Assembly (NCBI GenBank): GCA_024653345.1
Contig: JANLFV010000002.1
Coordinates: forward strand, 1 to 64,000
Source: Candidatus Acetothermia bacterium
GTDB lineage: Bacteria > Bipolaricaulota > Bipolaricaulia > RBG-16-55-9 > JANLFV01
Direction: 5' to 3'
Length of the DNA stretch: 64,000 bases
Made by a program: the position numbers and the translations under genes. Shown here piece after piece: positions 1-64,000 of this stretch (within the stretch, counting starts at the first letter, position 1; each line of letters opens with the position of its first letter). Under the pieces are notes generated by a model. The model searched no databases and was not told the origin of the DNA. It saw only the letters and a list, made by a program, of their open reading frames with translations.

Positions 1-58
1 TCCTTGGACCTTACCCCTCCCTAACAGAGGTGTCCAATCCGAGGGGTCCACTACATCT

Positions 59-550
59 TCATCTTCCCAAGGGGAGCGGTAATTGCCCGGTCCTCTTCGC
101 CCTCTCCAGGCTCCCATCTCGACGGATGTGGATGACCTCAATATCTTCCCGTTCATTGAGTAATGTCCGGGTGATCAACAGATGGCGGTGGCAATGGCTC
201 GGGTCCTCCTCGCTGCACATGATCGCCGTCGGGAGCTCTTCTGCCACCTGGATGAGCTCCTCGATCCCTGATCTATAGGCCCCCTGGCGGGCGATCCTGT
301 CATAATCTGGCTTATCCCCATTGTAGCAGGCCGGATCATCGGGCCGGCCGCCGAGCGAGTCTCCCAGGTAGCGGTAGCCGATCCCCAGGCGCGCTAGCGC
401 CTCTTGGAGCCCCTCGCGATTGAATTGGGGGCTATGCCGACTGTAAGGGACGCTGCGCACATCGACCACCAGCTTTATTCCGTTCGCTTGGAGCAGCCTG
501 GCGAACTCCTCGAAGGCCAGATTGCTGTGGCCGATGGTGTAGATCGTCAA
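59..550 (-). CDS. DUF488 family protein
   Basis: A 163-residue cytosolic protein of the DUF488 family. The N-terminus has the family pattern TIGHSNLAFEEF followed by VVDVRSVPYSRHSPQFN. The C-terminal half has the signature in which Cys and Glu precede a CHRH cluster (IMCSEEDPSHCHRHLL). The biochemical function of the family is unknown. The likely start is a TTG directly after the polA stop codon, so translation is probably coupled to polA. A GAGGAGAT stretch at the end of polA can serve as ribosome binding site. It is the last gene of the folP-yceD-ruvC-polA run. Confidence 0.85.
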   Translation of the reverse strand: MTIYTIGHSNLAFEEFARLLQANGIKLVVDVRSVPYSRHSPQFNREGLQEALARLGIGYRYLGDSLGGRPDDPACYNGDKPDYDRIARQGAYRSGIEELIQVAEELPTAIMCSEEDPSHCHRHLLITRTLLNEREDIEVIHIRRDGSLERAKRTGQLPLPLGR

Positions 551-3500
551 TCAGATCTCCTCCCAGTTCTCTCCGACCTTGATCTCGACCTTTAAGGGGA
601 CCCGGAGGGCCATGACCTGCTCCATCGTCTCCTTGATGATCGGCGCGGCCCGTTCGACCTCCCCGGCATCGAGCTCGAAGAGGAGCTCATCGTGGATCTG
701 GAGGAGCAGGTCCGCCTTTAGCTCCCCGGCCTTGATCTTCTCGTAGACCCGGAGCATCGCCAGCTTCACCAGGTCCGCGCTCGAGCCCTGAATTGGTGTA
801 TTAATGGCGTTCCGCTGGTCATAGCTCCGGAGGTTATGGTCCCGGCTGGTGATGTGCGGGAGATACCTCCGCCGGTTGAGGATCGTCGTGGCATAGCCCC
901 TCTCCTCGGCCTCGCGGATCTTCTCCTCGATGAACTCCTTGACCCTGGGGTAGCGCTCGAAGTATTTATTGAGGTATTGCTGGGCCTCCTTCTGGGGGAT
1001 CCCCAGCTCCTTGGAGAGGCGGAAGGCGCTCACGCCGTAGATCGTGGCGTAATTGACCCGCTTGGCGATCTCCCGCTGGGCCTTGGTCACCTTATCTTTC
1101 GGGACCTCGAAGAGCTCCGCCGCGGTCCGGGTGTGGAGGTCCTCCTCCTCGTGGAAGGCTCGGATCAGGTTCTCGTCCCCCGAGAGGTGGGCGAGCATCC
1201 GCAGCTCGATCTGGGAGTAGTCGGCCGCGAGGAGCTTCCTCCCCTTCGGGGCGATGAAGGCCCGCCGGATCTGCCCCCCAAGCTCGGTCCGGACCGGGAT
1301 GTTCTGGAGGTTTGGATCACTGGAATTGTGGACCAAGATCCCTTGAGCCATATATTGCTCGCCTTCGACGGCGATGTCATACATGAGGGTCGGGAGTTCA
1401 TAAGAGATATCCCGAACAGTGACCTCGTAGTAACCGCCGCTGGTGGCCTCATGGAGGAACGGTGCTCTCTCCGGGGCTATACCCTGTCTAGCCAAAGCCT
1501 GGACAAGCCACTCCGCTCGGGAGAGGGTCATCGTCCGGCGCCCTTGGGCCATCTTAGAGGTGAACTGGTATACGGCCTCTGGGGGCTTCCCCTGGGGAGA
1601 GCGATGAGCATCGTAGATATATGGTTTTAGAGCCTCAATGGTGAATGATGTGGGGAGAGTGAGCAACTCGGTCCTGCTCTTTGGGGAGTCCTTGGCGAGG
1701 AGAGCACGACAGGCTCGGCGCTTCCTCATGGAGATGAAGTTGATCCGTTGATAGAAGATCTGTTTTGAGCGATCGCCGACGATACGAAGGGTCCAGCGGG
1801 GGGCGTAGCCTCGGGGATCGGCCGACCCGCCGGTGATGGCCGTGGGGACCCCAAAGACTGCCAGCAGTTGTTGCACATCTTCGAGCAAGGCGCGGCTGCT
1901 GGAGCGGACCATGATCTGATCCGAGACCGAGCCGTCACCCTCAAAGTAGCCACGGAGGAAGCCAGCGACGATCTCCTCCGGGGCGTGGAAGATCCCCTGA
2001 GGGACACGGGCCTCCCTGGAACGTCTCCCCAGCCCGAGCTGGGCGAAAGCCCCGGCGATGTCCACCCCCGAGACCTCCAATACCGGGCAGGAGCGCGTCA
2101 AGCGCCTCCGAGGGGCTTTCCCAAAGGTTTCCTGGATGATCCTGGCGAAATGGTCCATCAGTGGCTCCTCATCCCATCCGAAGGCCAGGACCAGCTTGGC
2201 CGGCTTGCCGTTATAGTTGCTACGGGCGATATGCCCGTCCGCCAAGCAATAGCCGACTAGCTCCGCCAGTTGGGGGGTCCAGGCCCTTGGGAGGGCAGGG
2301 CTTTTCCTCGTGCGATAGGCTGCCGTCCGTTTAAGCTCGAGCGAGGTCTTCGCCCCGAAGAGCCCTGGGGTGAAGCTCATGTAGAGCGGCATACCGGGTG
2401 AGAGCTCATCGGCCCGGACCCAGTGGCCTCGGCTGCGGAAGCGGTGCTCCGGGCTGCATCTTAAGGTGATCCCGTTGGAGAGCGTCAGGCAGATCACCGG
2501 CTTCTTTCCCGTCATCTGCCAGGCGAGCACCTGGCGGGGGCCGAAGGGTGTGCGGACAAGATCACCGGGCCTGACTTGCTCGATCCCGACCAAGCCCTCC
2601 TGGGTGTTAACTAGGGTCCCGGCGGGTAGGCAGGAGAGCCTTCCAGTCGCGGTCACCGATTGGTTGAACGATGTATGGACCCTCCCGGTCCTGGGGTTGA
2701 TGTATTCCGGGAGCTTCCGGATGTAGGTGTTGAGGAGCTTCTCCAGCTCGCGGTAGGTGACGATCTTCTCCGGGAGCGGGTGCTGCAAGGCCAATTCCTT
2801 GAGGACGAGCGAGTCGGTCGATGGGCCGGTCTTGGTCTTCTTGATCACCGGTAGCTTCAGCTTCTCGTAGAGGATCGCAGCTACCTGCTTGGGCGAGGCG
2901 AGGTTGAACTCCTCCCCCGCGAGGTGGAAGATCTCCCGGCGCAAGTTATCCAAGAGCACTTCGATCCCCTTGGCCTGCTCCTCCAGGATCTTCGGGTCCA
3001 TCAGGACCCCCGCGAGCTCCATCTCCACCAGGACCTCGATCAGGGGGAGCTCGACCTCGGTGAAGAGCTGGTAGAGCCCCTTCTCCTTGAGCTCCTGGAC
3101 CATCAGGTCCCGCAGACGGAGGACGATCTCCGCGTCCTCGCCGGCGTAGCGGGTGGCCTCCTCGACCGGGACCTTCCGCATGTCCTGGTCGGAAAGCTCC
3201 TTGTAGCTCGTCAACTCCCGCTTGAGGTAGCGGGCGGCCAGCTCGCCCAGGTCCTTCCGGCTCGTGGGGTCCAAGAGGTAGGCTGCGATCATCGAGTCGA
3301 AGGCGATCCTGCGGAGCCTGATCCCGTAGCGGCGGAGGACCTTGGCGTCGTATTTCAGGTTCTGGCCGAGGACCCCCTTCCGCTCGTCCTCGAGGAAGGG
3401 CTTGAGTTTCTCCAGGACATACTCCCGCCCGAGCTGCCCGGGCGCGCCGAGGTAGTCGTGCCCCACGGGGATGTAGAAGCCCTCGTAGGGCTCGAAGGCG

Positions 3501-4540
3501 AGCGCGATCCCCACGATCTCGGCTTGCATCGAGTCCTGGCTCGTGGTCTCCAGGTCGAGGGCGAACTCCTCCGCGGCAGCCAGCCTATCCAGCAGACCCT
3601 TGAACTCCGCCTCGGTTAGGATCGTGTGGTAGCGGCCCTCGCTCGTGGCCTTCTGGGCCAGCCCGAGCTCCTTGAGGATCGACCGGAACTCCAGCTCCTC
3701 CAGGAGCTGCCGGAGCCGCGCCTCGTCCCTCGGGCCGGGCCGGCAGGCCAGAAGCGGCTCCGGGCCGAGCTCGAGCTCGACCTCCCGGAGGCCCACCAGC
3801 TCGCGGCTGAGGAGGGCCAGCTCACGGTGCTTGAGGAGGCTCTCCCGGACCCGGGCGTTCCCGACCTTCGCGGCGTTCTCCAGGACTCGCTCGAGCGAGC
3901 CGAACTCTTCCAGCAGCTTTTGGGCCGTCTTCTCCCCTACTCCCGGGACCCCGGGGACATTATCGACCTTATCTCCCACGAGGGCGAGGTAGTCCCGGAC
4001 CAGCTCGGGCGGGACCCCCAGGTGCTCCTTCACCCCCGCCCGGTCGAGGAGCTCGACCTCCTGGCGCGGCGGGCGGGCCGGCTTGAGGACCCAGACCTGC
4101 TCGTCCACGAGCTGCATTAAGTCCTTGTCCCCGGAGACGATCAGGACCGGGAGGCCCTGCTCCGCGGCCAGCTTAGCCAGCGTGGCGATGATATCATCGG
4201 CCTCGTAGCCCTCCTTGGCGAAGGAGGGGATCGCCCAGGCCTCGAGGAGCTCCTTGATCTTGGGGAGCTGGACTGCCAGGGCCTCGTCCATCAGCGGCCT
4301 GGTGGCCTTATACTCCTCGTAGCGCTCGTGGCGGACGGTCTTCCCCCTCGAGTCGAAGGCCACGGCCATGTATTCCGAGGGGTAGTCGTGAAGGAGCTTG
4401 AGTAGCGTCCGGGCGAAGCCGTAGATCGCCCCGGTGGGGAAGCCCGAGGAGGTGGCGAGCTCCCGCATCACATGATAGGCGGGATAGACGATCGACCCGG
4501 CGTCGATAAGGAGGAGCCGCTTCTCAGGCTTTTCGGTCAA
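551..4540 (-). CDS. polA: DNA polymerase I with an in-frame intein
   Basis: DNA polymerase I, used in Okazaki-fragment maturation and repair. Domains in order: 5'-3' exonuclease (about residues 1-295, with the DKVDNVPGVPGVGEKTA helix-hairpin-helix), 3'-5' exonuclease (about 305-480, acidic residues D329 and E331 in DLETTSQD, later LKYDAKVL and YAGEDAE), and polymerase. A 436-residue intein occupies residues 637-1072. Without it the protein is 893 residues, normal for the family. Polymerase motif A (DYSQIELR, D1107) and motif C (QIHDELL) are intact, so the spliced product should be active. The proofreading residues are present, unlike in many thermophilic PolA proteins. The start is a TTG (codon 4540-4538) behind a GGGAGGGAA site, overlapping the end of ruvC by 17 nt. 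Confidence 0.95.
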   Translation of the reverse strand: MTEKPEKRLLLIDAGSIVYPAYHVMRELATSSGFPTGAIYGFARTLLKLLHDYPSEYMAVAFDSRGKTVRHERYEEYKATRPLMDEALAVQLPKIKELLEAWAIPSFAKEGYEADDIIATLAKLAAEQGLPVLIVSGDKDLMQLVDEQVWVLKPARPPRQEVELLDRAGVKEHLGVPPELVRDYLALVGDKVDNVPGVPGVGEKTAQKLLEEFGSLERVLENAAKVGNARVRESLLKHRELALLSRELVGLREVELELGPEPLLACRPGPRDEARLRQLLEELEFRSILKELGLAQKATSEGRYHTILTEAEFKGLLDRLAAAEEFALDLETTSQDSMQAEIVGIALAFEPYEGFYIPVGHDYLGAPGQLGREYVLEKLKPFLEDERKGVLGQNLKYDAKVLRRYGIRLRRIAFDSMIAAYLLDPTSRKDLGELAARYLKRELTSYKELSDQDMRKVPVEEATRYAGEDAEIVLRLRDLMVQELKEKGLYQLFTEVELPLIEVLVEMELAGVLMDPKILEEQAKGIEVLLDNLRREIFHLAGEEFNLASPKQVAAILYEKLKLPVIKKTKTGPSTDSLVLKELALQHPLPEKIVTYRELEKLLNTYIRKLPEYINPRTGRVHTSFNQSVTATGRLSCLPAGTLVNTQEGLVGIEQVRPGDLVRTPFGPRQVLAWQMTGKKPVICLTLSNGITLRCSPEHRFRSRGHWVRADELSPGMPLYMSFTPGLFGAKTSLELKRTAAYRTRKSPALPRAWTPQLAELVGYCLADGHIARSNYNGKPAKLVLAFGWDEEPLMDHFARIIQETFGKAPRRRLTRSCPVLEVSGVDIAGAFAQLGLGRRSREARVPQGIFHAPEEIVAGFLRGYFEGDGSVSDQIMVRSSSRALLEDVQQLLAVFGVPTAITGGSADPRGYAPRWTLRIVGDRSKQIFYQRINFISMRKRRACRALLAKDSPKSRTELLTLPTSFTIEALKPYIYDAHRSPQGKPPEAVYQFTSKMAQGRRTMTLSRAEWLVQALARQGIAPERAPFLHEATSGGYYEVTVRDISYELPTLMYDIAVEGEQYMAQGILVHNSSDPNLQNIPVRTELGGQIRRAFIAPKGRKLLAADYSQIELRMLAHLSGDENLIRAFHEEEDLHTRTAAELFEVPKDKVTKAQREIAKRVNYATIYGVSAFRLSKELGIPQKEAQQYLNKYFERYPRVKEFIEEKIREAEERGYATTILNRRRYLPHITSRDHNLRSYDQRNAINTPIQGSSADLVKLAMLRVYEKIKAGELKADLLLQIHDELLFELDAGEVERAAPIIKETMEQVMALRVPLKVEIKVGENWEEI
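1325..2632 (-). mobile_element. Intein with LAGLIDADG endonuclease, in PolA
   Basis: A 436-residue protein-splicing element encoded in frame within polA. It begins at Cys637 (CLPAGTLVNTQEG, block A) and ends at His-Asn (AQGILVHN, block G). The next extein residue is Ser, the required +1 nucleophile. Block B is seen as CSPEHRF and block F as LMYDIAVEGEQYMA. Two LAGLIDADG helices lie at intein residues about 122-133 (LAELVGYCLADG) and 222-234 (VAGFLRGYFEGDG). Both keep the catalytic Asp, so the homing endonuclease may be active. The insertion splits the conserved ATGRLS/SSDPNLQNIP stretch just before polymerase motif A, a typical choice of an essential, invariant site. Confidence 0.96.
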
Positions 4541-5018
4541 GGCTTCCCTCCCTCAACAGGTGGCAGAGGGCAATCGCCAGAGCATCGGCCGCGTCGTCCG
4601 GCTTGGGTGGCTCTCGCAGGCCGAGGAGCCGGGCGACCATTCCCTGGATCTGCTGCTTCGTCGCCCGGCCGAAGCCGGTGAGCTGGAGCTTGACCTCGAG
4701 CGGGGTGTAGCTAACCACCGGCAGGCCAGCGGCCGCGAGCAGGACGACCCCGCGCGCTTGGGCTACGGAGATCGCGGTCTTGGCGTTCCTGGCAAAGTAT
4801 AGCTCTTCAACGGCCAGCTCTTTCGGACGGAATGAGCTGACCAAGCCCCGAACCTCGTCATAGATCGTCTTGAGCCTCTCGGGGAGCGGCTGATCCGGCG
4901 GGGTAGTGATCACCCCGCCCTCGATCAGCTTGAAGGAGGTCTCCCTCCTCGCGCTCTTGGTCTCGACGATCCCGTAGCCGGTGGTTGCCAGCCCGGGGTC
5001 GATCCCCATGACCCTCAT
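4524..5018 (-). CDS. ruvC: Holliday junction resolvase RuvC
   Basis: A crossover junction endodeoxyribonuclease of 164 residues that cuts four-way junctions made in recombination. It starts MRVMGIDPG, with the first catalytic Asp in GIDPG. The Glu is in VEELYFARN, and the C-terminal acidic pair is in PDDAADALAIA. A longer upstream frame exists, but the ATG at 5018 overlaps the yceD stop as ATGA and gives the normal family length, so this start was chosen. The 3' end overlaps polA by 17 nt, so the genes are probably co-translated. Confidence 0.93.
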   Translation of the reverse strand: MRVMGIDPGLATTGYGIVETKSARRETSFKLIEGGVITTPPDQPLPERLKTIYDEVRGLVSSFRPKELAVEELYFARNAKTAISVAQARGVVLLAAAGLPVVSYTPLEVKLQLTGFGRATKQQIQGMVARLLGLREPPKPDDAADALAIALCHLLREGSLDRKA

Positions 5019-5536
5019 AGCCATTTCGAGAGCTGGGCGAGGCGCGGGTCGACCTTCTCCTCGCGGAAGGTGAGCTCGGGGCAGAGCGGGCGATGCTCCT
5101 CCCTGTTCAGGTTCGCCCCGCAGGAGGGGCATAGCCCGGCGCAGTCCGGCCGACAGAGCGGCTTCGGGCCGAGCGAGCCGAAGACTAGGCTCCGGAGATA
5201 AGGGATCAGGCTGATCTGCTCCGCCTCGTCGGGGTAGGCGAAGTCCTCATCCGCCAGGCCGACCTCCCGCTCCTCGCGCAGCGTGATCCTCTCCTCCTTC
5301 TCGATCGTCTCAGTGAAGCGGTCCAGGCAGCGGCTGCAGGCTCGTTCCACCTCGGCCCGCAGCTTTAGGGCCAGGTGGACCTTCTCCGCGCGGTAGACGG
5401 CCTCGCCTCGAAAGCCGACCCGGGCCCGGAGCACCAGCGCTGCCTCCTGACCTTCGCGGGGCAGAAGCTCGGCCTCCCCGGCGAAGGGGAAGGTCTTGCC
5501 CGCGTGACGCTTCAACTCCTTGATGGAGAGATCCAT
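5015..5536 (-). CDS. YceD/DUF177 family protein
   Basis: A 173-residue protein of the YceD (DUF177) family, linked in other bacteria to 23S rRNA accumulation and often placed beside rpmF. Visible features are an N-terminal beta-rich half, a CSRCLDRF motif near residue 72 and a C-terminal zinc-knuckle-like cluster CRPDCAGLCPSCG. The start ATG is preceded by AGAGGTGAT. The gene overlaps folP upstream by 25 nt and ruvC downstream by 4 nt. No rpmF follows, which is unusual for this family. Confidence 0.82.
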   Translation of the reverse strand: MDLSIKELKRHAGKTFPFAGEAELLPREGQEAALVLRARVGFRGEAVYRAEKVHLALKLRAEVERACSRCLDRFTETIEKEERITLREEREVGLADEDFAYPDEAEQISLIPYLRSLVFGSLGPKPLCRPDCAGLCPSCGANLNREEHRPLCPELTFREEKVDPRLAQLSKWL

Positions 5537-6360
5537 TTCCGATCACCTCTTATGATAGCATCGGCCACCTGAACTGCTCGCTTCACCTCGAGGACATCGT
5601 GGACCCGGACGATGTCAGCGCCGTTGGCGATCCCGAGCACGACGGTCGCGATCGTCCCCGGAAGGCGGTCCCCCGGCGGGAGGTCGCTCAGCCGGCCGAT
5701 GAAGGACTTCCTTGAAGGGCCGATGAGGATCGGCCTTCCCAAGCGCTTCAGCTCGGCGAGGCGGCGGAGGAGCTCGAGGTTGTGCTCGACGGTCTTCCCA
5801 AACCCGATCCCCGGGTCGAGGATCAGCCGCTCCGGGGCGATCCCGGCCGCGGCCGCCGCGCTCAACCGCTCTTGTAGGAAGGCCCCGACCTCCCCGACGA
5901 GATCGTTGTAGTGAGGGTTCGCCTGCATCGTTCTTGGCTCGCCCTGCATGTGCATCAGGACCACGGGGACATCGTATTTGCGAACGACCTCGGCCATCCG
6001 CGGGTCGAACCTCATGGCGGAGATATCGTTGATCATGTCCGCCCCGGCCCTGAGGGCCGCTTCAGCCACGGCGGCCTTGTAGGTGTCGATGGAGATCGTG
6101 ACCCGCGACGCGCTTCTCAGCCCCTCGATCACGGGGATCACGCGGCGGAGCTCCTCCTCCAGCGGGACAGGGTCGGCCCCGGGGCGGGTCGATTCGCCCC
6201 CGACATCGACGATGTCCGCGCCGTCCTCCACGAGCTTCAGGCCGTGAGCGATGGCCTTCTCGTGCTCCAGATACAGGCCGCCGTCGGAGAACGAGTCGGG
6301 GGTGACATTCAAGATCCCCATGATCAGCGTGCGCTTCCCCAGCTCGGCGAGCAGTCCCAT
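5512..6360 (-). CDS. folP: Dihydropteroate synthase
   Basis: Condenses 6-hydroxymethyl-7,8-dihydropterin diphosphate with p-aminobenzoate in folate synthesis. The 282-residue TIM barrel shows the two classic signatures: IMGILNVTPDSFSDGG near the N-terminus, and GADIVDVGGESTRPGA at about residues 48-63. Later blocks NDISAM, LMHMQG, ILDPGIGFGKT and PSRKSF are present. It is the first gene of the folP-yceD-ruvC-polA-DUF488 run. The promoter TTGCCC-N17-TATCAT ends only 9 nt before the ATG and no Shine-Dalgarno is visible, so the mRNA may be leaderless. Confidence 0.96.
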   Translation of the reverse strand: MGLLAELGKRTLIMGILNVTPDSFSDGGLYLEHEKAIAHGLKLVEDGADIVDVGGESTRPGADPVPLEEELRRVIPVIEGLRSASRVTISIDTYKAAVAEAALRAGADMINDISAMRFDPRMAEVVRKYDVPVVLMHMQGEPRTMQANPHYNDLVGEVGAFLQERLSAAAAAGIAPERLILDPGIGFGKTVEHNLELLRRLAELKRLGRPILIGPSRKSFIGRLSDLPPGDRLPGTIATVVLGIANGADIVRVHDVLEVKRAVQVADAIIRGDRKWISPSRS

Positions 6361-6369
6361 TCTGAACCT

Positions 6370-6398
6370 ATGATAGCACAGCCTCGGCGGCTGGGCAA
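6370..6398 (-). promoter_or_regulatory. Predicted sigma-70 promoter of folP (leaderless)
   Basis: TTGCCC, a 17-nt spacer and TATCAT on the minus strand. The -10 box ends 9 nt before the folP ATG, so transcription should start at or next to the start codon. Confidence 0.55.
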
Positions 6399-6412
6399 CG
6401 GGAGAGGCCGAT

Positions 6413-6441
6413 TTGACTTTGCTCTTCGGATGAGCTATACT
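6413..6441 (+). promoter_or_regulatory. Predicted sigma-70 promoter of the zinc-ribbon gene
   Basis: TTGACT, a 17-nt spacer and TATACT. The leader of about 40 nt contains a GAGGAGGT ribosome binding site before the ATG at 6488. Confidence 0.7.
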
Positions 6442-6487
6442 GCCCCAGGCCCAAGGTCACAGGACAAGCCAGAGGAGGTAAAGCTCC

Positions 6488-6670
6488 ATGCCGATGTATG
6501 ACGTCAGCCATCTCGGGTTGAAGTGCGCCAAGTGCGGAGCCGAGATCAAGGAACTCCCCTTCCAGCCTTCACAAGACCGGCCGGTCTACTGCTCGCAGTG
6601 TGCCAGAGAGCGGAAGCCGCGGTATGGCGGGGATCGAGGCCGAGGCGGCTACTCCCGCAGAGGACGCTAA
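6488..6670 (+). CDS. Small CxxC-CxxC zinc-ribbon protein
   Basis: A 60-residue protein with two CxxC knuckles (CAKCGAE and CSQCARE, about 17 residues apart), followed by a basic, Gly/Arg-rich tail (GGDRGRGGYSRRGR). This layout matches small zinc-ribbon proteins of the CxxC-x17-CxxC type found in many bacteria. The RGG-like tail suggests RNA or nucleic-acid contact, but this is inference. A strong promoter, a strong ribosome binding site and a strong downstream hairpin make it a well-defined single-gene transcript. Confidence 0.85.
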   Translation: MPMYDVSHLGLKCAKCGAEIKELPFQPSQDRPVYCSQCARERKPRYGGDRGRGGYSRRGR

Positions 6671-6686
6671 TTCAGCTCTACCGAGC

Positions 6687-6712
6687 GGAGGCCGCCAGCG
6701 ATGGCGGCCTCC
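6687..6712 (+). terminator. Hairpin after the zinc-ribbon gene
   Basis: A perfect 10-bp G+C-rich stem (GGAGGCCGCC / GGCGGCCTCC) with a 6-nt loop, 16 nt after the stop codon. The T-rich tail is weak (GGTTCCTT), so termination strength is uncertain. Confidence 0.65.
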
Positions 6713-6837
6713 GGTTCCTTCCACCAGGAAAGCCCTCGGGGCTTGGCAAGCGGCCTCGTTCCCGCCTCAAGCAAGTCAGGATGAGCGCTGTCGGTGTGCA
6801 GCGAGGTCGGGATAGCGTGCCAAGACGAAAGGTCGTC

Positions 6838-7323
6838 GTGAACGACCTGATGCAGAGAGGCTATATTTACTATCTCACCGAGCCAGTCGGCCAGAACTTC
6901 CACCCGGAGTTCAAGCCCGAGCTCACCCCCAAGGAGCTGCTCGAGCTCGGGGTCTTCGGCGGGAAATACATGACCGATTGCAGGGAGGAGTTCCCCGCCG
7001 ACTGGTTCGCGAACGCGAAGCTCTGCCATGAGCGTCACGACCCGGAGCTGAACTACTTCGGCGTCAATGCCTCCCTGCCGCTATCTGTCTGGCGAGAGAG
7101 GGGCTGGATCTACCCTGAGGACCCCCGAGGCTGGTTCCAGTGGTATTGCAGATACTACATGGGCCGGCGCGGGCCGGACGACGAGCGCCAGATCAAGAGG
7201 TGGAAGGCGATGAAGCGCCATGTCGCCCAAATCCGGAAGCACTGCCGCCCGGGGGATCTCGCCTGCCGGCGGAAGCAGCGGCAGGCGCTGCTGAACTGGG
7301 CCTACGACAGCAGAGGGATCTAA
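6838..7323 (+). CDS. Conserved hypothetical protein, Trp/Tyr/Cys-rich
   Basis: A 161-residue soluble protein whose function I do not recognise. It is rich in aromatic residues, with the blocks QRGYIYYLTEPVGQNF, GVFGGKYMTDC, ELNYFGVNASLPLSVW and GWFQWYCRYYMGRR. The C-terminal part is basic, with Cys in KHCRPGDLACRRKQRQ. The frame is open from 6523, but the part before about 6780 overlaps the zinc-ribbon gene and its terminator and looks like a shadow. I chose the GTG at 6838, preceded by GAAAGG at 5 nt; an ATG at 6781 is the alternative. The many conserved-looking aromatic positions suggest a real, structured protein. Confidence 0.7.
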   Translation: MNDLMQRGYIYYLTEPVGQNFHPEFKPELTPKELLELGVFGGKYMTDCREEFPADWFANAKLCHERHDPELNYFGVNASLPLSVWRERGWIYPEDPRGWFQWYCRYYMGRRGPDDERQIKRWKAMKRHVAQIRKHCRPGDLACRRKQRQALLNWAYDSRGI

Positions 7324-7468
7324 TTCTCGAGCGAGATGATCCTCGGGAAAGCCGGGGGGTTTCGCCTCCCCTCTAGCGTTCAATAAGGCCCTTTAGCCCT
7401 CCGGGCAGCCCGAGCCCACAGCAACCCAGGATCAGGCGCGCTTTGGCCCAGCCGGCCCAAGGGCCAGC

Positions 7469-7849
7469 TCACTCCTCCTCGGCCCACTCCCTGATCTTCT
7501 GCTTGATTTTCGCCTCGATCTTGTCCCCCACCTCCTTCCACTCGTGGTCCTCCTCGGCCCACGAGCGGAGCTTCTCCTTGATCTTCCGCTCGATCCGCTC
7601 GCCCACCTTCTCCCAGTCCCGCTCCCGCCGGAGACGATAGAGCCCGCGCGTCGCGCCGATACCCACCCAGGCCAAGAGCAGCGTGATGAGGAACCACAGC
7701 CCGGCCGCCTGCCAGTAGCTGAGCGGCTTGAGCAGCCCGAGGTGCCCGACGACGATCGAGTTGAACAGCATCTGGATGATCCAGCTGAAGAAGAAGAACG
7801 CCGCCACCCCGCCGCCGAAGAGCCCGCTGATCCATCTCATCTTTTCCAC
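7469..7849 (-). CDS. Small two-TM membrane protein with charged tail
   Basis: A 126-residue predicted inner-membrane protein of unknown function. Two hydrophobic segments lie at about residues 12-33 (AAFFFFSWIIQMLF) and 47-66 (AAGLWFLITLLLAWVG). A highly charged C-terminal half follows with two similar helical repeats (ERIERKIKEKLRSWAEED and DKIEAKIKQKIREWAEEE). The repeated amphipathic helix could dimerise or bind a partner at the membrane. The ATG is preceded by AGGGGGTGG. A longer antisense-like frame over the same bases has no recognisable features and was dropped. Confidence 0.72.
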   Translation of the reverse strand: MEKMRWISGLFGGGVAAFFFFSWIIQMLFNSIVVGHLGLLKPLSYWQAAGLWFLITLLLAWVGIGATRGLYRLRRERDWEKVGERIERKIKEKLRSWAEEDHEWKEVGDKIEAKIKQKIREWAEEE

Positions 7850-7912
7850 CCCCTAGGAGCAGCTAAACAAGCATAACGGCTGCTGAGAGGCGGAGTCAAG
7901 CGATGCCCCGAT

Positions 7913-7942
7913 TTGGCCCGCGCGGCGGCGCCGGGCTAGAAT
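7913..7942 (+). promoter_or_regulatory. Predicted promoter of the MFS gene
   Basis: TTGGCC, an 18-nt spacer and TAGAAT, 22 nt before the ATG at 7965. Confidence 0.45.
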
Positions 7943-7964
7943 CCCGACCCTGAGAGGCGCGCTT

Positions 7965-9119
7965 ATGGCAAGGGCGAAGAGGATGACCGGGCTCGTCCCG
8001 CTGATGGTGAGCCACTTCACCAACGACATCTACTCCAACTTCCTCCCGGCCTACATCCCTCAGCTGATCGCCAAGTTCTCGCTCTCGCTCACCTTGGCGG
8101 GAGGGGCCTCCTCGGTCTACAGCTCGATCTCCTCCTTCACCCAGCTTCTCTTCGGCTATGCCGGGGACCGGCTGGGGCGGGCGAACTTCGCCCTCCTTGC
8201 CCCGCTGATCACGGCCGTCTTCATGAGCGCGGTGGGGCTGATGCCCTCTTATCCGCTAGTGCTGTGCCTCCTGGTCTTGGCCGCTCTCGGGACAGCCAGC
8301 TTCCATCCGTCATCCGCCTCCCAGGCCGGCGGGCTCTCCCAGCACCATAAGGGGATGGTGGTCTCGAGCTTCATCGCCGCGGGGTCGCTGGGCTATGCCT
8401 TGGGGCCGCTCCTTGCGACCGGCTTCATCGGGGTGGCCGGGTTCGAGAGGACCTATCTCCTGGCCCTTCCGAGCTTGCTCCTCATCGCGGTCCTCTGGAG
8501 AAGAACCCGCTGGCCCGCCAAGCCGAGGCCGGCGGAGAGGGCCAAGGGATCGGCCAGGGCCCTCCTGCCCCTCCTCCCGCTCTGGCTGGTGGTGATCCTC
8601 CGCTCGACCGTCCAGATCTCCTTCACCACCTTCCTGCTCGTGCTGCTCGAGCAGCGCGGGCTCTCGCAACTCGCGGGGAGCCTCGTGCTCGGCCTCTCCC
8701 TCTTCGTGGGGACTTTGGGGACTTTGGGCGGGGGCTATCTCTCCGACCGCCTCGGCAGGAGGTGGGTCACGGCCCTCTCGCTCGCCCTGGCCTATCCACT
8801 CTACTTCGGGTTCTTGCACACCGGCGGGGCAGCGTCGTTCTCGCTCCTCGCGACCGGCTGGGCGCTCGCGGCCGCGTCGAACCCGGTGATCCTGACGCAA
8901 GCCCAGGAGCTCGCCCCCGCGCAAGCGAGCATGGCCTCAGCGATCACGATGGGCTTCGGCTGGGGGATCGCCGGCCTCTTGGTGAGCCTCGTCGGCTGGC
9001 TGGCCGACCTCCGCGGGCTCGCGGCGAGCCTGAACTGGACGATCCTCGCCCTCCCACTCGCTGCGGTCGTCTCGCTAACGACTAGAGAACAGGGGAGAGA
9101 GACCGGCGAGCCTAGGTGA
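7965..9119 (+). CDS. MFS transporter, fosmidomycin-resistance-like
   Basis: A 384-residue major facilitator with about 12 hydrophobic segments. The first block (LMVSHFTNDIYSNFLPAYIP) resembles the start of Fsr-type exporters. The loop 2-3 motif is GYAGDRLGR and its second-half counterpart is GGYLSDRLGRR. It is probably a proton-driven drug or metabolite exporter in the inner membrane. The substrate cannot be told from sequence. It is transcribed alone, and its 3' end overlaps the convergent lysE-type gene by 8 nt. Confidence 0.85.
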   Translation: MARAKRMTGLVPLMVSHFTNDIYSNFLPAYIPQLIAKFSLSLTLAGGASSVYSSISSFTQLLFGYAGDRLGRANFALLAPLITAVFMSAVGLMPSYPLVLCLLVLAALGTASFHPSSASQAGGLSQHHKGMVVSSFIAAGSLGYALGPLLATGFIGVAGFERTYLLALPSLLLIAVLWRRTRWPAKPRPAERAKGSARALLPLLPLWLVVILRSTVQISFTTFLLVLLEQRGLSQLAGSLVLGLSLFVGTLGTLGGGYLSDRLGRRWVTALSLALAYPLYFGFLHTGGAASFSLLATGWALAAASNPVILTQAQELAPAQASMASAITMGFGWGIAGLLVSLVGWLADLRGLAASLNWTILALPLAAVVSLTTREQGRETGEPR

Positions 9120-9753
9120 GGGCCGTGACTCCGGAGTAGATGAACCAGCCGGCGAGGCCGATGAGGAAGAGCCCGCAGCCCAGGATCAAGCCGGCGTAGA
9201 ACCTCGGGCCGATCAGCCTCTTCCCCTGGGAGAGGGCGACCGAGACCGCCGTGAGCCAGACGAGGTCCGAGAGGATATGGCCGGTGTAGAAGAACGGGAG
9301 CCCGACCCAGCCCCGCTCGAGCGAGAGGAGGACATAGCTCGCCCCGATCGTGAGCCACCACACGATCCAGTAGGGGTTGACGATGCTGGCGACCAGGCCG
9401 TTGATGATCGGGCCGAACCGGCCGGGGAGCTCCGCGCGGCCGGTCTCAACCGGCGCGATCCGGCCGCGGACGACATCCCGGATCATCCCCCAGCCGAGGA
9501 AGATGAGGACGATCCCCCCGGCCGAGCCGACTGTGGCCATCACCAGATCGTTCGAGACGAACCGTCCCAGCCCGAAGGCCAGGGCCAGGACCGCTGCCAG
9601 CTCGAGCAGCCCGTGGCCGAGGGTCACGAGCGGCCCCGCGAGCGGGCCGCAGAGGTAGGTCCCCTTGATCGTAGCCACGAGCAGCGGCCCGGGCATCAGC
9701 GCCCCGGAGAGGCCGACGACAAATGAGGTGCAGAGCAAGCTCCAGAGTGACAC
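9112..9753 (-). CDS. LysE/RhtB-family exporter
   Basis: A 213-residue inner-membrane protein with six hydrophobic segments and the family's N-terminal pattern GLSGALMPGPLLVATIK, followed by GHGLLELAAV. LysE/RhtB proteins export amino acids and related small metabolites. The GTG start at 9753 follows the stop of the FAD oxidase gene by one base, so the two are coupled. It is the last gene of the long minus-strand catabolic block. A role in relieving build-up of an intermediate is inference. Confidence 0.85.
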   Translation of the reverse strand: MSLWSLLCTSFVVGLSGALMPGPLLVATIKGTYLCGPLAGPLVTLGHGLLELAAVLALAFGLGRFVSNDLVMATVGSAGGIVLIFLGWGMIRDVVRGRIAPVETGRAELPGRFGPIINGLVASIVNPYWIVWWLTIGASYVLLSLERGWVGLPFFYTGHILSDLVWLTAVSVALSQGKRLIGPRFYAGLILGCGLFLIGLAGWFIYSGVTALT

Positions 9754-9754
9754 T

Positions 9755-11119
9755 TCACAAGACCTTCCCCGGGTTCATGATCCCATTGGGGTCGAGGAGG
9801 GCCTTGATCTTCCGCATCAGCTCCAGGCTCGGGCCGTGCTCCCTCTCCATGAACCTCCGCTTCCCCAGCCCGACGCCATGCTCGCCTGTGGCCGTCCCGC
9901 CCAGCTCTAGGGCCCGATGGACGATCGCCGCGTTCGCGGCCTCCGCCCGGTCGAGCTCATCCCCCTCCCCAGGGTGATACAAGAGCTCGGCATGGAGGCC
10001 TCCTAAGCCGGCGTGGCCGAAGAGATAGCCCTTCAGTCCATGCTCCTGCAAGGCCCACTTGGCGTATTCCACGAGCTCGGGATAGCGCGAGAGCGGGACC
10101 GCGACATCGACCACGATCCCGGCCACCTTCGGGAAGGCCTTCCGGATCGTGTCGTGGATCAGGTGGCGGGCCTCCCAGAGCCGGTCCCGCTCCTCCCTTC
10201 CCAGGCCCGTCTCGAGCCGGTGAGCGCCGGCGCAGATTTGCCTCACCAGTTGGAGGTCATCCTCTAGCGCGGCCCGGCTGCTCCCCTGGAACTCCAAAAA
10301 CAGCGTCGGCCGCTCCGGGAGGCCCAGCTTATTGAACTTATTAATGAGCGCTACAGTCTCCTCATCCATGAACTCGAGGGCCGCGGGGACCAGCCCGGCC
10401 CCGACCAGCTCGGCCACGGCCCTCGCGGCTTCGGCGAGCGAGGCGAAGCTCACGACCGCGGCTAGGAACTCCGCGGGTAGGCCGGAGAGGCCCAAGGTGA
10501 CCTCGGTGATCACAGCTAAGGTGCCCTCCGAGCCGATGAAGAGCCGCTTCAAGTCATAGCCGGAGGAGCTCCGCCAGGCCCGGGAGCCGAGCTCGACGAT
10601 CTCACCCGTGGGGAGGACGACCTCCAGCCCGAGGACATGGTCCCCGGTCGAGCCATACTTCATCGCCCGGATACCCTTGGCGTCGTTCGCCACCATCCCC
10701 CCGATCGTGGCCACCGCTCCCGGATCAGGAGGGAAGAAGAGGCCATACCGCTCGAGCCGCTCGTTCAGCCTCACGAAGTCCAGCCCGGCCTCGACCCGGA
10801 CTTGGAGGTCCTCCGGCCTGATCCAGAGGACCCGGTCCATCAGCCGCATGTCGAGGACCAGGCCGCCTCGGACTGGGATGGGGTTCCCCTCGAGGCTCGT
10901 CCCACCGGCCCAGGGGGTCACCGGGATCTTCCTCGAATTAGCGAGCTTAAGAATCGCGCTGATCTCCTCCGCCGAGCGGGGCCAGACCACCGCCTCCGGC
11001 CGGGAAGGGGGATGGTGGGACTCATCCCGCGAGTGGAGTTCGAGCTCCGACTCCCCGGTCGAGAGCCGCTCCGGGCCGACGATCGCCCGGAGGCGGTCAA
11101 GGTCTTCCGCCTCAAGCAT
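9755..11119 (-). CDS. FAD-linked oxidase, GlcD/D-lactate dehydrogenase type
   Basis: A 454-residue flavoprotein of the GlcD/D-LDH family that oxidises 2-hydroxy acids such as glycolate or D-lactate. The N-terminal FAD-binding PCMH domain shows PVTPWAGGTSLEGNPIPV and DPGAVATIGGMVANDAKG. The C-terminal FAD-oxidase domain ends with GTATGEHGVGLGKRRFM and LLDPNGIMNPGKVL, both standard for the family. No GlcE/GlcF or Fe-S partner is next to it, so the electron acceptor is unknown. It lies 12 nt after the fadN-like gene and directly before the lysE-type gene, in the same presumed transcript. Confidence 0.9.
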   Translation of the reverse strand: MLEAEDLDRLRAIVGPERLSTGESELELHSRDESHHPPSRPEAVVWPRSAEEISAILKLANSRKIPVTPWAGGTSLEGNPIPVRGGLVLDMRLMDRVLWIRPEDLQVRVEAGLDFVRLNERLERYGLFFPPDPGAVATIGGMVANDAKGIRAMKYGSTGDHVLGLEVVLPTGEIVELGSRAWRSSSGYDLKRLFIGSEGTLAVITEVTLGLSGLPAEFLAAVVSFASLAEAARAVAELVGAGLVPAALEFMDEETVALINKFNKLGLPERPTLFLEFQGSSRAALEDDLQLVRQICAGAHRLETGLGREERDRLWEARHLIHDTIRKAFPKVAGIVVDVAVPLSRYPELVEYAKWALQEHGLKGYLFGHAGLGGLHAELLYHPGEGDELDRAEAANAAIVHRALELGGTATGEHGVGLGKRRFMEREHGPSLELMRKIKALLDPNGIMNPGKVL

Positions 11120-11131
11120 TATGCCAGACAG

Positions 11132-13519
<2,388 letters not shown>

Positions 13520-13528
13520 CTTGACCTC

Positions 13529-14677
13529 CTAGACGCGCTCGAAGATGGCGGCCATCCCCTGCCCGCCGCCAACGCACATCGTCACGAGGCCCCGCTCGGC
13601 ATCCCGTCGCTTCAGCTCGTAAGCGAGGGTCACGACCAGCCGGCAGCCGGAAGAGCCGAGGGCGTGGCCGAGGGCGATCGCGCCCCCGTTCACATTCAGC
13701 TTCTCTTGCGGCAGGTCGAGCTGGCGGATCACGGCGAGCGACTGGGCGGCAAAGGCCTCGTTCAGCTCGATCAGGTCGATCTCGTCGAAGCTCATCCCCG
13801 TCTTTCTCAACACCTTCGGGACGGCCTCGACCGGCCCGATCCCCATGATCTCGGGAGGGACACCAGCCGCGGCGGCGGTGATGAAGCGGAGGAGCGGCTT
13901 GAGCCGGAGGCTCCTCGCCCGCTGCTTCGAGGCGAGCAGGACCGCCGAGGCCCCGTCGGTCAAAGGTGAAGAATTCCCCGCGGTCACCGACCCGCCCTGC
14001 TTGAAGGCCGGCGGGAGCTTGCCCATCGCCTCTAGAGAGGTGTCGAACCTGATCGTCTCGTCCACCTCGTGGAGGACCTCCTCCCCGTCCAGCTTCACCT
14101 TCAAGGGGACGATCTCCTCCTTGAACCGGCCCTCCCTGGTGGCCCGCGCGGCCTTCATTTGAGAGTCATAGGCGAACCTGTCCTGGTCCTCCCGGCTGAT
14201 CCCGAACTTAGCCGCCACATTCTCCGCGGTAATCCCCATCGGGGTGTAGACCTCTGGCAGCTTCTCCGCGAGGTCGGGGTTCGGCCTGGCGGTGAAGCCG
14301 CCCATCGGCACCATGCTCATGGACTCGACGCCGCCGGCGAGGATCAGGTCCGCGTCCCCGTGGGCGATCTCGTAGGCAGCGGAGACGATCGTCTCCAGCC
14401 CCGAGGCGCAGAACCGATTGATGGTCACGGCCGGGACGGAATGGGGTATCCCGGCGATGAACTGCGCGACCCGCGCGACATTCAGGCCCTGGTGGGCCTC
14501 GGGCATGGCGCAGCCGATCCGGATGTCGTCCAGCTCTCTCGCATCCACTCCCGTCCGCTCGAGGAGGGCCTTCATGATCCAGCCCAGCAGGTCGTCCGGC
14601 CTTGTCTGCCGGAGCCGGCCGCGGACGGCCCGCCCGCTCGCCGACCGGACGGCGCCCACAACCACTACCTCCTTCAT
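13529..14677 (-). CDS. fadA: Acetyl-CoA acyltransferase (thiolase)
   Basis: A 382-residue thiolase completing beta-oxidation by releasing acetyl-CoA. The nucleophilic Cys is in NRFCASGLETI, the His block is GGAIALGHALGSSGCR, and the second Cys is in MCVGGGQGMAA. LNEAFAAQ is also present. A longer frame starts at 14824, but it overlaps livF. The ATG at 14677 has an AAGGAGG site at 5 nt and gives the family length, so it was chosen. The gene sits between livF and fadN on the same strand. Confidence 0.93.
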   Translation of the reverse strand: MKEVVVVGAVRSASGRAVRGRLRQTRPDDLLGWIMKALLERTGVDARELDDIRIGCAMPEAHQGLNVARVAQFIAGIPHSVPAVTINRFCASGLETIVSAAYEIAHGDADLILAGGVESMSMVPMGGFTARPNPDLAEKLPEVYTPMGITAENVAAKFGISREDQDRFAYDSQMKAARATREGRFKEEIVPLKVKLDGEEVLHEVDETIRFDTSLEAMGKLPPAFKQGGSVTAGNSSPLTDGASAVLLASKQRARSLRLKPLLRFITAAAAGVPPEIMGIGPVEAVPKVLRKTGMSFDEIDLIELNEAFAAQSLAVIRQLDLPQEKLNVNGGAIALGHALGSSGCRLVVTLAYELKRRDAERGLVTMCVGGGQGMAAIFERV

Positions 14678-14696
14678 CATCTCCTCCTTTGCGAGC

Positions 14697-15395
14697 CTAT
14701 CCGCCGAGGTAAGCGCAGCGGACATGCTCATCTTCGCAGAACTCCTTGACCGTCCCCTCCTTGACGATCCGGCCCGTCTCCAACAGGTAGAGCCGGCTGG
14801 AGTGCTCCAGGGCAAAGACCACATTCTGCTCGGCCAAGAGGATGGTCATCCCGTTCTTGGTGATCTTCTCGAGGGCCTGGGAGATGGCCCGCCTGACGAT
14901 CGGGGCCAGGCCGAGGGTCGGCTCGTCGAGCAAGAGCAGGCGCGGGCGGCCCATGAGCGCCCGCCCGATCGCCAGCATCTGCTGCTCCCCGCCGGAGAGG
15001 GTCCGAGCGAGCTGCCGCTTCCGCTCCTTGAGGAAGGGGAAGAGGCCGTAGACCATCGCTAGGTCCTCTTGCACACTCTTGTCCCGATGGCGGCGATAGG
15101 CTCCCAGCATCAGGTTGTCGTAGACGGACATGAAGGGGAAGAGGTGGCGCTCCTCGGGGCAGTGGATGATCCCGCGGGCCACGGTCGCCGCGGGATCTTG
15201 GGGCAGCTCCTCCCCGGCGAAGAGGACCTGGCCGTGATACTCCTTCAGCCCCGAGATGGAGCGGAAGAGAGTGGTCTTCCCCGCCCCGTTCGAGCCGATC
15301 ACCGCGACGAACTCCCCCTCCTCGACTTCGAGGGAGACGCCGCGCAGGACATGGGCCTTGCTGTAGTAGACATCCAGGCCTCTGACCTCAAGCAT
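14697..15395 (-). CDS. livF: Liv-type ABC transporter ATP-binding protein, LivF
   Basis: A 232-residue ATPase of the branched-chain amino-acid/carboxylate (HAAT) importers. Walker A is GSNGAGKTTLF, the signature is LSGGEQQM, and Walker B is LLLLDEPTLGL. It starts inside the last codons of livG (8-nt overlap), so the two ATPases should be made together. Given the neighbouring beta-oxidation genes, the substrate may be a carboxylic acid rather than leucine. Confidence 0.93.
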   Translation of the reverse strand: MLEVRGLDVYYSKAHVLRGVSLEVEEGEFVAVIGSNGAGKTTLFRSISGLKEYHGQVLFAGEELPQDPAATVARGIIHCPEERHLFPFMSVYDNLMLGAYRRHRDKSVQEDLAMVYGLFPFLKERKRQLARTLSGGEQQMLAIGRALMGRPRLLLLDEPTLGLAPIVRRAISQALEKITKNGMTILLAEQNVVFALEHSSRLYLLETGRIVKEGTVKEFCEDEHVRCAYLGG

Positions 15396-16131
15396 CGTTC
15401 ACACCCCCGCCGGCCAGATAGGCCTCCTGGACCTGAGGGTTGGCCGCCACCTCGGCCGGGGTCCCCTCGGCCAGCTTCTCCCCAAAGCAGATCACGACAA
15501 CCCGATCGACCAGCCTCATCACCCCGCGCATGTTGTGGTCCACGAGCACGACCGTCCGGCCGCTCTCGCGGAACTTCCCGATCACCCCGGAGACCTCCTC
15601 TACTTCAGCGGCGGAGAGGCCGGCGAACGGCTCATCGAGCAGGAGCAGCTCCGGATCGGTGGCGATCGCCTTGGCGATCTCCAGGCGCCGGAGCGAAGCG
15701 TGCGGCAGAGCCCCGGGCAACTTCCACAGGTCCTCGCCCAAGCCGACGAGCTCCGCGGCCTGGAGGATCTTCCGCTCGCGGGCCTGGCGGTTCTCCCGGG
15801 CGAAGATCCGGTTCTGGATCGTGGAGATCTCGATGTTCTCGAAAACCGTCTTGTGCCGCAGGAACCGCGAGAGCTGGAAGACGCGGGCGATCCCGCAGTT
15901 GACCACCCGATAGGTCCGCCAGCCCGTGATGTCCCTCCCCTTGAAGATGATCCTCCCCGAGTCCGGCTTGAAGCTCCCCATGATCAGGTTGAAGACGGTC
16001 GTCTTCCCCGCGCCGTTCGGCCCGATGAAGCCGAGGATCTCGCCCTCTTCAACGGCGAAACTGAGCGTGTTGACCGCCACCAGCCCGCCGAAGGTCTTCC
16101 TCAGTCTCTCCAGTTCCAGGACGCTCTTCAC
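15388..16131 (-). CDS. livG: Liv-type ABC transporter ATP-binding protein, LivG
   Basis: A 247-residue second ATPase of the importer. Walker A is GPNGAGKTTVF. The LivG-type insertion IARVFQLSRFLRHKTVFENI is visible, though the core normally reads RTFQ, and Walker B is LLLLDEPFAGL. The signature is LPHASLRRLEIAKAI; LPHASLRR replaces the usual LSxGxQRR, so the LSGG-like motif is degenerate. The frame continues upstream, but a GTG at 16131 overlaps the livM stop as GTGA with GAGGAGG before it, so that start was chosen. Confidence 0.92.
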   Translation of the reverse strand: MKSVLELERLRKTFGGLVAVNTLSFAVEEGEILGFIGPNGAGKTTVFNLIMGSFKPDSGRIIFKGRDITGWRTYRVVNCGIARVFQLSRFLRHKTVFENIEISTIQNRIFARENRQARERKILQAAELVGLGEDLWKLPGALPHASLRRLEIAKAIATDPELLLLDEPFAGLSAAEVEEVSGVIGKFRESGRTVVLVDHNMRGVMRLVDRVVVICFGEKLAEGTPAEVAANPQVQEAYLAGGGVNDA

Positions 16132-17135
16132 TTGGCCCTCCTCGCCGGGGGGCAGACCCGCGCCCAGAGGGAGTAGAGTGCCGGGAGCAGGCCCCGCCGG
16201 GCGAAGAAGATCAGCAGGATCAGGATAACAAGGAAGATCAGGACATTCCACTTCTCGAGGAACCCGAGCGAGGGGGAGAGTGCGGCGAGCTCCTTGAACC
16301 ACTCCTGGCCGCCGACGAGCAGGTAGGCCCCGACGAGCGGGCCGCTGATCGTCCCCATTCCCCCGGCCACGGCAGCGACGATCAGCTGGACCGAGAGGGT
16401 GAGGGTGAGGATCGTCGAGGGGATGAGGCTCTCCCAATAGTGGACATAGAGGGCGCCGCCCAGCCCGGCGATGAGCGAGCTGATGATGAACGAGAGGATC
16501 TTATACTTCGCGGTGTTGATCCCCGCCGCCTCGACCGCCTCCTCGTTCTCCCGGATCGCCTCGAAGACCTTCCCCACCTTAGACCGGGCGATCAGCAGGA
16601 GCACCACGGCCGTGAGGAGCATCAGGCCGAGGGAGTAGAAGTAGTTGACCCGCTGGTGGGCGAGGAAGCCGCGCGCCCTGCTGAGCGGGGTCAGCCCGAA
16701 CTGCCCCAGCTCCCCGCCGGTGAAGTTGGAGAAGATCAGGACGAACTTCATCGCCACGATCGGCAGGATCAGGGTCATGAGCGAGAAGTATGGCCCGCGG
16801 AGGCGGAGTGCGGGGACGGCCACGAAAAGGCCCATCAGGACCGCGGCGATTACGCCGGCGGGAATGGAGAGCCAGAGGGGAAGCTTCAGGTGGAAGTTGA
16901 GCAGCGCGCTGGTGTAGCCGGCCGCGCCGATAAAGAAGGCATGGCCGAAGCTGATCTGCCCCGTGTAGCCGGAGAGGATGTCCCAGCTCATGGCGAAGAC
17001 GGCGAGAAAATTGGCCTGGGTCAGGACGCTGATCCAGTGCGGGGCATTGACCCTCATCAGCAAGGACGGCGAGAGGACCAGCAGCACGACGAGGCCTGCG
17101 TAGAACAGATACTTGCCGTGCCGGAGATAGCTCAC
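16128..17135 (-). CDS. livM: Liv-type ABC transporter permease, LivM
   Basis: A 335-residue inner-membrane permease with about 8-10 hydrophobic segments. Family blocks are SWDILSGYTGQISFGHAFF, FSLMTLILPIVAMK, and the cytoplasmic coupling helix AIRENEEAVEAAGINTAKYK. The GTG start overlaps the livH stop as GTGA. It forms the transmembrane channel with LivH. Confidence 0.92.
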   Translation of the reverse strand: MSYLRHGKYLFYAGLVVLLVLSPSLLMRVNAPHWISVLTQANFLAVFAMSWDILSGYTGQISFGHAFFIGAAGYTSALLNFHLKLPLWLSIPAGVIAAVLMGLFVAVPALRLRGPYFSLMTLILPIVAMKFVLIFSNFTGGELGQFGLTPLSRARGFLAHQRVNYFYSLGLMLLTAVVLLLIARSKVGKVFEAIRENEEAVEAAGINTAKYKILSFIISSLIAGLGGALYVHYWESLIPSTILTLTLSVQLIVAAVAGGMGTISGPLVGAYLLVGGQEWFKELAALSPSLGFLEKWNVLIFLVILILLIFFARRGLLPALYSLWARVCPPARRAK

Positions 17136-18424
17136 CGCAACTCCCTTCCGAAGAGGCCGCTCGGCCTAAGGATAAGGATGAGGACGAGGAGGATCAAGGA
17201 GGGGAGCCCGCGCCAGTTCGGCCCTAAGCCCGGGGCATAGACGGTCAGGGTCTCCAGGAAGCCGACCATATACGCGGCCAGGAGCGAGCCCTGGATGTTC
17301 CCCAGCCCACCGAGGATCACGATGGCGAACGCTATGACCAGAGGGTCGCGCCACATGGTGGGGAGGATCGCCAGCTGCATGGCGAAGAAGACCCCCGCCA
17401 CGCCCGCGAGCGCCCCGGAGATGGTCCAGGTGATGACATACACCTGCTCCGGATCGATCCCCACCAGGGCCGCCCCGATCCGGTCCTGGGCCGTGGCCAG
17501 GATCGCCTTCCCCCGCTTCGTCAAGCGGACGAAGAACCACAGCAGCCCGATCGCCAGCCAGGAGACCCCGAAGGCGAGGATCTTGGTGTTCCCGAGCTTC
17601 ACCCCCAGGACGGTCGTATCTCCAGGGATCAAGGGGAGGAGAATCCCTGCGCTCTCGCCGAAGAGGACCCGCACGAGCTCCTCCAGTCCCAGGGCGAGGG
17701 CCAGGGTGACGATCATCGTCACGACGCTCGACTGCTGGACATAGCGGATGAGGCCGGTAGTGAAGAGCGTGGCGAAGGCCGAGGCCACAGCGAGGGCCAG
17801 CCAGGGATTGAGCTTGAAGATCACCGCCCCGACATAGGTGACATAAGGCAGGAAGATGAGAAGGAGCCCGGGCCCATCGCCCCTGATCCAGCCTTGCCTC
17901 CTGCCCCAGGCGAAGAGCGCGGCCAGGAGCAGGGCTACCGGAATGGCCGAGCAGAGCTCCAGCCTCAGCAGCGGCCGGCCGAGGTAGTAGAGCAGTGCCG
18001 CGATCAGGATTCCAAAGGAGTAGGGGTGCAGCCTGGGGTAGCGGTAGGCGATCAGCCCGAAGGTCAGGCCCGATGCCAGGGCAAGCCCGAGCGATGGCAG
18101 GAGGCTGAGCTGCCCGACGGAGGCGGCCAGGTAGTAGCCGGCGTGGGCGGCAACGAGGGTGGCGATCGGCCGGGCATAGCGCGTGAAGCCGCTGTAGATC
18201 GCGAGGGCAAGGAGTGTCGCGAAGGCCATCGCCAGGGCAGCGGAGAGGCCGATGCTCAGGTGGAGGTAGACCCTGGCGGCGAATGCAGTGTAGGCTGCGG
18301 CCATGAGGAGCGCCCCGTGGGCCAGGTTTAGGACCCCCCCGACCCCGAAGATCATGGTAAAGCCGATGGCCACGAGGGCGTAGAGCGAGCTGATCGCGAG
18401 CGAGAAGAGGATTATCTCAGCCAT
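17132..18424 (-). CDS. livH: Liv-type ABC transporter permease, LivH, enlarged
   Basis: The LivH permease of the importer, recognised by GFTMIFGVGGVLNLAHGALL at the N-terminus and by the C-terminal blocks ATAQDRIGAALVGIDPEQVY and FAIVILGGLGNIQGSLLAA. It is 430 residues, against about 290-300 in the family. The surplus lies at about residues 85-230 and is hydrophobic with four to five extra candidate membrane helices. The block ending FATLLALAIYSGFTRYARPI (to about 87) resembles FATLFTTGLIRYVQQSSVV (about 217-235), which looks like a partial internal duplication. No frameshift is visible; the coupling region is intact. Confidence 0.9.
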   Translation of the reverse strand: MAEIILFSLAISSLYALVAIGFTMIFGVGGVLNLAHGALLMAAAYTAFAARVYLHLSIGLSAALAMAFATLLALAIYSGFTRYARPIATLVAAHAGYYLAASVGQLSLLPSLGLALASGLTFGLIAYRYPRLHPYSFGILIAALLYYLGRPLLRLELCSAIPVALLLAALFAWGRRQGWIRGDGPGLLLIFLPYVTYVGAVIFKLNPWLALAVASAFATLFTTGLIRYVQQSSVVTMIVTLALALGLEELVRVLFGESAGILLPLIPGDTTVLGVKLGNTKILAFGVSWLAIGLLWFFVRLTKRGKAILATAQDRIGAALVGIDPEQVYVITWTISGALAGVAGVFFAMQLAILPTMWRDPLVIAFAIVILGGLGNIQGSLLAAYMVGFLETLTVYAPGLGPNWRGLPSLILLVLILILRPSGLFGRELR

Positions 18425-18437
18425 GCCGTTAGCCTAA

Positions 18438-18479
18438 CCTCTAGCCGTCAGCTCGAGAGCAAGAGCTAATCGCTAGAGG
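18438..18479 (-). terminator. Intercistronic hairpin between acyl-CoA dehydrogenase and livH
   Basis: Nested inverted repeat: CCTCTAGC / GCTAGAGG outer stem (8 bp) and AGCTC / GAGCT inner stem. There is no clear U tract. It may act as a partial terminator or mRNA-stability element that sets the ratio of enzyme to permease. Confidence 0.4.
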
Positions 18480-18488
18480 CCGAGGGCC

Positions 18489-19646
18489 TCAATATCCCCC
18501 CCGCTTGAGGACATCCCGGGCGATCACCAGTCGCTGGATCTCGCTCGTCCCCTCGAAGAGCCGGTTGATCCGGGCGTCGCGATAGAACCGCTCGACGGGG
18601 TATTCCTTGATATAGCCGTAGCCGCCGTGGATCTGGACGGCCATGTCCGCGGCCTCGCCCAGCCACTCGCTCCCCAAGAGCTTGGAGATCGAGGCCTCCC
18701 GGATGAACTCCTTCCCGCTGTCGAAGAGCCAGGCCGCGCGATAGACCATCGACTCGAGCGCGTAGATCTTGGCGGCCATGTCCGCGAGCATGAACTGGAT
18801 CACCTGCTGCTGGGCGATCGGCTTCCCGAACTGGATCCGCTGCTGGGCATACTGGGTGCAGACCTCGAGCAATTCCTTCATCCCCCCGAGGCAGCCCGCG
18901 GCCAGGCTCGTCCGGCCGTAGTCGAGGACGGTCAAGGCCAGCTTGAAGCCCCCGCCAACCTCGCCCAGGACGTTCTCCTTGGGGACCTTGACATCCTTGA
19001 AGCTGAGGGCGGCCGTGGGGCAGCCGTGGAGCCCCATCTTCTCCTCCACATGGTCGACGGAGAAGCCGGGCATCCCCTTCTCCACAATGAAGCCGGTGAT
19101 CCCTCCGCGCGGGCCGAGCGTGGGATCCGTCACGGCGAAGGTGACGATCACATCGGCGATGCTGCCGTTGGTGATGAAGATCTTCGTCCCATTCAGGACA
19201 TAATGGTCCCCCCGCTCTTCGGCCCTCATCCGGATCGAGCCGGCATCGCTCCCGGCCTCCGGCTCGGTGAGGGCATAGGCCCCGAGCTTCTTCCCCGCGG
19301 CCATCTCCGGGAGGAACCGCCGCTTCTGCTCCTCATTCCCGCCGATGAGGATCGTCGTCTCGGCCAGGCTCTCGTGGGCCCCGACGAGCACGGCCACGGC
19401 GGAGGAGCCGCGCGAGAGCTCCTCGACGACGATGCAGTAGCCGATCTCGCCGAACCCCGAACCGCCATACTCCTCGGGGACAACGGCCCCGAAATAGCCG
19501 AGCTCGCCGATCTCGGCCAGCAGCTCGGGCGGGATGCGGTCCTCCTTGTCGATCTTGTCGGCGAGGGGCTTGATCCGCTCCTCGACGAACTCGTGGACCG
19601 AACGGCGTAGCAGTTTATGCTCCTCGGTGAACTCGAACTCGATCAT
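18489..19646 (-). CDS. Acyl-CoA dehydrogenase
   Basis: A 385-residue FAD enzyme doing the first oxidation step of beta-oxidation. Visible family blocks are GAYALTEPEAGSDAGS (flavin/acyl binding), KIFITNGSIADV, and the C-terminal YGYIKEYPVERFYRDARI followed by FEGTSEIQ, where the Glu is the usual catalytic base of short/medium-chain enzymes. The ATG is preceded by AAGGAGAGAG. It lies 10 nt after the enoyl-CoA hydratase gene. The electron-transfer flavoprotein genes are not in this window. Confidence 0.94.
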   Translation of the reverse strand: MIEFEFTEEHKLLRRSVHEFVEERIKPLADKIDKEDRIPPELLAEIGELGYFGAVVPEEYGGSGFGEIGYCIVVEELSRGSSAVAVLVGAHESLAETTILIGGNEEQKRRFLPEMAAGKKLGAYALTEPEAGSDAGSIRMRAEERGDHYVLNGTKIFITNGSIADVIVTFAVTDPTLGPRGGITGFIVEKGMPGFSVDHVEEKMGLHGCPTAALSFKDVKVPKENVLGEVGGGFKLALTVLDYGRTSLAAGCLGGMKELLEVCTQYAQQRIQFGKPIAQQQVIQFMLADMAAKIYALESMVYRAAWLFDSGKEFIREASISKLLGSEWLGEAADMAVQIHGGYGYIKEYPVERFYRDARINRLFEGTSEIQRLVIARDVLKRGGY

Positions 19647-19656
19647 CGCTCTCTCC

Positions 19657-20439
19657 TTATCTGTCCTTGAATTGCGGCTGCCGCTTCTCGAGGAACGCTC
19701 GCGTCCCCTCGCGCATGTCCTCGGTGTCCGCCACGCGCCCGAACTGCTCCGTCTCCAGCTCCATCCCCGCGGCGAAGTCGGCCTTCAAGCCCCCGACGGT
19801 CGCCCGGAGGCCGGCAGCGAGGGCGATCTTCCCCTTTCGCATCAGCATCCCGGCGAGAGAGCGGGCCTCGCGGAGGAGATCGTCCTCAGGGACGACCCTG
19901 TTCACCAGGCCCCACTGCTCGGCCGCGCGGGCCATCACATTATTGCCGGTGAGGATCATCTCCAGAGCCCGGCCGCGCCCGATCGTCCGGGCCAGCCGCT
20001 GCGTCCCCCCGAAGCCGGGGATGATGCCTAGGTTGATCTCCGGCTGGCCGAAGACGGCGTTCTCCGCTGCAATCCGGAAGTGGCAGGCCAGGGCCAACTC
20101 CAGCCCGCCGCCGAGGCAGAAGCCGTGGATCGCCGCGATCACGGGGATCTCCAGGTCCTCGATCTTATCGAGGAAGGCCTTCCCCTTCCGCACCAGTTCC
20201 TTGGCCTCAGCCCCGTTCTTGATCCGCTCGATCTCTTTGATGTCCGCCCCGGCGATGAAGACCCCGTCGAGGAGCGAGTTGATGATCAGGGCCTTCTTCT
20301 TCGGGTCGGCCCGGACCTGCTCGATCGCCGCGTCGATCTCGGCGATCGTCTCCGAGGAGAGGGCGTTGACCGGCGGCCGGTTGAGGGAGATCAGCGCCAG
20401 GGCCCCCTCGTCCTGGTAGGATAGGCTCTTGTAAGCCAT
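19657..20439 (-). CDS. Enoyl-CoA hydratase
   Basis: A 260-residue crotonase-fold enzyme hydrating 2-enoyl-CoA. The oxyanion-hole blocks are DGVFIAGADIKE and HGFCLGGGLELALAC. The catalytic Glu region is INLGIIPGFGGTQRL. A frame extension to 20490 exists, but the ATG at 20439 has AGGAGG and gives a normal N-terminus (MAYKSLSYQDEGALALISL). It is separate from the crotonase domain of the FadN-like protein, so the operon encodes two hydratases, possibly for different chain lengths. Confidence 0.93.
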   Translation of the reverse strand: MAYKSLSYQDEGALALISLNRPPVNALSSETIAEIDAAIEQVRADPKKKALIINSLLDGVFIAGADIKEIERIKNGAEAKELVRKGKAFLDKIEDLEIPVIAAIHGFCLGGGLELALACHFRIAAENAVFGQPEINLGIIPGFGGTQRLARTIGRGRALEMILTGNNVMARAAEQWGLVNRVVPEDDLLREARSLAGMLMRKGKIALAAGLRATVGGLKADFAAGMELETEQFGRVADTEDMREGTRAFLEKRQPQFKDR

Positions 20440-20556
20440 CGAGTTTCCTCCTTCCTTAGAATCGTTGCTCCGCCAGCTTGGGTGGCTCACCAGACAACCC
20501 TGCTCAGCGGAGCACGGGCTCCAGAACCTCTTCTTAACTTGCTTGCCTGCCCGGCG

Positions 20557-22236
20557 TCAAGTCTGCCCCTGGGCCTTCTGCAGCTCCTGCTGGCGGAGCT
20601 CACGCTTGAGGACCTTGCCCACCGCCGACTTGGGGAGCGAGTCGCGGAACTCGATCAGGCGGGGAATCTTGTAGGCGGCGAGCCGCTCGCGGCAGAAGCT
20701 GGTGATCTCCTCCTCGTTCAGTTCCTCCCCGGCGCGGGGGACGATGAAGGCCTTGACCGTCTCGCCCCTGTATGGATCGGGAACCCCGATCACGGCCACC
20801 TCGGCCACCTGCGGATGCTGATAGAGGACCTCTTCGACCTCGCGGGGGTAGACATTGTAGCCCGAGGCGATGATCATGTCCTTGGCCCGGTCAACGATGT
20901 AGAAGTAGCCCCGGTCGTCCATCCTGGCGATATCACCGGTGTGGAGCCAGCCGCCCTTGAGGGCGTGGGCTGTCTCTTCCGGCTTGTTCCAGTAGCCCTT
21001 CATCACCTGCGGGCCGCGAACGACCAACTCCCCGACCTGGCCGATCGGCAAGTCTTCGCCCGTGACGGGATCGACGATCTTGGCCTCGGTGTCGGGGAAG
21101 GGGAGGCCGATCGAGCCGGCGATGTCCCGGCCATCGAGGGGATTGGAGTGGGTCACCGGCGAGGCCTCGGAGAGGCCGTAGCCCTCGACGAGCCGCCCGC
21201 CGGTCAGCTGCTCGAACCGCTTCTTGACCTCGACCGGGAGCGGGGCCGAGCCGGAGATGCACTCCTTGATCGAGCTGACCTTGTAGCGCTTGATGTGGGG
21301 ATGGGTGTTGAAGGCCACATACATCGTCGGGGCGCCGGGGAAGATCGTCGGCTGATACTTGTTGATCGCCTCCAGGACCTCATCGATCCGGAACCGGGGG
21401 AGGAGGATCAGCGCCCCGCCGAGCGCGACCGCGAGGTTCATCGCCACAGTCATCCCGTAGACATGAAAGAAGGGCAGGACCGCCAGGACCCGCTCCCGCC
21501 CCTCCTCAGCCTGGAGGAACCAGGCGCGGGACTGGAGGGCGTTGGCGATGAGGTTCTTGTGAGTGAGCATCGCCCCCTTCGGGACGCCGGTCGTCCCCCC
21601 GGTATACTGAAGGAGAGCCACATCTTCCTCCGGATCTATCTCCACCTCCGGCGGTCGCCGGCCGCGGTAGTGGCGGAGAAGGTCCTTCAGGCTGTAGAAG
21701 TCCTTCTCTGGGAGCTTGATCTGCTTCCCCTCCAGCCTCTGCTTGAGCGGATAGAGTGCGCGCTTCACCCGGGGAAGGAAGTCGGCGACGCTAGTGAGGA
21801 CGAGCCGCTTCAGGCCGGTCTTGGCCCGGACGCCCGCGGCCTTGGCGTAGAACGCATCTAGCGTGATCATCGTCTCTGCCCCCGAGTCCTGGACGAGCTC
21901 GACCAACTCCCGCTCGGTATACATCGGGTTGGTTTGGACCACGATGGCCCCCAGCTGGAGGGTGGCGTAGAAGGCGATGACGAACTGGGGGATGTTGGGG
22001 AGGTTGATCGAGACCCGATCGCCCTTGCGGACGCCGAGCTCGTGGAGCGCGGCGGCGCAGGCCTCGGTCAGCTCGGCAAACCGGCGGTAGCTGATCCGCT
22101 GGCCGAAGTAGATGATCGCGGGATTGGCGGGGAACCTCCGGGCTGTCTCCCCCAGGAGTTGGGAAAGGGAAAGACGCGGATAGACGAGGGAGTGGGGGAC
22201 CTGCTTAGGATAGCTTGCCAGCCACAGCTTTTCCAG
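20557..22236 (-). CDS. Long-chain fatty-acid-CoA ligase, predicted CTG start
   Basis: An AMP-forming acyl-CoA synthetase of 559 residues that activates a free carboxylic acid. The ATP-binding P-loop is YTGGTTGVPKGAMLTHKN. Later motifs are GYGLSEASPVTH and GWLHTGDIARMDDRGYFY followed by DRAKDMIIASGYNVYP. The first ATG/GTG/TTG in frame is near VVQTNPMY, about 100 residues too late. Upstream the frame continues as a normal N-terminus (LEKLWLASYPKQVPHSL, then ISYRRFAELTEA and DRVSINLPNIPQF). Homologues usually begin M-x-K-x-W-L, so the CTG at 22236 sits where ATG is expected. A GGAAGGTGATC Shine-Dalgarno lies 22241-22251 and a TGA closes the frame three codons before the CTG. Confidence 0.9.
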   Translation of the reverse strand: MEKLWLASYPKQVPHSLVYPRLSLSQLLGETARRFPANPAIIYFGQRISYRRFAELTEACAAALHELGVRKGDRVSINLPNIPQFVIAFYATLQLGAIVVQTNPMYTERELVELVQDSGAETMITLDAFYAKAAGVRAKTGLKRLVLTSVADFLPRVKRALYPLKQRLEGKQIKLPEKDFYSLKDLLRHYRGRRPPEVEIDPEEDVALLQYTGGTTGVPKGAMLTHKNLIANALQSRAWFLQAEEGRERVLAVLPFFHVYGMTVAMNLAVALGGALILLPRFRIDEVLEAINKYQPTIFPGAPTMYVAFNTHPHIKRYKVSSIKECISGSAPLPVEVKKRFEQLTGGRLVEGYGLSEASPVTHSNPLDGRDIAGSIGLPFPDTEAKIVDPVTGEDLPIGQVGELVVRGPQVMKGYWNKPEETAHALKGGWLHTGDIARMDDRGYFYIVDRAKDMIIASGYNVYPREVEEVLYQHPQVAEVAVIGVPDPYRGETVKAFIVPRAGEELNEEEITSFCRERLAAYKIPRLIEFRDSLPKSAVGKVLKRELRQQELQKAQGQT

Positions 22237-22261
22237 TATCGATCACCTTCCTTGGGCCTGA

Positions 22262-22290
22262 GGGGGAGGCCCCTGATGAGGGCCTCCCCC
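22262..22290 (-). terminator. Hairpin after the binding-protein gene
   Basis: A perfect 11-bp stem (GGGGGAGGCCC / GGGCCTCCCCC) with a 7-nt loop, between the binding-protein stop and the acyl-CoA ligase start. It has no U tract on the minus strand. It probably protects the abundant binding-protein mRNA or partly terminates, lowering expression of the genes behind it. Confidence 0.6.
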
Positions 22291-22303
22291 GTTCTAGCGG
22301 CTA

Positions 22304-23590
22304 TCAGCGCATCCAGGGCGGCAGGAGGAAGCTGGTGTTCGCCCAGATGAGCGGCCAGATGACACCCTTGTTCCCACGAGCGTCGAGCTGCGTCTCGACC
22401 GGATAGATCAGGAGCGGCCCATACATGGAGTCGTGCGGGAAGGCATACGGGCCGTATTTCGGGTCGTCCGCGGCCGGGTTCATCCCGTAGAACTGGATCA
22501 CGCCCGAGGCGCCGATCCAGCGGGTCTCCTCCAGGGCCGCGACCACGGCATTGGCATCGGTCGTCCCCGCCCTTGTGATGGCATCGGCGAGGAGATAGAC
22601 CGAATCGTAGCCGATGCAGGCGGTGTAGACCGGGGCCTTCCCATACTTCTCGACATAGGCCCGATAGAATGGCCTCGATCTGAAGGTGATCGCCACATCC
22701 GTGCCCGGACCGACGTCGGTCTGGACGATCCCCGCGGCCAGGCCCTGGGTGGCCGCGAAGGCCTCCGGCCCCTGGAACGGTGCGTTGATCCCGAAGAGCG
22801 CGACAGGGACCCTGGCTGTGGCCCAAGCGGCCACGAAGGGGACGGCGATCGCCGGATGGTCGAAGACCGTGATCGCCGCGGAGGCGTCGCCCATCTGGGA
22901 GAAGATCGGCCCGAAGTCGGTCGTCCCCAGGGCGACGCGGATGCTGGCCACAACCTGCAGGCCATACCGCGGCAGCATCGCGTTCAGGAGATCCTCGACC
23001 GGCCTGGTCCAGAGCATGTCCTGAAGGACCAGCGCCACCTTGTTGTTCCGCAACAGCCCCTTGCGGACTAGGTAGCCCGCGATGTAGTCGGCGGAGAACT
23101 CCAGGAGGTGGACCGCCAGGAAGTTCCCGTTGAGCATCGTGCGGAAGACATACTTATAGGTATTGTAGTCCTGGGCCACCGCCTGCGTCGCCCCCTGGTA
23201 AGTCGAGCCGGTGATGATGAGCGGGACCTGTAGGCGTGCCACATCCGGGAGGACGGCCATCACCACCTCGGAGCGGAAGAGCCCAATGAGGAATTGAGCC
23301 CCCTTCCGCACCACTAGCTCCTCGATCGCCGCCTTCCCCGTGGCCGGGTCCTGCTTGTCATCGGCGACCTCCATCCTCAGCATCCGGCCTAGCACCCCGC
23401 CATTGGCGTTGATCTCCTCGATCGCCAGCGCTATCCCGTTCGCGTTCCCCTCACCGACGAAGATCCCCATCGTCGAGGGTGCACCGATCACGATCTCCTC
23501 GGGGTCACCCAGGACCGCCGCCGTTGATCCGACCAAGCCACCCAACACCAGGACCAAGACCGCCAGTCTCAGTATCCTCTTCGTGTTCAC
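22304..23590 (-). CDS. livK: Liv-type ABC transporter substrate-binding protein
   Basis: A 428-residue periplasmic binding protein of the Leu/Ile/Val-binding family. It has an N-terminal signal peptide (basic MNTKRILR, then VLVLGGLVGSTAAVL). The mature protein starts near DPEEIVIGAPSTMGIFVGEG. Family blocks include NGGVLGRMLRMEVADDKQDP and ACIGYDSVYLLADAI. It is the first gene of the importer/beta-oxidation block. The start is a GTG behind AAGGGGG. No lipobox Cys is seen, so it is probably soluble in the periplasm. Confidence 0.9.
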   Translation of the reverse strand: MNTKRILRLAVLVLVLGGLVGSTAAVLGDPEEIVIGAPSTMGIFVGEGNANGIALAIEEINANGGVLGRMLRMEVADDKQDPATGKAAIEELVVRKGAQFLIGLFRSEVVMAVLPDVARLQVPLIITGSTYQGATQAVAQDYNTYKYVFRTMLNGNFLAVHLLEFSADYIAGYLVRKGLLRNNKVALVLQDMLWTRPVEDLLNAMLPRYGLQVVASIRVALGTTDFGPIFSQMGDASAAITVFDHPAIAVPFVAAWATARVPVALFGINAPFQGPEAFAATQGLAAGIVQTDVGPGTDVAITFRSRPFYRAYVEKYGKAPVYTACIGYDSVYLLADAITRAGTTDANAVVAALEETRWIGASGVIQFYGMNPAADDPKYGPYAFPHDSMYGPLLIYPVETQLDARGNKGVIWPLIWANTSFLLPPWMR

Positions 23591-23737
23591 TGCTACCCCC
23601 TTTGCTGTCTAGCTTTCTCGCTCTGATCTCCCTTAGCACCAGGCTCTTTCCCCGCGTCTCACCTCCCTTCCCCGAGCAATCCTCGGCTCCGTCTGGCCCG
23701 GCTCCCGAGCTCAGCGGAGGCAAGGAGCATCTTCATA

Positions 23738-23766
23738 TTTATAGCACGATAGGAGCGGATTGTCAA
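23738..23766 (-). promoter_or_regulatory. Sigma-70 promoter of the importer/beta-oxidation block
   Basis: TTGACA, a 17-nt spacer and TATAAA on the minus strand, near-consensus. It leaves a 5' leader of about 140 nt before the GTG at 23590. The leader contains G+C-rich inverted repeats such as GAGCTCGGGAGC but matches no riboswitch I recognise. Operator sequences for a fatty-acid regulator were not recognised. Confidence 0.75.
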
Positions 23767-23835
23767 TAGGACCTGGCGGCCCCGGGAGGGTTTGAGCCGA
23801 CCGAAAGGCCGCGGGCGCGGCGGCGGTCGCGAACC

Positions 23836-23864
23836 TTGACAACCCGGCAGACCGCCGGTATAAT
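23836..23864 (+). promoter_or_regulatory. Consensus sigma-70 promoter of hsp20
   Basis: TTGACA, a 17-nt spacer and TATAAT: both hexamers and the spacer are perfect consensus. The expected transcription start, near 23871, falls inside the CIRCE-like operator. Confidence 0.9.
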
Positions 23865-23899
23865 CCTCTTAGCAGTCGGAAGCCTTGACTGCTAAGAGG
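23865..23899 (+). promoter_or_regulatory. CIRCE-like operator (HrcA site)
   Basis: A perfect inverted repeat TTAGCAGTC-N9-GACTGCTAA (23869-23877 and 23887-23895), extended to 13-bp arms by CCTC/GAGG. The HrcA operator CIRCE is TTAGCACTC-N9-GAGTGCTAA. Each arm differs by one base, and the two changes compensate so symmetry is kept. It overlaps the transcription start of hsp20, so binding would block initiation. HrcA itself is not in the window. Confidence 0.85.
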
Positions 23900-23932
23900 T
23901 GCGGAAAGCCTCTGTGAAAGGAGGGATACACC

Positions 23933-24382
23933 ATGGCAAGACTGCCGAGCATCTGGGAGGAGCCCTTCCGCCTCACCACGAGGCTAGGGCGCTGGATGGA
24001 CGAGTTCTTCAGGGACTTCGAGAGCCCCTTCCTCGGCTGGGAGTCCCTGGGGAGGACTGACATCTACGAGGACGAGAAGGGGGAGGCGCTCGTCTACGAG
24101 ACGGAGCTGCCCGGGGTGCGGAAGGAGGAGATCGACATCCGCGTCGAGGACAACCGCCTGATCGTCTCGGGCGAGGTGAAGCGCGACGAGCGGATCAGCG
24201 AGGAGAACTACCTCCGCATCGGGCGGCACTACGGCCGGTTCCAGCGGACCTTCCCCCTGCCGGAGGAGATCGGTGATCCCAAGAAGATCCAGGCGAAGTT
24301 CGAGCACGGGATCCTCAAGATCACCGTCCCGCTGAAGGAGTCCCTGAAGAAGGCCAAGGTCATCGAGATCAAGGTCGAGTGA
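23933..24382 (+). CDS. Small heat shock protein Hsp20
   Basis: A 149-residue alpha-crystallin-type chaperone that holds unfolding proteins. The alpha-crystallin domain spans about residues 45-140, with [36 protein letters not shown] and [13 protein letters not shown]. The C-terminal tail carries VIEIKVE, an I-x-I anchor. The ribosome binding site is AAGGAGGG. It is a single-gene unit with its own promoter, CIRCE-like operator and terminator. Confidence 0.96.
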
Positions 24383-24388
24383 GCCGAG

Positions 24389-24415
24389 GGGCGGGCAGCT
24401 TCATGCTGCCCGCCC
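24389..24415 (+). terminator. Hairpin after hsp20
   Basis: A perfect 11-bp stem (GGGCGGGCAGC / GCTGCCCGCCC) with loop TTCAT, 6 nt after the hsp20 stop. Only a short TT tail follows. Confidence 0.65.
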
Positions 24416-24432
24416 TTGCAGAGGAGGGGATC

Positions 24433-25338
24433 ATGGAGTATGATGGCACTGCGGTCTTAGAGCAAGAGGAGGAGCGCCTCGAGCGCGGGAAAATGGAGAG
24501 CCCAGCTACAGATAGCCTGGTCGAGATCTATTTGCGGGATGCGAGCAAGGTCCCCCTGCTCACCCCCGAGGAGGAGGTGGAGCTGGCGAAGCGGATCAAG
24601 CAGGGCGACCGGAAGGCCGAGGAGAAGATGGCCCTCGCCAACCTCAAGCTCGTCGTCTCGATCGCCAAGCGGTATGTCGGGTTCGGCCTCCCGCTGCTCG
24701 ACCTGATCCAAGAGGGGAATATCGGCCTGATGAAGGCCGTGGAGCGGTTCGACTACACCAAGGGCTACAAGTTCTCCACCTACGCCACCTGGTGGATCAG
24801 GCAGGCGATCGTCCGGGCTCTGGCGACCCAGTCCCGCCTCATCAGGCTCCCGGAGAACATTCTGGAGCTGATCCAGCAGATCAACCGTCTGGAAGAGGAG
24901 TATCTCTCGAAGCACGGTCGGCTCCCCTCGGAGGAGGAGTTGGCCGCGCGCCTCCAGATCACCCCGGAGCGGGTCCGCGAGGTGAAGGAGTTGGCCTTCA
25001 CCAATGTCACCTCCCTCGAGACGCCTGTGGGGGAGGGGGAGGAAGAGACTCTAGGGGACTTCATCGCCGACGAGTTCACGCCCTCACCGGCGGTCGCGGC
25101 AGCCCGAGACTTGCTCAACGACGAGCTGGAGGACTTCCTCCAGCACCTACCTGACCGGGAGCGGCAGATCCTCGAGCTCCGGTATGGCCTGCGGGACGGC
25201 CGGCCCCGGACGCTCAAGGAGATCGGAGAGGCCCTGGGGATCTCGCGGGAGCGGGTGAGGCAGCTCGCAGAGGAGAGCCTCGCCCGGCTCGAGGGGCAGA
25301 CTCGCCGACGGCTGGCCGGGCTGCGCAGCCTCTCCTAG
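24433..25338 (+). CDS. Sigma-70 family RNA polymerase sigma factor, RpoD-like
   Basis: A 301-residue sigma factor. Region 1.2 is [17 protein letters not shown]. Region 2 holds [34 protein letters not shown] and [14 protein letters not shown]. Region 3 starts RLIRLPENI. Region 4 holds [20 protein letters not shown] and the helix-turn-helix [14 protein letters not shown]. There is no acidic region 1.1. LAEESL replaces the usual IEAKAL at the end of region 4.2, which suggests an alternative (group 2) factor. The ATG at 24433 has GAGGAGGGG before it; the frame extends to 24379 but overlaps hsp20. Its stop shares a CTAG with the convergent ftsI stop. Confidence 0.92.
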
Positions 25339-27011
25339 CGCTCCGGCGTGAGATTCATCAGGTCGATCAACCGCTCCGCCAGCTTCCTAAAGACGGTTCC
25401 CGCCGTCTGCCCTCCCCAGTAGGGCTCGACCCCCACCTCATCCAGGACCACGAGGATCGCGAACTGCGGCCTCTCGGCTGGGAAGAAGCCGAGGAACGAC
25501 GAGACATACTTCCCCTCGACATAGCCCTCGCCGGGAAGGGCCTTCTGGGCCGTCCCGCTCTTCGCGGCGATGGAGAACCCCTTGATCCTCGCTGCCATCC
25601 CGGTGCCGCTCTCCACCACCTCGACCATCATCCCCTTCAAGGCCGCGATGCTCCACGAGCCGGCCACCTGCCTCGCGATCTCGGGCTTGAGCCTCTCGAC
25701 CTTCCCGTCGCTCCTCCTGATCTCCTTGATCAGTTGGGGCTTGAGAAAGATGCCCCCGTTGGCCAGAGCTGCCCCCGCAGCGAGCAACTGGATCCCAGTG
25801 ACGGAGATCGCCTGGCCGATGGCGATCGCGGCCCGATCGGGCGCCGACCATTGCGAGACCGGCCTCAGGCTGCCCCCGACCTCGCCGGGCAGCCCGAGGC
25901 CCGCCTCCTGGCCGAACCCCAGCCTTCTCAGGAAGTCGTAGAGCTGCTCCTCCTCCAGCCGGAGGGAGACGCGGATCATCCCCGTGTTGATCGACCGGCT
26001 GATGATATCCTTCAGCGTGACCGGGCCGTAGCTGTGGTTGGGAGCATTGCGGAACCGATGGCCGCCGACGATCACCGGCTCGTTCCCGCTCACCCTCTCA
26101 TCTGTCGTGATCACGCCATACTCGAGTGCCGCCAGGGCGACGAAGACCTTCATGACGGACCCTGGCTCGAAGGGCCAGCTGATCGCGTAGTTCAGCCGCT
26201 CCTCCGGCGTGGAGTGGGCGAAGTCGTTCGGATCGTAGCGCCGGGCCTGGGCCAATGCCAACAGCTCACCGGTCTCTGGGTCCATCACGGCGATGAAGCC
26301 GTTCTTAGCCTGGTATTCTGCCACACCCCAGCTGATCTTCTCCTCGGCCAGATGCTGGACCCGAGCATCGATGGTCAGCACGAGGTCCGCCCCGGGCCGA
26401 CCGGCCTCGCGCACGCGCTCGGCGATGATCTCGCCGTCCCCGCTCCGTAAGAGCCTGAGCCTCCCTGGAGTTCCCCTCAACAGCTCGTCGAATCCCAGCT
26501 CCAGCCCTTCCAGACCCTGATTGTCCAGGCCGGCAAAGCCGAGCAGGCTCGAGGCCAGCTCCCCCTGAGGGTAGACGCGCCGCCACTCGGGGATGATGAT
26601 CAGCCCCTTCACCTGGGCCTCGCGCGCCTCCTTCTCGACCCGCTCGGCCGTAGCCGGATCCACCTTCCGCTTGATCCAGACGAAGTAGCTCTCTTGGGCG
26701 AACGCGTCCCGGAGGAATGAGTCACTCAGCCCGAGATTCCTCTTGAGGATAGACTTCAGGGCCTCGGCCTTCTCCAGGTGCTGCGGATCGATGGCGAACG
26801 AGTAGCTCTGCAGGTCGCTGGCCAGGAGGAGGCCATTCCGGTCATAGATCCGCCCTCGGGGATAGGGCTCGACCAGCTCTCGCTCCTGAATCCTTTGGGC
26901 TTGGGCCACCCAGAAGCCATGCTGAAGGACTTGCAACTGGAAGAGCCTCCCGCCGGTTGCCGCCAGGAGGAGGAAGAGGAGCGCAAGGGCCAGCTTGAGC
27001 CGGAGTGTCAT
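25335..27011 (-). CDS. ftsI: Peptidoglycan transpeptidase FtsI (PBP2/3 type)
   Basis: A 558-residue class B penicillin-binding protein that cross-links septal peptidoglycan. It has one N-terminal membrane anchor ([15 protein letters not shown]), then a dimerisation domain starting [16 protein letters not shown]. The transpeptidase domain has the serine nucleophile in EPGSVMKVF (SxxK), SxN in SRSINTGM and the KSG triad in AAKSGTAQK. It has no PASTA domains. Its start overlaps the ftsL stop as ATGA. The downstream mur/mra genes of a normal dcw cluster are absent; transcription ends convergent with the sigma factor gene. Confidence 0.94.
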
Positions 27012-27421
27012 CTCTCTGGCTGAGAGAGGCGGAGGTAGCGGAGCGGGGGCTCGACCAGCCCCAGGACTGTCCTAGCGTAGAGGCCAATCCGCTCGAGGGA
27101 GAAGGCCTGTTCGACCTTGAGTTCGAGGGCCTGGTTCTGGGCCTCGAGCCTCTCCACAGCCGCCTGGCGGACAACGAACTGGCTTCGCAGGTCCGTCAAG
27201 CGCCACCCCTGCCAGATGAAGAGGAGGGCCAGCGCGGCCGCGATGACCAGGATCGAGGCGAGCGCCGCCCGCGCCAGGGTCAGCGATTCCGCAGCCTCGG
27301 GCCGGGCCTCACCGAGATACTCCCAGGAGCGGTTGAAGACCGGCGACCCTCGCCGCGACCCGAACCCCCGCCGAGGCTGGGGGAAGGAGAGCGTGACCAT
27401 GCCCACAGTCCGCTTGGCCAT
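27008..27421 (-). CDS. ftsL: Cell division protein FtsL-like
   Basis: A 137-residue single-pass protein: a basic cytoplasmic N-terminus of about 45 residues, one hydrophobic segment (ASILVIAAALALLFIW), then a periplasmic coiled coil (LRSQFVVRQAAVERLEAQNQ, continuing ALELKVEQ). Size, topology and its place between rsmH and ftsI match FtsL, which recruits FtsI to the septum. Sequence similarity in this family is always low, so the call rests on layout and synteny. Confidence 0.8.
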   Translation of the reverse strand: MAKRTVGMVTLSFPQPRRGFGSRRGSPVFNRSWEYLGEARPEAAESLTLARAALASILVIAAALALLFIWQGWRLTDLRSQFVVRQAAVERLEAQNQALELKVEQAFSLERIGLYARTVLGLVEPPLRYLRLSQPER

Positions 27422-27485
27422 CGCCGCTCAGTCTAAGCCTGGCACGGGAGGACATAGAAGGACAGCTGTCGAGCCTCTCAAAGAA

Positions 27486-28412
27486 CTAGAAGACCTTGGG
27501 GGTGGCGCGCGCGGCGGCGCGGAGCTTGGCACTCCGGGCCCGGGGATTGGCCGCGATCTCCTCGGGCGTGGGCCGGATCAGCTTGCGGAGCTCGGCCTCC
27601 CCGCGCTCGGCCAGCCCGCGGAAGAACTGCTTGACGATCCGGTCTTCCAGCGAGTGAAAGGAGATCACGACCATCATCCCTCCTGGGGCGAGCCGGCTGA
27701 ACCCGGCCTCTAGGCCCGCCCGGAGGTTCCCCAGCTCGTCATTGACTGCGATCCTCAAGGCCTGGAATGTCCGCGTCGCTGGATGGATCTTCACCCTCCG
27801 CCGCGCGGCGCGCCGCGCGGGAGCGGGGATTGCCGCTGAGACCAGCTCAGCTAGCTGGGCAGTCCGCTCGAGCGGCTCGCGCTCGCGCGCCTCGACGATC
27901 CTGGAAACAATCCGCGGAGCCCAGCGCTCCTCGCCGTATTCCCTCAGGATCTTGATCAGCTCATCCCGGGTGTAGCTGTTGACGATCTCCGCGGCTGTCA
28001 AGGTGTTGTGCTCCCGGTCCATGCGCATGTCCAGCGGCCCGTCGCTTCTGAAGCTGAACCCCCGCTCGGCGGAGTCCAGGTGCATCGAGGAGAGGCCGAG
28101 GTCGAAGAGGAGGCCGTGGACTTGGGCGACGCCCAGCCGGTCGAGGACGGCGGCCAGGTCGCGGAAGTTGGCCTGGACGAGCCGCACTCTCTCCTCGAAC
28201 GGCTTCAGCCGCTCGTGGGCGCACTCCAGGGCCTCGCTGTCCCAGTCGATCCCGATGAGCAGGCCGGTATCGAGCCGCTTGGCGATCTCGTAGGCGTGGC
28301 CGCCGCAGCCGACGGTGGCATCGAGGTAGATCCCATCATCTCTGATGCCAAGGAGACTGATTACCTCCTGCAGCAGGACCGGCTTGTGAGGCAACGCGCG
28401 CGACTGGCTCAT
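27486..28412 (-). CDS. rsmH: 16S rRNA (cytosine(1402)-N(4))-methyltransferase RsmH
   Basis: A 308-residue SAM-dependent enzyme methylating C1402 of 16S rRNA (formerly MraW). Family blocks are HKPVLLQEVISLL, YLDATVGCGGHAYEI, LLFDLGLSSMHLDSAERGFS, PLDMRMDRE, KIHPATRTFQALRIAVNDEL and VISFHSLEDRIVKQFF. The frame runs on upstream, but the ATG at 28412 lies 7 nt after the csaB stop and gives a normal N-terminus. It precedes ftsL, as in dcw clusters, but mraZ is missing and csaB takes its place. Confidence 0.95.
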   Translation of the reverse strand: MSQSRALPHKPVLLQEVISLLGIRDDGIYLDATVGCGGHAYEIAKRLDTGLLIGIDWDSEALECAHERLKPFEERVRLVQANFRDLAAVLDRLGVAQVHGLLFDLGLSSMHLDSAERGFSFRSDGPLDMRMDREHNTLTAAEIVNSYTRDELIKILREYGEERWAPRIVSRIVEAREREPLERTAQLAELVSAAIPAPARRAARRRVKIHPATRTFQALRIAVNDELGNLRAGLEAGFSRLAPGGMMVVISFHSLEDRIVKQFFRGLAERGEAELRKLIRPTPEEIAANPRARSAKLRAAARATPKVF

Positions 28413-28419
28413 GCAGTGC

Positions 28420-29562
28420 TCACCGCTCTCCTCTTGCACCTCTCGTTCTCCTCTTTGGCTTCCGCGCTTCGAGCGCCTTTGCCATCCTCCGGAAAGCCTC
28501 CTCCAATGCGGCATTTGCCTGCTGGCGCAGCTGGGGCGCGGCCAAGGCAAGCTTGGCCCGATACTCCGCTTCATTCTTCCGCAACTCCTCAAGGCCGGCA
28601 AGGAGGGCCTCTGCCGTAGCCTCGGTCGCCAGCACCAAGGGAATCGGCAGCTCGGTGACCTTCTCAACCGTGCGGGCGAACTCCTCGACCTTCAGGTCGT
28701 AGCTGAGCGCGAGGAATGGAACGCCGGTGATGAAGGCGAACTCCAGAGCATGGAGCCTCATCCCCACCATCAGCCGGGTCTGACCGACTATGGCCAGCGC
28801 CTCGGCTAGGGGCAGCCCCGCGAGGTCGATGACTAGGCTCCCCACATTCATGGCTCGGCGGACCTCTTCCGCCAGGCGGAGGTCTTCCCGCGGGAAGAGG
28901 GGGAAGAGGGTCGGCCGGAGGCCGAACCGGCGGTGGGCCTCCTCGAGCCCGGCGGCTACCGCAGCGATGAAGCGGCCCCGCTCGCCCTCCAGCGGCTCTC
29001 GAAGGGAGATGCCGAGGAGGTCGGCCGCCTGCGCGCGCGGTGGCGCCTCGAATGGCAGGCCGAGCGCTAGGTCATGCCCTCGGAGGAGTTGGCCCCGGTC
29101 GGCCCCCCACTCTTGCAAGAGCTTCAGGCTCAGCTCATCCCGGACCATCACGCACTCTGCCCGCTTCAGCTCACGGACTGCCAGTTGCCTCAGGAAGCGA
29201 CGTCGGAGTGGCCCGACCCCCTGCCCAATCAGAAAGACGGGGACCCTTCTCAGCCGTGCGAGGCGGAGAAGCCCCAGGTAGTAGAGCGCCGAGCGGAGGC
29301 TGGTGGTGTCTTGCAAGAGCCCTCCGCCACCGAGGAGGAAGAGCCTCGCTCGTCCCAACTCCCGCCAGATTCTCAGCGGATTCCAGCGGCTGATCGCCCT
29401 TGTCCCATACGCGCGGGCTGTCTCGCCAGGTGCTTGGGAGAGGACTACTGGCTCCACATGAGGAAGGCGCTCGCGTAGGCTTCTCAGCAGCGCATAGAGG
29501 AGTGCCTCATCGCCGAGGTTGCCGAATCCGTAGTAACCTCCGATCAGGACCCGCTCCGCCAC
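28420..29562 (-). CDS. csaB: Polysaccharide pyruvyl transferase CsaB
   Basis: A 380-residue enzyme that adds ketal pyruvate to a secondary cell-wall polysaccharide, the modification recognised by SLH-domain S-layer proteins. N-terminal GGYYGFGNLGDEALLYALL and LFLLGGGGLLQDTTS are typical, as are VFLIGQGVGPL, VMVRDELSLKLL and LMVGMRLHALEFAFI. It starts with a GTG and overlaps the DUF5693 gene by 19 nt. The csaB-DUF5693 pairing is common in S-layered bacteria. Confidence 0.93.
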   Translation of the reverse strand: MAERVLIGGYYGFGNLGDEALLYALLRSLRERLPHVEPVVLSQAPGETARAYGTRAISRWNPLRIWRELGRARLFLLGGGGLLQDTTSLRSALYYLGLLRLARLRRVPVFLIGQGVGPLRRRFLRQLAVRELKRAECVMVRDELSLKLLQEWGADRGQLLRGHDLALGLPFEAPPRAQAADLLGISLREPLEGERGRFIAAVAAGLEEAHRRFGLRPTLFPLFPREDLRLAEEVRRAMNVGSLVIDLAGLPLAEALAIVGQTRLMVGMRLHALEFAFITGVPFLALSYDLKVEEFARTVEKVTELPIPLVLATEATAEALLAGLEELRKNEAEYRAKLALAAPQLRQQANAALEEAFRRMAKALEARKPKRRTRGARGER

Positions 29563-31148
29563 AGCCGCTCACCCCCGCGCACTACCGCCCAAACGATGAT
29601 GCCGATCAGCAAGCCGAGGAGCAGGCCGTTGACCGTCCGGAGGAGCGAGAGAAGGAAGGGCGTATGGATGTGGGCGAAGGTGTTGACGATCGAGGCCTGG
29701 CCGACCAGCCCCAGAGCCAGGAAGACGATCTGGTAGTCACCGAGCCTCCTCCGACGGGCTCCCCAGAGGAGCAGGAGCGGATGGCCGATCAAGAACTCCT
29801 TGAATCGCGGCCGGGCGTAGAGCAGCTCCTCGAGGAGCCCACGCACTCGTCCTTCAAGCCCACTGACTGGGACGATCGAGAGGTTGTCGCTCCGCAGCAG
29901 GGCGACGGCGAGCACTCCGGCGCCGAGCAGCAAGAGCAGAAGCTCTCCCAGCGTCGGCCTGCGCAGCAGGAGCCTCCTCAGCCGGGAGAGGCCGCATCGG
30001 GCAGATTCGAGGGAGAAGACGATGACGAGCGGGAGGATGAGCGCGGCCTTCACGCCGCGGAACTCCTCCAGCTTGAGGAAGAACTCCCAATCGCTGAGGA
30101 TCGTCCCCACCCATAGTCCGCCAAGCAGCGCTATGGCAGAGAAGGAGAGGAGCTGGGCGATCCCCTGGGTCAGGGAATCCCGTGCTTGGCCGCAGCGCGG
30201 GGCGCAGAGGAGGTAGCCCGCGACCGGGGCGAGGACTGCTGTGGCCCAGGCGGCCGCGAGGCGGAAGAGCCTTCCGCCCGAACAGATTCCCGCCGCGATC
30301 ACGGCCAGGCCCAGCAGGAGCAAGAGGGCGTTAGCTGACAGCCTCAGCGGCCAAGCCCTGTTCAGGGCGAGCAGACCCAGGCTGAGCGGACCAAGGAGGA
30401 TGACGGCCAAGAGCGGCGGCGCCAAAGTAAAGTCGGCCCGTGCCTTCGGGATGCCCAGTTGGAAGCCATCTTGCTGCAGGAGGGTCGTCAGCCGCTCTAA
30501 GTAGACCAGGTTGCGGTCGGAGGGCGCGTTGAAGGGAAGCACGAGAACGAGCCGGATGTTCCTCTCTCGGACCGCACGGCGGAAGCGGGCCAATGCGGCA
30601 CTCACGGTCAGCTCTTCCAGTTCCTCTGGCTTGATCATGTGCGCTCGGACGAAAGCGCGGAAGCCCAGCCGATAAAGGTCTTCATCGACCGGCGCGGGCG
30701 CAAACTCCAGTGACCCCACCAGAGTTCCGTTCCTTTCGAGAAGGTCGGCGATCTCCTCCACCTGGTCCTGTGTGTATCCGTCCTGCCCTTGATCTTGGAA
30801 CAGGACCAGTCGCGGCCCGAGCTCGGCCAGTCGAGCAAGAGACTCCCTCAGCTCGTCGGCGTCATAGCACGAGAGGTTGGGGAAGAGAAGGAGCGGCTCC
30901 AGGCCGCCTCGGCGGAGCTCGACTACCTCGAGTTGATCTGTGCTGAAGGGATCGACAGCGACGGCCGCTATGCCCCGGCGGGCCAGTTCCTCGAGCGAGC
31001 CCTCGCCAATACCCCAACTGCTGAGCTCTTGATAGCTGACGGCGACGGCCAGGGTTCGGTAGCTCCCCTCCCAGTTGATGCGCGCGGCAGCGACATAGGT
31101 CGAGGCCCCGAGCGAGAGGAGCAGTAGCAAGATGAGCAGAGATTTCAT
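29544..31148 (-). CDS. DUF5693 family membrane protein
   Basis: A 534-residue membrane protein. It begins with a hydrophobic signal/anchor (MKSLLILLLLLSLGAS), followed by an extracytoplasmic domain of about 230 residues (YRTLAVAVSYQELSSWG, then ALARFRRAVRERNIRLVLVL). A C-terminal bundle of about eight hydrophobic segments follows, ending FLLSLLRTVNGLLLGLLIG. This arrangement and the overlap with csaB match DUF5693. The role is unknown; a part in S-layer-polymer pyruvylation or export is suggested only by context. The ATG at 31148 is chosen over an upstream one because it starts the signal segment. Confidence 0.82.
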   Translation of the reverse strand: MKSLLILLLLLSLGASTYVAAARINWEGSYRTLAVAVSYQELSSWGIGEGSLEELARRGIAAVAVDPFSTDQLEVVELRRGGLEPLLLFPNLSCYDADELRESLARLAELGPRLVLFQDQGQDGYTQDQVEEIADLLERNGTLVGSLEFAPAPVDEDLYRLGFRAFVRAHMIKPEELEELTVSAALARFRRAVRERNIRLVLVLPFNAPSDRNLVYLERLTTLLQQDGFQLGIPKARADFTLAPPLLAVILLGPLSLGLLALNRAWPLRLSANALLLLLGLAVIAAGICSGGRLFRLAAAWATAVLAPVAGYLLCAPRCGQARDSLTQGIAQLLSFSAIALLGGLWVGTILSDWEFFLKLEEFRGVKAALILPLVIVFSLESARCGLSRLRRLLLRRPTLGELLLLLLGAGVLAVALLRSDNLSIVPVSGLEGRVRGLLEELLYARPRFKEFLIGHPLLLLWGARRRRLGDYQIVFLALGLVGQASIVNTFAHIHTPFLLSLLRTVNGLLLGLLIGIIVWAVVRGGERLWRSGS

Positions 31149-31167
31149 CCTAGCAATCTGTGGGTCC

Positions 31168-31196
31168 ACTATACCGATCGGCCTTGGCGAGAGCAA
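31168..31196 (-). promoter_or_regulatory. Predicted promoter of the DUF5693-csaB-rsmH-ftsL-ftsI run
   Basis: TTGCTC, a 17-nt spacer and TATAGT on the minus strand, 19 nt before the ATG at 31148. Confidence 0.6.
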
Positions 31197-31311
31197 ATGG
31201 CGTGCTCACCGTGGGAGCGAGTTCCACCCTGGCCTCGACAGCGGTCCTTGAGCCCCCGCCGGGGTGCGGGCAAACTGGCGCTAGGCAAATCTCGCATAGG
31301 GAGGTCAGACG

Positions 31312-31749
31312 ATGCGGAAATTGCTCTGGCTCCTGGTCGTTCCGGCTCTTCTCAGCTCGGGCGCAGCGGCCCAGCCGCGGAATTTCTCCGAGGGCCGAGG
31401 GCTGGGGATCGGCCTCCAAGCCCCTTGTGCGATCAGCATCCGCTACTGGATGAGCGACGAGCGCGGCCTGGAGGGGAACTTCCTCCTTCTGACCGATAAC
31501 GTCTGCCTGGCGGGCAAGGCCCTCTTCCGCCTCGGGGATACGAGCAACTTCGATCTCTATGCCCTTGCGGGGGCATGGTATCTCAGCCTCTATGACGAGA
31601 GCAGGCTCCAGGTCTTCGCGCTGGCGGGGATGGAGCTATCCATCTCCCGTAATCTGGCAATCAATCTGGAGTTCGGCGAGTCGCTCGGCTTCGATCAACG
31701 GTATGAGTTCCTGATCAGCACTGGGATCCACTTCTACTTCCAGAGATGA
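31312..31749 (+). CDS. Small secreted beta-barrel-like protein A
   Basis: A 145-residue exported protein with a Sec signal peptide (MRKLLWLLVVPALLSSGAAAQ). The mature part alternates polar and non-polar residues in beta-strand fashion and ends in IHFYFQR, close to the aromatic C-terminal strand of outer-membrane barrels. Two Cys are present. It is a paralogue of the next gene: both share a G-M-E-x-S-I-S-R-N-L-A core. The function is unknown. The ribosome binding site is GGGAGGT. Confidence 0.75.
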   Translation: MRKLLWLLVVPALLSSGAAAQPRNFSEGRGLGIGLQAPCAISIRYWMSDERGLEGNFLLLTDNVCLAGKALFRLGDTSNFDLYALAGAWYLSLYDESRLQVFALAGMELSISRNLAINLEFGESLGFDQRYEFLISTGIHFYFQR

Positions 31750-31792
31750 GGGAGTGTGACCGTGATCACCTCGGTCCGGGACGGAGTTCAGC

Positions 31793-31812
31793 GGCCCCCT
31801 CAACGGGGGTCC
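31793..31812 (+). terminator. Possible hairpin between the two barrel-like genes
   Basis: CCCCC / GGGGG stem with loop TCAAC, extended past a one-base bulge by GG/CC. Weak; a role as partial terminator is inferred from position. Confidence 0.35.
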
Positions 31813-31871
31813 TTCAATGGCCTGAGGGAGTGGCTACGCTGGAAGTGCCGATTCTGTAAAGGAGGTCCTGC

Positions 31872-32351
31872 ATGAGGAAGCTTCTGTTCTTGGTCCTGGC
31901 GCTCGTCGCGATCGCCGCGGCATTCTCGGTCTTGGGATTTGCCCAGGAGGATTACTCCGCCGGCCGGCTCTTTGGGATCGGGGCCGAGGTGACCGCCCCC
32001 ATCCGGAGCCCGGTCGATCCCGCTTGGCCGAACATGTTCCCCGCCACTGGCCTCTCCACCAGGCTCTGGCTCGCTGATCTCTTCGGGATCGACGTGAACT
32101 TCTGGGTCTTCCCCGGCTTCCCCTCGTTTGCCATCCGGACGCTCTTCAAGTTCTTCAACACCTCGATCGTCGACATCTACACCGGTCTGGGAATGGCGTT
32201 CTTCAACGGAGCGACCCCCTTCCAGCTGGTGAGCGGGATGGAGGTCTCAATCTCCCGGAACCTGGCGCTGAACTTCGAGGTCGGGGTCTTCGGCTTCGGG
32301 GCGACGAGCGGCGGGGTGAGTGCGGGCCTGGGGGCCCACTTCTACTTCTGA
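31872..32351 (+). CDS. Small secreted beta-barrel-like protein B
   Basis: A 159-residue paralogue of the preceding protein. The signal peptide is MRKLLFLVLALVAIAAAF and a cleavage site is likely near GFAQED. The mature protein is predicted beta-rich and aromatic, shares MEVSISRNLALNFEVG with protein A, and ends GLGAHFYF with a terminal Phe, as expected of a strand read by the Bam machinery. The AAAGGAGGTCCTGC site before the ATG is strong, so expression may be high. The function is unknown; a small porin-like or lipid-binding barrel is possible. Confidence 0.75.
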   Translation: MRKLLFLVLALVAIAAAFSVLGFAQEDYSAGRLFGIGAEVTAPIRSPVDPAWPNMFPATGLSTRLWLADLFGIDVNFWVFPGFPSFAIRTLFKFFNTSIVDIYTGLGMAFFNGATPFQLVSGMEVSISRNLALNFEVGVFGFGATSGGVSAGLGAHFYF

Positions 32352-32419
32352 TCCGCTGAGCCGCTCGCGATCAAGAGCGCGGTAGTTGCTGCCTGAGCCA
32401 CCTCTTCCCTCGGGGGGTA

Positions 32420-32448
32420 TTGACAGCCTCCCCCGCGGGGTGTATCTT
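32420..32448 (+). promoter_or_regulatory. Predicted promoter of the zinc-ribbon/coiled-coil gene pair
   Basis: TTGACA, a 17-nt spacer and TATCTT, 15 nt before the ATG at 32464. The spacer contains a CCCCCGCGGGG palindrome. Confidence 0.6.
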
Positions 32449-32463
32449 TGCTCCGGTGAGAGG

Positions 32464-32721
32464 ATGAGGGAAGGGGAGGCTTTGCTCTTCTGCCCCCGTT
32501 GCGGGGGCCGGCGCCTCCGTCTGCGGAGCGAGGTCTACGCTTGCTACGACGCTCGGATCGTCGAGGGGCGGGTGAGCTGGCAGAGCAATCGGCTCGTCCT
32601 GGTCAATCCCGATCGGGTCACTCCCAAAGCGACGATCATCTGCCTCGACTGCCTGGCCCGCTTTGAGGAGTTCGAGCTCCTGGAGAACGGCGAGATAATC
32701 CTGAGGAATCGCGGGGGGTGA
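32464..32721 (+). CDS. Zinc-ribbon protein, unknown function
   Basis: An 85-residue protein with one N-terminal CPRCGG knuckle and a second CLDCLARF about 50 residues later, a typical rubredoxin-like zinc ribbon. I chose the ATG at 32464 because it follows the promoter and a GGTGAGAGG site; the frame is open further upstream, through the promoter. It ends 4 nt before the next gene and is probably co-transcribed with it. Confidence 0.68.
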   Translation: MREGEALLFCPRCGGRRLRLRSEVYACYDARIVEGRVSWQSNRLVLVNPDRVTPKATIICLDCLARFEEFELLENGEIILRNRGG

Positions 32722-32725
32722 GAGG

Positions 32726-33487
32726 ATGCGCGGAAGATGGGCTTGGGCGCTGCTGCTCGGCCTCCTGGTGCTGGCAAGCTTCACGGTCTTGGCCCAGGAG
32801 GAGCCGAGCCAGGCCGAACTGGAGGCGGTGCTGAAGCAGACCGGTGCCGATGAGGTGATCGTGAAGAAGCTCGGCTGGGTCCTCATCGGCAAGGGCGTGA
32901 TCGACGATCAGCTACTGGCCTTCGGCGTGACGCTGAAGATCGCTGCCGAGCTCGAGGAATACCCGGGGCTGAAAGTCGATCGCTGGCTCAAGGAGAAGCT
33001 GGGCCGGGAGCCGTCCAAGGCCGAGCTGAACTGGATGGACATGGTCAAGGGGAGCCTGCAGACCAGCTACCCCGACCTCTACGGCTCGCTGCGGGAGGCC
33101 CTCAAGAACCTCCGGACCAAGCCGACAGTCCAGCCCGGCTCGGATCTCAGCTCGGTCCTCACCTCGCTGCAGACCCTCAATCAGCGGCTGACCAGCCTCG
33201 AGGACCGCGTGACCGCGCTCACCCAGCAGAGGGACGCGTCGGCGGAGGAGTTGGCAGCCCTGAGGCAGGAGTTCGAGAGCCTCAAGGAGAGCCTGCCCGA
33301 CCCGGCAGCGCTCAGCGGCCTCTCCGCCAATTTGCCGCAGATGGCGAGCCTCCAGGACGAGGTGAGCCGGCTCAATCGCTCCCAGAGCAGCCAGCGGGGC
33401 TTGACGATCTTCCTGATCATCCTCGTGTTTCTGCTCTTGACCTGGCTGGTCTTCTTGAGGGCGCGGGAGATTTCGCGAGTGCTCTGA
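32726..33487 (+). CDS. Exported coiled-coil protein with C-terminal anchor
   Basis: A 253-residue protein of unknown function. It has an N-terminal signal sequence (WAWALLLGLLVLASFTVLAQ), a helical domain (about 25-130), a coiled coil (about 140-225, e.g. SLQTLNQRLTSLEDRVTALT) and a C-terminal hydrophobic segment (LTIFLIILVFLLLTWLVFL) with a short basic end. It could tether the envelope layers or scaffold a complex. It converges on pus10 with one base between the stops. Confidence 0.72.
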   Translation: MRGRWAWALLLGLLVLASFTVLAQEEPSQAELEAVLKQTGADEVIVKKLGWVLIGKGVIDDQLLAFGVTLKIAAELEEYPGLKVDRWLKEKLGREPSKAELNWMDMVKGSLQTSYPDLYGSLREALKNLRTKPTVQPGSDLSSVLTSLQTLNQRLTSLEDRVTALTQQRDASAEELAALRQEFESLKESLPDPAALSGLSANLPQMASLQDEVSRLNRSQSSQRGLTIFLIILVFLLLTWLVFLRAREISRVL

Positions 33488-33488
33488 G

Positions 33489-34718
33489 TCAAGGCTCCGC
33501 GAAGACCTTCAGCACATCCAGCTCCCTCACCTCGAGGGAGAGCCCGAGGAGGGCGGCAAGGCTCGGAGTGGTCCGCCCGCTGTCGCCGGAGAGGAGTTCC
33601 TTCACATAGAGTCCGCCATCGCAGCGGACCTCGATGAGCGCCTCCCGTTCGCTCAAGAGCTCCCCGCGGGCTTCCCAGACCCTCCTGCTCCTCACGAGGT
33701 CGGCCCGCCGATGGGCGACCCGCCGAGGGGTCCGCTGGGCGATCGGCCCGACCAGGTCACGCAGGGCAGCTTCGAGTTCTTCAGCGCTCACCGGGCGGTC
33801 GAACTCCACCCTGGCCCGATAGAACTTCTCGGCCCTCCCGCTCTTCAGCCGCTCAATCGCTCCCCGTGTCACGAACCTCAGGTCACCGACTTCCACCTTG
33901 CTGGCGGCTCGCTCGTTGATCTGGTCCGTCAAAGCCTGGAGATCGAGGCTGCGAAGCCGCGGCTCGCGGACCTCGATGATGAACGGCCGGCCTTCGCCGA
34001 GCATCCGAGCGTCAATGTCCTCTCGCCCTGAGCCGTGGAAGGCCGAGCTGCTCCCCCGCGCGGCCTCCAGAACCGGCGGGCTGATCAGCTCCTCGACGCT
34101 CTCGGGATACTGCTTCCCCGTGAAGTCGCACTTCTCGCAGCCTCGCCCGCGGCAGGCTCGGCAGGGCCAGTGGGTCTGAGGGATGCCCCGCACGAGCTTC
34201 TTGTAGCGGCCGTAGATGAAGAGGGGCGCGATCTTGAGCTCCACCCGGTCCCATACAAGATCGAGGAGGAGGGCTACCTCGGGGTTGTGGAGGTCGACCG
34301 CCGCGCCGCGGGCTTGCAAGGCCGCCTCGAGCCGCTTCCCCACCTCGCGGTTGAGGTCGTGCTTCAAGAGCTCTGCTCCTTCAAGCCCGTGTCTTCGCTG
34401 GAGCTCGGCCTCTTGCTCCTCGAGGAACTCCGGCCAGTGGCTGCCTACGACGAAGCTCCTGAACTCGAGCCCCTCGAGCTGCGCGAGGGCGCGGCTAGAC
34501 CACTGGTCAACCTTCAGGAGGTGGCCGAGGCAGAGCTGGCAATAGCGCGGCTCCTCATAGGGCCGATCGTCCTCCATGGCGAGCATGATGCGGATAGCCC
34601 GGCCCCGGTCGCGGTTGCTCAGGCCATGGCTCCGTCGCCCGAATTGCCGCCCCAGACAGGAGTCGCACAGCTCGCGCTCGGCGAGGATCTCCCTGGCTAG
34701 GTCGAGGATCTTCGACAT
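33489..34718 (-). CDS. pus10: tRNA pseudouridine synthase Pus10, archaeal type
   Basis: A 409-residue Pus10, which in archaea makes pseudouridine 54/55 in the tRNA T-loop. The N-terminal accessory domain has zinc ligands CDSCLGRQF (C18, C21) and CQLCLG, then a Cys-rich CRACRGRGCEKC block before ESVEELISPPVL. The catalytic domain has FHGSGREDIDARMLGEGRPF with the catalytic Asp, EVREPRLRSLD, and the C-terminal DGGLYVKELLSGDSGRTTPS. These motifs are those of archaeal Pus10, yet all neighbours are bacterial. Bacteria normally use TruB for position 55. It is probably a horizontal acquisition. The ATG lies 8 nt after a TATAAT box, suggesting a leaderless mRNA. Confidence 0.92.
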   Translation of the reverse strand: MSKILDLAREILAERELCDSCLGRQFGRRSHGLSNRDRGRAIRIMLAMEDDRPYEEPRYCQLCLGHLLKVDQWSSRALAQLEGLEFRSFVVGSHWPEFLEEQEAELQRRHGLEGAELLKHDLNREVGKRLEAALQARGAAVDLHNPEVALLLDLVWDRVELKIAPLFIYGRYKKLVRGIPQTHWPCRACRGRGCEKCDFTGKQYPESVEELISPPVLEAARGSSSAFHGSGREDIDARMLGEGRPFIIEVREPRLRSLDLQALTDQINERAASKVEVGDLRFVTRGAIERLKSGRAEKFYRARVEFDRPVSAEELEAALRDLVGPIAQRTPRRVAHRRADLVRSRRVWEARGELLSEREALIEVRCDGGLYVKELLSGDSGRTTPSLAALLGLSLEVRELDVLKVFAEP

Positions 34719-34726
34719 CAGACGGG

Positions 34727-34755
34727 ATTATACAGCTCCGCTTACCCGGGTGCAG
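34727..34755 (-). promoter_or_regulatory. Predicted promoter of pus10 (leaderless)
   Basis: TATAAT at 34727-34732 on the minus strand, 8 nt before the ATG, with a weak -35 (CTGCAC) at 17 nt. Confidence 0.5.
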
Positions 34756-34851
34756 CCGGCAGGCCGCTGCGGACCGCACCTCGACAGGGGAAGTCCGGGC
34801 CGCGCCGCTCGAGTGTTACCCGTGCCACATTAGCGTTCGGCTACCGGGAGT

Positions 34852-34857
34852 TATAAT
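34852..34857 (+). promoter_or_regulatory. Predicted -10 box of the glycosidase-like gene (leaderless)
   Basis: A consensus TATAAT ends 10 nt before the ATG at 34868, with no clear -35 (TTAGCG at 16 nt is the best). The 150 bp between this gene and pus10 hold both divergent promoters and no other recognised feature. Confidence 0.45.
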
Positions 34858-34867
34858 CCCGACTAAC

Positions 34868-35908
34868 ATGACCTTGGAGAGGGTCCTTCTGGGGGTTGAG
34901 CTGCTGCTAGTGGTCGCTTGCTTCTTCGTGGTCATCACTGGTCTCGAGGACGCTGGGCCGTCCACCACCCTCGCGCGGGCTTGGGTCAACTGGCCAGCAC
35001 CGGGGTCGGAAGAGACCGCGGAGCAGCGCGGCCTCTATCTCACTGCGCCGGCCTTGGCCAAGCTCGATCGGGACGGGAAGGTCGAGGAGTTCATCGCCCG
35101 GATGAGAGGTGTCGGCCTGAACACGGTCGTGATCGATGTGAAGGACATGAACGGCGGGGTGACCTATCCCACCCGGGTCCCCTTGGCAAGGGAGATGCGC
35201 GCCCTCGCCACCCAGCTCGACCTGTCCCGTCTGCTCGCCCTCTTCCACGCGAAGGGGATCTACACGATCGCCAGGCTGGTGGCGTTCAACGACCCGAAGC
35301 TTGCCAAGCACCTCAAGAGCCCGAACGCGCCGTGGGTCTCGCCGGCTGATAGCCGGGTCATCGAATACAATCTGGCCTTAGCTGAGGAGGTCCTGGCCCT
35401 CGGCTTCGATGAGGTGCAATTCGACTATCTCCGCTACCCCGATGATGGCGAGCTTGGCCCTGTCTATGAACCGCGCTATGCCGCGATCAGGGGTTTTCTC
35501 CAGCTGGCGCGTGAGCGACTGGGCGGTAAGATCTCGATCGATGTCTTCGGGCGGACGCTGTGGGAGTGGAACAAGAAGCGGATCGACCCGATCGGCCAGC
35601 AACTGGAGGAACTGGCTCCGTTCGTTGACTGGATCTCGCCGATGGTCTACCCCTCCCACTATGAGCAGAGCCTGCGGGATAAGCCATACGAGACGGTGAG
35701 ACGGGCCCTGGAGGCCGGCCTGAAGCGCGGGCTGAAGCTGAGGCCGTTCCTGCAGGCGTTCCGGCTGGCGATCCCCGCAGGGATGAGCTACCATGACTAC
35801 ATCCGGGCCCAGCTCCAAGCGGCGAGCGAGCTGGGGATCAACAGCTACCTCTTCTGGAATCCCCGCTCGGACTATGCCGACCTCTTCGCGGCCCTGGGAG
35901 GCGATTGA
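34868..35908 (+). CDS. Putative glycoside hydrolase, DUF4015 type
   Basis: A 346-residue protein with an N-terminal membrane anchor or signal (VELLLVVACFFVVITG) and a TIM-barrel-like domain. Visible blocks are RGLYLTAPAL, GLNTVVIDVKDMNGGVTYPT, GIYTIARLVAFNDPKLA, GFDEVQFDYLRYPDDGE, ISIDVFGRTLW, DWISPMVYPSHY and GINSYLFWNPRSDY. These match DUF4015, a family related to glycosidases that is exported in many bacteria. The acidic residues in DEVQFDYLRYP are candidates for catalysis. The substrate is unknown; cell-surface polysaccharide is plausible given csaB nearby. Confidence 0.85.
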   Translation: MTLERVLLGVELLLVVACFFVVITGLEDAGPSTTLARAWVNWPAPGSEETAEQRGLYLTAPALAKLDRDGKVEEFIARMRGVGLNTVVIDVKDMNGGVTYPTRVPLAREMRALATQLDLSRLLALFHAKGIYTIARLVAFNDPKLAKHLKSPNAPWVSPADSRVIEYNLALAEEVLALGFDEVQFDYLRYPDDGELGPVYEPRYAAIRGFLQLARERLGGKISIDVFGRTLWEWNKKRIDPIGQQLEELAPFVDWISPMVYPSHYEQSLRDKPYETVRRALEAGLKRGLKLRPFLQAFRLAIPAGMSYHDYIRAQLQAASELGINSYLFWNPRSDYADLFAALGGD

Positions 35909-35912
35909 TGGA

Positions 35913-35932
35913 AGCCCCTTCCAGCAGGGGCT
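35913..35932 (+). terminator. Possible hairpin after the glycosidase-like gene
   Basis: AGCCCCT / AGGGGCT, a 7-bp stem with a 6-nt loop, 4 nt after the stop. No U tract. Confidence 0.4.
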
Positions 35933-35956
35933 GGGGGACTTCCCCTTCGGCGGGCC

Positions 35957-35985
35957 TGGACAAGCTGGCCGAGATCCGGTAAACT
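35957..35985 (+). promoter_or_regulatory. Predicted promoter of a micro-protein gene
   Basis: TGGACA, a 17-nt spacer and TAAACT, 17 nt before the ATG at 36003. Confidence 0.4.
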
Positions 35986-36002
35986 CGTGCGAGAGCTCTC
36001 AG

Positions 36003-36173
36003 ATGAATCGGTTGAACTTGCTGAACGGCCTCGTAGGCCTAGGGTTTTTTTCTTTCTTGGATCAGACGCTGCGGAACTTCCTGTTCACCCGGTCTCTGAT
36101 CGCCGCGGTCGTGTTGGCTGTCGGCTCGCGGCTCCTTCAGGGGACGCGGTTCTCCTGGCTCTTTCCTGGCTAG
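36003..36173 (+). CDS. Possible 56-residue membrane micro-protein
   Basis: A short frame, MNRLNLLNGLVGLGFFSFLD, then a second hydrophobic stretch (LIAAVVLAVGSRLL), too short for confident assignment. It follows a plausible promoter and lies in a 440-bp gap between the glycosidase-like gene and mutL. The ribosome binding site is weak. It may be a real small inner-membrane protein; no homology is recognised. Confidence 0.4.
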   Translation: MNRLNLLNGLVGLGFFSFLDQTLRNFLFTRSLIAAVVLAVGSRLLQGTRFSWLFPG

Positions 36174-36204
36174 TCTCCCGGTCTGCCCCCGGCGGCTAGA
36201 GAGA

Positions 36205-36355
36205 TATAATCGGCGCTATGGGGGCCTTCCCCCTCTACGCTCGGGTTGATCTTCCCCTGACCTGCGGGTGCTACCTCTTCGCCGGCCAGGATCGGCCGAG
36301 CTTCGATGGCAGAGGGAACCGGCCCGCGAGCCCGAGCGAGCGCCCCTCGGGCTAG
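36205..36355 (+). other. TATAAT box with a 45-codon frame
   Basis: TATAAT (36205-36210) lies 7 nt before an ATG at 36218 that opens a 45-codon frame ending 36355 (starts MGAFPLYARVDLPLTCGCYL). The frame overlaps the mutL 3' end by 4 nt. Its spacing copies the leaderless genes of this window, but there is no good -35 and the predicted peptide is low-complexity towards its end. It could be a gene remnant or a non-coding transcript. Confidence 0.25.
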
Positions 36356-38100
36356 CGCCGGCCGAAGCTCCTCTCGAGGTCCTCCAGCGTGTATTTCACG
36401 ATGATCGGCCGGCCGTGCGGGCAACGGTAGGGGTTCTCGAGCCTCTGGAGGTTCCGAACGAGCTCCTCCATCTCCTCCAGCGAGAGCGCGGTATTCTTGA
36501 CGATCGCGGCCGCGCAGGCGAGCTCGGACGCAACCTGCTCGACGAGTTCAGCGAACTCCGGCTCATCGCCGGCCTCGAGGAGTCGCAGGATCTTCTGGAG
36601 CGCCTCCCGTGCGCTCTCCTTCGTCAGCCGCTCGGCCAGCACCTGGGGCCACTCGCGGAGGATAAAGGAGCCTCCGCCGAAGGCCTCCAGGCCAATCCCC
36701 AGCCTCTCCGAGAGCCGGTCGATCCACGGGGTAAGCAGCTCGGCCTCGTCGGGCGAGAGCTCGATCGTGAGCGGGATGAGCAGCCTCTGGCGCGGGATCT
36801 GGCCGGCCCGAAGTTGGGCCATGAACCTCTCGTAGAGGACCTGCTCGTGGGCCACATGCTGGTCGATCAGCTCCAGTCCCTCCTCCGTCTGAACAAGGAT
36901 ATAGGTGTTATGGAGCTGGCCGAGGATCTTCCAGGAGGGCTTGCACTCCTCCGGCTCGAGCAGGGGCTCCGGGCCGCGGGGCCGTAGTGCGGCGAGCTCC
37001 CTCTTCAGGTCGAGCCCGACCGGCTGGCCAGCGCGCGGCTGGCGGAGGTCGAGCCTCCCCCGGCGGCTGGCCTCGGGCCGAGGTCGGACTTCTTCAAGCC
37101 GGGGGACCGCCTGACGGGAGAGGAGCCCCGCCCCCAGGGCTCGCCGGAGCTCGGCCTGGACGAGCTGGCTGTCGGAGAACCGGACCTCCTCCTTGCGGGG
37201 ATGAACATTGACATCGACCAGCTCGGGCGAGATCTCGATGAAGATGAACGCCGGCGGGAATCTCCCGCTCTTCACCAGCCCCTCGTAGGAGCGGGAGAGG
37301 GCGTAGTTCAGGCCCTGGTCGCGCACATACCGTCCGTTGACGATGATGAACTGATCCTGCCGGTCCGCGCGAGCCTCCTCGGGAGGGCCGACCAGGCCGT
37401 GGACTCGCACCAGATTCCCGCCGCTCTGAACCTCGATCAACCTCCGGGCGAACTCAGGGCCGTAGAGCGTCGCGACGCGCTCGCGCAAGTCTTGCTGGGG
37501 CGGAGCTTCGAGCACAAGCCGGCCGTCGCTCGCCAGCCGGAAGTGAACGAGCGGCCGGGCGAGGATGAACCGCTTCATCACTCTCGTGATGTGGAGCCCT
37601 TCGGTCCTCTCGCCGCGGAGGTATTTCCGCCGCGCGGGGGTGTTGTAGAAGAGTTCCTGCACTTCCACGGTTGTTCCGGGGGCTCGCCCACTCGGCTCGA
37701 CCGAGATGACCTTGCCACCCGCGACCTCGAGGCGGACCGCCTCGTCGGCTCCTCGGGCCCGAGTCGTGATAGTCGTTCGGGAGACCTCGACGATCGAGGC
37801 GAGTGCCTCGCCGCGGAACCCGAGGGTGCTGATCCTCTCCAGGTCCTCCTCTGTCGCGATCTTCGAGGTGGTATGCCGCCGGATGGCCAGCTCCAGATCC
37901 TCGCGGGACATGCCCTCGCCGTCGTCGGAGACGGTGATCTTGGCGAGCCCTCCCTGGTCGATGGAGACATATATCCGGGCTGCTCCGGCATCGAGGCTGT
38001 TCTCGACCAGCTCTTTCACCACGGAAGCGGGCCGCTCGATCACCTCGCCCGCGGCGATCTTGTTCACTAGATGCGGGTCGAGCACCCTGATCCTGCCCAT
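36352..38100 (-). CDS. mutL: DNA mismatch repair protein MutL
   Basis: A 582-residue GHKL ATPase coordinating mismatch repair. N-terminal ATPase motifs are NKIAAGEVIERPASVVKELVE (cut here to the core), SLDAGAARIYV, ITVSDDGEGMSREDLELA, TLGFRGEALASI and GTTVEVQELFYNTPARRKYL. The C-terminal domain has the endonuclease-type DQHVAHEQVLYERF, matching the DQHAxxERxxYE motif with a Val in it, and ends CPHGRPIIVKYTLEDLERSFGR, so it is probably a nicking-type MutL. MutS is not in the window. A -10 TATCCT ends 9 nt before the ATG. Confidence 0.95.
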   Translation of the reverse strand: MGRIRVLDPHLVNKIAAGEVIERPASVVKELVENSLDAGAARIYVSIDQGGLAKITVSDDGEGMSREDLELAIRRHTTSKIATEEDLERISTLGFRGEALASIVEVSRTTITTRARGADEAVRLEVAGGKVISVEPSGRAPGTTVEVQELFYNTPARRKYLRGERTEGLHITRVMKRFILARPLVHFRLASDGRLVLEAPPQQDLRERVATLYGPEFARRLIEVQSGGNLVRVHGLVGPPEEARADRQDQFIIVNGRYVRDQGLNYALSRSYEGLVKSGRFPPAFIFIEISPELVDVNVHPRKEEVRFSDSQLVQAELRRALGAGLLSRQAVPRLEEVRPRPEASRRGRLDLRQPRAGQPVGLDLKRELAALRPRGPEPLLEPEECKPSWKILGQLHNTYILVQTEEGLELIDQHVAHEQVLYERFMAQLRAGQIPRQRLLIPLTIELSPDEAELLTPWIDRLSERLGIGLEAFGGGSFILREWPQVLAERLTKESAREALQKILRLLEAGDEPEFAELVEQVASELACAAAIVKNTALSLEEMEELVRNLQRLENPYRCPHGRPIIVKYTLEDLERSFGRR

Positions 38101-38109
38101 TCGAGCTCT

Positions 38110-38138
38110 AGGATAGGACCTAATCCTAGGGAGAGCAA
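38110..38138 (-). promoter_or_regulatory. Predicted promoter of mutL (leaderless)
   Basis: TTGCTC, a 17-nt spacer and TATCCT on the minus strand; the -10 ends 9 nt before the mutL ATG. Confidence 0.55.
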
Positions 38139-38157
38139 GTAGGCCGGCTTCTGGGGC

Positions 38158-38186
38158 TTGATCTCGAGCCAGTCTTGTGCTATACT
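38158..38186 (+). promoter_or_regulatory. Promoter of the split tRNA-Asn gene
   Basis: TTGATC, a 17-nt spacer and TATACT, ending 11 nt before the first tRNA nucleotide. Confidence 0.65.
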
Positions 38187-38232
38187 GACGCCGATCTTCC
38201 CGGGTAGCTCAACCGGCAGAGCGGGTGGCTGT

Positions 38233-38778
38233 AGGGAGGCATGGAGCAGGTGGCTGACAGGCGAGCATACGCTGATCGGCGCGGATACTTGATCGAGGCC
38301 GTGCGGAGCCGCCGGAAGAGGATTCGCAGGATGGCTCTGCAGTATGAGGGTGCTAGATGTAGCATCTGCGGCTACGATCGGTGCGAAGGAGCGCTGGAGT
38401 TTCACCAACTAGAGGCCACAAGTAAGGACTTTGGGATCTCCGACAAGGGGTATACCCGGAGTTGGAGAAAGGTCCGAGAGGAGCTAGATAGGTGCATACT
38501 CCTATGTGCCAATTGCCATCGCGAAGTCCATGCCGGAATGCAGCTTCCACGGGAAACCGTGGTCGAAGAATCGGGTGAATTCAGGGGAGCCTACCCCGAA
38601 AGGAAGGGTAACCCTGAGCGAAGCCTGCCGAAGGGACTTGGAGTAGGCAGGAACGTGCAGAGACTAGAGGCTGAGGATCCCACCAATAATGCCTCGCGAG
38701 CGCCCGACACCCTCTCCCTGGTCCTCCAGGGCGGGTGAAGAGATAGTCCGAGCCCAGCAGAAATGCTGGGGGAACTCG
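38233..38778 (+). mobile_element. Group I intron (IC3-like) in tRNA-Asn
   Basis: A 546-nt self-splicing intron. The conserved core is at the 3' end: P element 38577-38592 (AATTCAGGGGAGCC), Q 38610-38625 (AACCCTGAGCGAAGCC), R 38655-38668 (GTGCAGAGACTAGA) and S 38741-38749 (AGATAGTCC). P4 pairs TCAGGG with CCCTGA and P7 pairs GACTA with TAGTC. P6 pairs CCTGCC with GGCAGG, P3 pairs GGTG with CACC, and P9 is CCCAGCA-GAA-ATGCTGGG-like with a GAAA loop. The order and wording match tRNA introns of subgroup IC3, such as the Azoarcus tRNA-Ile intron. P1 may pair exon CTGT with GCAG at 38246-38249 (U-G at the splice site). The first part of the intron carries an HNH frame. Confidence 0.94.
38241..38738 (+). 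CDS. HNH homing endonuclease within the tRNA-Asn intron
   Basis: A 165-residue frame with an HNH nuclease at about residues 35-100: CSICGYDRC, LEFHQLEATSKDFG and LLCANCHREVHAG, giving the zinc ligands and the catalytic His residues. The N-terminal 30 residues are very basic and could bind DNA. The last 60 residues are translated from the intron catalytic core (P, Q and R elements), so the frame stays open through the ribozyme. The first ATG sits only 1 nt after AGGGAGG; a GTG at 38250, 10 nt after it, may be the real start. It probably cuts intron-less tRNA-Asn genes to spread the intron. Confidence 0.85.
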   Translation: MEQVADRRAYADRRGYLIEAVRSRRKRIRRMALQYEGARCSICGYDRCEGALEFHQLEATSKDFGISDKGYTRSWRKVREELDRCILLCANCHREVHAGMQLPRETVVEESGEFRGAYPERKGNPERSLPKGLGVGRNVQRLEAEDPTNNASRAPDTLSLVLQGG

Positions 38779-38885
38779 TAACCACTAGGTTGCAGGTTCG
38801 AGTCCTGCCCCGGGAGCCAGGTCAGTATTGGTTCAACCCTTTGTTGTGTCGGGAGTATTCCCCTCTCGAACATCTTTGGCCCACT

Positions 38886-39323
38886 CTATCTCGTTGGCTC
38901 CAGCTTCCTCAGCTCGACTCGGTGACTACCGTGTCTCTCAGCCAACTTTAGTAGACCCCGTGCCACCTCGGGGACGCTCAGCCGCGCGGCAGCATCGCGG
39001 TAGAACTGCTCCAAGACCTCCTCGGCCCGCTGCGCTAGCTCGAGCAGCTCGGCATCTCTTCCCTCAGCAGAGGGCCGGAGCTCGAGCCGGTAGCCATCGG
39101 CCCTCATTTCGTGGACCGGCTCCAGCAGCATCTCGCTGATGTTCTCCCGCCGCTCGCGCTCCAGCCGCTGCCGGTGCCTCTCCGCAGCCCTTGCCAGCTC
39201 CTCGAGGACGCTCTTTGTCTTATCACCTCGAGCCGCACGTGCCCAGTCTCGATATAGCTCTGCAGCCCGGCCTTCAAGCTCGATGCCGAACCGGAGCAGC
39301 GCCCCGAAGGTGGTGAGCTCCAT
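38886..39323 (-). CDS. Ferritin-like helical-bundle protein
   Basis: A 145-residue all-helical protein resembling the rubrerythrin/ferritin fold. Candidate metal ligands are Glu in ELEGRAAELYRDWA, E/H in EELARAAERHRQRL, Glu in AQRAEEVLEQFY and H in LAERHGSH. It has no rubredoxin tail. It may handle iron or peroxide; the four-helix pattern is visible but the diiron site is not proven. The ATG at 39323 lies 5 nt after the mmsA stop, so it is probably the last gene of that operon. The longer frame upstream overlaps mmsA and was rejected. Confidence 0.7.
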   Translation of the reverse strand: MELTTFGALLRFGIELEGRAAELYRDWARAARGDKTKSVLEELARAAERHRQRLERERRENISEMLLEPVHEMRADGYRLELRPSAEGRDAELLELAQRAEEVLEQFYRDAAARLSVPEVARGLLKLAERHGSHRVELRKLEPTR

Positions 39324-39328
39324 CTCCC

Positions 39329-40777
39329 CTACCACCACCTGGTGATCACGACCTTCTTCTCGGTGAAGAAGTCGATCGCGTCCCGCCCCTGGCCGTGGAG
39401 GTCGCCGAAGAAGGAGTCCTTTCGCCCGCCGAAGGGGAAGAAAGCCATCGGGGCGACGATCCCCACATTGATCCCGATGTTCCCGCACTTGACGCGATAC
39501 TTGAACTCCCGCGCGGCGCTCCCGCTGGTGGTGAAGATCGAGGAGGCATTGCCGTAGGGGTTGGCATGGATGATCTCGATCGCCTCATCCAGGTCCGCCA
39601 CTCTGATGATGCTCGCCACTGGCCCGAAGATCTCCTCCCGCGCGATCGCCATCTCCGGCCGGACGCGGTCGAAGACCGTCGGGCCGATGAAGTAGCCCTC
39701 CTCGTGGCCCGCGACCCTGATGCTCCTTCCGTCAAGGAGGAGCCTCGCCCCCTCCTGCAATCCTCGGTCGATGTAGCCTAGGACTCGCTCTTTGTGCTTC
39801 TTGGAGATCACCGGCCCCATCTGGACTGTCTCGTCCAGGGGGTCCCCGACCTTCAGCTTGCCCGCCGCGGCAGTGAACCTCTCCTTTAGGGGCTCGTATA
39901 CTTCGCCGACCGGCAGGAGGACCGAGCCGGAGAGGCAGCGCTCCCCAGCGCAGCCGAAGAAGGAGGTGATCAGTGGGGGGATCGTCCGATCGAGATCCGC
40001 ATCGGGCATGACGACGATGAAGTTCTTCGCCCCGGCTTGGCACTGGACCCGCTTTCCGTGCTCCGCGGCCTTTCTGTAAATGTATCGCGCGACCGGAGTC
40101 GAGGTAACTGAGGAGATCCCGACCACATCGGGGCTCTCCAGGAGGTGGTCCACAACGCCCTTGGCTCCGTTCACGAGGTTGAGCACCCCCGGAGGGAGAT
40201 CGAGCTCGTCGACCAGCTGGAAGATCTTGTTCTGAACGATGGGCACCTGCTCGGAGGGCTTGACGATATAGGTGTTGCCCGCGGCGATGGCATAGGGGGC
40301 AAACCACCAGGGGACCATCGCGGGGAAGTTGAACGGCGGGATCACGGCGAAGACCCCCAGGGGCTGCCGGACGACCTCCTCGTCGATCCCGCGGGCGATG
40401 TCCTCCAGGCTATAGCCCATCATCAGGGAGGGGATTCCCGTGGCGACCTCAACATTCTCGATCAGGCGGCGCATCTCACCGCGGGCCTCGTCCAGGGTCT
40501 TCCCCTCCTCAGAGGAGATCGTCCGGGCAAGCGCCTCGAAATGATCCTCCAGGAGGCCCTTGAGGCGGAAGAGATACTGGATCCTGGTCGTGGGCGGGGT
40601 CTCCCGCCACTCGGGGAAAGCCTCACAGGCCGCGCGGATCGCCGCCTCGACCTCTTCGTCGGTGGAAAGAGGGACCTGAGCGAGCACCTCTTCCGTGGCG
40701 GGATTGCGGACCTCGAGCGATTCTTGTGACTTCGACTCCCGCCACTCCCCTCCGATGTAGTTCTTCAACCTATCCAT
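39329..40777 (-). CDS. mmsA: CoA-acylating (methyl)malonate-semialdehyde dehydrogenase
   Basis: A 482-residue aldehyde dehydrogenase that turns malonate semialdehyde (or methylmalonate semialdehyde) into acetyl-CoA (or propionyl-CoA), NADH and CO2. The family N-terminus is NYIGGEWRESKS. PFNFPAMVPWWFAPYAI, QCQAGAKNFIVVMPDAD and the catalytic Cys in GCAGERCLSGS are the MmsA pattern, and the C-terminus has INVGIVAPMAFFPFGG. The neighbouring genes make it the final step of uracil/thymine breakdown. The ribosome binding site is TAAGGAGGT. Confidence 0.94.
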   Translation of the reverse strand: MDRLKNYIGGEWRESKSQESLEVRNPATEEVLAQVPLSTDEEVEAAIRAACEAFPEWRETPPTTRIQYLFRLKGLLEDHFEALARTISSEEGKTLDEARGEMRRLIENVEVATGIPSLMMGYSLEDIARGIDEEVVRQPLGVFAVIPPFNFPAMVPWWFAPYAIAAGNTYIVKPSEQVPIVQNKIFQLVDELDLPPGVLNLVNGAKGVVDHLLESPDVVGISSVTSTPVARYIYRKAAEHGKRVQCQAGAKNFIVVMPDADLDRTIPPLITSFFGCAGERCLSGSVLLPVGEVYEPLKERFTAAAGKLKVGDPLDETVQMGPVISKKHKERVLGYIDRGLQEGARLLLDGRSIRVAGHEEGYFIGPTVFDRVRPEMAIAREEIFGPVASIIRVADLDEAIEIIHANPYGNASSIFTTSGSAAREFKYRVKCGNIGINVGIVAPMAFFPFGGRKDSFFGDLHGQGRDAIDFFTEKKVVITRWW

Positions 40778-40789
40778 GAGCGGACCTCC

Positions 40790-42136
40790 TTAGTCTGCCT
40801 CATGATCGGCCATCTCCAAGACTTCGTCCAAGGCCTGGAGCCCTCTGTCGATCTCCGCCTCGGTGATGATGAGCGGCGGGGCGATCACGAAGTGGTTATA
40901 CCAGCTCGATAGATAGACGCCGCGCTTCAGCATCTCCGCGGAGAGCCTCTCGGTCAAGAGCGGCTTCAGGGCGGCCTTGTCGGCCTTGGTGCTGAACGGC
41001 TCCTTCGTCTCCCTGTTCTTGACCAGCTCGACAGCCCAGAAGTGGCCGAGCCCCCGGACATCGCCGATGCTCTTGTGCTTGGTGAAGAGCCGGCGGAGCC
41101 CCTGGGCGAGGTGCTCGCTGACGCGCTGGGGTAGGCCCGTCGCGAAGAGCTTCTTATACTCCGCAATGGCCGCGGGGATGGCCGCGAGCGTGAGCGGGTG
41201 CATGCTATAAGTGTGGCCATGGGCAAAGAAGCGCTCCTCGAAGTGGCCGCGGATCTTGGCTGTCGTCGCGGTCACCCCGACGGGGGCGTAGGCACCAGTG
41301 CAGCCCTTGGCGGTGGTCAAGATATCGGGCTTGACATCCCAATGGTCGACGGCGAACCGCTTGCCCGTCCGATACCAGCCGCTCATCACCTCGTCCGCGA
41401 CGAGCAAGACGCCATTCTCATCCGCGATCTGCCTCAGTCTAGGGAGATACTCCGGCGGCGGGACGATGATCCCGTTCGTCCCGACGACCGGCTCGATGAA
41501 GATCGCGGCAACATTCCCCTCCTCCTTGATCATGTAGTCAACGTATTCGGCGCACTGGATCTGGCAGCCGGGATGCTCGAGCCCGAAGGGGCAGCGGTAG
41601 CAGTAGGCGTCAGGGGCGAAGATCACGCCGGGGAGCTTGTTCATCGGCTCGGCGAACCACCGCCGGAAGTCCCCGGTGAGGGCGATGCTCCCCCCAGTCG
41701 AGCCGTGGTAGGAGCGGTATCTGGAGATGATCTTATACTTCCCTTGGGGCGCGAGATACTGGCGGACGATCTTCAGGGCCGCCTCGTTCGCCTCCGTCCC
41801 CGAGGAGGAGAAGAAGAACTGGTCCAGTCCCTCAGGCATGGCCTCGAGGAGGGCCTCGACCGCGCGGGCCTTCGCCTCGCAGACGAAGCCCGGGGCCACA
41901 TAGGGGAGCCGCTCGGCCTGCTCCTTGATCGCTGCGATCAGCGCCCTGTTCCCGTGGCCGAGGTTCGAGCACATCAGCTGTGAAGAGAAATCGAGGTATG
42001 CCCTGCCCTGATCGTCGTAGAAGCAGGCCCCCTCGGCCTTGGCGATGAAGAGCGGCCTCTTCCAGGCCTTCTGGGCCCGCCAACTGCCGTAGCTGTGGCT
42101 TGTGATCAGCTCCACTAGCTTCTCTATATCGGTCAT
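40790..42136 (-). CDS. Class III aminotransferase, probable beta-alanine aminotransferase
   Basis: A 448-residue PLP enzyme of fold type I, class III. Blocks are YLDFSSQLMCSNLGHGNRAL, FFSSSGTEANEAALKIVRQY and LLVADEVMSGWYRTGKRFAV, and the PLP-lysine lies in TTAKGCTGAYAPVGVT. By context it transaminates beta-alanine (or 3-aminoisobutyrate) to malonate semialdehyde, feeding MmsA directly downstream. Taurine- or GABA-type activity cannot be excluded. It heads the minus-strand arm of the divergent pyrimidine region; an AAGGAG site precedes the ATG. Confidence 0.88.
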   Translation of the reverse strand: MTDIEKLVELITSHSYGSWRAQKAWKRPLFIAKAEGACFYDDQGRAYLDFSSQLMCSNLGHGNRALIAAIKEQAERLPYVAPGFVCEAKARAVEALLEAMPEGLDQFFFSSSGTEANEAALKIVRQYLAPQGKYKIISRYRSYHGSTGGSIALTGDFRRWFAEPMNKLPGVIFAPDAYCYRCPFGLEHPGCQIQCAEYVDYMIKEEGNVAAIFIEPVVGTNGIIVPPPEYLPRLRQIADENGVLLVADEVMSGWYRTGKRFAVDHWDVKPDILTTAKGCTGAYAPVGVTATTAKIRGHFEERFFAHGHTYSMHPLTLAAIPAAIAEYKKLFATGLPQRVSEHLAQGLRRLFTKHKSIGDVRGLGHFWAVELVKNRETKEPFSTKADKAALKPLLTERLSAEMLKRGVYLSSWYNHFVIAPPLIITEAEIDRGLQALDEVLEMADHEAD

Positions 42137-42222
42137 TTTGGACCGGCTCCTTCTCGATAGCCCTCCGGCGAGATGCTAGCCTCCTGTAGATCCACGGTCC
42201 GGGCGGGAGATTCTACCCCGAT

Positions 42223-42256
42223 TCCCGGAGGGCGTCAACTGACGCCCTCTCCGGGA
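42223..42256. promoter_or_regulatory. Palindrome between the divergent pyrimidine operons
   Basis: An inverted repeat TCCCGGA-GGGCGTCA ... TGACGCCC-TC-TCCGGGA, 15 bp of pairing interrupted by a 2-nt bulge, centred at 42238. It lies midway between the aminotransferase start and the plus-strand promoter. It could be the operator for a regulator of both arms; a hairpin in RNA is also possible. No regulator gene is adjacent. Confidence 0.5.
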
Positions 42257-42304
42257 GGAAAGGCGCTGCCGGCCTGCTCCCTGATCGTAGTGACCCCAGG
42301 GCGT

Positions 42305-42334
42305 TTGTTCAGGGCAAGATGGCTGTGCTATACT
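42305..42334 (+). promoter_or_regulatory. Promoter of the beta-ureidopropionase-preA-hydA operon
   Basis: TTGTTC, an 18-nt spacer and TATACT, 31 nt before the ATG at 42366; a GGGAGGAGGT site lies in the leader. Confidence 0.6.
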
Positions 42335-42365
42335 CGGCCGAAGATTGGGAGGAGGTAGAACGGCG

Positions 42366-43208
42366 ATGAGGATCGTCCGCGGCGCACTGCTCCAGGCGAC
42401 CTGGACCGGTGACAAGGAGAGCATGATCGAGAAGCACCTCGACTACCTGGCCCGCGCGGCCAAAGAGGGGGCCGAAGTCATGTGCTTCCAGGAGCTCTTC
42501 TACAGCCCCTACTTCTGCCAGGTGCAGAATCCGGAGTTCTACAGCTGGGCTGAGCCGATCCCCGAGGGGCCGACGACGAGGCTGATGCAAGAAGCCGCGA
42601 AGGAGCACGGGATGGTCCTGATCGCCCCGATGTTCGAGGAGGAGGCGCCGGGGATCTATTACAACACCGCCGCGGTCATCGACGCTGACGGAGCCTACCT
42701 CGGGAAGTATCGCAAGACTCATATCCCTCATCTCACGGGCTTCTGGGAGAAGTTCTACTTCCGCCCGGGGAATCTGGGCTATCCCGTATTCGACACGGCC
42801 GTGGGCAAGGTCGGGGTCTACATCTGCTACGACCGCCACTTCCCCGAAGGGGCAAGGGTCTTGGGCCTGAACGGGGCCGAGATCGTCTTCATCCCCTCGG
42901 CCACCTCACGCGGGCTATCGCAGCATCTCTGGCGGATCGAACAGACGAGCCACGCGATCGCCAACGGCTACTTCGTCGGGACGATCAACCGCGTCGGCAA
43001 GGAAGAGGAATTCGGGCCGAACGACTACTACGGGCAGAGCTACTTCTGCACCCCGCGGGGGGAGTTCGTGGGCGAGGTCGGGGATGCTTACAAGGAGGAG
43101 CTGATCGTCCGGGACCTCGATCTCGACCTGATCCGCGAGGTCCGGAACACCTGGCAGTTCTACCGCGATCGCCGGCCGGAGACCTATGGCCAGATCGTGG
43201 CGCCGTAG
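42366..43208 (+). CDS. Beta-ureidopropionase (N-carbamoyl-beta-alanine amidohydrolase)
   Basis: A 280-residue nitrilase-fold enzyme. The Glu-Lys-Cys triad is visible: Glu in MCFQELFYSPYFC, Lys in KYRKTHIPH and Cys in GVYICYDRHFPEGAR. YDRHFPEGAR and the late block NRVGKEEEFGPNDYYG are typical of beta-ureidopropionases. It hydrolyses N-carbamoyl-beta-alanine to beta-alanine, CO2 and ammonia. The frame starts slightly upstream, but the ATG at 42366 has the better-spaced Shine-Dalgarno. It is the first gene of the plus-strand arm, followed by preA and hydA. Confidence 0.92.
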   Translation: MRIVRGALLQATWTGDKESMIEKHLDYLARAAKEGAEVMCFQELFYSPYFCQVQNPEFYSWAEPIPEGPTTRLMQEAAKEHGMVLIAPMFEEEAPGIYYNTAAVIDADGAYLGKYRKTHIPHLTGFWEKFYFRPGNLGYPVFDTAVGKVGVYICYDRHFPEGARVLGLNGAEIVFIPSATSRGLSQHLWRIEQTSHAIANGYFVGTINRVGKEEEFGPNDYYGQSYFCTPRGEFVGEVGDAYKEELIVRDLDLDLIREVRNTWQFYRDRRPETYGQIVAP

Positions 43209-43266
43209 GCTCGGCTCCGGCGCGGCAGGCACTCTAGCCTAGGTCATTTGAACAGGAGGTGGGGAG

Positions 43267-44574
43267 ATGGCAGATCTGAGCATCGACTTCGCGGGCGTCA
43301 AGGCTCCAAATCCCTTCTGGGTCTCTTCCGGCCCGCCCTCGAACACCCTCTACCAGCTCAACCGGGCGTTCGAGGCCGGCTGGGGCGGGTTCGTCTGGAA
43401 GACCCTCAGTGACCCGCTCCTCAATGTCACCAACCGCTATGGAGGTATCCACTACGGCCGGACGAGGGCAATCGGGATCAACAACATCGAGCTGGTGAGC
43501 GACCGGCCACGGGAGGAGAACCTGCGTGAGATCAGGGAGGCCAAGCGCCGCTGGCCCGATCGGGCGCTGTTCGTCTCGGCGATGGTCCCGAGCAAGCGCG
43601 AGGCCTGGCACAGGATCGTCGAGGAGATCCAGGAGACCGGCGCGGACGGGATCGAGCTGAACTTCGGCTGCCCCCATGGGATGCCGGAGCGGGGGATGGG
43701 CGCGGCCGTCGGCCAGGTCCCGGAGTATTGCGAGATGATCACCTCCTGGGCCAAGGAGGTGGCGAAGGTCCCGCTGATGGTCAAGCTCACCCCGAATGTG
43801 ACGAACATCGTCGAGCCGGCCCGCGCGGCCGTCAAGGGGGGCGCGAGCGCGCTCTCCATGATCAACACGGTCTACAGCATCATGGGCGTCGACCTCGACA
43901 CTCTGGAGATCCAGCCGAGCGTCCGCGGGAAGGGCACCCCCGGCGGCTACGCCGGCCCCGCGGTCAAGCCGATCGGGCTCTACATGGTCTCGAAGGTCGC
44001 TCGAGAGAACCTCGGCGTCCCGATCTCCGGGATCGGGGGGATCGAGTCCTGGCGGGATGCGGCGGAATACATCCTCCTCGGCGCCACCAGCGTCCAGGTC
44101 TGCACCGGGATCATGAAGTATGGCTTCCAGATCGTGAAGGGGATGATCTCCGGCCTGTCGCGCTGGATGGACGAGAAGGGGTTCGCCAGGATCAGCGACT
44201 TCTCCGGCCTGGCCGCGAGGAAAATCGCGCCCTTCGGGGAGCTCGACATCATGTATCGGACCGTCGCGGAGATCGACTACTCCAGGTGCATCTACTGCCG
44301 AAGATGCTACACCGCCTGCGAGGACGGCCTCCATCAGGCGATCGAGCTGGTCCAGAAGAACGGTCGGGCCGTGCCGCGCATCAAGGAGGAGGAGTGCGTC
44401 GGCTGCCGCATGTGCAGCCTGATCTGCCCGGCCCAGTGCATCAGGATGGTCGAGCGAGACCGGGGCTTCCCCAGCCAGAGCTGGTCCGAGATCGTGGCCG
44501 CGAACCCCGGGATAGACAGCGACTGGAAGGTGATGCGCCGCTGGCGGAAGGAGCACAACTGGCGCACAAAATGA
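43267..44574 (+). CDS. preA: Dihydropyrimidine dehydrogenase, PreA subunit
   Basis: A 435-residue FMN/Fe-S protein that reduces uracil and thymine to their 5,6-dihydro forms. The FMN-binding TIM barrel has IDFAGVKAPNPFWVSSGPPS, ELNFGCPHGMPERGMGAAVG and IGGIESWRDAAEYILLGA. Two C-terminal [4Fe-4S] motifs follow: CIYCRRCYTAC and CVGCRMCSLIC, with trailing CP. In E. coli PreA works with the NADH-oxidising PreT. No preT-like gene is in the window, so the electron donor here is open. The ribosome binding site is AGGAGGTGGGG. Confidence 0.93.
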   Translation: MADLSIDFAGVKAPNPFWVSSGPPSNTLYQLNRAFEAGWGGFVWKTLSDPLLNVTNRYGGIHYGRTRAIGINNIELVSDRPREENLREIREAKRRWPDRALFVSAMVPSKREAWHRIVEEIQETGADGIELNFGCPHGMPERGMGAAVGQVPEYCEMITSWAKEVAKVPLMVKLTPNVTNIVEPARAAVKGGASALSMINTVYSIMGVDLDTLEIQPSVRGKGTPGGYAGPAVKPIGLYMVSKVARENLGVPISGIGGIESWRDAAEYILLGATSVQVCTGIMKYGFQIVKGMISGLSRWMDEKGFARISDFSGLAARKIAPFGELDIMYRTVAEIDYSRCIYCRRCYTACEDGLHQAIELVQKNGRAVPRIKEEECVGCRMCSLICPAQCIRMVERDRGFPSQSWSEIVAANPGIDSDWKVMRRWRKEHNWRTK

Positions 44575-44584
44575 GGGGGCGCTG

Positions 44585-45958
44585 ATGGACACAGTGATCA
44601 AGGGCGGGCGGATCGTCACGGCCACCGAGACCTATGAGGCCGACATCGGCATCGAGAAGGGCCAGATCGCCCTCCTCGGGCGGAATCTCGAGGGGGACGA
44701 GACCATCGATGCCAAGGGGATGTTCGTCCTCCCCGGCGGGATCGATCCCCACACCCATCTGGAATTGCCCTTCATGGGCACCGTCTCCGCGGACGACTTC
44801 CGGACCGGGACGATCGCCGCGGCCTGCGGCGGGACGACCACGATCATCGACTTCGCCATCCAGGGGAAGGGCCAGACGCTCCGCGAGGCTCTGGAGATCT
44901 GGCTGAAGAAGGCCGAAGGGAAGGCGTCCGTAGACTACGGCTTCCATGTGGCGATCGGGGCGATGGACGACGCGCGGATGGCCGAGATGGGCGAGCTGGT
45001 CAGGGATGGGGTCTCGAGCTTCAAGATCTTCATGGCTTACAAGGGGACATTCATGGTCGATGACGAGACCCTCTTCCGCGCGCTCCTCCGGGCCAGGGAG
45101 GTTGGGGCGCTGATCACCGTCCATGCAGAGAACGGCGATGTGCTCAACTACTTGATCAACAAGCATGTGGCCGAGGGCAAGAAGGAGCCGATCTGGCACG
45201 CCCTGAGCCATCCCCCGGAGGCCGAGGCCGAGGCCACGCATCGGGCGATCGTGCTGGCCGGTCTGGCCGGTGCGCCGATCTACTTCGTCCACATGAGCGC
45301 GGCCGAGGCGCTCGAGGCGCTCAAGGCCGGACGGGCTAAGGGGTTCAAGGTCTTCGGCGAGACCTGCCCGCAGTATCTCCTCTTCTCGATTGAGAAATAC
45401 AGCGAGCCGGACTTCGAGGGTGCCAAGTATGTCATGTCGCCTCCGCTCCGGGAGAAGGGGAACCAGGAGGCGCTCTGGCAGGGGCTGGCCGGCGGCGACC
45501 TCCAGGCGGTCGGGACCGACCACTGCCCGTTCAACTTCGCCGGGCAGAAGGAGATGGGGAGAGACAACTTTGCCGCGATCCCCAACGGGATGCCGGGGAT
45601 CGAGACCAGGCTCCCGCTGATTTACCACTTCGGGGTGAACGGCGGCCGGTTCTCGATCAACCGCTTTGTGGAGCTGGTCTCGACCGGTCCGGCGCGGCTC
45701 TTCGGCCTCTTGCCGCGGAAGGGGACGATCGCCATCGGTGCTGACGCCGATCTCGTCATCTGGGACCCGAACAAGAAGCATAAGCTGACCAGGGAAAACC
45801 TGCACATGAATGTGGACTACAGCCCATACGAGGACATCACCGTAAAGGGCTATCCGGCCCTAGTTATGCAGCGGGGCGAGGTCATCGTGCGGGAGAATCA
45901 GTTTGTCGGCCAAGTCGGCGCGGGGGAGTTTCTAAGGCGCGCTCCCGTCCGGTTGTGA
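44585..45958 (+). CDS. hydA: Dihydropyrimidinase
   Basis: A 457-residue cyclic amidohydrolase opening dihydrouracil to N-carbamoyl-beta-alanine. Metal ligands: His pair in GGIDPHTHLELPF, the carboxylated Lys in SSFKIFMAYKG, His in VHAENGD, His in IYFVHMSAAEAL and Asp in VGTDHCPFN. TETYEADIGIEKGQI at the N-terminus is typical. It is the last gene of the operon, 10 nt after preA, with GAGGGGG before the ATG. It converges on the broken helicase gene. Confidence 0.94.
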   Translation: MDTVIKGGRIVTATETYEADIGIEKGQIALLGRNLEGDETIDAKGMFVLPGGIDPHTHLELPFMGTVSADDFRTGTIAAACGGTTTIIDFAIQGKGQTLREALEIWLKKAEGKASVDYGFHVAIGAMDDARMAEMGELVRDGVSSFKIFMAYKGTFMVDDETLFRALLRAREVGALITVHAENGDVLNYLINKHVAEGKKEPIWHALSHPPEAEAEATHRAIVLAGLAGAPIYFVHMSAAEALEALKAGRAKGFKVFGETCPQYLLFSIEKYSEPDFEGAKYVMSPPLREKGNQEALWQGLAGGDLQAVGTDHCPFNFAGQKEMGRDNFAAIPNGMPGIETRLPLIYHFGVNGGRFSINRFVELVSTGPARLFGLLPRKGTIAIGADADLVIWDPNKKHKLTRENLHMNVDYSPYEDITVKGYPALVMQRGEVIVRENQFVGQVGAGEFLRRAPVRL

Positions 45959-45985
45959 TAGGATGCCGCTCGTCCGCTCCAGGCG

Positions 45986-48721
45986 CTAGGTGGGCCACCG
46001 GTGCAACAACTCCCTCATCTCACAGTAGACCTCGATCTTGCTCACCTGTCTCGCCCAGGGCTGCCTAAGCAGGGCGTCAAACGAGAAACCCTCTGCCGGC
46101 ACGGTGCGATACCAGTATTTCTCCGTTCCATTCCATTGATAACCGTGATCCCTTAGCTCGTCCTTTACACGGTAAGCACCGAATACTCTGATCTCAAGCC
46201 GGGGCTGGTCCAGCGATGGGACCGCCGGAAGCTCATCCCATGAGAGTGAAGTGAGACTCATGTGTTTGCGGATGTCGTCAAGATATGGGCTCTCTCTAAG
46301 GCTCTCGGTCACCAGTGCAAGCGAGTCCTTGGCTCTCGTGACCGCGACGTAGAAGAGTCGCCTCTCTTCGTCCTCGATGGTTTCGATGCTATCACCGAAA
46401 ACTCGCAGAAACACCCAGTTGGGATGAATAAGTGGGTAGCTCCGCTCGACTGCGTCCAACACGATAACCGCCTGCTTCTCTCCCCCTTTATACTTGTGAG
46501 CAGTTGAGATACCTACCCGGCCACGGTCTTCCTCGGGTAAGAAGGAGCGGAGGTGTTCCAAAAACCGCTGGAGATCGTCTGGTTTTCCACTGCCGCGTTC
46601 GGCGTAGTTGACATACCAAGGCGCGCCGTTACGCCTAGACAGGATTACCACATCCTGGCCCTGATCAAGAAAGTATCGAAGCAACTATAGAATTGCTGGT
46701 GTAATCTCGTCGCCCTTGTGACGATCCTCCTCGGATGGTGACGGCTTGAACTCGTCAAGCTTGCAGAGCCGCACCCATCCTTCCTCCTTACGGCAAGCCT
46801 CCGCTTCCACTCCTCGGCCGAACATGATGGCGTTCCCTAATTCCACTATTGATCTGGCGGAGCGGTGGTTGATGGGAAGGACGCATTGCGATGTATCTCG
46901 GAAGTAGCGGTCGAAGTCCCTGAAGAAGCGGAGCTCGGATCCTGCAAAAGCATTGATTGCCTGCCAGTCGTCTCCGACACAGAAGAATCGAATTCTCTGA
47001 TTGACCGAACGAATGGCGTCAACGAGCTCGAAGAACATCTGTGAGAAGTCCTGGAACTCGTCGATCATCATGAACCTCAGGTTGGCTAGATTGCCGCGTT
47101 CTCTGCCTCTATCTCGCACGAACTGGGTCTGGCCACTGCGGATCAGTGACACGGCACGCCACATGAGGCCGTCGAAGTCTTCCTTCTTTCTCGCAGCAAG
47201 TAGCTGCAGATAGCCTCGGTAAACTGAGATGGCAACATCCAGGAACAACTCCTCGGCGCTGGAACAAGGACTATGCCGAGCAACCATTCTCTCCAGCTCT
47301 TCGGGGGACAGGTTGCGCTTCCTGCACCGCCCGATGAAGTTCGTCATCGCTTCCGTGAAGCGGTCGATTGCTCGATGCTTGATACGGTCCCAGATCTCCT
47401 TATCTGATAGTTGCCGACAGGGGACGCCGGCCTGCTCCAGCTTCTGCAAGAGATGATGAACGAATCCATCCACACCTCTCTTTGCTAAATCCTGCGACGA
47501 GAACTCGATGAGGGTCCATCCCTGGCGCTGTGCCCAGAACTCTCGCTTCTGCTGCGCCATCTCGTCATAATCGGGATTGCCCTTCACCCCAAAGCACTCA
47601 ATGACCACGCCGCCCCTGGGTGGCTTGAGTATCGTGAAATCCGGCCGGTAGTTGACCCCGTTCCAGCGGAAGTTGCGCTCGTAGCGGTAGTCGACCCCGT
47701 TTTCGAGGAGCGCGTTGGCAATGACTTTCTCTCCGAAAGACTTCCCATGCTCGCCCCTGAGCGTCTCGCGCGGGAGCGAGCGGCGGTAGGCCAGGAGTTC
47801 GTCCATGGCCAGATGGAAGCCGCCGGCCTCGATCCGCTCCCAGTCCTCGCGGAAGTGAGCAAGCATCAGGTCGCGAATGCGGCTTCCCCACTTCTTGGAC
47901 CTCACGTGCTGGTCGATGACTTCTTGCGCTTCGCGGCTCAGATTGAACCGATCGGCTGAGGGCTGATCATACAAGAGTTCCTCTTCAGGATGGACCAAGG
48001 CATAGGCCAGTTGGTGGAAATCCATCACGTGGGGCAAGTCATCGCCGATTGCCGCGCGAAGCCGCTTCCTCATCTCATCCGCTGCGCTTCTGTTGAACGC
48101 CAGGAGCAGCAGCTCGCCTGGGGACACCCCGCAGTGCTTCTGCAGGAAGATCGCTCGCGTGACGAGAGTCCTGGTCTTGCCACTGCCCGCCCGTGCCACG
48201 ACTAGGATATCGCCTTCAGAGGCCGCAATCGCAGCAGCTTGTTCGGGATCAAGGTCCACGTGGATCTCACGAGAGGCCCAGTCCTGGACAAACCTAGCCT
48301 TGAGATCGTAGTATTCTTCATCGCTGATCAACTGCCTATCAGGATCACCAGTGAAGACTTTGTCCGCGGATAGGAAATCCGAATCAAAGGCGTCTCGAAG
48401 CCTTGCGCGGAACGCTCTCCTGCGCTCTTGCTCCTCCAGTTCGCGCTGGCGCTCAGCCTCGCGTTGCTTGTGTTCCTTCCAGGCCACGCGTTCTGAGAAT
48501 AGGATGGGTAATCTCGACCACTCTTCAGGGGACAGATTCTGCTTCAACTGTGCAACGATCTCCTTCTCACTCATCCTACAACGCAAGGGTGTGTCACCAA
48601 GTTGTGCGGAGCCATCAACGATGCTCGGAATGAGGACAGTCAAGTAGTATTCCTTATAGAGGTCCCAACGGCCCCAGTAATGGATCAACTCATCTATGAG
48701 CTCCAGCGCAGTGTATTCCAA
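45986..48721 (-). pseudogene. UvrD/Rep-family DNA helicase broken by an in-frame TAG
   Basis: One reading frame of 911 codons with a single amber codon at 46685-46687. The 5' part (678 residues) has Walker A VVARAGSGKTRTLVTRA, Walker B MMIDEFQDFSQMF, motif III VGDDWQAINAFAG and motif IV PINHRSARSIVELG. It also carries an inserted nuclease-like domain (YRPDFTILKPPRGGVVIECFG). The 3' part (232 residues) holds motif V STAHKYKGGEKQAVIVLDAVE and motif VI ERRLFYVAVTRAKDSLAL. Its C-terminal module has GYQWNGTEKYWYRTV, similar to DUF5710. All helicase motifs are intact on either side. The start is TTG behind GGAGGTAGCCC. G+C is visibly lower than in the neighbours. Restart at TTG directly after the TAG is possible. 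Confidence 0.85.
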
Positions 48722-48985
48722 GGGCTACCTCCGTCGTCCAGCTCACCGCGCCTGGTTGAGCAGCTCCAACCATGCATATTCACGGTGCCGTGTGCCCATG
48801 ACCCCTTACTTAACGAAACGCCCTTCTGTCCAACATACTAACGTGCGCTTCAGCTAGAATCAAGGGTGGGGGCCAGTGTGCGCCTGCAAGACCGAGCACT
48901 GCTGGATCAATTTCAGCTGTCGAGTGCAGCGCGAGAGGTGGAAGGCGGATCTTTGTAGAAGCGGGCCGGAAGATAGATGCCCCTC

Positions 48986-49374
48986 TCAAACCAGCATCAG
49001 GGAAAATCGCCGCGGCCTGAGGATCGCCTCGATGTCCTGCTCATTCTGCGTGATGACCGTCGCCCCGATCCGCTGAGGTTGCAGGGCAAGCAGCGCAGCA
49101 TTCGCCAGGGAGTAGGTCTCGTGTAGGTCATAGCCCCTCTCCACCTGGGACTGTCGGAACAACCGCCGCGGTAGTGGGCGAGCATCGGGACGACGGCTCT
49201 CCCTAGCCGCTCCACCAGTTCCCAATCTCCAGCGGAGAAGGACCTGGCCTCAAGCTCCATGAGAACCACAGCACTCAGGCACTTCGCCAGGCCTTAGGCA
49301 AAGAGTAGATCGGCATGCTTGCGGGCATTGAGCCAATCGATGATAACGCGGGTATCGAGCAGTGCGCTCTTCAC
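48986..49374 (-). pseudogene. Decayed PIN-domain (VapC-like) gene
   Basis: A GTG at 49374 opens VKSALLDTRVIIDWLNARKH, the usual PIN start with the first Asp. A TAA follows at 49294-49296. The same frame goes on with CLSAVVLMELEARSFSAGDW. The rest of the fold (ETYSLANAALLALQPQRIGA, then TVITQNEQDIEAI) is in another frame, so one stop and one frameshift separate the parts. No antitoxin gene is recognisable upstream. Together with the broken helicase it marks a degrading accessory segment. The 264 bp between it and the helicase start hold no feature I can support. Confidence 0.7.
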
Positions 49375-49453
49375 GCGCAGATCTCCCTGATCGTTCCCTT
49401 GCGCTGACAAGGGGAGGTTGGTAGCATCTCGGACAAGAGCAGGGATGGGACTT

Positions 49454-50305
49454 ATGAAAACAGACTTTGAGAGAGAAAAGCGCTGGTGGGACGCAAAAGC
49501 TCCTAAAGAAGAGCAGGACCTGGCCGACGAGGCCATCAATAGGGCACTGCGCTGGCGCGAGATCGAGAGGCATCTCGAGGGGGTGGAGACGATCCTGGAC
49601 GTCGGGGCCGGCACAGGCGCGTTCTCCATCCCTCTAGCCCAACGCGGTTTTTCGGTCACTCACCTGGATTTCTCTCCCGCGATGCTCGAGATTGCCTATC
49701 GGAAAGCTCGCCATCTGAGGAACATCCGCTTCGTTGAGGCAAACTCTGTGGCCCTGCCCTTTCTGGATGGCTCTTTCGACCTGGTGTTGAACATGGATGG
49801 GGCCATCTCCTTCTGCGGCTCTGAGGCGGAGCAGGCCATCTTGGAGAGCTGCCGGGTGACCAAGAAGAGGCTGATTATCACTGTCTCCCATCGGGCCTGG
49901 ATGGTCGCAGTTATGGTTTCCTCAAGCCTGGGAGTAGCAGGCCGTCTTCTCCCAGCGGTCTATTCAATGCTGGATCGAGGTGAGTGGCACCAAGAGCAGT
50001 TTCCTGAGAACCGGATGCTGGCGAAAGGAATGACTCAGGACTACTTTGGAGCCTTCAAGGCCTTTCTGCCGGGTGAGTTGGTGGAGATCTTGGAACAGGC
50101 CGGCATGAGAGTCCTGCGAATCGGCGGCCTCGGCTCTCTCGCTAACCTATGCGGGAAGGAAACAGCCGAATGCACCCTAAGAGAAGGGGCTCTATTTCAG
50201 GAATTCTTGGCGCTCTGCGAGCGTTTCGATCGGGAGATCTTGCCTGATGGCCCGGGGACGCGCCAGCGAGCCGGGCTGATCGCCGTAGCGGAACCAGTGA
50301 GATGA
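49454..50305 (+). CDS. Class I SAM-dependent methyltransferase
   Basis: A 283-residue protein with the Rossmann-type methyltransferase core: motif I ILDVGAGTGAFSIPLAQ, motif II VTHLDFSPAMLEIA, a post-II NIRFVEANSVALPFLDGSFD and DLVLNMDGAISFC. The C-terminal half (about 170-283) is family-specific and does not name the substrate; a small-molecule methyltransferase is likely. The ATG at 49454 is chosen (GGGATGGGA before it); an upstream ATG at 49445 is possible. It overlaps the next gene by 4 nt. Confidence 0.85.
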   Translation: MKTDFEREKRWWDAKAPKEEQDLADEAINRALRWREIERHLEGVETILDVGAGTGAFSIPLAQRGFSVTHLDFSPAMLEIAYRKARHLRNIRFVEANSVALPFLDGSFDLVLNMDGAISFCGSEAEQAILESCRVTKKRLIITVSHRAWMVAVMVSSSLGVAGRLLPAVYSMLDRGEWHQEQFPENRMLAKGMTQDYFGAFKAFLPGELVEILEQAGMRVLRIGGLGSLANLCGKETAECTLREGALFQEFLALCERFDREILPDGPGTRQRAGLIAVAEPVR

Positions 50306-50820
50306 TGGGGACAGCCTGGATCACAACGAAGGCGCAGGCTCTGGAGTTCGTCGAGCAGGTCGGGGATTGCTTGCTCTTCCCGCTGAAAGGGCAGGCTGAT
50401 CTGTTCAGCAATGTTGCTGGCGAGACGATCGACGAGCGGCGGACGAAGGCCTGGGGCTGGTCGGACGAGCTCCATCTGGAGAAGAGGCTCTTGTTGAGCT
50501 TGGCGGTCAGGCGCCGGGTGACGCTCACCTCCCAGACACGCTTTGCGGAGGTCTATCCGGAGCGCTCTCGGGAGCCGCTCACTGATCACGAGGCAGCGCT
50601 CCTCGCATTGGTTCGGGAGGCCGGCCCGCTGCCCACGCCCGAGCCATATCGAGCGACAGGTCTGGAGCAGCGTCTCTTGGACAAGGCCCTCACGGGCCTG
50701 CGGCGGAAGATGCTCCTGGCGATCGCCGGGAACCGGCATGAGTCGGCTACCAAGCATGTCTACCTCTACGGCCTGACCGAGCGCTCGGTCGGAACGACAC
50801 AGGCGGCCTCGAGGCGGTGA
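50302..50820 (+). CDS. AlkZ-related-like protein of unknown function
   Basis: A 172-residue protein. The start WITTKAQALEFVEQVGDCLL (then FPLKG) and the block RRTKAWGWSDELHLEKRLLL resemble short proteins labelled AlkZ-related in other genomes; the relation to the DNA glycosylase AlkZ is distant. A basic C-terminal region (GLRRKMLLAIAGNRHES) could be a winged helix. It starts inside the stop of the methyltransferase gene (ATGATG over TGA), so the two are translationally coupled, which suggests a shared role in modification or repair. Confidence 0.55.
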   Translation: MMGTAWITTKAQALEFVEQVGDCLLFPLKGQADLFSNVAGETIDERRTKAWGWSDELHLEKRLLLSLAVRRRVTLTSQTRFAEVYPERSREPLTDHEAALLALVREAGPLPTPEPYRATGLEQRLLDKALTGLRRKMLLAIAGNRHESATKHVYLYGLTERSVGTTQAASRR

Positions 50821-50907
50821 CCGAGGTCCTGCCGAAATCCGGTGATGCGGCAATCCCTCAGCCGCACAACTGGTCAGCTTGAGCGTTGGGTGGAGCGCCG
50901 AGGATTG

Positions 50908-50936
50908 TTGCGGAGCGCATGGCGCTCAGTTACAAT
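50908..50936 (+). promoter_or_regulatory. Predicted promoter of the MacB-type operon
   Basis: TTGCGG, a 17-nt spacer and TACAAT; the spacer contains the GAGCGCATGGCGCTC palindrome, a possible operator. An AGGTGATG Shine-Dalgarno precedes the ATG at 50956. Confidence 0.5.
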
Positions 50937-50955
50937 TCCGATGAGGTGATGCAGA

Positions 50956-51564
50956 ATGTCACGGAATGCTAAGCTCGGGATCATCATCGGCTTGAGCTTG
51001 ACCCTCGCCGTGGGCACGGGGATCGTCCTGGCCCAGCTCTTCGGGATGGGCGAATACCCCGGCGGCCACTTGAAGACAGTCTACCAGATTCTTAGCGAGG
51101 AGAGCCCCAATCCGGCCAGATTCTCGCTGGAGATCGAGCCGCTCGCGGACGGGAACTACAAGATAACCTCGACGACCGAGGCGATCGAGCCCCAGGACCA
51201 AGTGGAGCTCGGCCTCTTCAGCCTCTTCTTCCTCGGGTTCAGCCTCCGGCCGGAGTCGGAGCAGCTCGACCTCACCCCGCTGCTGGCCCTGGGCGAGCGA
51301 GAGATCGAGCCGAATAAGTCCTATGTCCTCGAGGGCGGCGCACGGCTGGTGACCCAGGAGAGGACCGAGATCGCTGGGGTCGAGGTGGTCATGGGGATCT
51401 ATACCCATCCGAGCTACGCCGATCAGCGCGCCCTCATCGCCCTTCCCAATGTGGCGACGCGGAAGATCCTCCCCTTCCCCCCGCTACTCCAGGTGGAGAA
51501 GCAGGAAGGCGGGCAATACAAGACCACAGCGAAGGTCGAGCTGACCGAGTTCCTCCATGAATAG
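50956..51564 (+). CDS. Exported/anchored protein linked to a MacB-type ABC system
   Basis: A 202-residue protein of unknown function with an N-terminal signal or anchor (LGIIIGLSLTLAVGTGIVLA) and a beta-rich extracytoplasmic part (FSLEIEPLADGNYKITSTTE). It overlaps the ABC ATPase gene by 8 nt. In MacAB-type operons this place is taken by the adaptor MacA; this protein lacks the long coiled coil of MacA and looks different, so it may be a substrate-binding or sensing partner. Confidence 0.68.
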   Translation: MSRNAKLGIIIGLSLTLAVGTGIVLAQLFGMGEYPGGHLKTVYQILSEESPNPARFSLEIEPLADGNYKITSTTEAIEPQDQVELGLFSLFFLGFSLRPESEQLDLTPLLALGEREIEPNKSYVLEGGARLVTQERTEIAGVEVVMGIYTHPSYADQRALIALPNVATRKILPFPPLLQVEKQEGGQYKTTAKVELTEFLHE

Positions 51565-52288
51565 CCTGAGGCTGGCCGCAGGGGCCGGGCCGTCGGGGAG
51601 GGCCTTGATCGAGCTCCGCGAGGTCTGGAAGACCTACCGGATGGGGAAGGTCGAGGTCCACGCCCTTCGCGGGGTGAGCCTCGCCGTTGCGGAGCACGAG
51701 TTCCTGGCAGTGATGGGCCCCTCCGGCTCGGGGAAGTCGACCCTGATGCATCTGATGGGCTGCCTCGATCTCCCTACGCGGGGCACGATCCTCTTCGACG
51801 GAGCTGATATCTCGTCTCTCAAGGGGTCCGAGCTGGCCGAGATCCGGGGGCGCCAGATCGGGTTCGTCTTCCAGACCTTCAACCTGGTTCATACGCTCAC
51901 GGCCCTGGAGAATGTCGAGCTCCCGATGATCTTCCAAGGGGCGCCGCGGGCCAGTCGGAGGGCCAGGGCTGTGGAGCTCCTCGAGCGGGTCGGTCTCTCC
52001 GACCGCCTCCAGCACCGCCCGAACGAGCTCTCGGGTGGCGAGCAGCAGCGGGTGGCGATCGCCCGAGCTCTGGCGAACGACCCGAAGATCGTGCTCTGCG
52101 ACGAGCCGACGGGGAACCTCGACTCCGCAGCAGGAATGAGGGTCTTGGAGTCGCTGAGGGACTTGAACGAGGAGGGCCGGACGGTGATCCTCGTCACCCA
52201 CGACGCCGAGGCGGCGGGCTACGCCCGGCGGAGGGTCCAGATGCGCGATGGCCGGATGGTCGAAGCGGCTGAGGAGGCGCTCCGATGA
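51557..52288 (+). CDS. ABC transporter ATP-binding protein, MacB/LolD type
   Basis: A 243-residue ATPase. Walker A is GPSGSGKSTLMHLMGCLD, the Q-loop is FVFQTFNLVHTLTALENVELP, the signature is LSGGEQQRVAIARAL and Walker B is IVLCDEPTGNLD. GPSGSGKST with the MHLMGCLD continuation and EPTGNLD are typical of the MacB/LolCDE/FtsE branch. It overlaps both neighbours, so the three genes form one operon. Confidence 0.94.
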   Translation: MNSLRLAAGAGPSGRALIELREVWKTYRMGKVEVHALRGVSLAVAEHEFLAVMGPSGSGKSTLMHLMGCLDLPTRGTILFDGADISSLKGSELAEIRGRQIGFVFQTFNLVHTLTALENVELPMIFQGAPRASRRARAVELLERVGLSDRLQHRPNELSGGEQQRVAIARALANDPKIVLCDEPTGNLDSAAGMRVLESLRDLNEEGRTVILVTHDAEAAGYARRRVQMRDGRMVEAAEEALR

Positions 52289-53472
52289 TCAAGGACTATC
52301 TCGGCTTGGCCGTCAGGAGCATGAGCCACCGTCAGAAGAGGAGCTGGCTCACCATCATCGGGATCCTCATCGGCATCACGGCTGTGGTGGCGCTGGTCTC
52401 GCTCGGCCAGTCGATGCAACGGGCGGTGAACAAGCAGTTTCAGCAGTTCGGCTACAACTTGATCACCATCTATCCCGGCGGGCTGCGGGGCAGCTATCGC
52501 GGCCCCTATTCGGCGACCTTTGAGCTCGATACGGACCTGATCGCCAGTGTAGACGGGGTCGAGGCGGTGGAGGCGATGCTCTACAAGAGCGCCTATATAA
52601 GGGGAGGCGAGCCTCCCGACGAGATCGAGGGCTTTCTTCCGGTTGTGGGCCTCTCACCGGGGATCACGAAGGTCTTCAGCCAGTTCAAGCTCGAGCAGGG
52701 GCGGTTCTTCACCGAAACCGATCACTACACTGCCATCCTCGGCCAGAGTGTCCCGAAGGACTTGGGGATTGGAGTGGGCGAGCAAGTGGAGATCGAGGGG
52801 CAGGCGTTCGAGGTCGTGGGCCTGCTCGCCGAGAGCGGCCTGGGGAATAATAACAGTGGGATCTTCATCCCGCTTGAGGCCCTCTGGGAGATCCTCGGGG
52901 ACCGGGGGAAGGTCTCGATGGTCTGGGCCAAGGTCGGCCAGGGCTACGATGCTGAGGTGGTGGCCGAGCGGCTGAAGGCCGGGCTGAAGGAGGCCCGGGG
53001 GAAGGAGGACTTCACCGTGCAGACGATCGAGGACCTGCAGAAGCTCATCGGCCAGGCGATCGGGATCTTGCAGGCCTTCTTGGGGGGGATCGCCGGGATC
53101 TCGCTCCTGGTCGGCGGGATCGGGGTGATGAATACGATGTATACCGCTGTCCTAGAGCGGACGCGGGAGATCGGGGTGATGAAGGCCGTCGGGGCCAAGG
53201 ACAGCCATATCATGTGGCTCTTCCTCATCGAATCAGGATTCATGGGCCTGGTCGGGGGGGCGATCGGGACCGCCCTGGGGCTGGGGATGGACATCCTCGC
53301 GGTGGTGATCACCAAGCGCTTCATCCAGACGAATGTCCTGGAGTTCGGGATCTCGGCCTGGCTGGTCATCGGGGCCCTGGCTTTCTCCTTCGTGATCGGG
53401 GCTCTCTCGGGGCTCCTCCCCGCGCGGAGCGCGGCCAAGCTCAAGCCGGTCGAGGCGCTGAGGTATGAGTAG
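52285..53472 (+). CDS. ABC transporter permease, MacB type (FtsX domain)
   Basis: A 395-residue permease with one N-terminal helix (SWLTIIGILIGITAVVALVS), a periplasmic MacB core (about 45-260) and three C-terminal helices (IAGISLLVGGIGVMNTMYTA, ESGFMGLVGGAIGTALGLGM, ISAWLVIGALAFSFVIGALS). RTREIGVMKAVGAKDSHI and PARSAAKLKPVEALRYE are classic FtsX/MacB motifs. These systems transmit force for export of peptides, antibiotics or lipoproteins rather than importing. The substrate is unknown. Confidence 0.94.
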   Translation: MIKDYLGLAVRSMSHRQKRSWLTIIGILIGITAVVALVSLGQSMQRAVNKQFQQFGYNLITIYPGGLRGSYRGPYSATFELDTDLIASVDGVEAVEAMLYKSAYIRGGEPPDEIEGFLPVVGLSPGITKVFSQFKLEQGRFFTETDHYTAILGQSVPKDLGIGVGEQVEIEGQAFEVVGLLAESGLGNNNSGIFIPLEALWEILGDRGKVSMVWAKVGQGYDAEVVAERLKAGLKEARGKEDFTVQTIEDLQKLIGQAIGILQAFLGGIAGISLLVGGIGVMNTMYTAVLERTREIGVMKAVGAKDSHIMWLFLIESGFMGLVGGAIGTALGLGMDILAVVITKRFIQTNVLEFGISAWLVIGALAFSFVIGALSGLLPARSAAKLKPVEALRYE

Positions 53473-54600
53473 CTACTTCAGGCCGTGGATCGGGAAGACG
53501 GTCTCCCTGAGCTTGCGGATGGTTCTATCTAGATCCTCCAGGACATCCGTCGGGGTCGAATGCCGATCCGGCTCATCGCGAAGCCTATCAAGTCGAACAT
53601 CGTAGCGAGACGCCAGCTCGCGCCAGGACGCGGGGACCTCGTCGGGGATCTCTACTCCGTTCATCTTCGCCCAGGCGAGCGTCCAGGCCCGGGTGACATT
53701 ACCTATGTTATATCCCCCGCCACCGAGGGCCAGCCAGGGCACTCCTAACCCCTTGAAGAGCTCGATCGCCCTGAGGAAGCCGTTAGTCGTGAATGAGAGG
53801 GAAGTGAGCGGGTCGCCACGGAGCCCGTCGGCCCCGAGCTGGGTCACCAGGGCCTCCGGCTTGTAGGCCTCGAGCAGCGGGAGGACCACCTCCTCTAATG
53901 CCCTGATGAAGGCATCATCCCTTGCGCCGGGGAGGAAGGGGATGTTCACCGCATACCCCTTCCCCTGGCCCTCGCCGATCTCTTCCACGAAGCCCGTCCC
54001 GGGGAAGAGGTAGTAGCCGCTCTCGTGGGTCGAGATCGTCAGGACCCTGTCCGTGTCATAAAACGCAAATTGCACCCCATCCCCGTGGTGGGCGTCGATG
54101 TCCACATAGGCGATCCGCGAGAACCCTTGGAGCAGCTTGTTGATCGCTAGGACGACATCGTTGATGTGGCAGAAGCCGGAGGCCCGCGCGGGCATCGCAT
54201 GGTGGAGCCCGCCGGCGATGTTGAACGCGGGCCGCGCCCGGCCCGCTAACACCTCTTCAGCCGCCACGAGCGAGCTCCCCGCGGCCAGCGTCGCCCAGCG
54301 GTAGACCCCCGAGAAGACGGGGTTATCCCCCGTCCCGAGGCCGTGCTCGAAGAGGTTGGGGGTCCAGAGGCCGCTGTCGCAGAGCTGGAGGACCTCGAGA
54401 TAACCGCTGTTATGGAAGGAGAGGGCCTCCTCCTCCGTCGCCTCCCGGGGCTCCACCAAGTAGATCCCCTCCATCTTCGTTAGGCCGTAGGCCTCCATCA
54501 GGGCGAAGGTCAGCCCGAGCCGGTAGACCTTCAAGGGGTGGCCCGGGCCGAAGTCCAGGCTCTGGAACCGATCGACCTTCACTAGACAGGAGCGGGCCAT
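53473..54600 (-). CDS. acuC: Histone-deacetylase-like protein, AcuC type
   Basis: A 375-residue zinc-dependent deacetylase. HDAC motifs are NIAGGLHHAMPARASGFCHI (His pair), YVDIDAHHGDGVQFAFYDTD (Asp-His-His with the zinc Asp/His), TISTHESG, GADGLRGDPL (zinc Asp) and LGGGGYNIGNVTRAW. In Bacillus, AcuC reverses acetylation of acetyl-CoA synthetase by AcuA. Here the gene follows the GNAT gene by 3 nt, which supports an acetylation/deacetylation pair. The neighbouring pathways make acetyl-CoA, so control of acyl-CoA ligases is a plausible but unproven role. Confidence 0.92.
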   Translation of the reverse strand: MARSCLVKVDRFQSLDFGPGHPLKVYRLGLTFALMEAYGLTKMEGIYLVEPREATEEEALSFHNSGYLEVLQLCDSGLWTPNLFEHGLGTGDNPVFSGVYRWATLAAGSSLVAAEEVLAGRARPAFNIAGGLHHAMPARASGFCHINDVVLAINKLLQGFSRIAYVDIDAHHGDGVQFAFYDTDRVLTISTHESGYYLFPGTGFVEEIGEGQGKGYAVNIPFLPGARDDAFIRALEEVVLPLLEAYKPEALVTQLGADGLRGDPLTSLSFTTNGFLRAIELFKGLGVPWLALGGGGYNIGNVTRAWTLAWAKMNGVEIPDEVPASWRELASRYDVRLDRLRDEPDRHSTPTDVLEDLDRTIRKLRETVFPIHGLK

Positions 54601-54603
54601 CGG

Positions 54604-55560
54604 CTATTGTCTCGCCTTCTCCAGGGTGATCCAGGCCGGCCGGCGGGCGAAGCCCAGCTTCTGGTTGATGTGGAGTATCCCCACATTGTTCGAGTTGTTC
54701 CAGGTCTTGATCACCCGGAAGCCGTGGGACTTGGCGTATTCGATCGTGCGGAGCTTGAGGGCCATGGCGATTCCTCGCCCCCGATACTCCCGCCGGACGC
54801 CCGTCAGGCCCTGATACAAGTCCTTAGGCTCCTCCTTGCTCCGCCAGAGGTCGCTCTGGCCGACATAGACCGGGCTGTCCTTGGCGATGAAGTAGGCGTC
54901 GGGAATCGCGTTAGGATGCCGAATGTTATACTCGAGGAAGTGCTCGAACGGGGGCGGAGTGTAGGGTGCTGGGCTGGGCACATCGACCATGATCAAGTTG
55001 GATAGCTCGTAGAGCTTCTCCAGGCACTGCGGGTCGCGCTCCCGCTCCTCCGCGAGAGTAGTTATCTCTATCCCCTGGGCCTCGGCCCGCTCCGCTTCCC
55101 CGGCGAACTTGGCGAAGTCGAACGCGCTCACATCGAGCCAGGACTCCCACTCCCGCATCTTCTCCCGGAACCCGCGCCGCTCCGCGAAGGCCAGCCCCGC
55201 AGGGCGATCCTCGCGGACCTGGGCCCAGACAATCTCGGCGGGGAGGGCTTCAAGTTCCTCATTGAGTCTATTGTAAAGGGCTCTCCCGACCCCCCGGCCC
55301 TGATGGCGCGGCTGGACCGCGACCGTGAGCCAGAACCGGCGAGGATGGAACATGTGCGGGCTGTGGCGGTATTGGCCATAGCCGACGACCTCGTCCCCGA
55401 GTTGGGCCACATATCGCCTCAGGGTATATTTGGTCCGATCGAAGTGCTCATCGTCGTAGCGCCACTCCTCAGCGCTGTAGCGATACTCGGGATAGATCGC
55501 GCGGTCGATCTCACACAGCGCCTCATAGTCCTGCGGCTCGAACTGTCGTAGCTTGATCAT
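54604..55560 (-). CDS. Tandem GNAT-family N-acetyltransferase
   Basis: A 318-residue protein with two GNAT domains. The first (about 1-150) has LTVAVQPRHQGRGVGRALYN, the acetyl-CoA loop, and AFAERRGFRE. The second (about 165-318) has GLTGVRREYRGRGIAMALKL and NNVGILHINQKLGFARRPAW. The ATG at 55560 with GGGGGCGA before it is chosen; the frame extends to 55611 across the promoter. It is co-transcribed with acuC, 3 nt away. The substrate is not evident: it may acetylate a protein lysine or a small molecule. Confidence 0.88.
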   Translation of the reverse strand: MIKLRQFEPQDYEALCEIDRAIYPEYRYSAEEWRYDDEHFDRTKYTLRRYVAQLGDEVVGYGQYRHSPHMFHPRRFWLTVAVQPRHQGRGVGRALYNRLNEELEALPAEIVWAQVREDRPAGLAFAERRGFREKMREWESWLDVSAFDFAKFAGEAERAEAQGIEITTLAEERERDPQCLEKLYELSNLIMVDVPSPAPYTPPPFEHFLEYNIRHPNAIPDAYFIAKDSPVYVGQSDLWRSKEEPKDLYQGLTGVRREYRGRGIAMALKLRTIEYAKSHGFRVIKTWNNSNNVGILHINQKLGFARRPAWITLEKARQ

Positions 55561-55582
55561 TGTCGCCCCCTTTGGCTGGCGA

Positions 55583-55611
55583 ATTGTATGAAATGCGCGG
55601 CGGGTCTTCAA
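55583..55611 (-). promoter_or_regulatory. Promoter of the GNAT-acuC operon
   Basis: TTGAAG, a 17-nt spacer and TACAAT on the minus strand, 22 nt before the ATG. Confidence 0.6.
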
Positions 55612-55636
55612 CCACGCCGGCGGGGACGGCCGTCAG

Positions 55637-55665
55637 TGGCGAGCTATCGGTCCCCGCCATATAAT
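55637..55665 (+). promoter_or_regulatory. Predicted promoter of the DUF2179 gene
   Basis: TGGCGA, a 17-nt spacer and TATAAT, 46 nt before the ATG at 55712. Confidence 0.45.
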
Positions 55666-55711
55666 TCCAGGACCGAGGCCTAGGGCCTGTCTGCTTCCGG
55701 AAGGAGTGCTC

Positions 55712-56311
55712 ATGAACTTTCTCTCATTCCTCGACTCGGGCACCGTCGCCTGGGTCCTGCCGCTGTTCATCTTCCTGGCCCGAATCGTCGATGTCAGCAT
55801 GGGGACAGTGCGTGTGATCTTCATCGCCCGCGGGTTGAAGCTCCTCGCGCCGCTGCTCGGCTTCGTCGAGGTGCTCGTCTGGCTGCTTGCTATCGGGCAG
55901 ATCATGCAGAATCTCACCAACTTCGTCTCTTACCTAGCCTATGCCAGTGGGTTTGCTCTGGGCACTTTCGTGGGAATTATCATCGAGGACAAGCTCTCGC
56001 TGGGGCTGGTGCTCTTTCGGATCATCACCCAGCGTGAGGCGGAGGAGCTGATCGAGTGGCTCAAGTCAGAGCACTACGGCGTGACCGTCGTGCCCGCGCA
56101 AGGGGCCAAGGGGCCTGTAAGGATCATCTTCACCGTAGTGAAGCGGCGCGATATCCCCGCTGTTGCCGCCAAGATCCAGGAGTTCAATCCCCATGCATTC
56201 TACTCCGTCGAGGATGTCCGCTTCGTGAGCGAAGGGGTCTTCCCGTTGCCGAGGGCTCGCTCGCAGCGCCTTTCGCATCGGCTCCTCAAGCTGGCCCGGA
56301 AGGGGAAGTGA
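55712..56311 (+). CDS. DUF2179/UPF0316-type membrane protein
   Basis: A 199-residue inner-membrane protein. Three hydrophobic segments are at the N-terminus (AWVLPLFIFLARIVDVSMGT, FVEVLVWLLAIGQIM and FVSYLAYASGFALGTFVGII). A soluble domain (about 115-180, with IFTVVKRRDIPAVAAKIQEF, then NPHAFYSVEDVR) ends it. This is the UPF0316 layout with a C-terminal DUF2179 domain, which occurs in YitT-like membrane proteins. The ATG at 55712 follows GGAAGGAG at 5 nt; a GTG two codons earlier is less likely. The function is unknown. Confidence 0.83.
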   Translation: MNFLSFLDSGTVAWVLPLFIFLARIVDVSMGTVRVIFIARGLKLLAPLLGFVEVLVWLLAIGQIMQNLTNFVSYLAYASGFALGTFVGIIIEDKLSLGLVLFRIITQREAEELIEWLKSEHYGVTVVPAQGAKGPVRIIFTVVKRRDIPAVAAKIQEFNPHAFYSVEDVRFVSEGVFPLPRARSQRLSHRLLKLARKGK

Positions 56312-56661
56312 ACAGCCGCGGCTGGGGCAGGGAAATCGGCCGGCCCGGGGGAGGCCGAGTTCACCCCGGGTGGCCGCCGCGGAGGCCAAACGCAGGGCGC
56401 TCAGCGGCCAATTCTGGAGCAGCCGACACCTAAGGTGTGTCATCGTATATCCTAGGCACGCCGCTATCATGTGCCAACCATGGATGGTCATGGAGTCATG
56501 TGCATGCAATGGCCTTGGTGCCTAAGCTATGAGGCGCCATGGCAGGATCTGTGCCGACGTAACACAAGAGGACTTCTGTTACAAGGACGTCGCCTCGGCG
56601 GCGGAAACACCTTTCACATCGCGCTTCTCGGAGGTCGGCTCCGGGAACGGCTCTGAACGCC
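56312..56661. other. Intergenic region before the recombinase
   Basis: About 350 bp with no credible gene. It contains short inverted repeats: ACACCT-A-AGGTGT near 56426-56440 and ACCAT-GG-ATGGT near 56478-56489. They could be recombinase arm sites or operators, but this is inference. No tRNA-like or direct-repeat attachment site is visible. Confidence 0.35.
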
Positions 56662-56690
56662 TTGCGATCACTTGAAACACAGCGTATAAT
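56662..56690 (+). promoter_or_regulatory. Promoter of the tyrosine recombinase gene
   Basis: TTGCGA, a 17-nt spacer and TATAAT, 34 nt before the ATG at 56725. Confidence 0.65.
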
Positions 56691-56724
56691 TTGGGCGAAT
56701 TTGTTACATCGACCGGAGGGCGGG

Positions 56725-57303
56725 ATGAAGGTTGTAGAGCCTATCAGGAATCCGAAGAAGTTGGCCCAGATTAAGAGCATGCTCAAGGGAGAGGAGAATC
56801 CTAGGAACTATTTGCTCTTCTCTCTAGGCATTAACTTCGCCTTGCGAGTCCAGGACCTGCTCGGGCTGAGGGTCCGGGATGTCCTCCGCGACGACAAGAC
56901 CATCAAGGATTTCCTCTTCGTGCGGGAGAGGAAGCGGGGGCGGCAGAGGCGGATCAAGATCAACGCCCGAGCCCGAGAGGCATTGGAATACTACTTCTCC
57001 AAAGTCCAGGCCAAGCCCGACGACTACCTCTTCCCCAGCCCGCGGGACAGGAACCGTCCCCTCTCCCGCGTGCAGGCCTATCGCCTCATCAACCAGTGGG
57101 TCGATGCCGTCGGGCTGACCGAAGGCCGCTACGGGACCCATACGCTGCGGAAGACCTGGGGTTACCAGGCGCGGAAGCATCACGGCGTCCCCATCGAGCT
57201 GATCATGGAGAAGCTCGGCCACGAGAGCCCAGCGGTCACCAAGAGATACATCGGGATCACGGACGACGAGATCGAGGATGTCGAAGATGAGGTGGTGCTC
57301 TAG
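56725..57303 (+). CDS. Minimal tyrosine recombinase (catalytic domain only)
   Basis: A 192-residue integrase-family protein. The catalytic residues are visible: Arg in GINFALRVQDLLGLRVRDV, Lys in the beta-hairpin near ERKRGRQRRIKI, His-x-x-Arg in GTHTLRKTWGYQ, His in KLGHESPAVTKRYIG and the nucleophile Tyr there. It lacks the N-terminal SAM-like core-binding domain of XerC/XerD and ends with an acidic tail (DDEIEDVEDEVV). Such short recombinases occur in mobile elements and as inversion enzymes. GGAGGGCGGG precedes the ATG. No partner element is recognised nearby. Confidence 0.88.
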   Translation: MKVVEPIRNPKKLAQIKSMLKGEENPRNYLLFSLGINFALRVQDLLGLRVRDVLRDDKTIKDFLFVRERKRGRQRRIKINARAREALEYYFSKVQAKPDDYLFPSPRDRNRPLSRVQAYRLINQWVDAVGLTEGRYGTHTLRKTWGYQARKHHGVPIELIMEKLGHESPAVTKRYIGITDDEIEDVEDEVVL

Positions 57304-57348
57304 AGCCGCCTGGAATGCTGGGCTTCGGCGACCGCCGCTCCTCGCCGG

Positions 57349-58209
57349 CTAGAGCCTATTCCAGCCGACCTTCGTCGCGTCGGCCTCGCCACCTAGCTCG
57401 AGATACGCGCTCTCGACATTCAACCGATGTGGGCCGATGTTCTCCTGAGGGTGGCGATAGGGCATGTCGGCGCATAGCCTGACCGCTTCGCCCACGGTCA
57501 ACCCCTCCCGAACGGCCTGCAAGACCCTGGCCCGCAGCTCGGCGAGGTAGGCGCGGTCCTCCTCGAGCCGGCTGCGGATCTCTCTCTTGGAAGCGGTCGG
57601 CTGGCCATGGCCCGGGATGAGGACGCGAACCTCCCAGGCCGAGAGCATTGCGAGCGTCTCCTCGTAGGCACTGAGGCTGTGGCTGACGAACGGGATCTCA
57701 AGATCGCTCAGCATGTCGGCAGCCCAGAGGGTCGCGCTTTCCGGCTCGTAGACTACAGCCTGATCTACGGCGTGGCCCGGCGCATGGACCAAGCGGAGCG
57801 CCAGCTCGCCCACTGCCAGCTCGAGCATCTCGCCGAAGGTCTCGTCAGGCTCGGGAAGTGAGAAAGGTTGAGGCCGGTCGATCCCATGCTCCGCAGCCCA
57901 CTCCTCGATCTGCCAGGGGATCTCATCGGCGGCTCTCCCGCTGATCGCGGCCAGGTAGTTGGCTTGCGCGATGATCTTGACCCCGGGGAACCGCTCGGGG
58001 CCGAGGAGATGGTCCCAGTGGCTATGGGTCAGAACGATCACTTCGGGTGGCGCTCCTCGCTCCTCGAGGAACCGAGCGAGCGCTTCGATCTCTTCAGGGA
58101 AAACCCCGGGGTCGACGAGGCAGGCCCGGCCCTCGCTGAGGAAGACCCCGCTGTTGCTAAAGTAGAGCCTGCTCTGTGCTACCCAGAGGCTCGGCGTGAG
58201 GCACTTCAA
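57349..58209 (-). CDS. Metallo-beta-lactamase-fold hydrolase
   Basis: A 286-residue protein with the MBL zinc motif VLTHSHWDHLLGPERF (HxHxDH), a later His in LVHAPGHAVDQAVVYEP, Asp in WAADMLSDLEI and His in LIPGHGQPT. The C-terminal helices (LAELRARVLQAVREGLTVGE) resemble those of glyoxalase-II-like or LACTB2-like enzymes. The start appears to be a TTG at 58209 with no nearby Shine-Dalgarno, so the exact N-terminus is uncertain. It follows porB by 36 nt and may be in the por operon; a thioesterase or glyoxalase-like role is a guess. Confidence 0.82.
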   Translation of the reverse strand: MKCLTPSLWVAQSRLYFSNSGVFLSEGRACLVDPGVFPEEIEALARFLEERGAPPEVIVLTHSHWDHLLGPERFPGVKIIAQANYLAAISGRAADEIPWQIEEWAAEHGIDRPQPFSLPEPDETFGEMLELAVGELALRLVHAPGHAVDQAVVYEPESATLWAADMLSDLEIPFVSHSLSAYEETLAMLSAWEVRVLIPGHGQPTASKREIRSRLEEDRAYLAELRARVLQAVREGLTVGEAVRLCADMPYRHPQENIGPHRLNVESAYLELGGEADATKVGWNRL

Positions 58210-58245
58210 GGATTGAGGCAGATTAACCTACCTCGCTCTCTATCG

Positions 58246-59190
58246 TCAGACGGTCGGGGCGACCTTACACCTCGCGAGAAGCTCCTCCCAGCCCCGGTCA
58301 ATCTCCGCTTGGATCTGGGCGAGCACGTCCTTCTTCTCCTCCGGTCGGAAGAGATGGGAGAATCTCCCCTGGAGCTTGAGCCAGTCGCGCACAGCGATCG
58401 GCTCCTCGGGGACATAATTGAGTCGCCACTCGCCCTCATCGATCTCGTAGAGCGGCCAGAACCTCGCTTCCACCGCGAGCCGCGCGATTTCAGTGGTGAA
58501 CTTCGCCTCATGCCGCCAGCCGCGGAAGCAGGTAGACATTACATTGATGAAGCTCGGACCCTCCTTGGAGACTGCCCGCTCGACCTTCCGCGAGAGGTCC
58601 TGCCAGTGGGAGATTGAGGCCTGCGCCACGTAGGGGATGTGATGCCCGGCGACAATCTGCGTCAGATCCTTCCGATGGCGGTGCTTTCCGAAGCTCTCCT
58701 TCCCCGGCGGCTCGGTGGTCGCGGCGGCCCCGAGCGGCGTGGCGCTCGAGCGCTGGATCCCGGTGTTCATGTAGGCTTCATTGTCGTAGCAGACATAGAG
58801 GAAGCGATGGCCGCGCTCGAGGGCCCCCGAGAGGGCCTGGAGCCCGATATCGTAGGTCCCGCCGTCGCCGCCGAAGGCGACGAACCTTATCTCCCCGTCG
58901 ACCTTTCCTTTCTTCTTCAGCGCGCGATAGGCCGTCTCGACCCCGGAGATGGTCGCGGCCGCGTTCTCGAAGGCAGTGTGGACCCAGGGGACATTCCAAG
59001 CGGTATAGGGGTAGAGCGTCGTCGCCACCTCGAGGCAGCCGGTGGCATTGGCCACGACGACCGGCTCCTTGATCGAGTTGAGGACTGTCCGGACTACAAT
59101 GGGGATCCCGCAGCCGGCGCACAGCGCGTGGCCCCAGCCGAACCGGACTTGCTCCTCCTCGCGCTTCGCCAGGGTCTTGATATTGGCCAA
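58246..59190 (-). CDS. porB: Pyruvate:ferredoxin oxidoreductase subunit beta
   Basis: A 314-residue TPP-binding subunit. Cys ligands of the proximal cluster are in LCAGCGIPI (two Cys) and a third Cys in NATGCLEVATTLYPY. The TPP/Mg motif is FGGDGGTYDIGLQALSGALE followed by YVCYDNEAYMNTG. STCFRGW late in the chain supplies the fourth Cys. It works with PorA, PorD and PorG to convert pyruvate and CoA to acetyl-CoA, CO2 and reduced ferredoxin. The TTG start is preceded by GGAGAGAGAA. Confidence 0.93.
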   Translation of the reverse strand: MANIKTLAKREEEQVRFGWGHALCAGCGIPIVVRTVLNSIKEPVVVANATGCLEVATTLYPYTAWNVPWVHTAFENAAATISGVETAYRALKKKGKVDGEIRFVAFGGDGGTYDIGLQALSGALERGHRFLYVCYDNEAYMNTGIQRSSATPLGAAATTEPPGKESFGKHRHRKDLTQIVAGHHIPYVAQASISHWQDLSRKVERAVSKEGPSFINVMSTCFRGWRHEAKFTTEIARLAVEARFWPLYEIDEGEWRLNYVPEEPIAVRDWLKLQGRFSHLFRPEEKKDVLAQIQAEIDRGWEELLARCKVAPTV

Positions 59191-59200
59191 TTCTCTCTCC

Positions 59201-60385
59201 TCACTCCCTCAGGTCGATGTAGTGCATCTCCTTGCCGAAGGTCTTCTCCTGAATCTGCATGAAGACCGCTTCGAGCTGCTTGGCCGTGGTGTCGCGTCCG
59301 CCGAGGCCGTAAGTGTAGTTATACAGCCGCGGCCTCCGCTGGGCTTCGTAGAGCGCCGAGCTCACCTCGAGGTAGAGCGGGCCGTAGTTGCCGAGGGAGA
59401 GAGCCCGGTCGAGCACGGCCACCGCCCTCTTCCCCTCCAGAGCTGCGGCTATCTCCTCGCGCGGGAAGGGGCGGAAGAGCCAGAGCTTCAACAGGCCAAC
59501 CTTCTCGCCGCGCGCCCGGAGGGTATCGACGGCCTCCTTCGTGGTCCCCGCAGTCGAGCCCATCACCACGATCACATATTCAGCATCATCAAGATAGTAT
59601 GGTTCGAAGAATCCCTGATACTCCCGCCCCGAGAGCCTCGCGAACTCGGCCTGGACCTCGAGCAGGACTTGCGGGACGCTCTCCATCGCGTCCACCTGCT
59701 GGCGCTTCAGCTCGAAGTAATACTCCGGGAGAGCGAACGGCCCCTGGGTCGTGGGATGGTCCACATCGAGGAGGGGATACCTCGGCTTATACTCCCCGAC
59801 GAACTCCTTGACCAGCTCGTCCTCGAGTAGCTCGACCACATCGGCCGTATGCGTGAGGGTGAAGCCGTCGAGATTCACCCAGACCGGCAACAGGACACTG
59901 GGGTGCTCGGCGATTCGCTGGGCCATGATCATGAAGTCGTAGGCCTCTTGGGCATCCTCGGCGAAGAGCTGGGCCACACCCGCATCGCGGCCGAGCATGG
60001 CGTCCGAGTGGTCGCAGTGGATGTTGATCGGCCCGGAGAGGGCCCGGTTGGCGATGGCCATGACGATCGGGCAGCGCATCGCGGAGGCGATGTAGACGAT
60101 CTCGATCATCAGCGCCAGCCCCTGGCTGGCCGTGGCGGTCATCGTCCTGGCCCCGGCGACCGAGGCGCCGACGCAGGCCGACATCGCGGAGTGCTCCGAC
60201 TCCACGGTGATCAGCTCTGTCCGGACCTTCCCGTTCGCCACGAACTCCGCGAAGTAGTGCATGATCTCCGACTGGGGAGTGATCGGGTAGGCGGCCACGA
60301 CATCCGGCTCGATCTGGCGCATCGCCTCGGCCACCGCTTGGTGGCCGGTGAGGACCCGGAGCTGCTCACTTGCTCTTGTTGCCAT
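59201..60385 (-). CDS. porA: Pyruvate:ferredoxin oxidoreductase subunit alpha
   Basis: A 394-residue subunit carrying the pyrimidine-binding half of the TPP site and the transketolase C-domain. The family start is LTGHQAVAEAMRQIEPDVVA, then AYPITPQSEIMHYFAE; VESEHSAMSACVGASVAGAR and TATASQGLALMIEIVYIAS are conserved, and PINIHCDHSDAMLGRDAG is PorA-like. It overlaps porD by 20 nt and precedes porB by 10 nt. Pyruvate is favoured over 2-ketoglutarate by this wording, though specificity is not proven. Confidence 0.93.
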   Translation of the reverse strand: MATRASEQLRVLTGHQAVAEAMRQIEPDVVAAYPITPQSEIMHYFAEFVANGKVRTELITVESEHSAMSACVGASVAGARTMTATASQGLALMIEIVYIASAMRCPIVMAIANRALSGPINIHCDHSDAMLGRDAGVAQLFAEDAQEAYDFMIMAQRIAEHPSVLLPVWVNLDGFTLTHTADVVELLEDELVKEFVGEYKPRYPLLDVDHPTTQGPFALPEYYFELKRQQVDAMESVPQVLLEVQAEFARLSGREYQGFFEPYYLDDAEYVIVVMGSTAGTTKEAVDTLRARGEKVGLLKLWLFRPFPREEIAAALEGKRAVAVLDRALSLGNYGPLYLEVSSALYEAQRRPRLYNYTYGLGGRDTTAKQLEAVFMQIQEKTFGKEMHYIDLRE

Positions 60386-60704
60386 CTCTCCTCGCTTTCG
60401 CCCTGACTCTAGCTTGCTCGGGGACCTCCTCCTCTTCGGGGACCATCTTGATCGCCTCGGTGGGGCAGGTGTGGGCGCAGATCCCGCAGCCCTTGCAGTA
60501 GTCGTAGTCGAACCCGGCCATCTGCCCCTCCTCGACGAGGATCGCCGCCTCGGGGCAGCGGACCCAGCAGAGGAGGCAGTTCACGCACTTCGCCTCGTCC
60601 CAAAGGGGCTTCTCCTCGCGCCAGTCCCCGGTCTTCTTCTTCGTCCGATCGGGGGCGGCCTCGATCACACCCCCGAGCGGGAGATCCTTATAGCTCTTGA
60701 ACAA
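60366..60704 (-). CDS. porD: Pyruvate:ferredoxin oxidoreductase subunit delta
   Basis: A 112-residue 8Fe ferredoxin-like subunit with two [4Fe-4S] motifs: CVNCLLCWVRCPEAA and CKGCGICAHTCPTEA. The N-terminus FKSYKDLPLGGVIEA and KTGDWREEKPLWDEAKC are typical of PorD. It shuttles electrons from the TPP/Fe-S core to external ferredoxin. The TTG start lies 2 nt after the porG stop. The C-terminal end is basic (RARVRAKARRDGNKSK). Confidence 0.92.
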   Translation of the reverse strand: MFKSYKDLPLGGVIEAAPDRTKKKTGDWREEKPLWDEAKCVNCLLCWVRCPEAAILVEEGQMAGFDYDYCKGCGICAHTCPTEAIKMVPEEEEVPEQARVRAKARRDGNKSK

Positions 60705-60706
60705 TG

Positions 60707-61273
60707 CTAACCTCCGTTCGCGCTCAGCCGCTCATAGCCCTCTTGGAGGGCAGCGAGGTTGGCCTGGACCTTCTCCGGCGGGGCCTTCTTCCCCAGCATC
60801 TTCTTCAGCTCTTCCGCGAGCGGCTCCAGCGGGAAGTCGACGGCCCGGGCCAGCGCCCCCAGGGTCGGAATGTTAGCGTAGCCCACCCCACTGGACTCAG
60901 CGATCTTCTCCGCATCGATGGTGAAGATCTTCCCCTTGAAGTTCGTCTTCCGCCGGACCTCGGCCGGGGAGATCTTGGTGTTGACCAGCAAGATCCCCTC
61001 GGGCTTGAGCCCCTCGGTCACCTTAACGGTCTCGGAGTTGAGGAGGGAATCATCGACCACCACGACCACATCGGGCTCGTAGATGTTGTAATGGACGCGG
61101 ATCTTCTTGTCGTCAATCCGGTTGAAGGCCTTCACCGGGGCACCGCTCCGCTCCGGGCCATATTCGGGGAAGGCCTGGACGTAGTTTCCGCGTGCCAGGG
61201 CCGCCAGGGCCAGGAGCTGGGAAACGGTCTTTGCCCCCTGCCCCCCGCGTGCGTGCCACCTGATCTCTAGCAT
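60707..61273 (-). CDS. porG: Pyruvate:ferredoxin oxidoreductase subunit gamma
   Basis: A 188-residue subunit that binds CoA. The N-terminus EIRWHARGGQGAKTVSQLLA and the AFPEYGPERSGAPVKAFNRI block are diagnostic. GILLVNTKISPAEVRR and VGYANIPTLGALARAVDFPL follow. It is the first gene of a G-D-A-B operon, the order seen in Thermotoga and Pyrococcus. A weak promoter (TAGAAG-N17-TATCAT, 61307-61335) lies upstream. Confidence 0.93.
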   Translation of the reverse strand: MLEIRWHARGGQGAKTVSQLLALAALARGNYVQAFPEYGPERSGAPVKAFNRIDDKKIRVHYNIYEPDVVVVVDDSLLNSETVKVTEGLKPEGILLVNTKISPAEVRRKTNFKGKIFTIDAEKIAESSGVGYANIPTLGALARAVDFPLEPLAEELKKMLGKKAPPEKVQANLAALQEGYERLSANGG

Positions 61274-61392
61274 CGTTCCCTCCTCGCCAGAATCGCTTCC
61301 CGTCGCATGATAAGCCTCGGGGTAGGCGGCTTCTATGACCCTGATCAGAGCTGGCGATGATTCAAGTCAGAAGCACATCACCCCAGGAAAAT

Positions 61393-61468
61393 TGGAGCCG
61401 GCGAGAGGATTCGAACCTCCGACCTACGGTTTACGAAACCGCCGCTCTACCTGCTGAGCTACACCGGC
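61393..61468 (-). tRNA. tRNA-Thr(CGU)
   Basis: A 76-nt cloverleaf with encoded CCA: acceptor GCCGGTG/CGCCGGC, D stem GCTC/GAGC, anticodon stem GCGGT/ACCGT, loop TTCGTAA with anticodon CGT, variable AGGTC, T arm GGAGG-TTCGAAT-CCTCT. No intron. It is the only intact tRNA in the window. Confidence 0.96.
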
Positions 61469-61479
61469 TTGCGATGGTG

Positions 61480-61508
61480 ATTATAGCGGGCTAGCCCGAG
61501 GATTTCAA
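61480..61508 (-). promoter_or_regulatory. Promoter of tRNA-Thr
   Basis: TTGAAA, a 17-nt spacer and TATAAT on the minus strand, 11 nt before the tRNA. Confidence 0.75.
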
Positions 61509-61520
61509 CCCTAGGCCCGT

Positions 61521-61549
61521 TTGACGCCCCGCATTGCGCCAGCTATCAT
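61521..61549 (+). promoter_or_regulatory. Promoter of the Rrf2-type regulator
   Basis: TTGACG, a 17-nt spacer and TATCAT; the short leader contains GTGAGGGAAG before the ATG at 61567. Confidence 0.7.
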
Positions 61550-61566
61550 GCTCAGAGTGAGGGAAG

Positions 61567-61989
61567 ATGAAGCTCTCGAAGAAGGGCGAGTATGCGCTCC
61601 GGGCTTTGATGGACCTAGCCTTCCATTACGGGAACGGGGTCGAGCCCTCGCAGGAGATCGCCGAGAACGGCCAGATCCCCAAGAGCTTTCTCGAGCAGAT
61701 CCTGATCGCGCTGAAGAACGGGGGGATCCTGGAGAGCCGCCGCGGGCCCGAGGGGGGCTATCAGCTGAAGCGGCCCCCTGAGGAGATCACCCTCGGGGAG
61801 GTCATCAGGCTGATCGACAGCCCCCTTGCGCCGTTCCACGATGCCCAGCGCCTGAGGGAGTTGGTGAAGCGCGAGGGGCGCTACCGGGGGCTCTACAGCG
61901 TCATTCTCGATGTGCGGAACGCGGTGGCCGAGATTCTGGATAAGACGACGCTTGCTGATCTCTGCCGCCGAAGCGGTCGGTCGCAGTAG
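61567..61989 (+). CDS. Rrf2-family transcriptional regulator
   Basis: A 140-residue winged-helix regulator. KKGEYALRALMDLAFHYGNG starts the DNA-binding domain; IPKSFLEQILIALKNGGILE is the recognition region and SRRGPEGGYQLKRPPEEITL the wing, followed by GEVIRLID. The family often binds Fe-S clusters through three Cys near residue 90-110, as in IscR and NsrR. Here that region has no Cys and only one Cys is near the C-terminus (DLCRRS), so it is a non-cluster member, like CymR. Its targets are unknown; the pst genes downstream are candidates. Confidence 0.9.
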   Translation: MKLSKKGEYALRALMDLAFHYGNGVEPSQEIAENGQIPKSFLEQILIALKNGGILESRRGPEGGYQLKRPPEEITLGEVIRLIDSPLAPFHDAQRLRELVKREGRYRGLYSVILDVRNAVAEILDKTTLADLCRRSGRSQ

Positions 61990-62063
61990 GGGCGATCATT
62001 TTGGTGAGAACTCGACTAAGTCGATCAAGGTGGTAAGCTACGGCCGAGCTGGAGAGGAGAAAG

Positions 62064-63029
62064 ATGAGAGGGACGATCGGCAAGGCGCTGTTCCTTAGCC
62101 TCCTCTTGCTAGCCCTAGGCGGGTGCAAGGGCGAGCGGAGGCCAAGCGCCACGGGGCCCGAGCTTGCAGGGACGATCACGATCTCCGGCGCATGGGCCCT
62201 CTACCCGATGGTCGTCCGCTGGGGGGAGGAGTTCCAGAAGCTCCACCCCCAGGTGCAATTTGACATCTCCGCCGGCGGCGCAGGTAAGGGGATGGCCGAT
62301 GTCTTGGGGAAGCTAGCGGACATCGGGATGGTCTCGCGCCAGGTCTATCCCGTCGAGCTGGCAAAGGGCGCTCGGGCCATTGCCGTAGTCCGCGACGCCG
62401 TCCTGCCGGTCGTCAATCGGGCCAATCCTGTCCTGCAGCGCCTTCTGAGCCGGGGCGTCAAGCACGAGACCTTCGTCGCCATCTGGGTTGACGGGACGGT
62501 CAAGACCTGGGGCGAAGTGGTCGGTGACCCGGCTGCGACTGACCCGCTTAATGTCTACACCAGGTCCGACGCCTGCGGCGCGGCCCAGACCTGGGCTGAA
62601 TACCTGGGATACGACCAAGAGGACCTCCGCGGGATCGGGGTCTATGGCGACCCCGGCCTGGCGGAGGCCGTGGCTCGCGACCCACTCGGCATCGGCTACA
62701 ACAACCTGAACTACGCCTACGACCCGGGGACAGGGGAGCCAGCCCAGGGGATTGTGGTCCTTCCCATCGATGCTGACGGGGACGGCTTGGTCGACCCCGA
62801 GGAGGGACCCTATCGCACTAAGGCCGAGGCAACAAGGGCTGTGGCCGAGGGCTGGTATCCCTCGCCCCCGGCGCGGGACCTCTATCTCGTGACCCTGGGC
62901 AAGCCCGCGGGCCTGGTCCAAGCCTTCCTCATCTGGGCCTTGACGGACGGTCAGGCATTCGTCTCCGAAGCGGGCTACATCAGGCTGAGCGAGGAGCGGA
63001 TTGCCCGGCAACTGGAGGAGCTCAAATGA
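62064..63029 (+). CDS. pstS: Phosphate ABC transporter substrate-binding protein
   Basis: A 321-residue binding lipoprotein. The signal peptide ends with a lipobox LALGGCKG (Cys at about 21). The mature domain has ISGAWALYPMVVRWGEEFQK, QFDISAGGAGKGMADVLGKL, VWSGAV-like DGTVKTWGEVV, YTRSDACGAAQTWAEYLGYD and GIGYNNLNYAYD, the PstS pattern. An inserted acidic stretch (DADGDGLVDPEEGPY) looks like an EF-hand-type calcium site. It overlaps pstC by 4 nt. A GAGGAG site precedes the ATG. Confidence 0.88.
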   Translation: MRGTIGKALFLSLLLLALGGCKGERRPSATGPELAGTITISGAWALYPMVVRWGEEFQKLHPQVQFDISAGGAGKGMADVLGKLADIGMVSRQVYPVELAKGARAIAVVRDAVLPVVNRANPVLQRLLSRGVKHETFVAIWVDGTVKTWGEVVGDPAATDPLNVYTRSDACGAAQTWAEYLGYDQEDLRGIGVYGDPGLAEAVARDPLGIGYNNLNYAYDPGTGEPAQGIVVLPIDADGDGLVDPEEGPYRTKAEATRAVAEGWYPSPPARDLYLVTLGKPAGLVQAFLIWALTDGQAFVSEAGYIRLSEERIARQLEELK

Positions 63030-63967
63030 TGCCAGGCAGGGTGAGAGCGTCGCTCCGGAGGTGGAACGATCTGCTTGCCAGCCGGCTCATGCTGGTGGTC
63101 GCCGTCTTCTCCAGCTTGCTCGTGATTCTGATCATTGCCGCCCTCTGTTTCAAGGCCAGGCCGATCCTGGCCAGCTATCCGCTCCGCGAGCTGTTCTCCT
63201 CCTCTTGGCAGCCGCTGCGGGGGCAATTCGGCTTCCGGCCCTTCATCGCGGGGACGCTCTGGGTGACAGTCCTCGCGATGATCATCGCGATTCCTCCCTG
63301 CCTCCTTGCCGCTATCTATCTTGCAGAATATGCCCACGGCCGGGTCCGGGCGATCGTCCGGCCGCTCGTCGACCTCCTCGCGGGGATACCCTCGGTAGTC
63401 TACGGGATGTGGGGTGTGTTGTTCGTCGTCCCCTTGGTCAAGGACTATCTTGTGCCCTTCGCCAGGGAGCATCTCAGCTTTATTCCCTTGTTTTCCGCCA
63501 CGAACTCCAGCGGCTACAGCATCCTCGCCGGGGGCGTCGTTCTAGCGGTGATGGTCTTTCCGATCATCATCTCCGTTTCAGAGGAGGTGCTCCGGGCCGT
63601 CCCGCAGGAGCTCCGCGAGGCCTCGCTCGCCGTCGGGGCCACGCATTGGCAGACGATCAAGCATGTCGTTCTCCGCAGGGCGCTGCCGGGGATCGGAGCG
63701 GCGATCATCCTCGGCTTCTCGCGAGCCTTCGGCGAGACGATGGCCGTGCTGATGGTCGTGGGGAATGTCGCGCAAATTCCGTCCTCGATCTTCGATCCGG
63801 CCTACCCCCTCCCGGCCCTCATTGCCAACAGCTACGGGGAGATGATGTCCATACCGCTCTATGACTCAGCGCTCTTGCTCGCGGCGCTCATCCTGCTCCT
63901 CATCATCCTGGTCTTCACCATCCTGGCGCGGATCGTCCTGCTCCGCGCGATGAGGAGGGCTAGGTGA
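63026..63967 (+). CDS. pstC: Phosphate ABC transporter permease PstC
   Basis: A 313-residue inner-membrane permease with six predicted helices. FRPFIAGTLWVTVLAMIIAI, PLVDLLAGIPSVVYGMWGVL and the EAA-type coupling loop EELREASLAVGATHWQTIKH are characteristic of PstC. It ends with GTGA overlapping the next gene, so PstA should be made with it. Confidence 0.92.
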   Translation: MMPGRVRASLRRWNDLLASRLMLVVAVFSSLLVILIIAALCFKARPILASYPLRELFSSSWQPLRGQFGFRPFIAGTLWVTVLAMIIAIPPCLLAAIYLAEYAHGRVRAIVRPLVDLLAGIPSVVYGMWGVLFVVPLVKDYLVPFAREHLSFIPLFSATNSSGYSILAGGVVLAVMVFPIIISVSEEVLRAVPQELREASLAVGATHWQTIKHVVLRRALPGIGAAIILGFSRAFGETMAVLMVVGNVAQIPSSIFDPAYPLPALIANSYGEMMSIPLYDSALLLAALILLLIILVFTILARIVLLRAMRRAR

Positions 63968-64000
63968 AGAGGCTCCGGCTCCGGCGGAAGCAGCTCGAGG
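63964..64000 (+). CDS. pstA: PstA permease, 5' end only
   Basis: A GTG overlapping the pstC stop (GTGA) opens a frame VKRLRLRRKQLE that runs off the window. The position and the basic N-terminus fit the second permease PstA, with pstB expected beyond. Confidence 0.6.
   Translation, partial: MKRLRLRRKQLE

Follow-up and report, generated by a model that had tools for sequence, protein, structure and literature searches.

By its sequence and conserved structure, the stretch from 38233 to 38778 is a real group I intron of IC3-like type lying within the anticodon of a tRNA-Asn(GUU) gene in a Candidatus Acetothermia bacterium. Positions refer to the window, i.e. the whole 64,000-nt stretch of contig JANLFV010000002.1 that was analysed. 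Our explanation as a whole is that this split tRNA-Asn gene carries a self-splicing intron which would be, or would recently have been, mobile by means of an HNH endonuclease that is now probably inactive, and that the same genome holds a second, intronless tRNA-Asn. We give this reading a probability of about 0.9. The gene and its surroundings are laid out as follows:

36352-38100, minus strand: mutL, divergent neighbour (context only)
38158-38186, plus strand: sigma-70-like promoter TTGATC-17-TATACT with extended -10 (TG); a consensus match only, 1 site against 0.2 expected in shuffles
38198-38232, plus strand: 5' exon of tRNA-Asn(GUU), last nucleotide U35 (ARAGORN)
38233-38778, plus strand: group I intron, 546 nt, omega-G at 38778 (Rfam match, ARAGORN, homologues at the same site)
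38241-38738, plus strand: HNH endonuclease ORF, 165 aa from ATG 38241 (phrog_2255 match, relatives)
38779-38819, plus strand: 3' exon of tRNA-Asn, first nucleotide U36, ending in GCCA (ARAGORN)

Joined, 38198-38232 and 38779-38819 form a 76-nt tRNA-Asn(GUU) with a full cloverleaf, an encoded CCA, U1-A72 and G73, and with these features and the GUU anticodon it is predicted to be functional. The identity elements of tRNA-Asn are presumably among these features. Run with introns allowed, ARAGORN placed a tRNA-Asn(gtt) at 38198-38819, interrupted after position 35 by an intron of 546 nt; without the intron option no tRNA was called at 38198-38819. Thus the initial annotation was right in reading two exons of a perfect 76-nt tRNA-Asn around a 546-nt insert, and also in placing the cut between U35 and U36. 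This cut is unambiguous, with U35 as the last nucleotide of the 5' exon and G 38778 as the last of the intron, and no other cut yields a 7-nt anticodon loop. A tRNA gene beside mutL was sought in other members of the order and none was found, and no integrase was seen among the examined genes adjoining the split tRNA-Asn. Downstream, the minus strand of 38886-42136 encodes a rubrerythrin-like protein, an aldehyde dehydrogenase and a class III aminotransferase.

The Rfam family Intron_gpI (RF00028) matched 38486-38770 with 72.9 bits (E 1.4e-16, full model 1-253, gathering score 50), and this is the only RF00028 match in the genome. The elements of the core were assigned as follows, all on the plus strand:

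38540-38545: internal guide sequence GCAGCU, pairing with the 5' exon GGCUGU (38227-38232) as P1, with a G.U pair at the splice site
38547-38562: P2 hairpin CCACGG-GAAA-CCGUGG (two-sided changes in all six pairs)
38571-38577: 5' strand of P3, partner 38701-38707 (covariation alignment)
38581-38617: P4 (38581-38586/38612-38617) and P5 (38589-38591/38607-38609) (covariation alignment)
38624-38651: P6 (38624-38629/38646-38651) (two-sided changes in 6 of 6 pairs)
38662-38748: P7, GACUA at 38662-38666 and UAGUC at 38744-38748 (Rfam match, covariation alignment)
38701-38707 and 38708-38712/38733-38737: 3' strand of P3 and P8, both inside P7 (Rfam match, covariation alignment)
38753-38770: P9 hairpin CCCAGCA-GAAA-UGCUGGG (Rfam match, covariation alignment)

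Covariation was assessed on 20 aligned intron cores from the tRNA-Asn site with our own P1-P9 model of 51 pairs. Standard pairs occupied 93.8% of the cells, and 34 of the 51 pairs showed changes on both sides. The covariation score was 0.482; shuffling lowered it to 0.185, and with the partner strand slid it did not exceed 0.12. Every pair of P2, P6 and P9 covaries, and the support extends to P3 and P8. The U.G pair of P1 is present in 20 of 20 cores and the next three pairs are likewise invariant. In P7 four of the five pairs never vary, so that the support for this helix comes from its conservation and from the Rfam match. Such near-invariance is expected of the guide and of the guanosine site, and covariation is therefore less informative there. 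The intron-terminal G (38778) recurs in all homologues compared, a result to which the search pattern itself contributed in part. The P1 loop, which contains most of the nuclease part of the ORF, measures about 307 nt in the window copy as against 6-8 nt in three relatives. A hairpin insert of about 35 nt separates P7 from P3' in the window copy; P7.1/P7.2 is absent from the shortest homologues. The minimum-energy fold of core plus 3' exon had a modest z of -2.7 relative to shuffles, computed with a program that cannot represent pseudoknots and hence does not display the pseudoknotted core.

In a tree of the cores, the tRNA-Asn introns fell among introns of tRNA-Leu, tRNA-Arg and tRNA-fMet and apart from the 23S rRNA introns, which sit on a long separate branch; the backbone of this tree is weakly supported. 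These results bear out the group I assignment of the initial annotation, for which it had proposed the Rfam search as a check, and its P4, P6 and P7 pairings and P9 hairpin are upheld by the 20-homologue alignment (P7 by conservation and family match). Its "IC3-like" label agrees with the kinship to tRNA-Leu, Arg and fMet introns, within the limits of the weak backbone. From the anatomy, the family match and the covarying structure we infer that the intron splices itself in the cell. After transcription, GGCUGU of the 5' exon would pair with the guide GCAGCU to form P1, a guanosine bound in P7 would attack after U35, and U35 would then attack after the omega-G, so that the joined exons would yield a normal tRNA-Asn.

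The ORF in the P1 loop, overlooked in the initial annotation together with the loop itself, matches phrog_2255 (E 1e-24), and its score with Pfam PF01844 is 13.7 bits, under the cut-off of 21.4. Its likelier start is GTG 38250, which lies 10 nt after GGGAGG (38234-38239). The HNH domain covers approximately aa 10-100, and the last 60 or so codons are the intron core read in frame through P3-P8, an arrangement also seen in the ORFs of G007 and G097, two genomes of the same phylum. With the frame continuing through P3-P8, translation of the HNH protein could hinder folding of the intron. In its catalytic motif the protein deviates from the relatives at the following codon (relatives and viral motif comparison):

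38406-38408, plus strand: codon 56, CAA, encoding Gln in place of a His of the FHH motif in relatives

Of 98 viral motif matches, 96 have this second His, as do G007 and G097; the window protein reads FHQ. We take the second His of FHH to be the general base of the HNH enzymes. With Gln in the place of this catalytic residue, the window protein is probably inactive, a degenerate member of its family. The dN/dS of the window gene relative to these two relatives is about 0.13-0.17, a value which says that purifying selection would have acted on the gene during most of its past. Relatives on viral contigs reach 60% identity, and the window protein appears to derive from nucleases of phage tRNA clusters. 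Such viral relatives, endonucleases of the same family, occur free-standing between the tRNA genes of large phage tRNA arrays (L015, L016, L018-L020, L024, L033, L044, L047).

The intron is not confined to the window. Among 100 genomes of the phylum (the genomes compared being mostly metagenome assemblies), six have it in tRNA-Asn, and in G016, G007, G020, G028 and G097 it is the same intron at the same site with a core identity of 80-85%. Matches in G058 and G078 were set aside because the matched sequences are unlike tRNA-Asn. A pattern scan of GTDB returned at least 80 loci, and about three quarters of 80 failed the exon test for a split tRNA-Asn; scan and exon test together added at least 20 named genomes in which tRNA-Asn is interrupted at 35/36, and in 16 of these the intron scores above the gathering threshold of Rfam. 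The bacterial hosts are Cyanobacteria (Microcoleus, Hormoscilla, Tychonema), Patescibacteria including WWE3, Omnitrophota and Nitrospira, and further a deltaproteobacterium, for which the tree tool gives the label Myxococcota, and an Ignavibacteriae bin. Two hosts are archaea of Candidatus Pacearchaeota (L104 and L112), again with tRNA-Asn cut at 35/36. Their exons have G1-C72 as in archaeal tRNAs, and the contigs encode FtsZ (both) and TYW3 (L112) near the tRNA. The intron of L104 scores 83 bits with RF00028; that of L112 gave no Rfam hit above threshold, though its core aligns throughout. In a tree, the Nitrospira intron nests inside the phylum of the window with support of 92/96 and 90/80, a position suggesting that the intron has passed from one phylum to another.

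ORF-bearing introns are intermixed with ORF-less ones, which in relatives have 252-258 nt and the same core. The HNH gene is intact in G007, G097 and WWE3, mutated in its motif in the window, frameshifted in L165 and L135, partly deleted in L112 and L134, and absent from others. A homing cycle, in which an element invades, decays and is finally lost, predicts just such a series of intact, mutated, frameshifted, deleted and lost genes. The intron would be a current or recent mobile element: the HNH protein made from the P1 loop would cleave the anticodon region of tRNA-Asn genes that have no intron, which would then acquire a copy of it during repair. Both this homing activity and its probable loss in the window copy, with FHQ for FHH, are read from sequence.

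Other group I introns were encountered in the course of these comparisons. Seven other genomes of the phylum have them in 23S rRNA (L003, L006, L007, L011-L014), several with long inserts. The 23S rRNA introns of the same order were considered as a source of the tRNA-Asn intron and rejected as a different family; L003 and L007, when placed in the tree, form a family separate from it. One 23S rRNA intron (L006, G003:C12:3117-3458, minus strand; also L285) contains a circularly permuted tRNA in its P6 region, in which the 3' half, with CCA, precedes the 5' half by about 20 nt. When rejoined, the halves form a cloverleaf, with some choices of ends a tRNA-Lys(UUU). The genome has a full normal set of tRNAs including Lys-UUU, and the permuted tRNA is an extra one. 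Additional split tRNAs in the same genomes as split tRNA-Asn genes (L297 in Nitrospira, L300 in Hormoscilla, L296, L298) indicate that several per genome are possible; reading of the exons revealed introns in tRNA-fMet of Nitrospira and Hormoscilla, in tRNA-Leu of Hormoscilla and in tRNA-Arg(CCU) of Microcoleus.

In several hosts the split gene appears to be the only source of tRNA-Asn. One of them is G020, a closed single-contig genome of 1.70 Mb (99% complete). Its tRNAs were located with RF00005 and each one was read: 45 intact tRNAs cover all amino acids but Asn, and the only tRNA-Asn is the copy split by a 258-nt ORF-less version of the intron. Since the split gene is the sole tRNA-Asn, splicing by the ribozyme should be essential for translation in this organism. 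Pattern search of the other four (G007, G016, G028, G097; some of them incomplete) found the split gene and no intronless tRNA-Asn, and splicing should be obligatory there as well. Of 15 named genomes tested, 14 had no match to an intronless tRNA-Asn.

The window genome (G000) is different in this respect. It was supposed in the initial annotation that the cell would depend on the ribozyme for all GUU decoding if the split gene were the sole copy; this fails, as an intronless tRNA-Asn(GUU) lies at C26:128505 (L223; pattern search match at G000:C26:128535). The tRNA scores 65.1 bits with RF00005, is read as Asn(gtt) by ARAGORN, and is present with identical sequence in the congener G001 (C41, L224). 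It shares 52 of 76 positions with the split tRNA-Asn, i.e. the two are not recent duplicates, and the split exons are closer to split tRNA-Asn genes of other phyla (64-65 of 76). Its D-stem (GTCC/GGGC) is unusual, it is unlike the other compared tRNA-Asn genes of the phylum, and it has no encoded CCA, which holds for a few other tRNAs of the genome too. A search for another tRNA from which it could originate gave no clear parent.

With a second, intronless tRNA-Asn at hand and a mutated endonuclease motif, the split gene could be a dying or dead extra copy whose intron is a relic and whose splicing is no longer needed, the intronless tRNA doing the work. A functional intronless copy had indeed been named beforehand as a sign that the split one is dead. 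An intronless copy exists, but we do not conclude that the split gene is dead, because its exons form a perfect cloverleaf with CCA, its core helices covary and are intact in the window, and its promoter match is good. The oddities of the intronless copy itself also speak against this explanation, which we consider unlikely. Insertion into the anticodon loop and the two archaeal hosts would be compatible with removal by proteins, a tRNA endonuclease acting on a bulge-helix-bulge and a ligase as in archaea and eukaryotes, instead of by the intron RNA. Yet the window genome is bacterial, and the intron has a full group I core: the U.G pair at the 5' splice site is invariant, P7 is nearly so, and the last nucleotide is G. 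Splicing by proteins is thus highly improbable.

The third alternative concerns the HNH protein, which may be a maturase or a retained DNA-binding protein and no homing nuclease, with FHQ marking a new role. That the frame is open and dN/dS is low although the His is lost fits this idea. However, the same dN/dS would be seen if inactivation was recent, and relatives have introns with this core but no ORF (252-258 nt), in G020 even in the sole tRNA-Asn, so that splicing in these cases does not require the protein. Such a role therefore seems quite doubtful. We retain the reading of a self-splicing intron that is, or was until recently, mobile.

Taken further, the distribution could reflect one intron family that is specialised on position 35/36 of the tRNA-Asn anticodon, armed with an HNH endonuclease like those of phage tRNA arrays, spread over bacterial phyla and DPANN archaea, and often capturing the sole tRNA-Asn. 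We propose this tentatively and rate its chances at a little below even. If true, the decoding of all Asn codons in many hosts depends on a ribozyme. The comparisons themselves show a single site, the tRNA-Asn anticodon, interrupted in many phyla and also in archaea, and an endonuclease gene at stages from intact to lost. There is also a practical aspect: tRNA scans that disallow long introns miss such genes, and the genomes then seem to be without tRNA-Asn.

That bacterial tRNAs can harbour group I introns is textbook knowledge, but the openly readable reviews list few host tRNAs. Reported hosts are tRNA-Leu and tRNA-fMet in cyanobacteria, along with alpha- and betaproteobacterial introns, mostly at 37/38 (PMC4033280), and tRNA-fMet and tRNA-Ile2 (PMC8450103). 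tRNA-Asn is not mentioned in PMC3984707, and circularised, mostly CPR genomes have group I introns in some unspecified tRNAs (PMC8172020). The 39 archaeal group I introns of Nawrocki et al. 2018 (PMC6125680), with DPANN hosts, are all in rRNA genes. Our search, which covered mostly openly readable papers, turned up no account of a bacterial tRNA-Asn split by a group I intron, none of a tRNA intron with an HNH gene in its P1 loop, and none of an archaeal tRNA that hosts a group I intron. The doubt in the initial annotation that tRNA-Asn is a known host was thus justified as regards these papers, but the intron itself recurs at the same site elsewhere. What we describe is a known kind of element, an IC3 intron in a bacterial tRNA, whose host tRNA, nuclease class and archaeal range are unreported in the openly readable literature.

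Like the IC3 introns of tRNA-Leu(UAA), tRNA-Ile(CAU) (Azoarcus), tRNA-Arg(CCU) and tRNA-fMet, the tRNA-Asn intron is inserted in the anticodon loop and has a small core, P2 and P9 hairpins, an RF00028 match and a terminal G, and in the tree its cores intermingle with the Leu, Arg and fMet introns of Hormoscilla, Microcoleus and Nitrospira. It differs from them in the host tRNA, the cut at 35/36, the HNH ORF in the P1 loop and, as a family, the optional hairpin insert between P7 and P3'. The endonuclease of the cyanobacterial tRNA-fMet intron reportedly has a fold other than HNH, and the phage enzyme SegB is, we assume, of the GIY-YIG type. The window protein, of HNH type, differs in this from the tRNA-fMet enzyme and resembles it in being encoded by a tRNA group I intron and in its predicted specificity for the anticodon region (Bonocora and Shub 2001, cited in PMC3984707). 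With the endonucleases of phage tRNA clusters, i.e. the phrog_2255 HNH proteins and the free-standing SegB of T4 (PMC13096335), it shares the tie to tRNA genes, but it is borne by an intron. Finally, L104 and L112 resemble the introns of PMC6125680 as group I introns of DPANN archaea and, unlike these rRNA introns, reside in tRNA-Asn.
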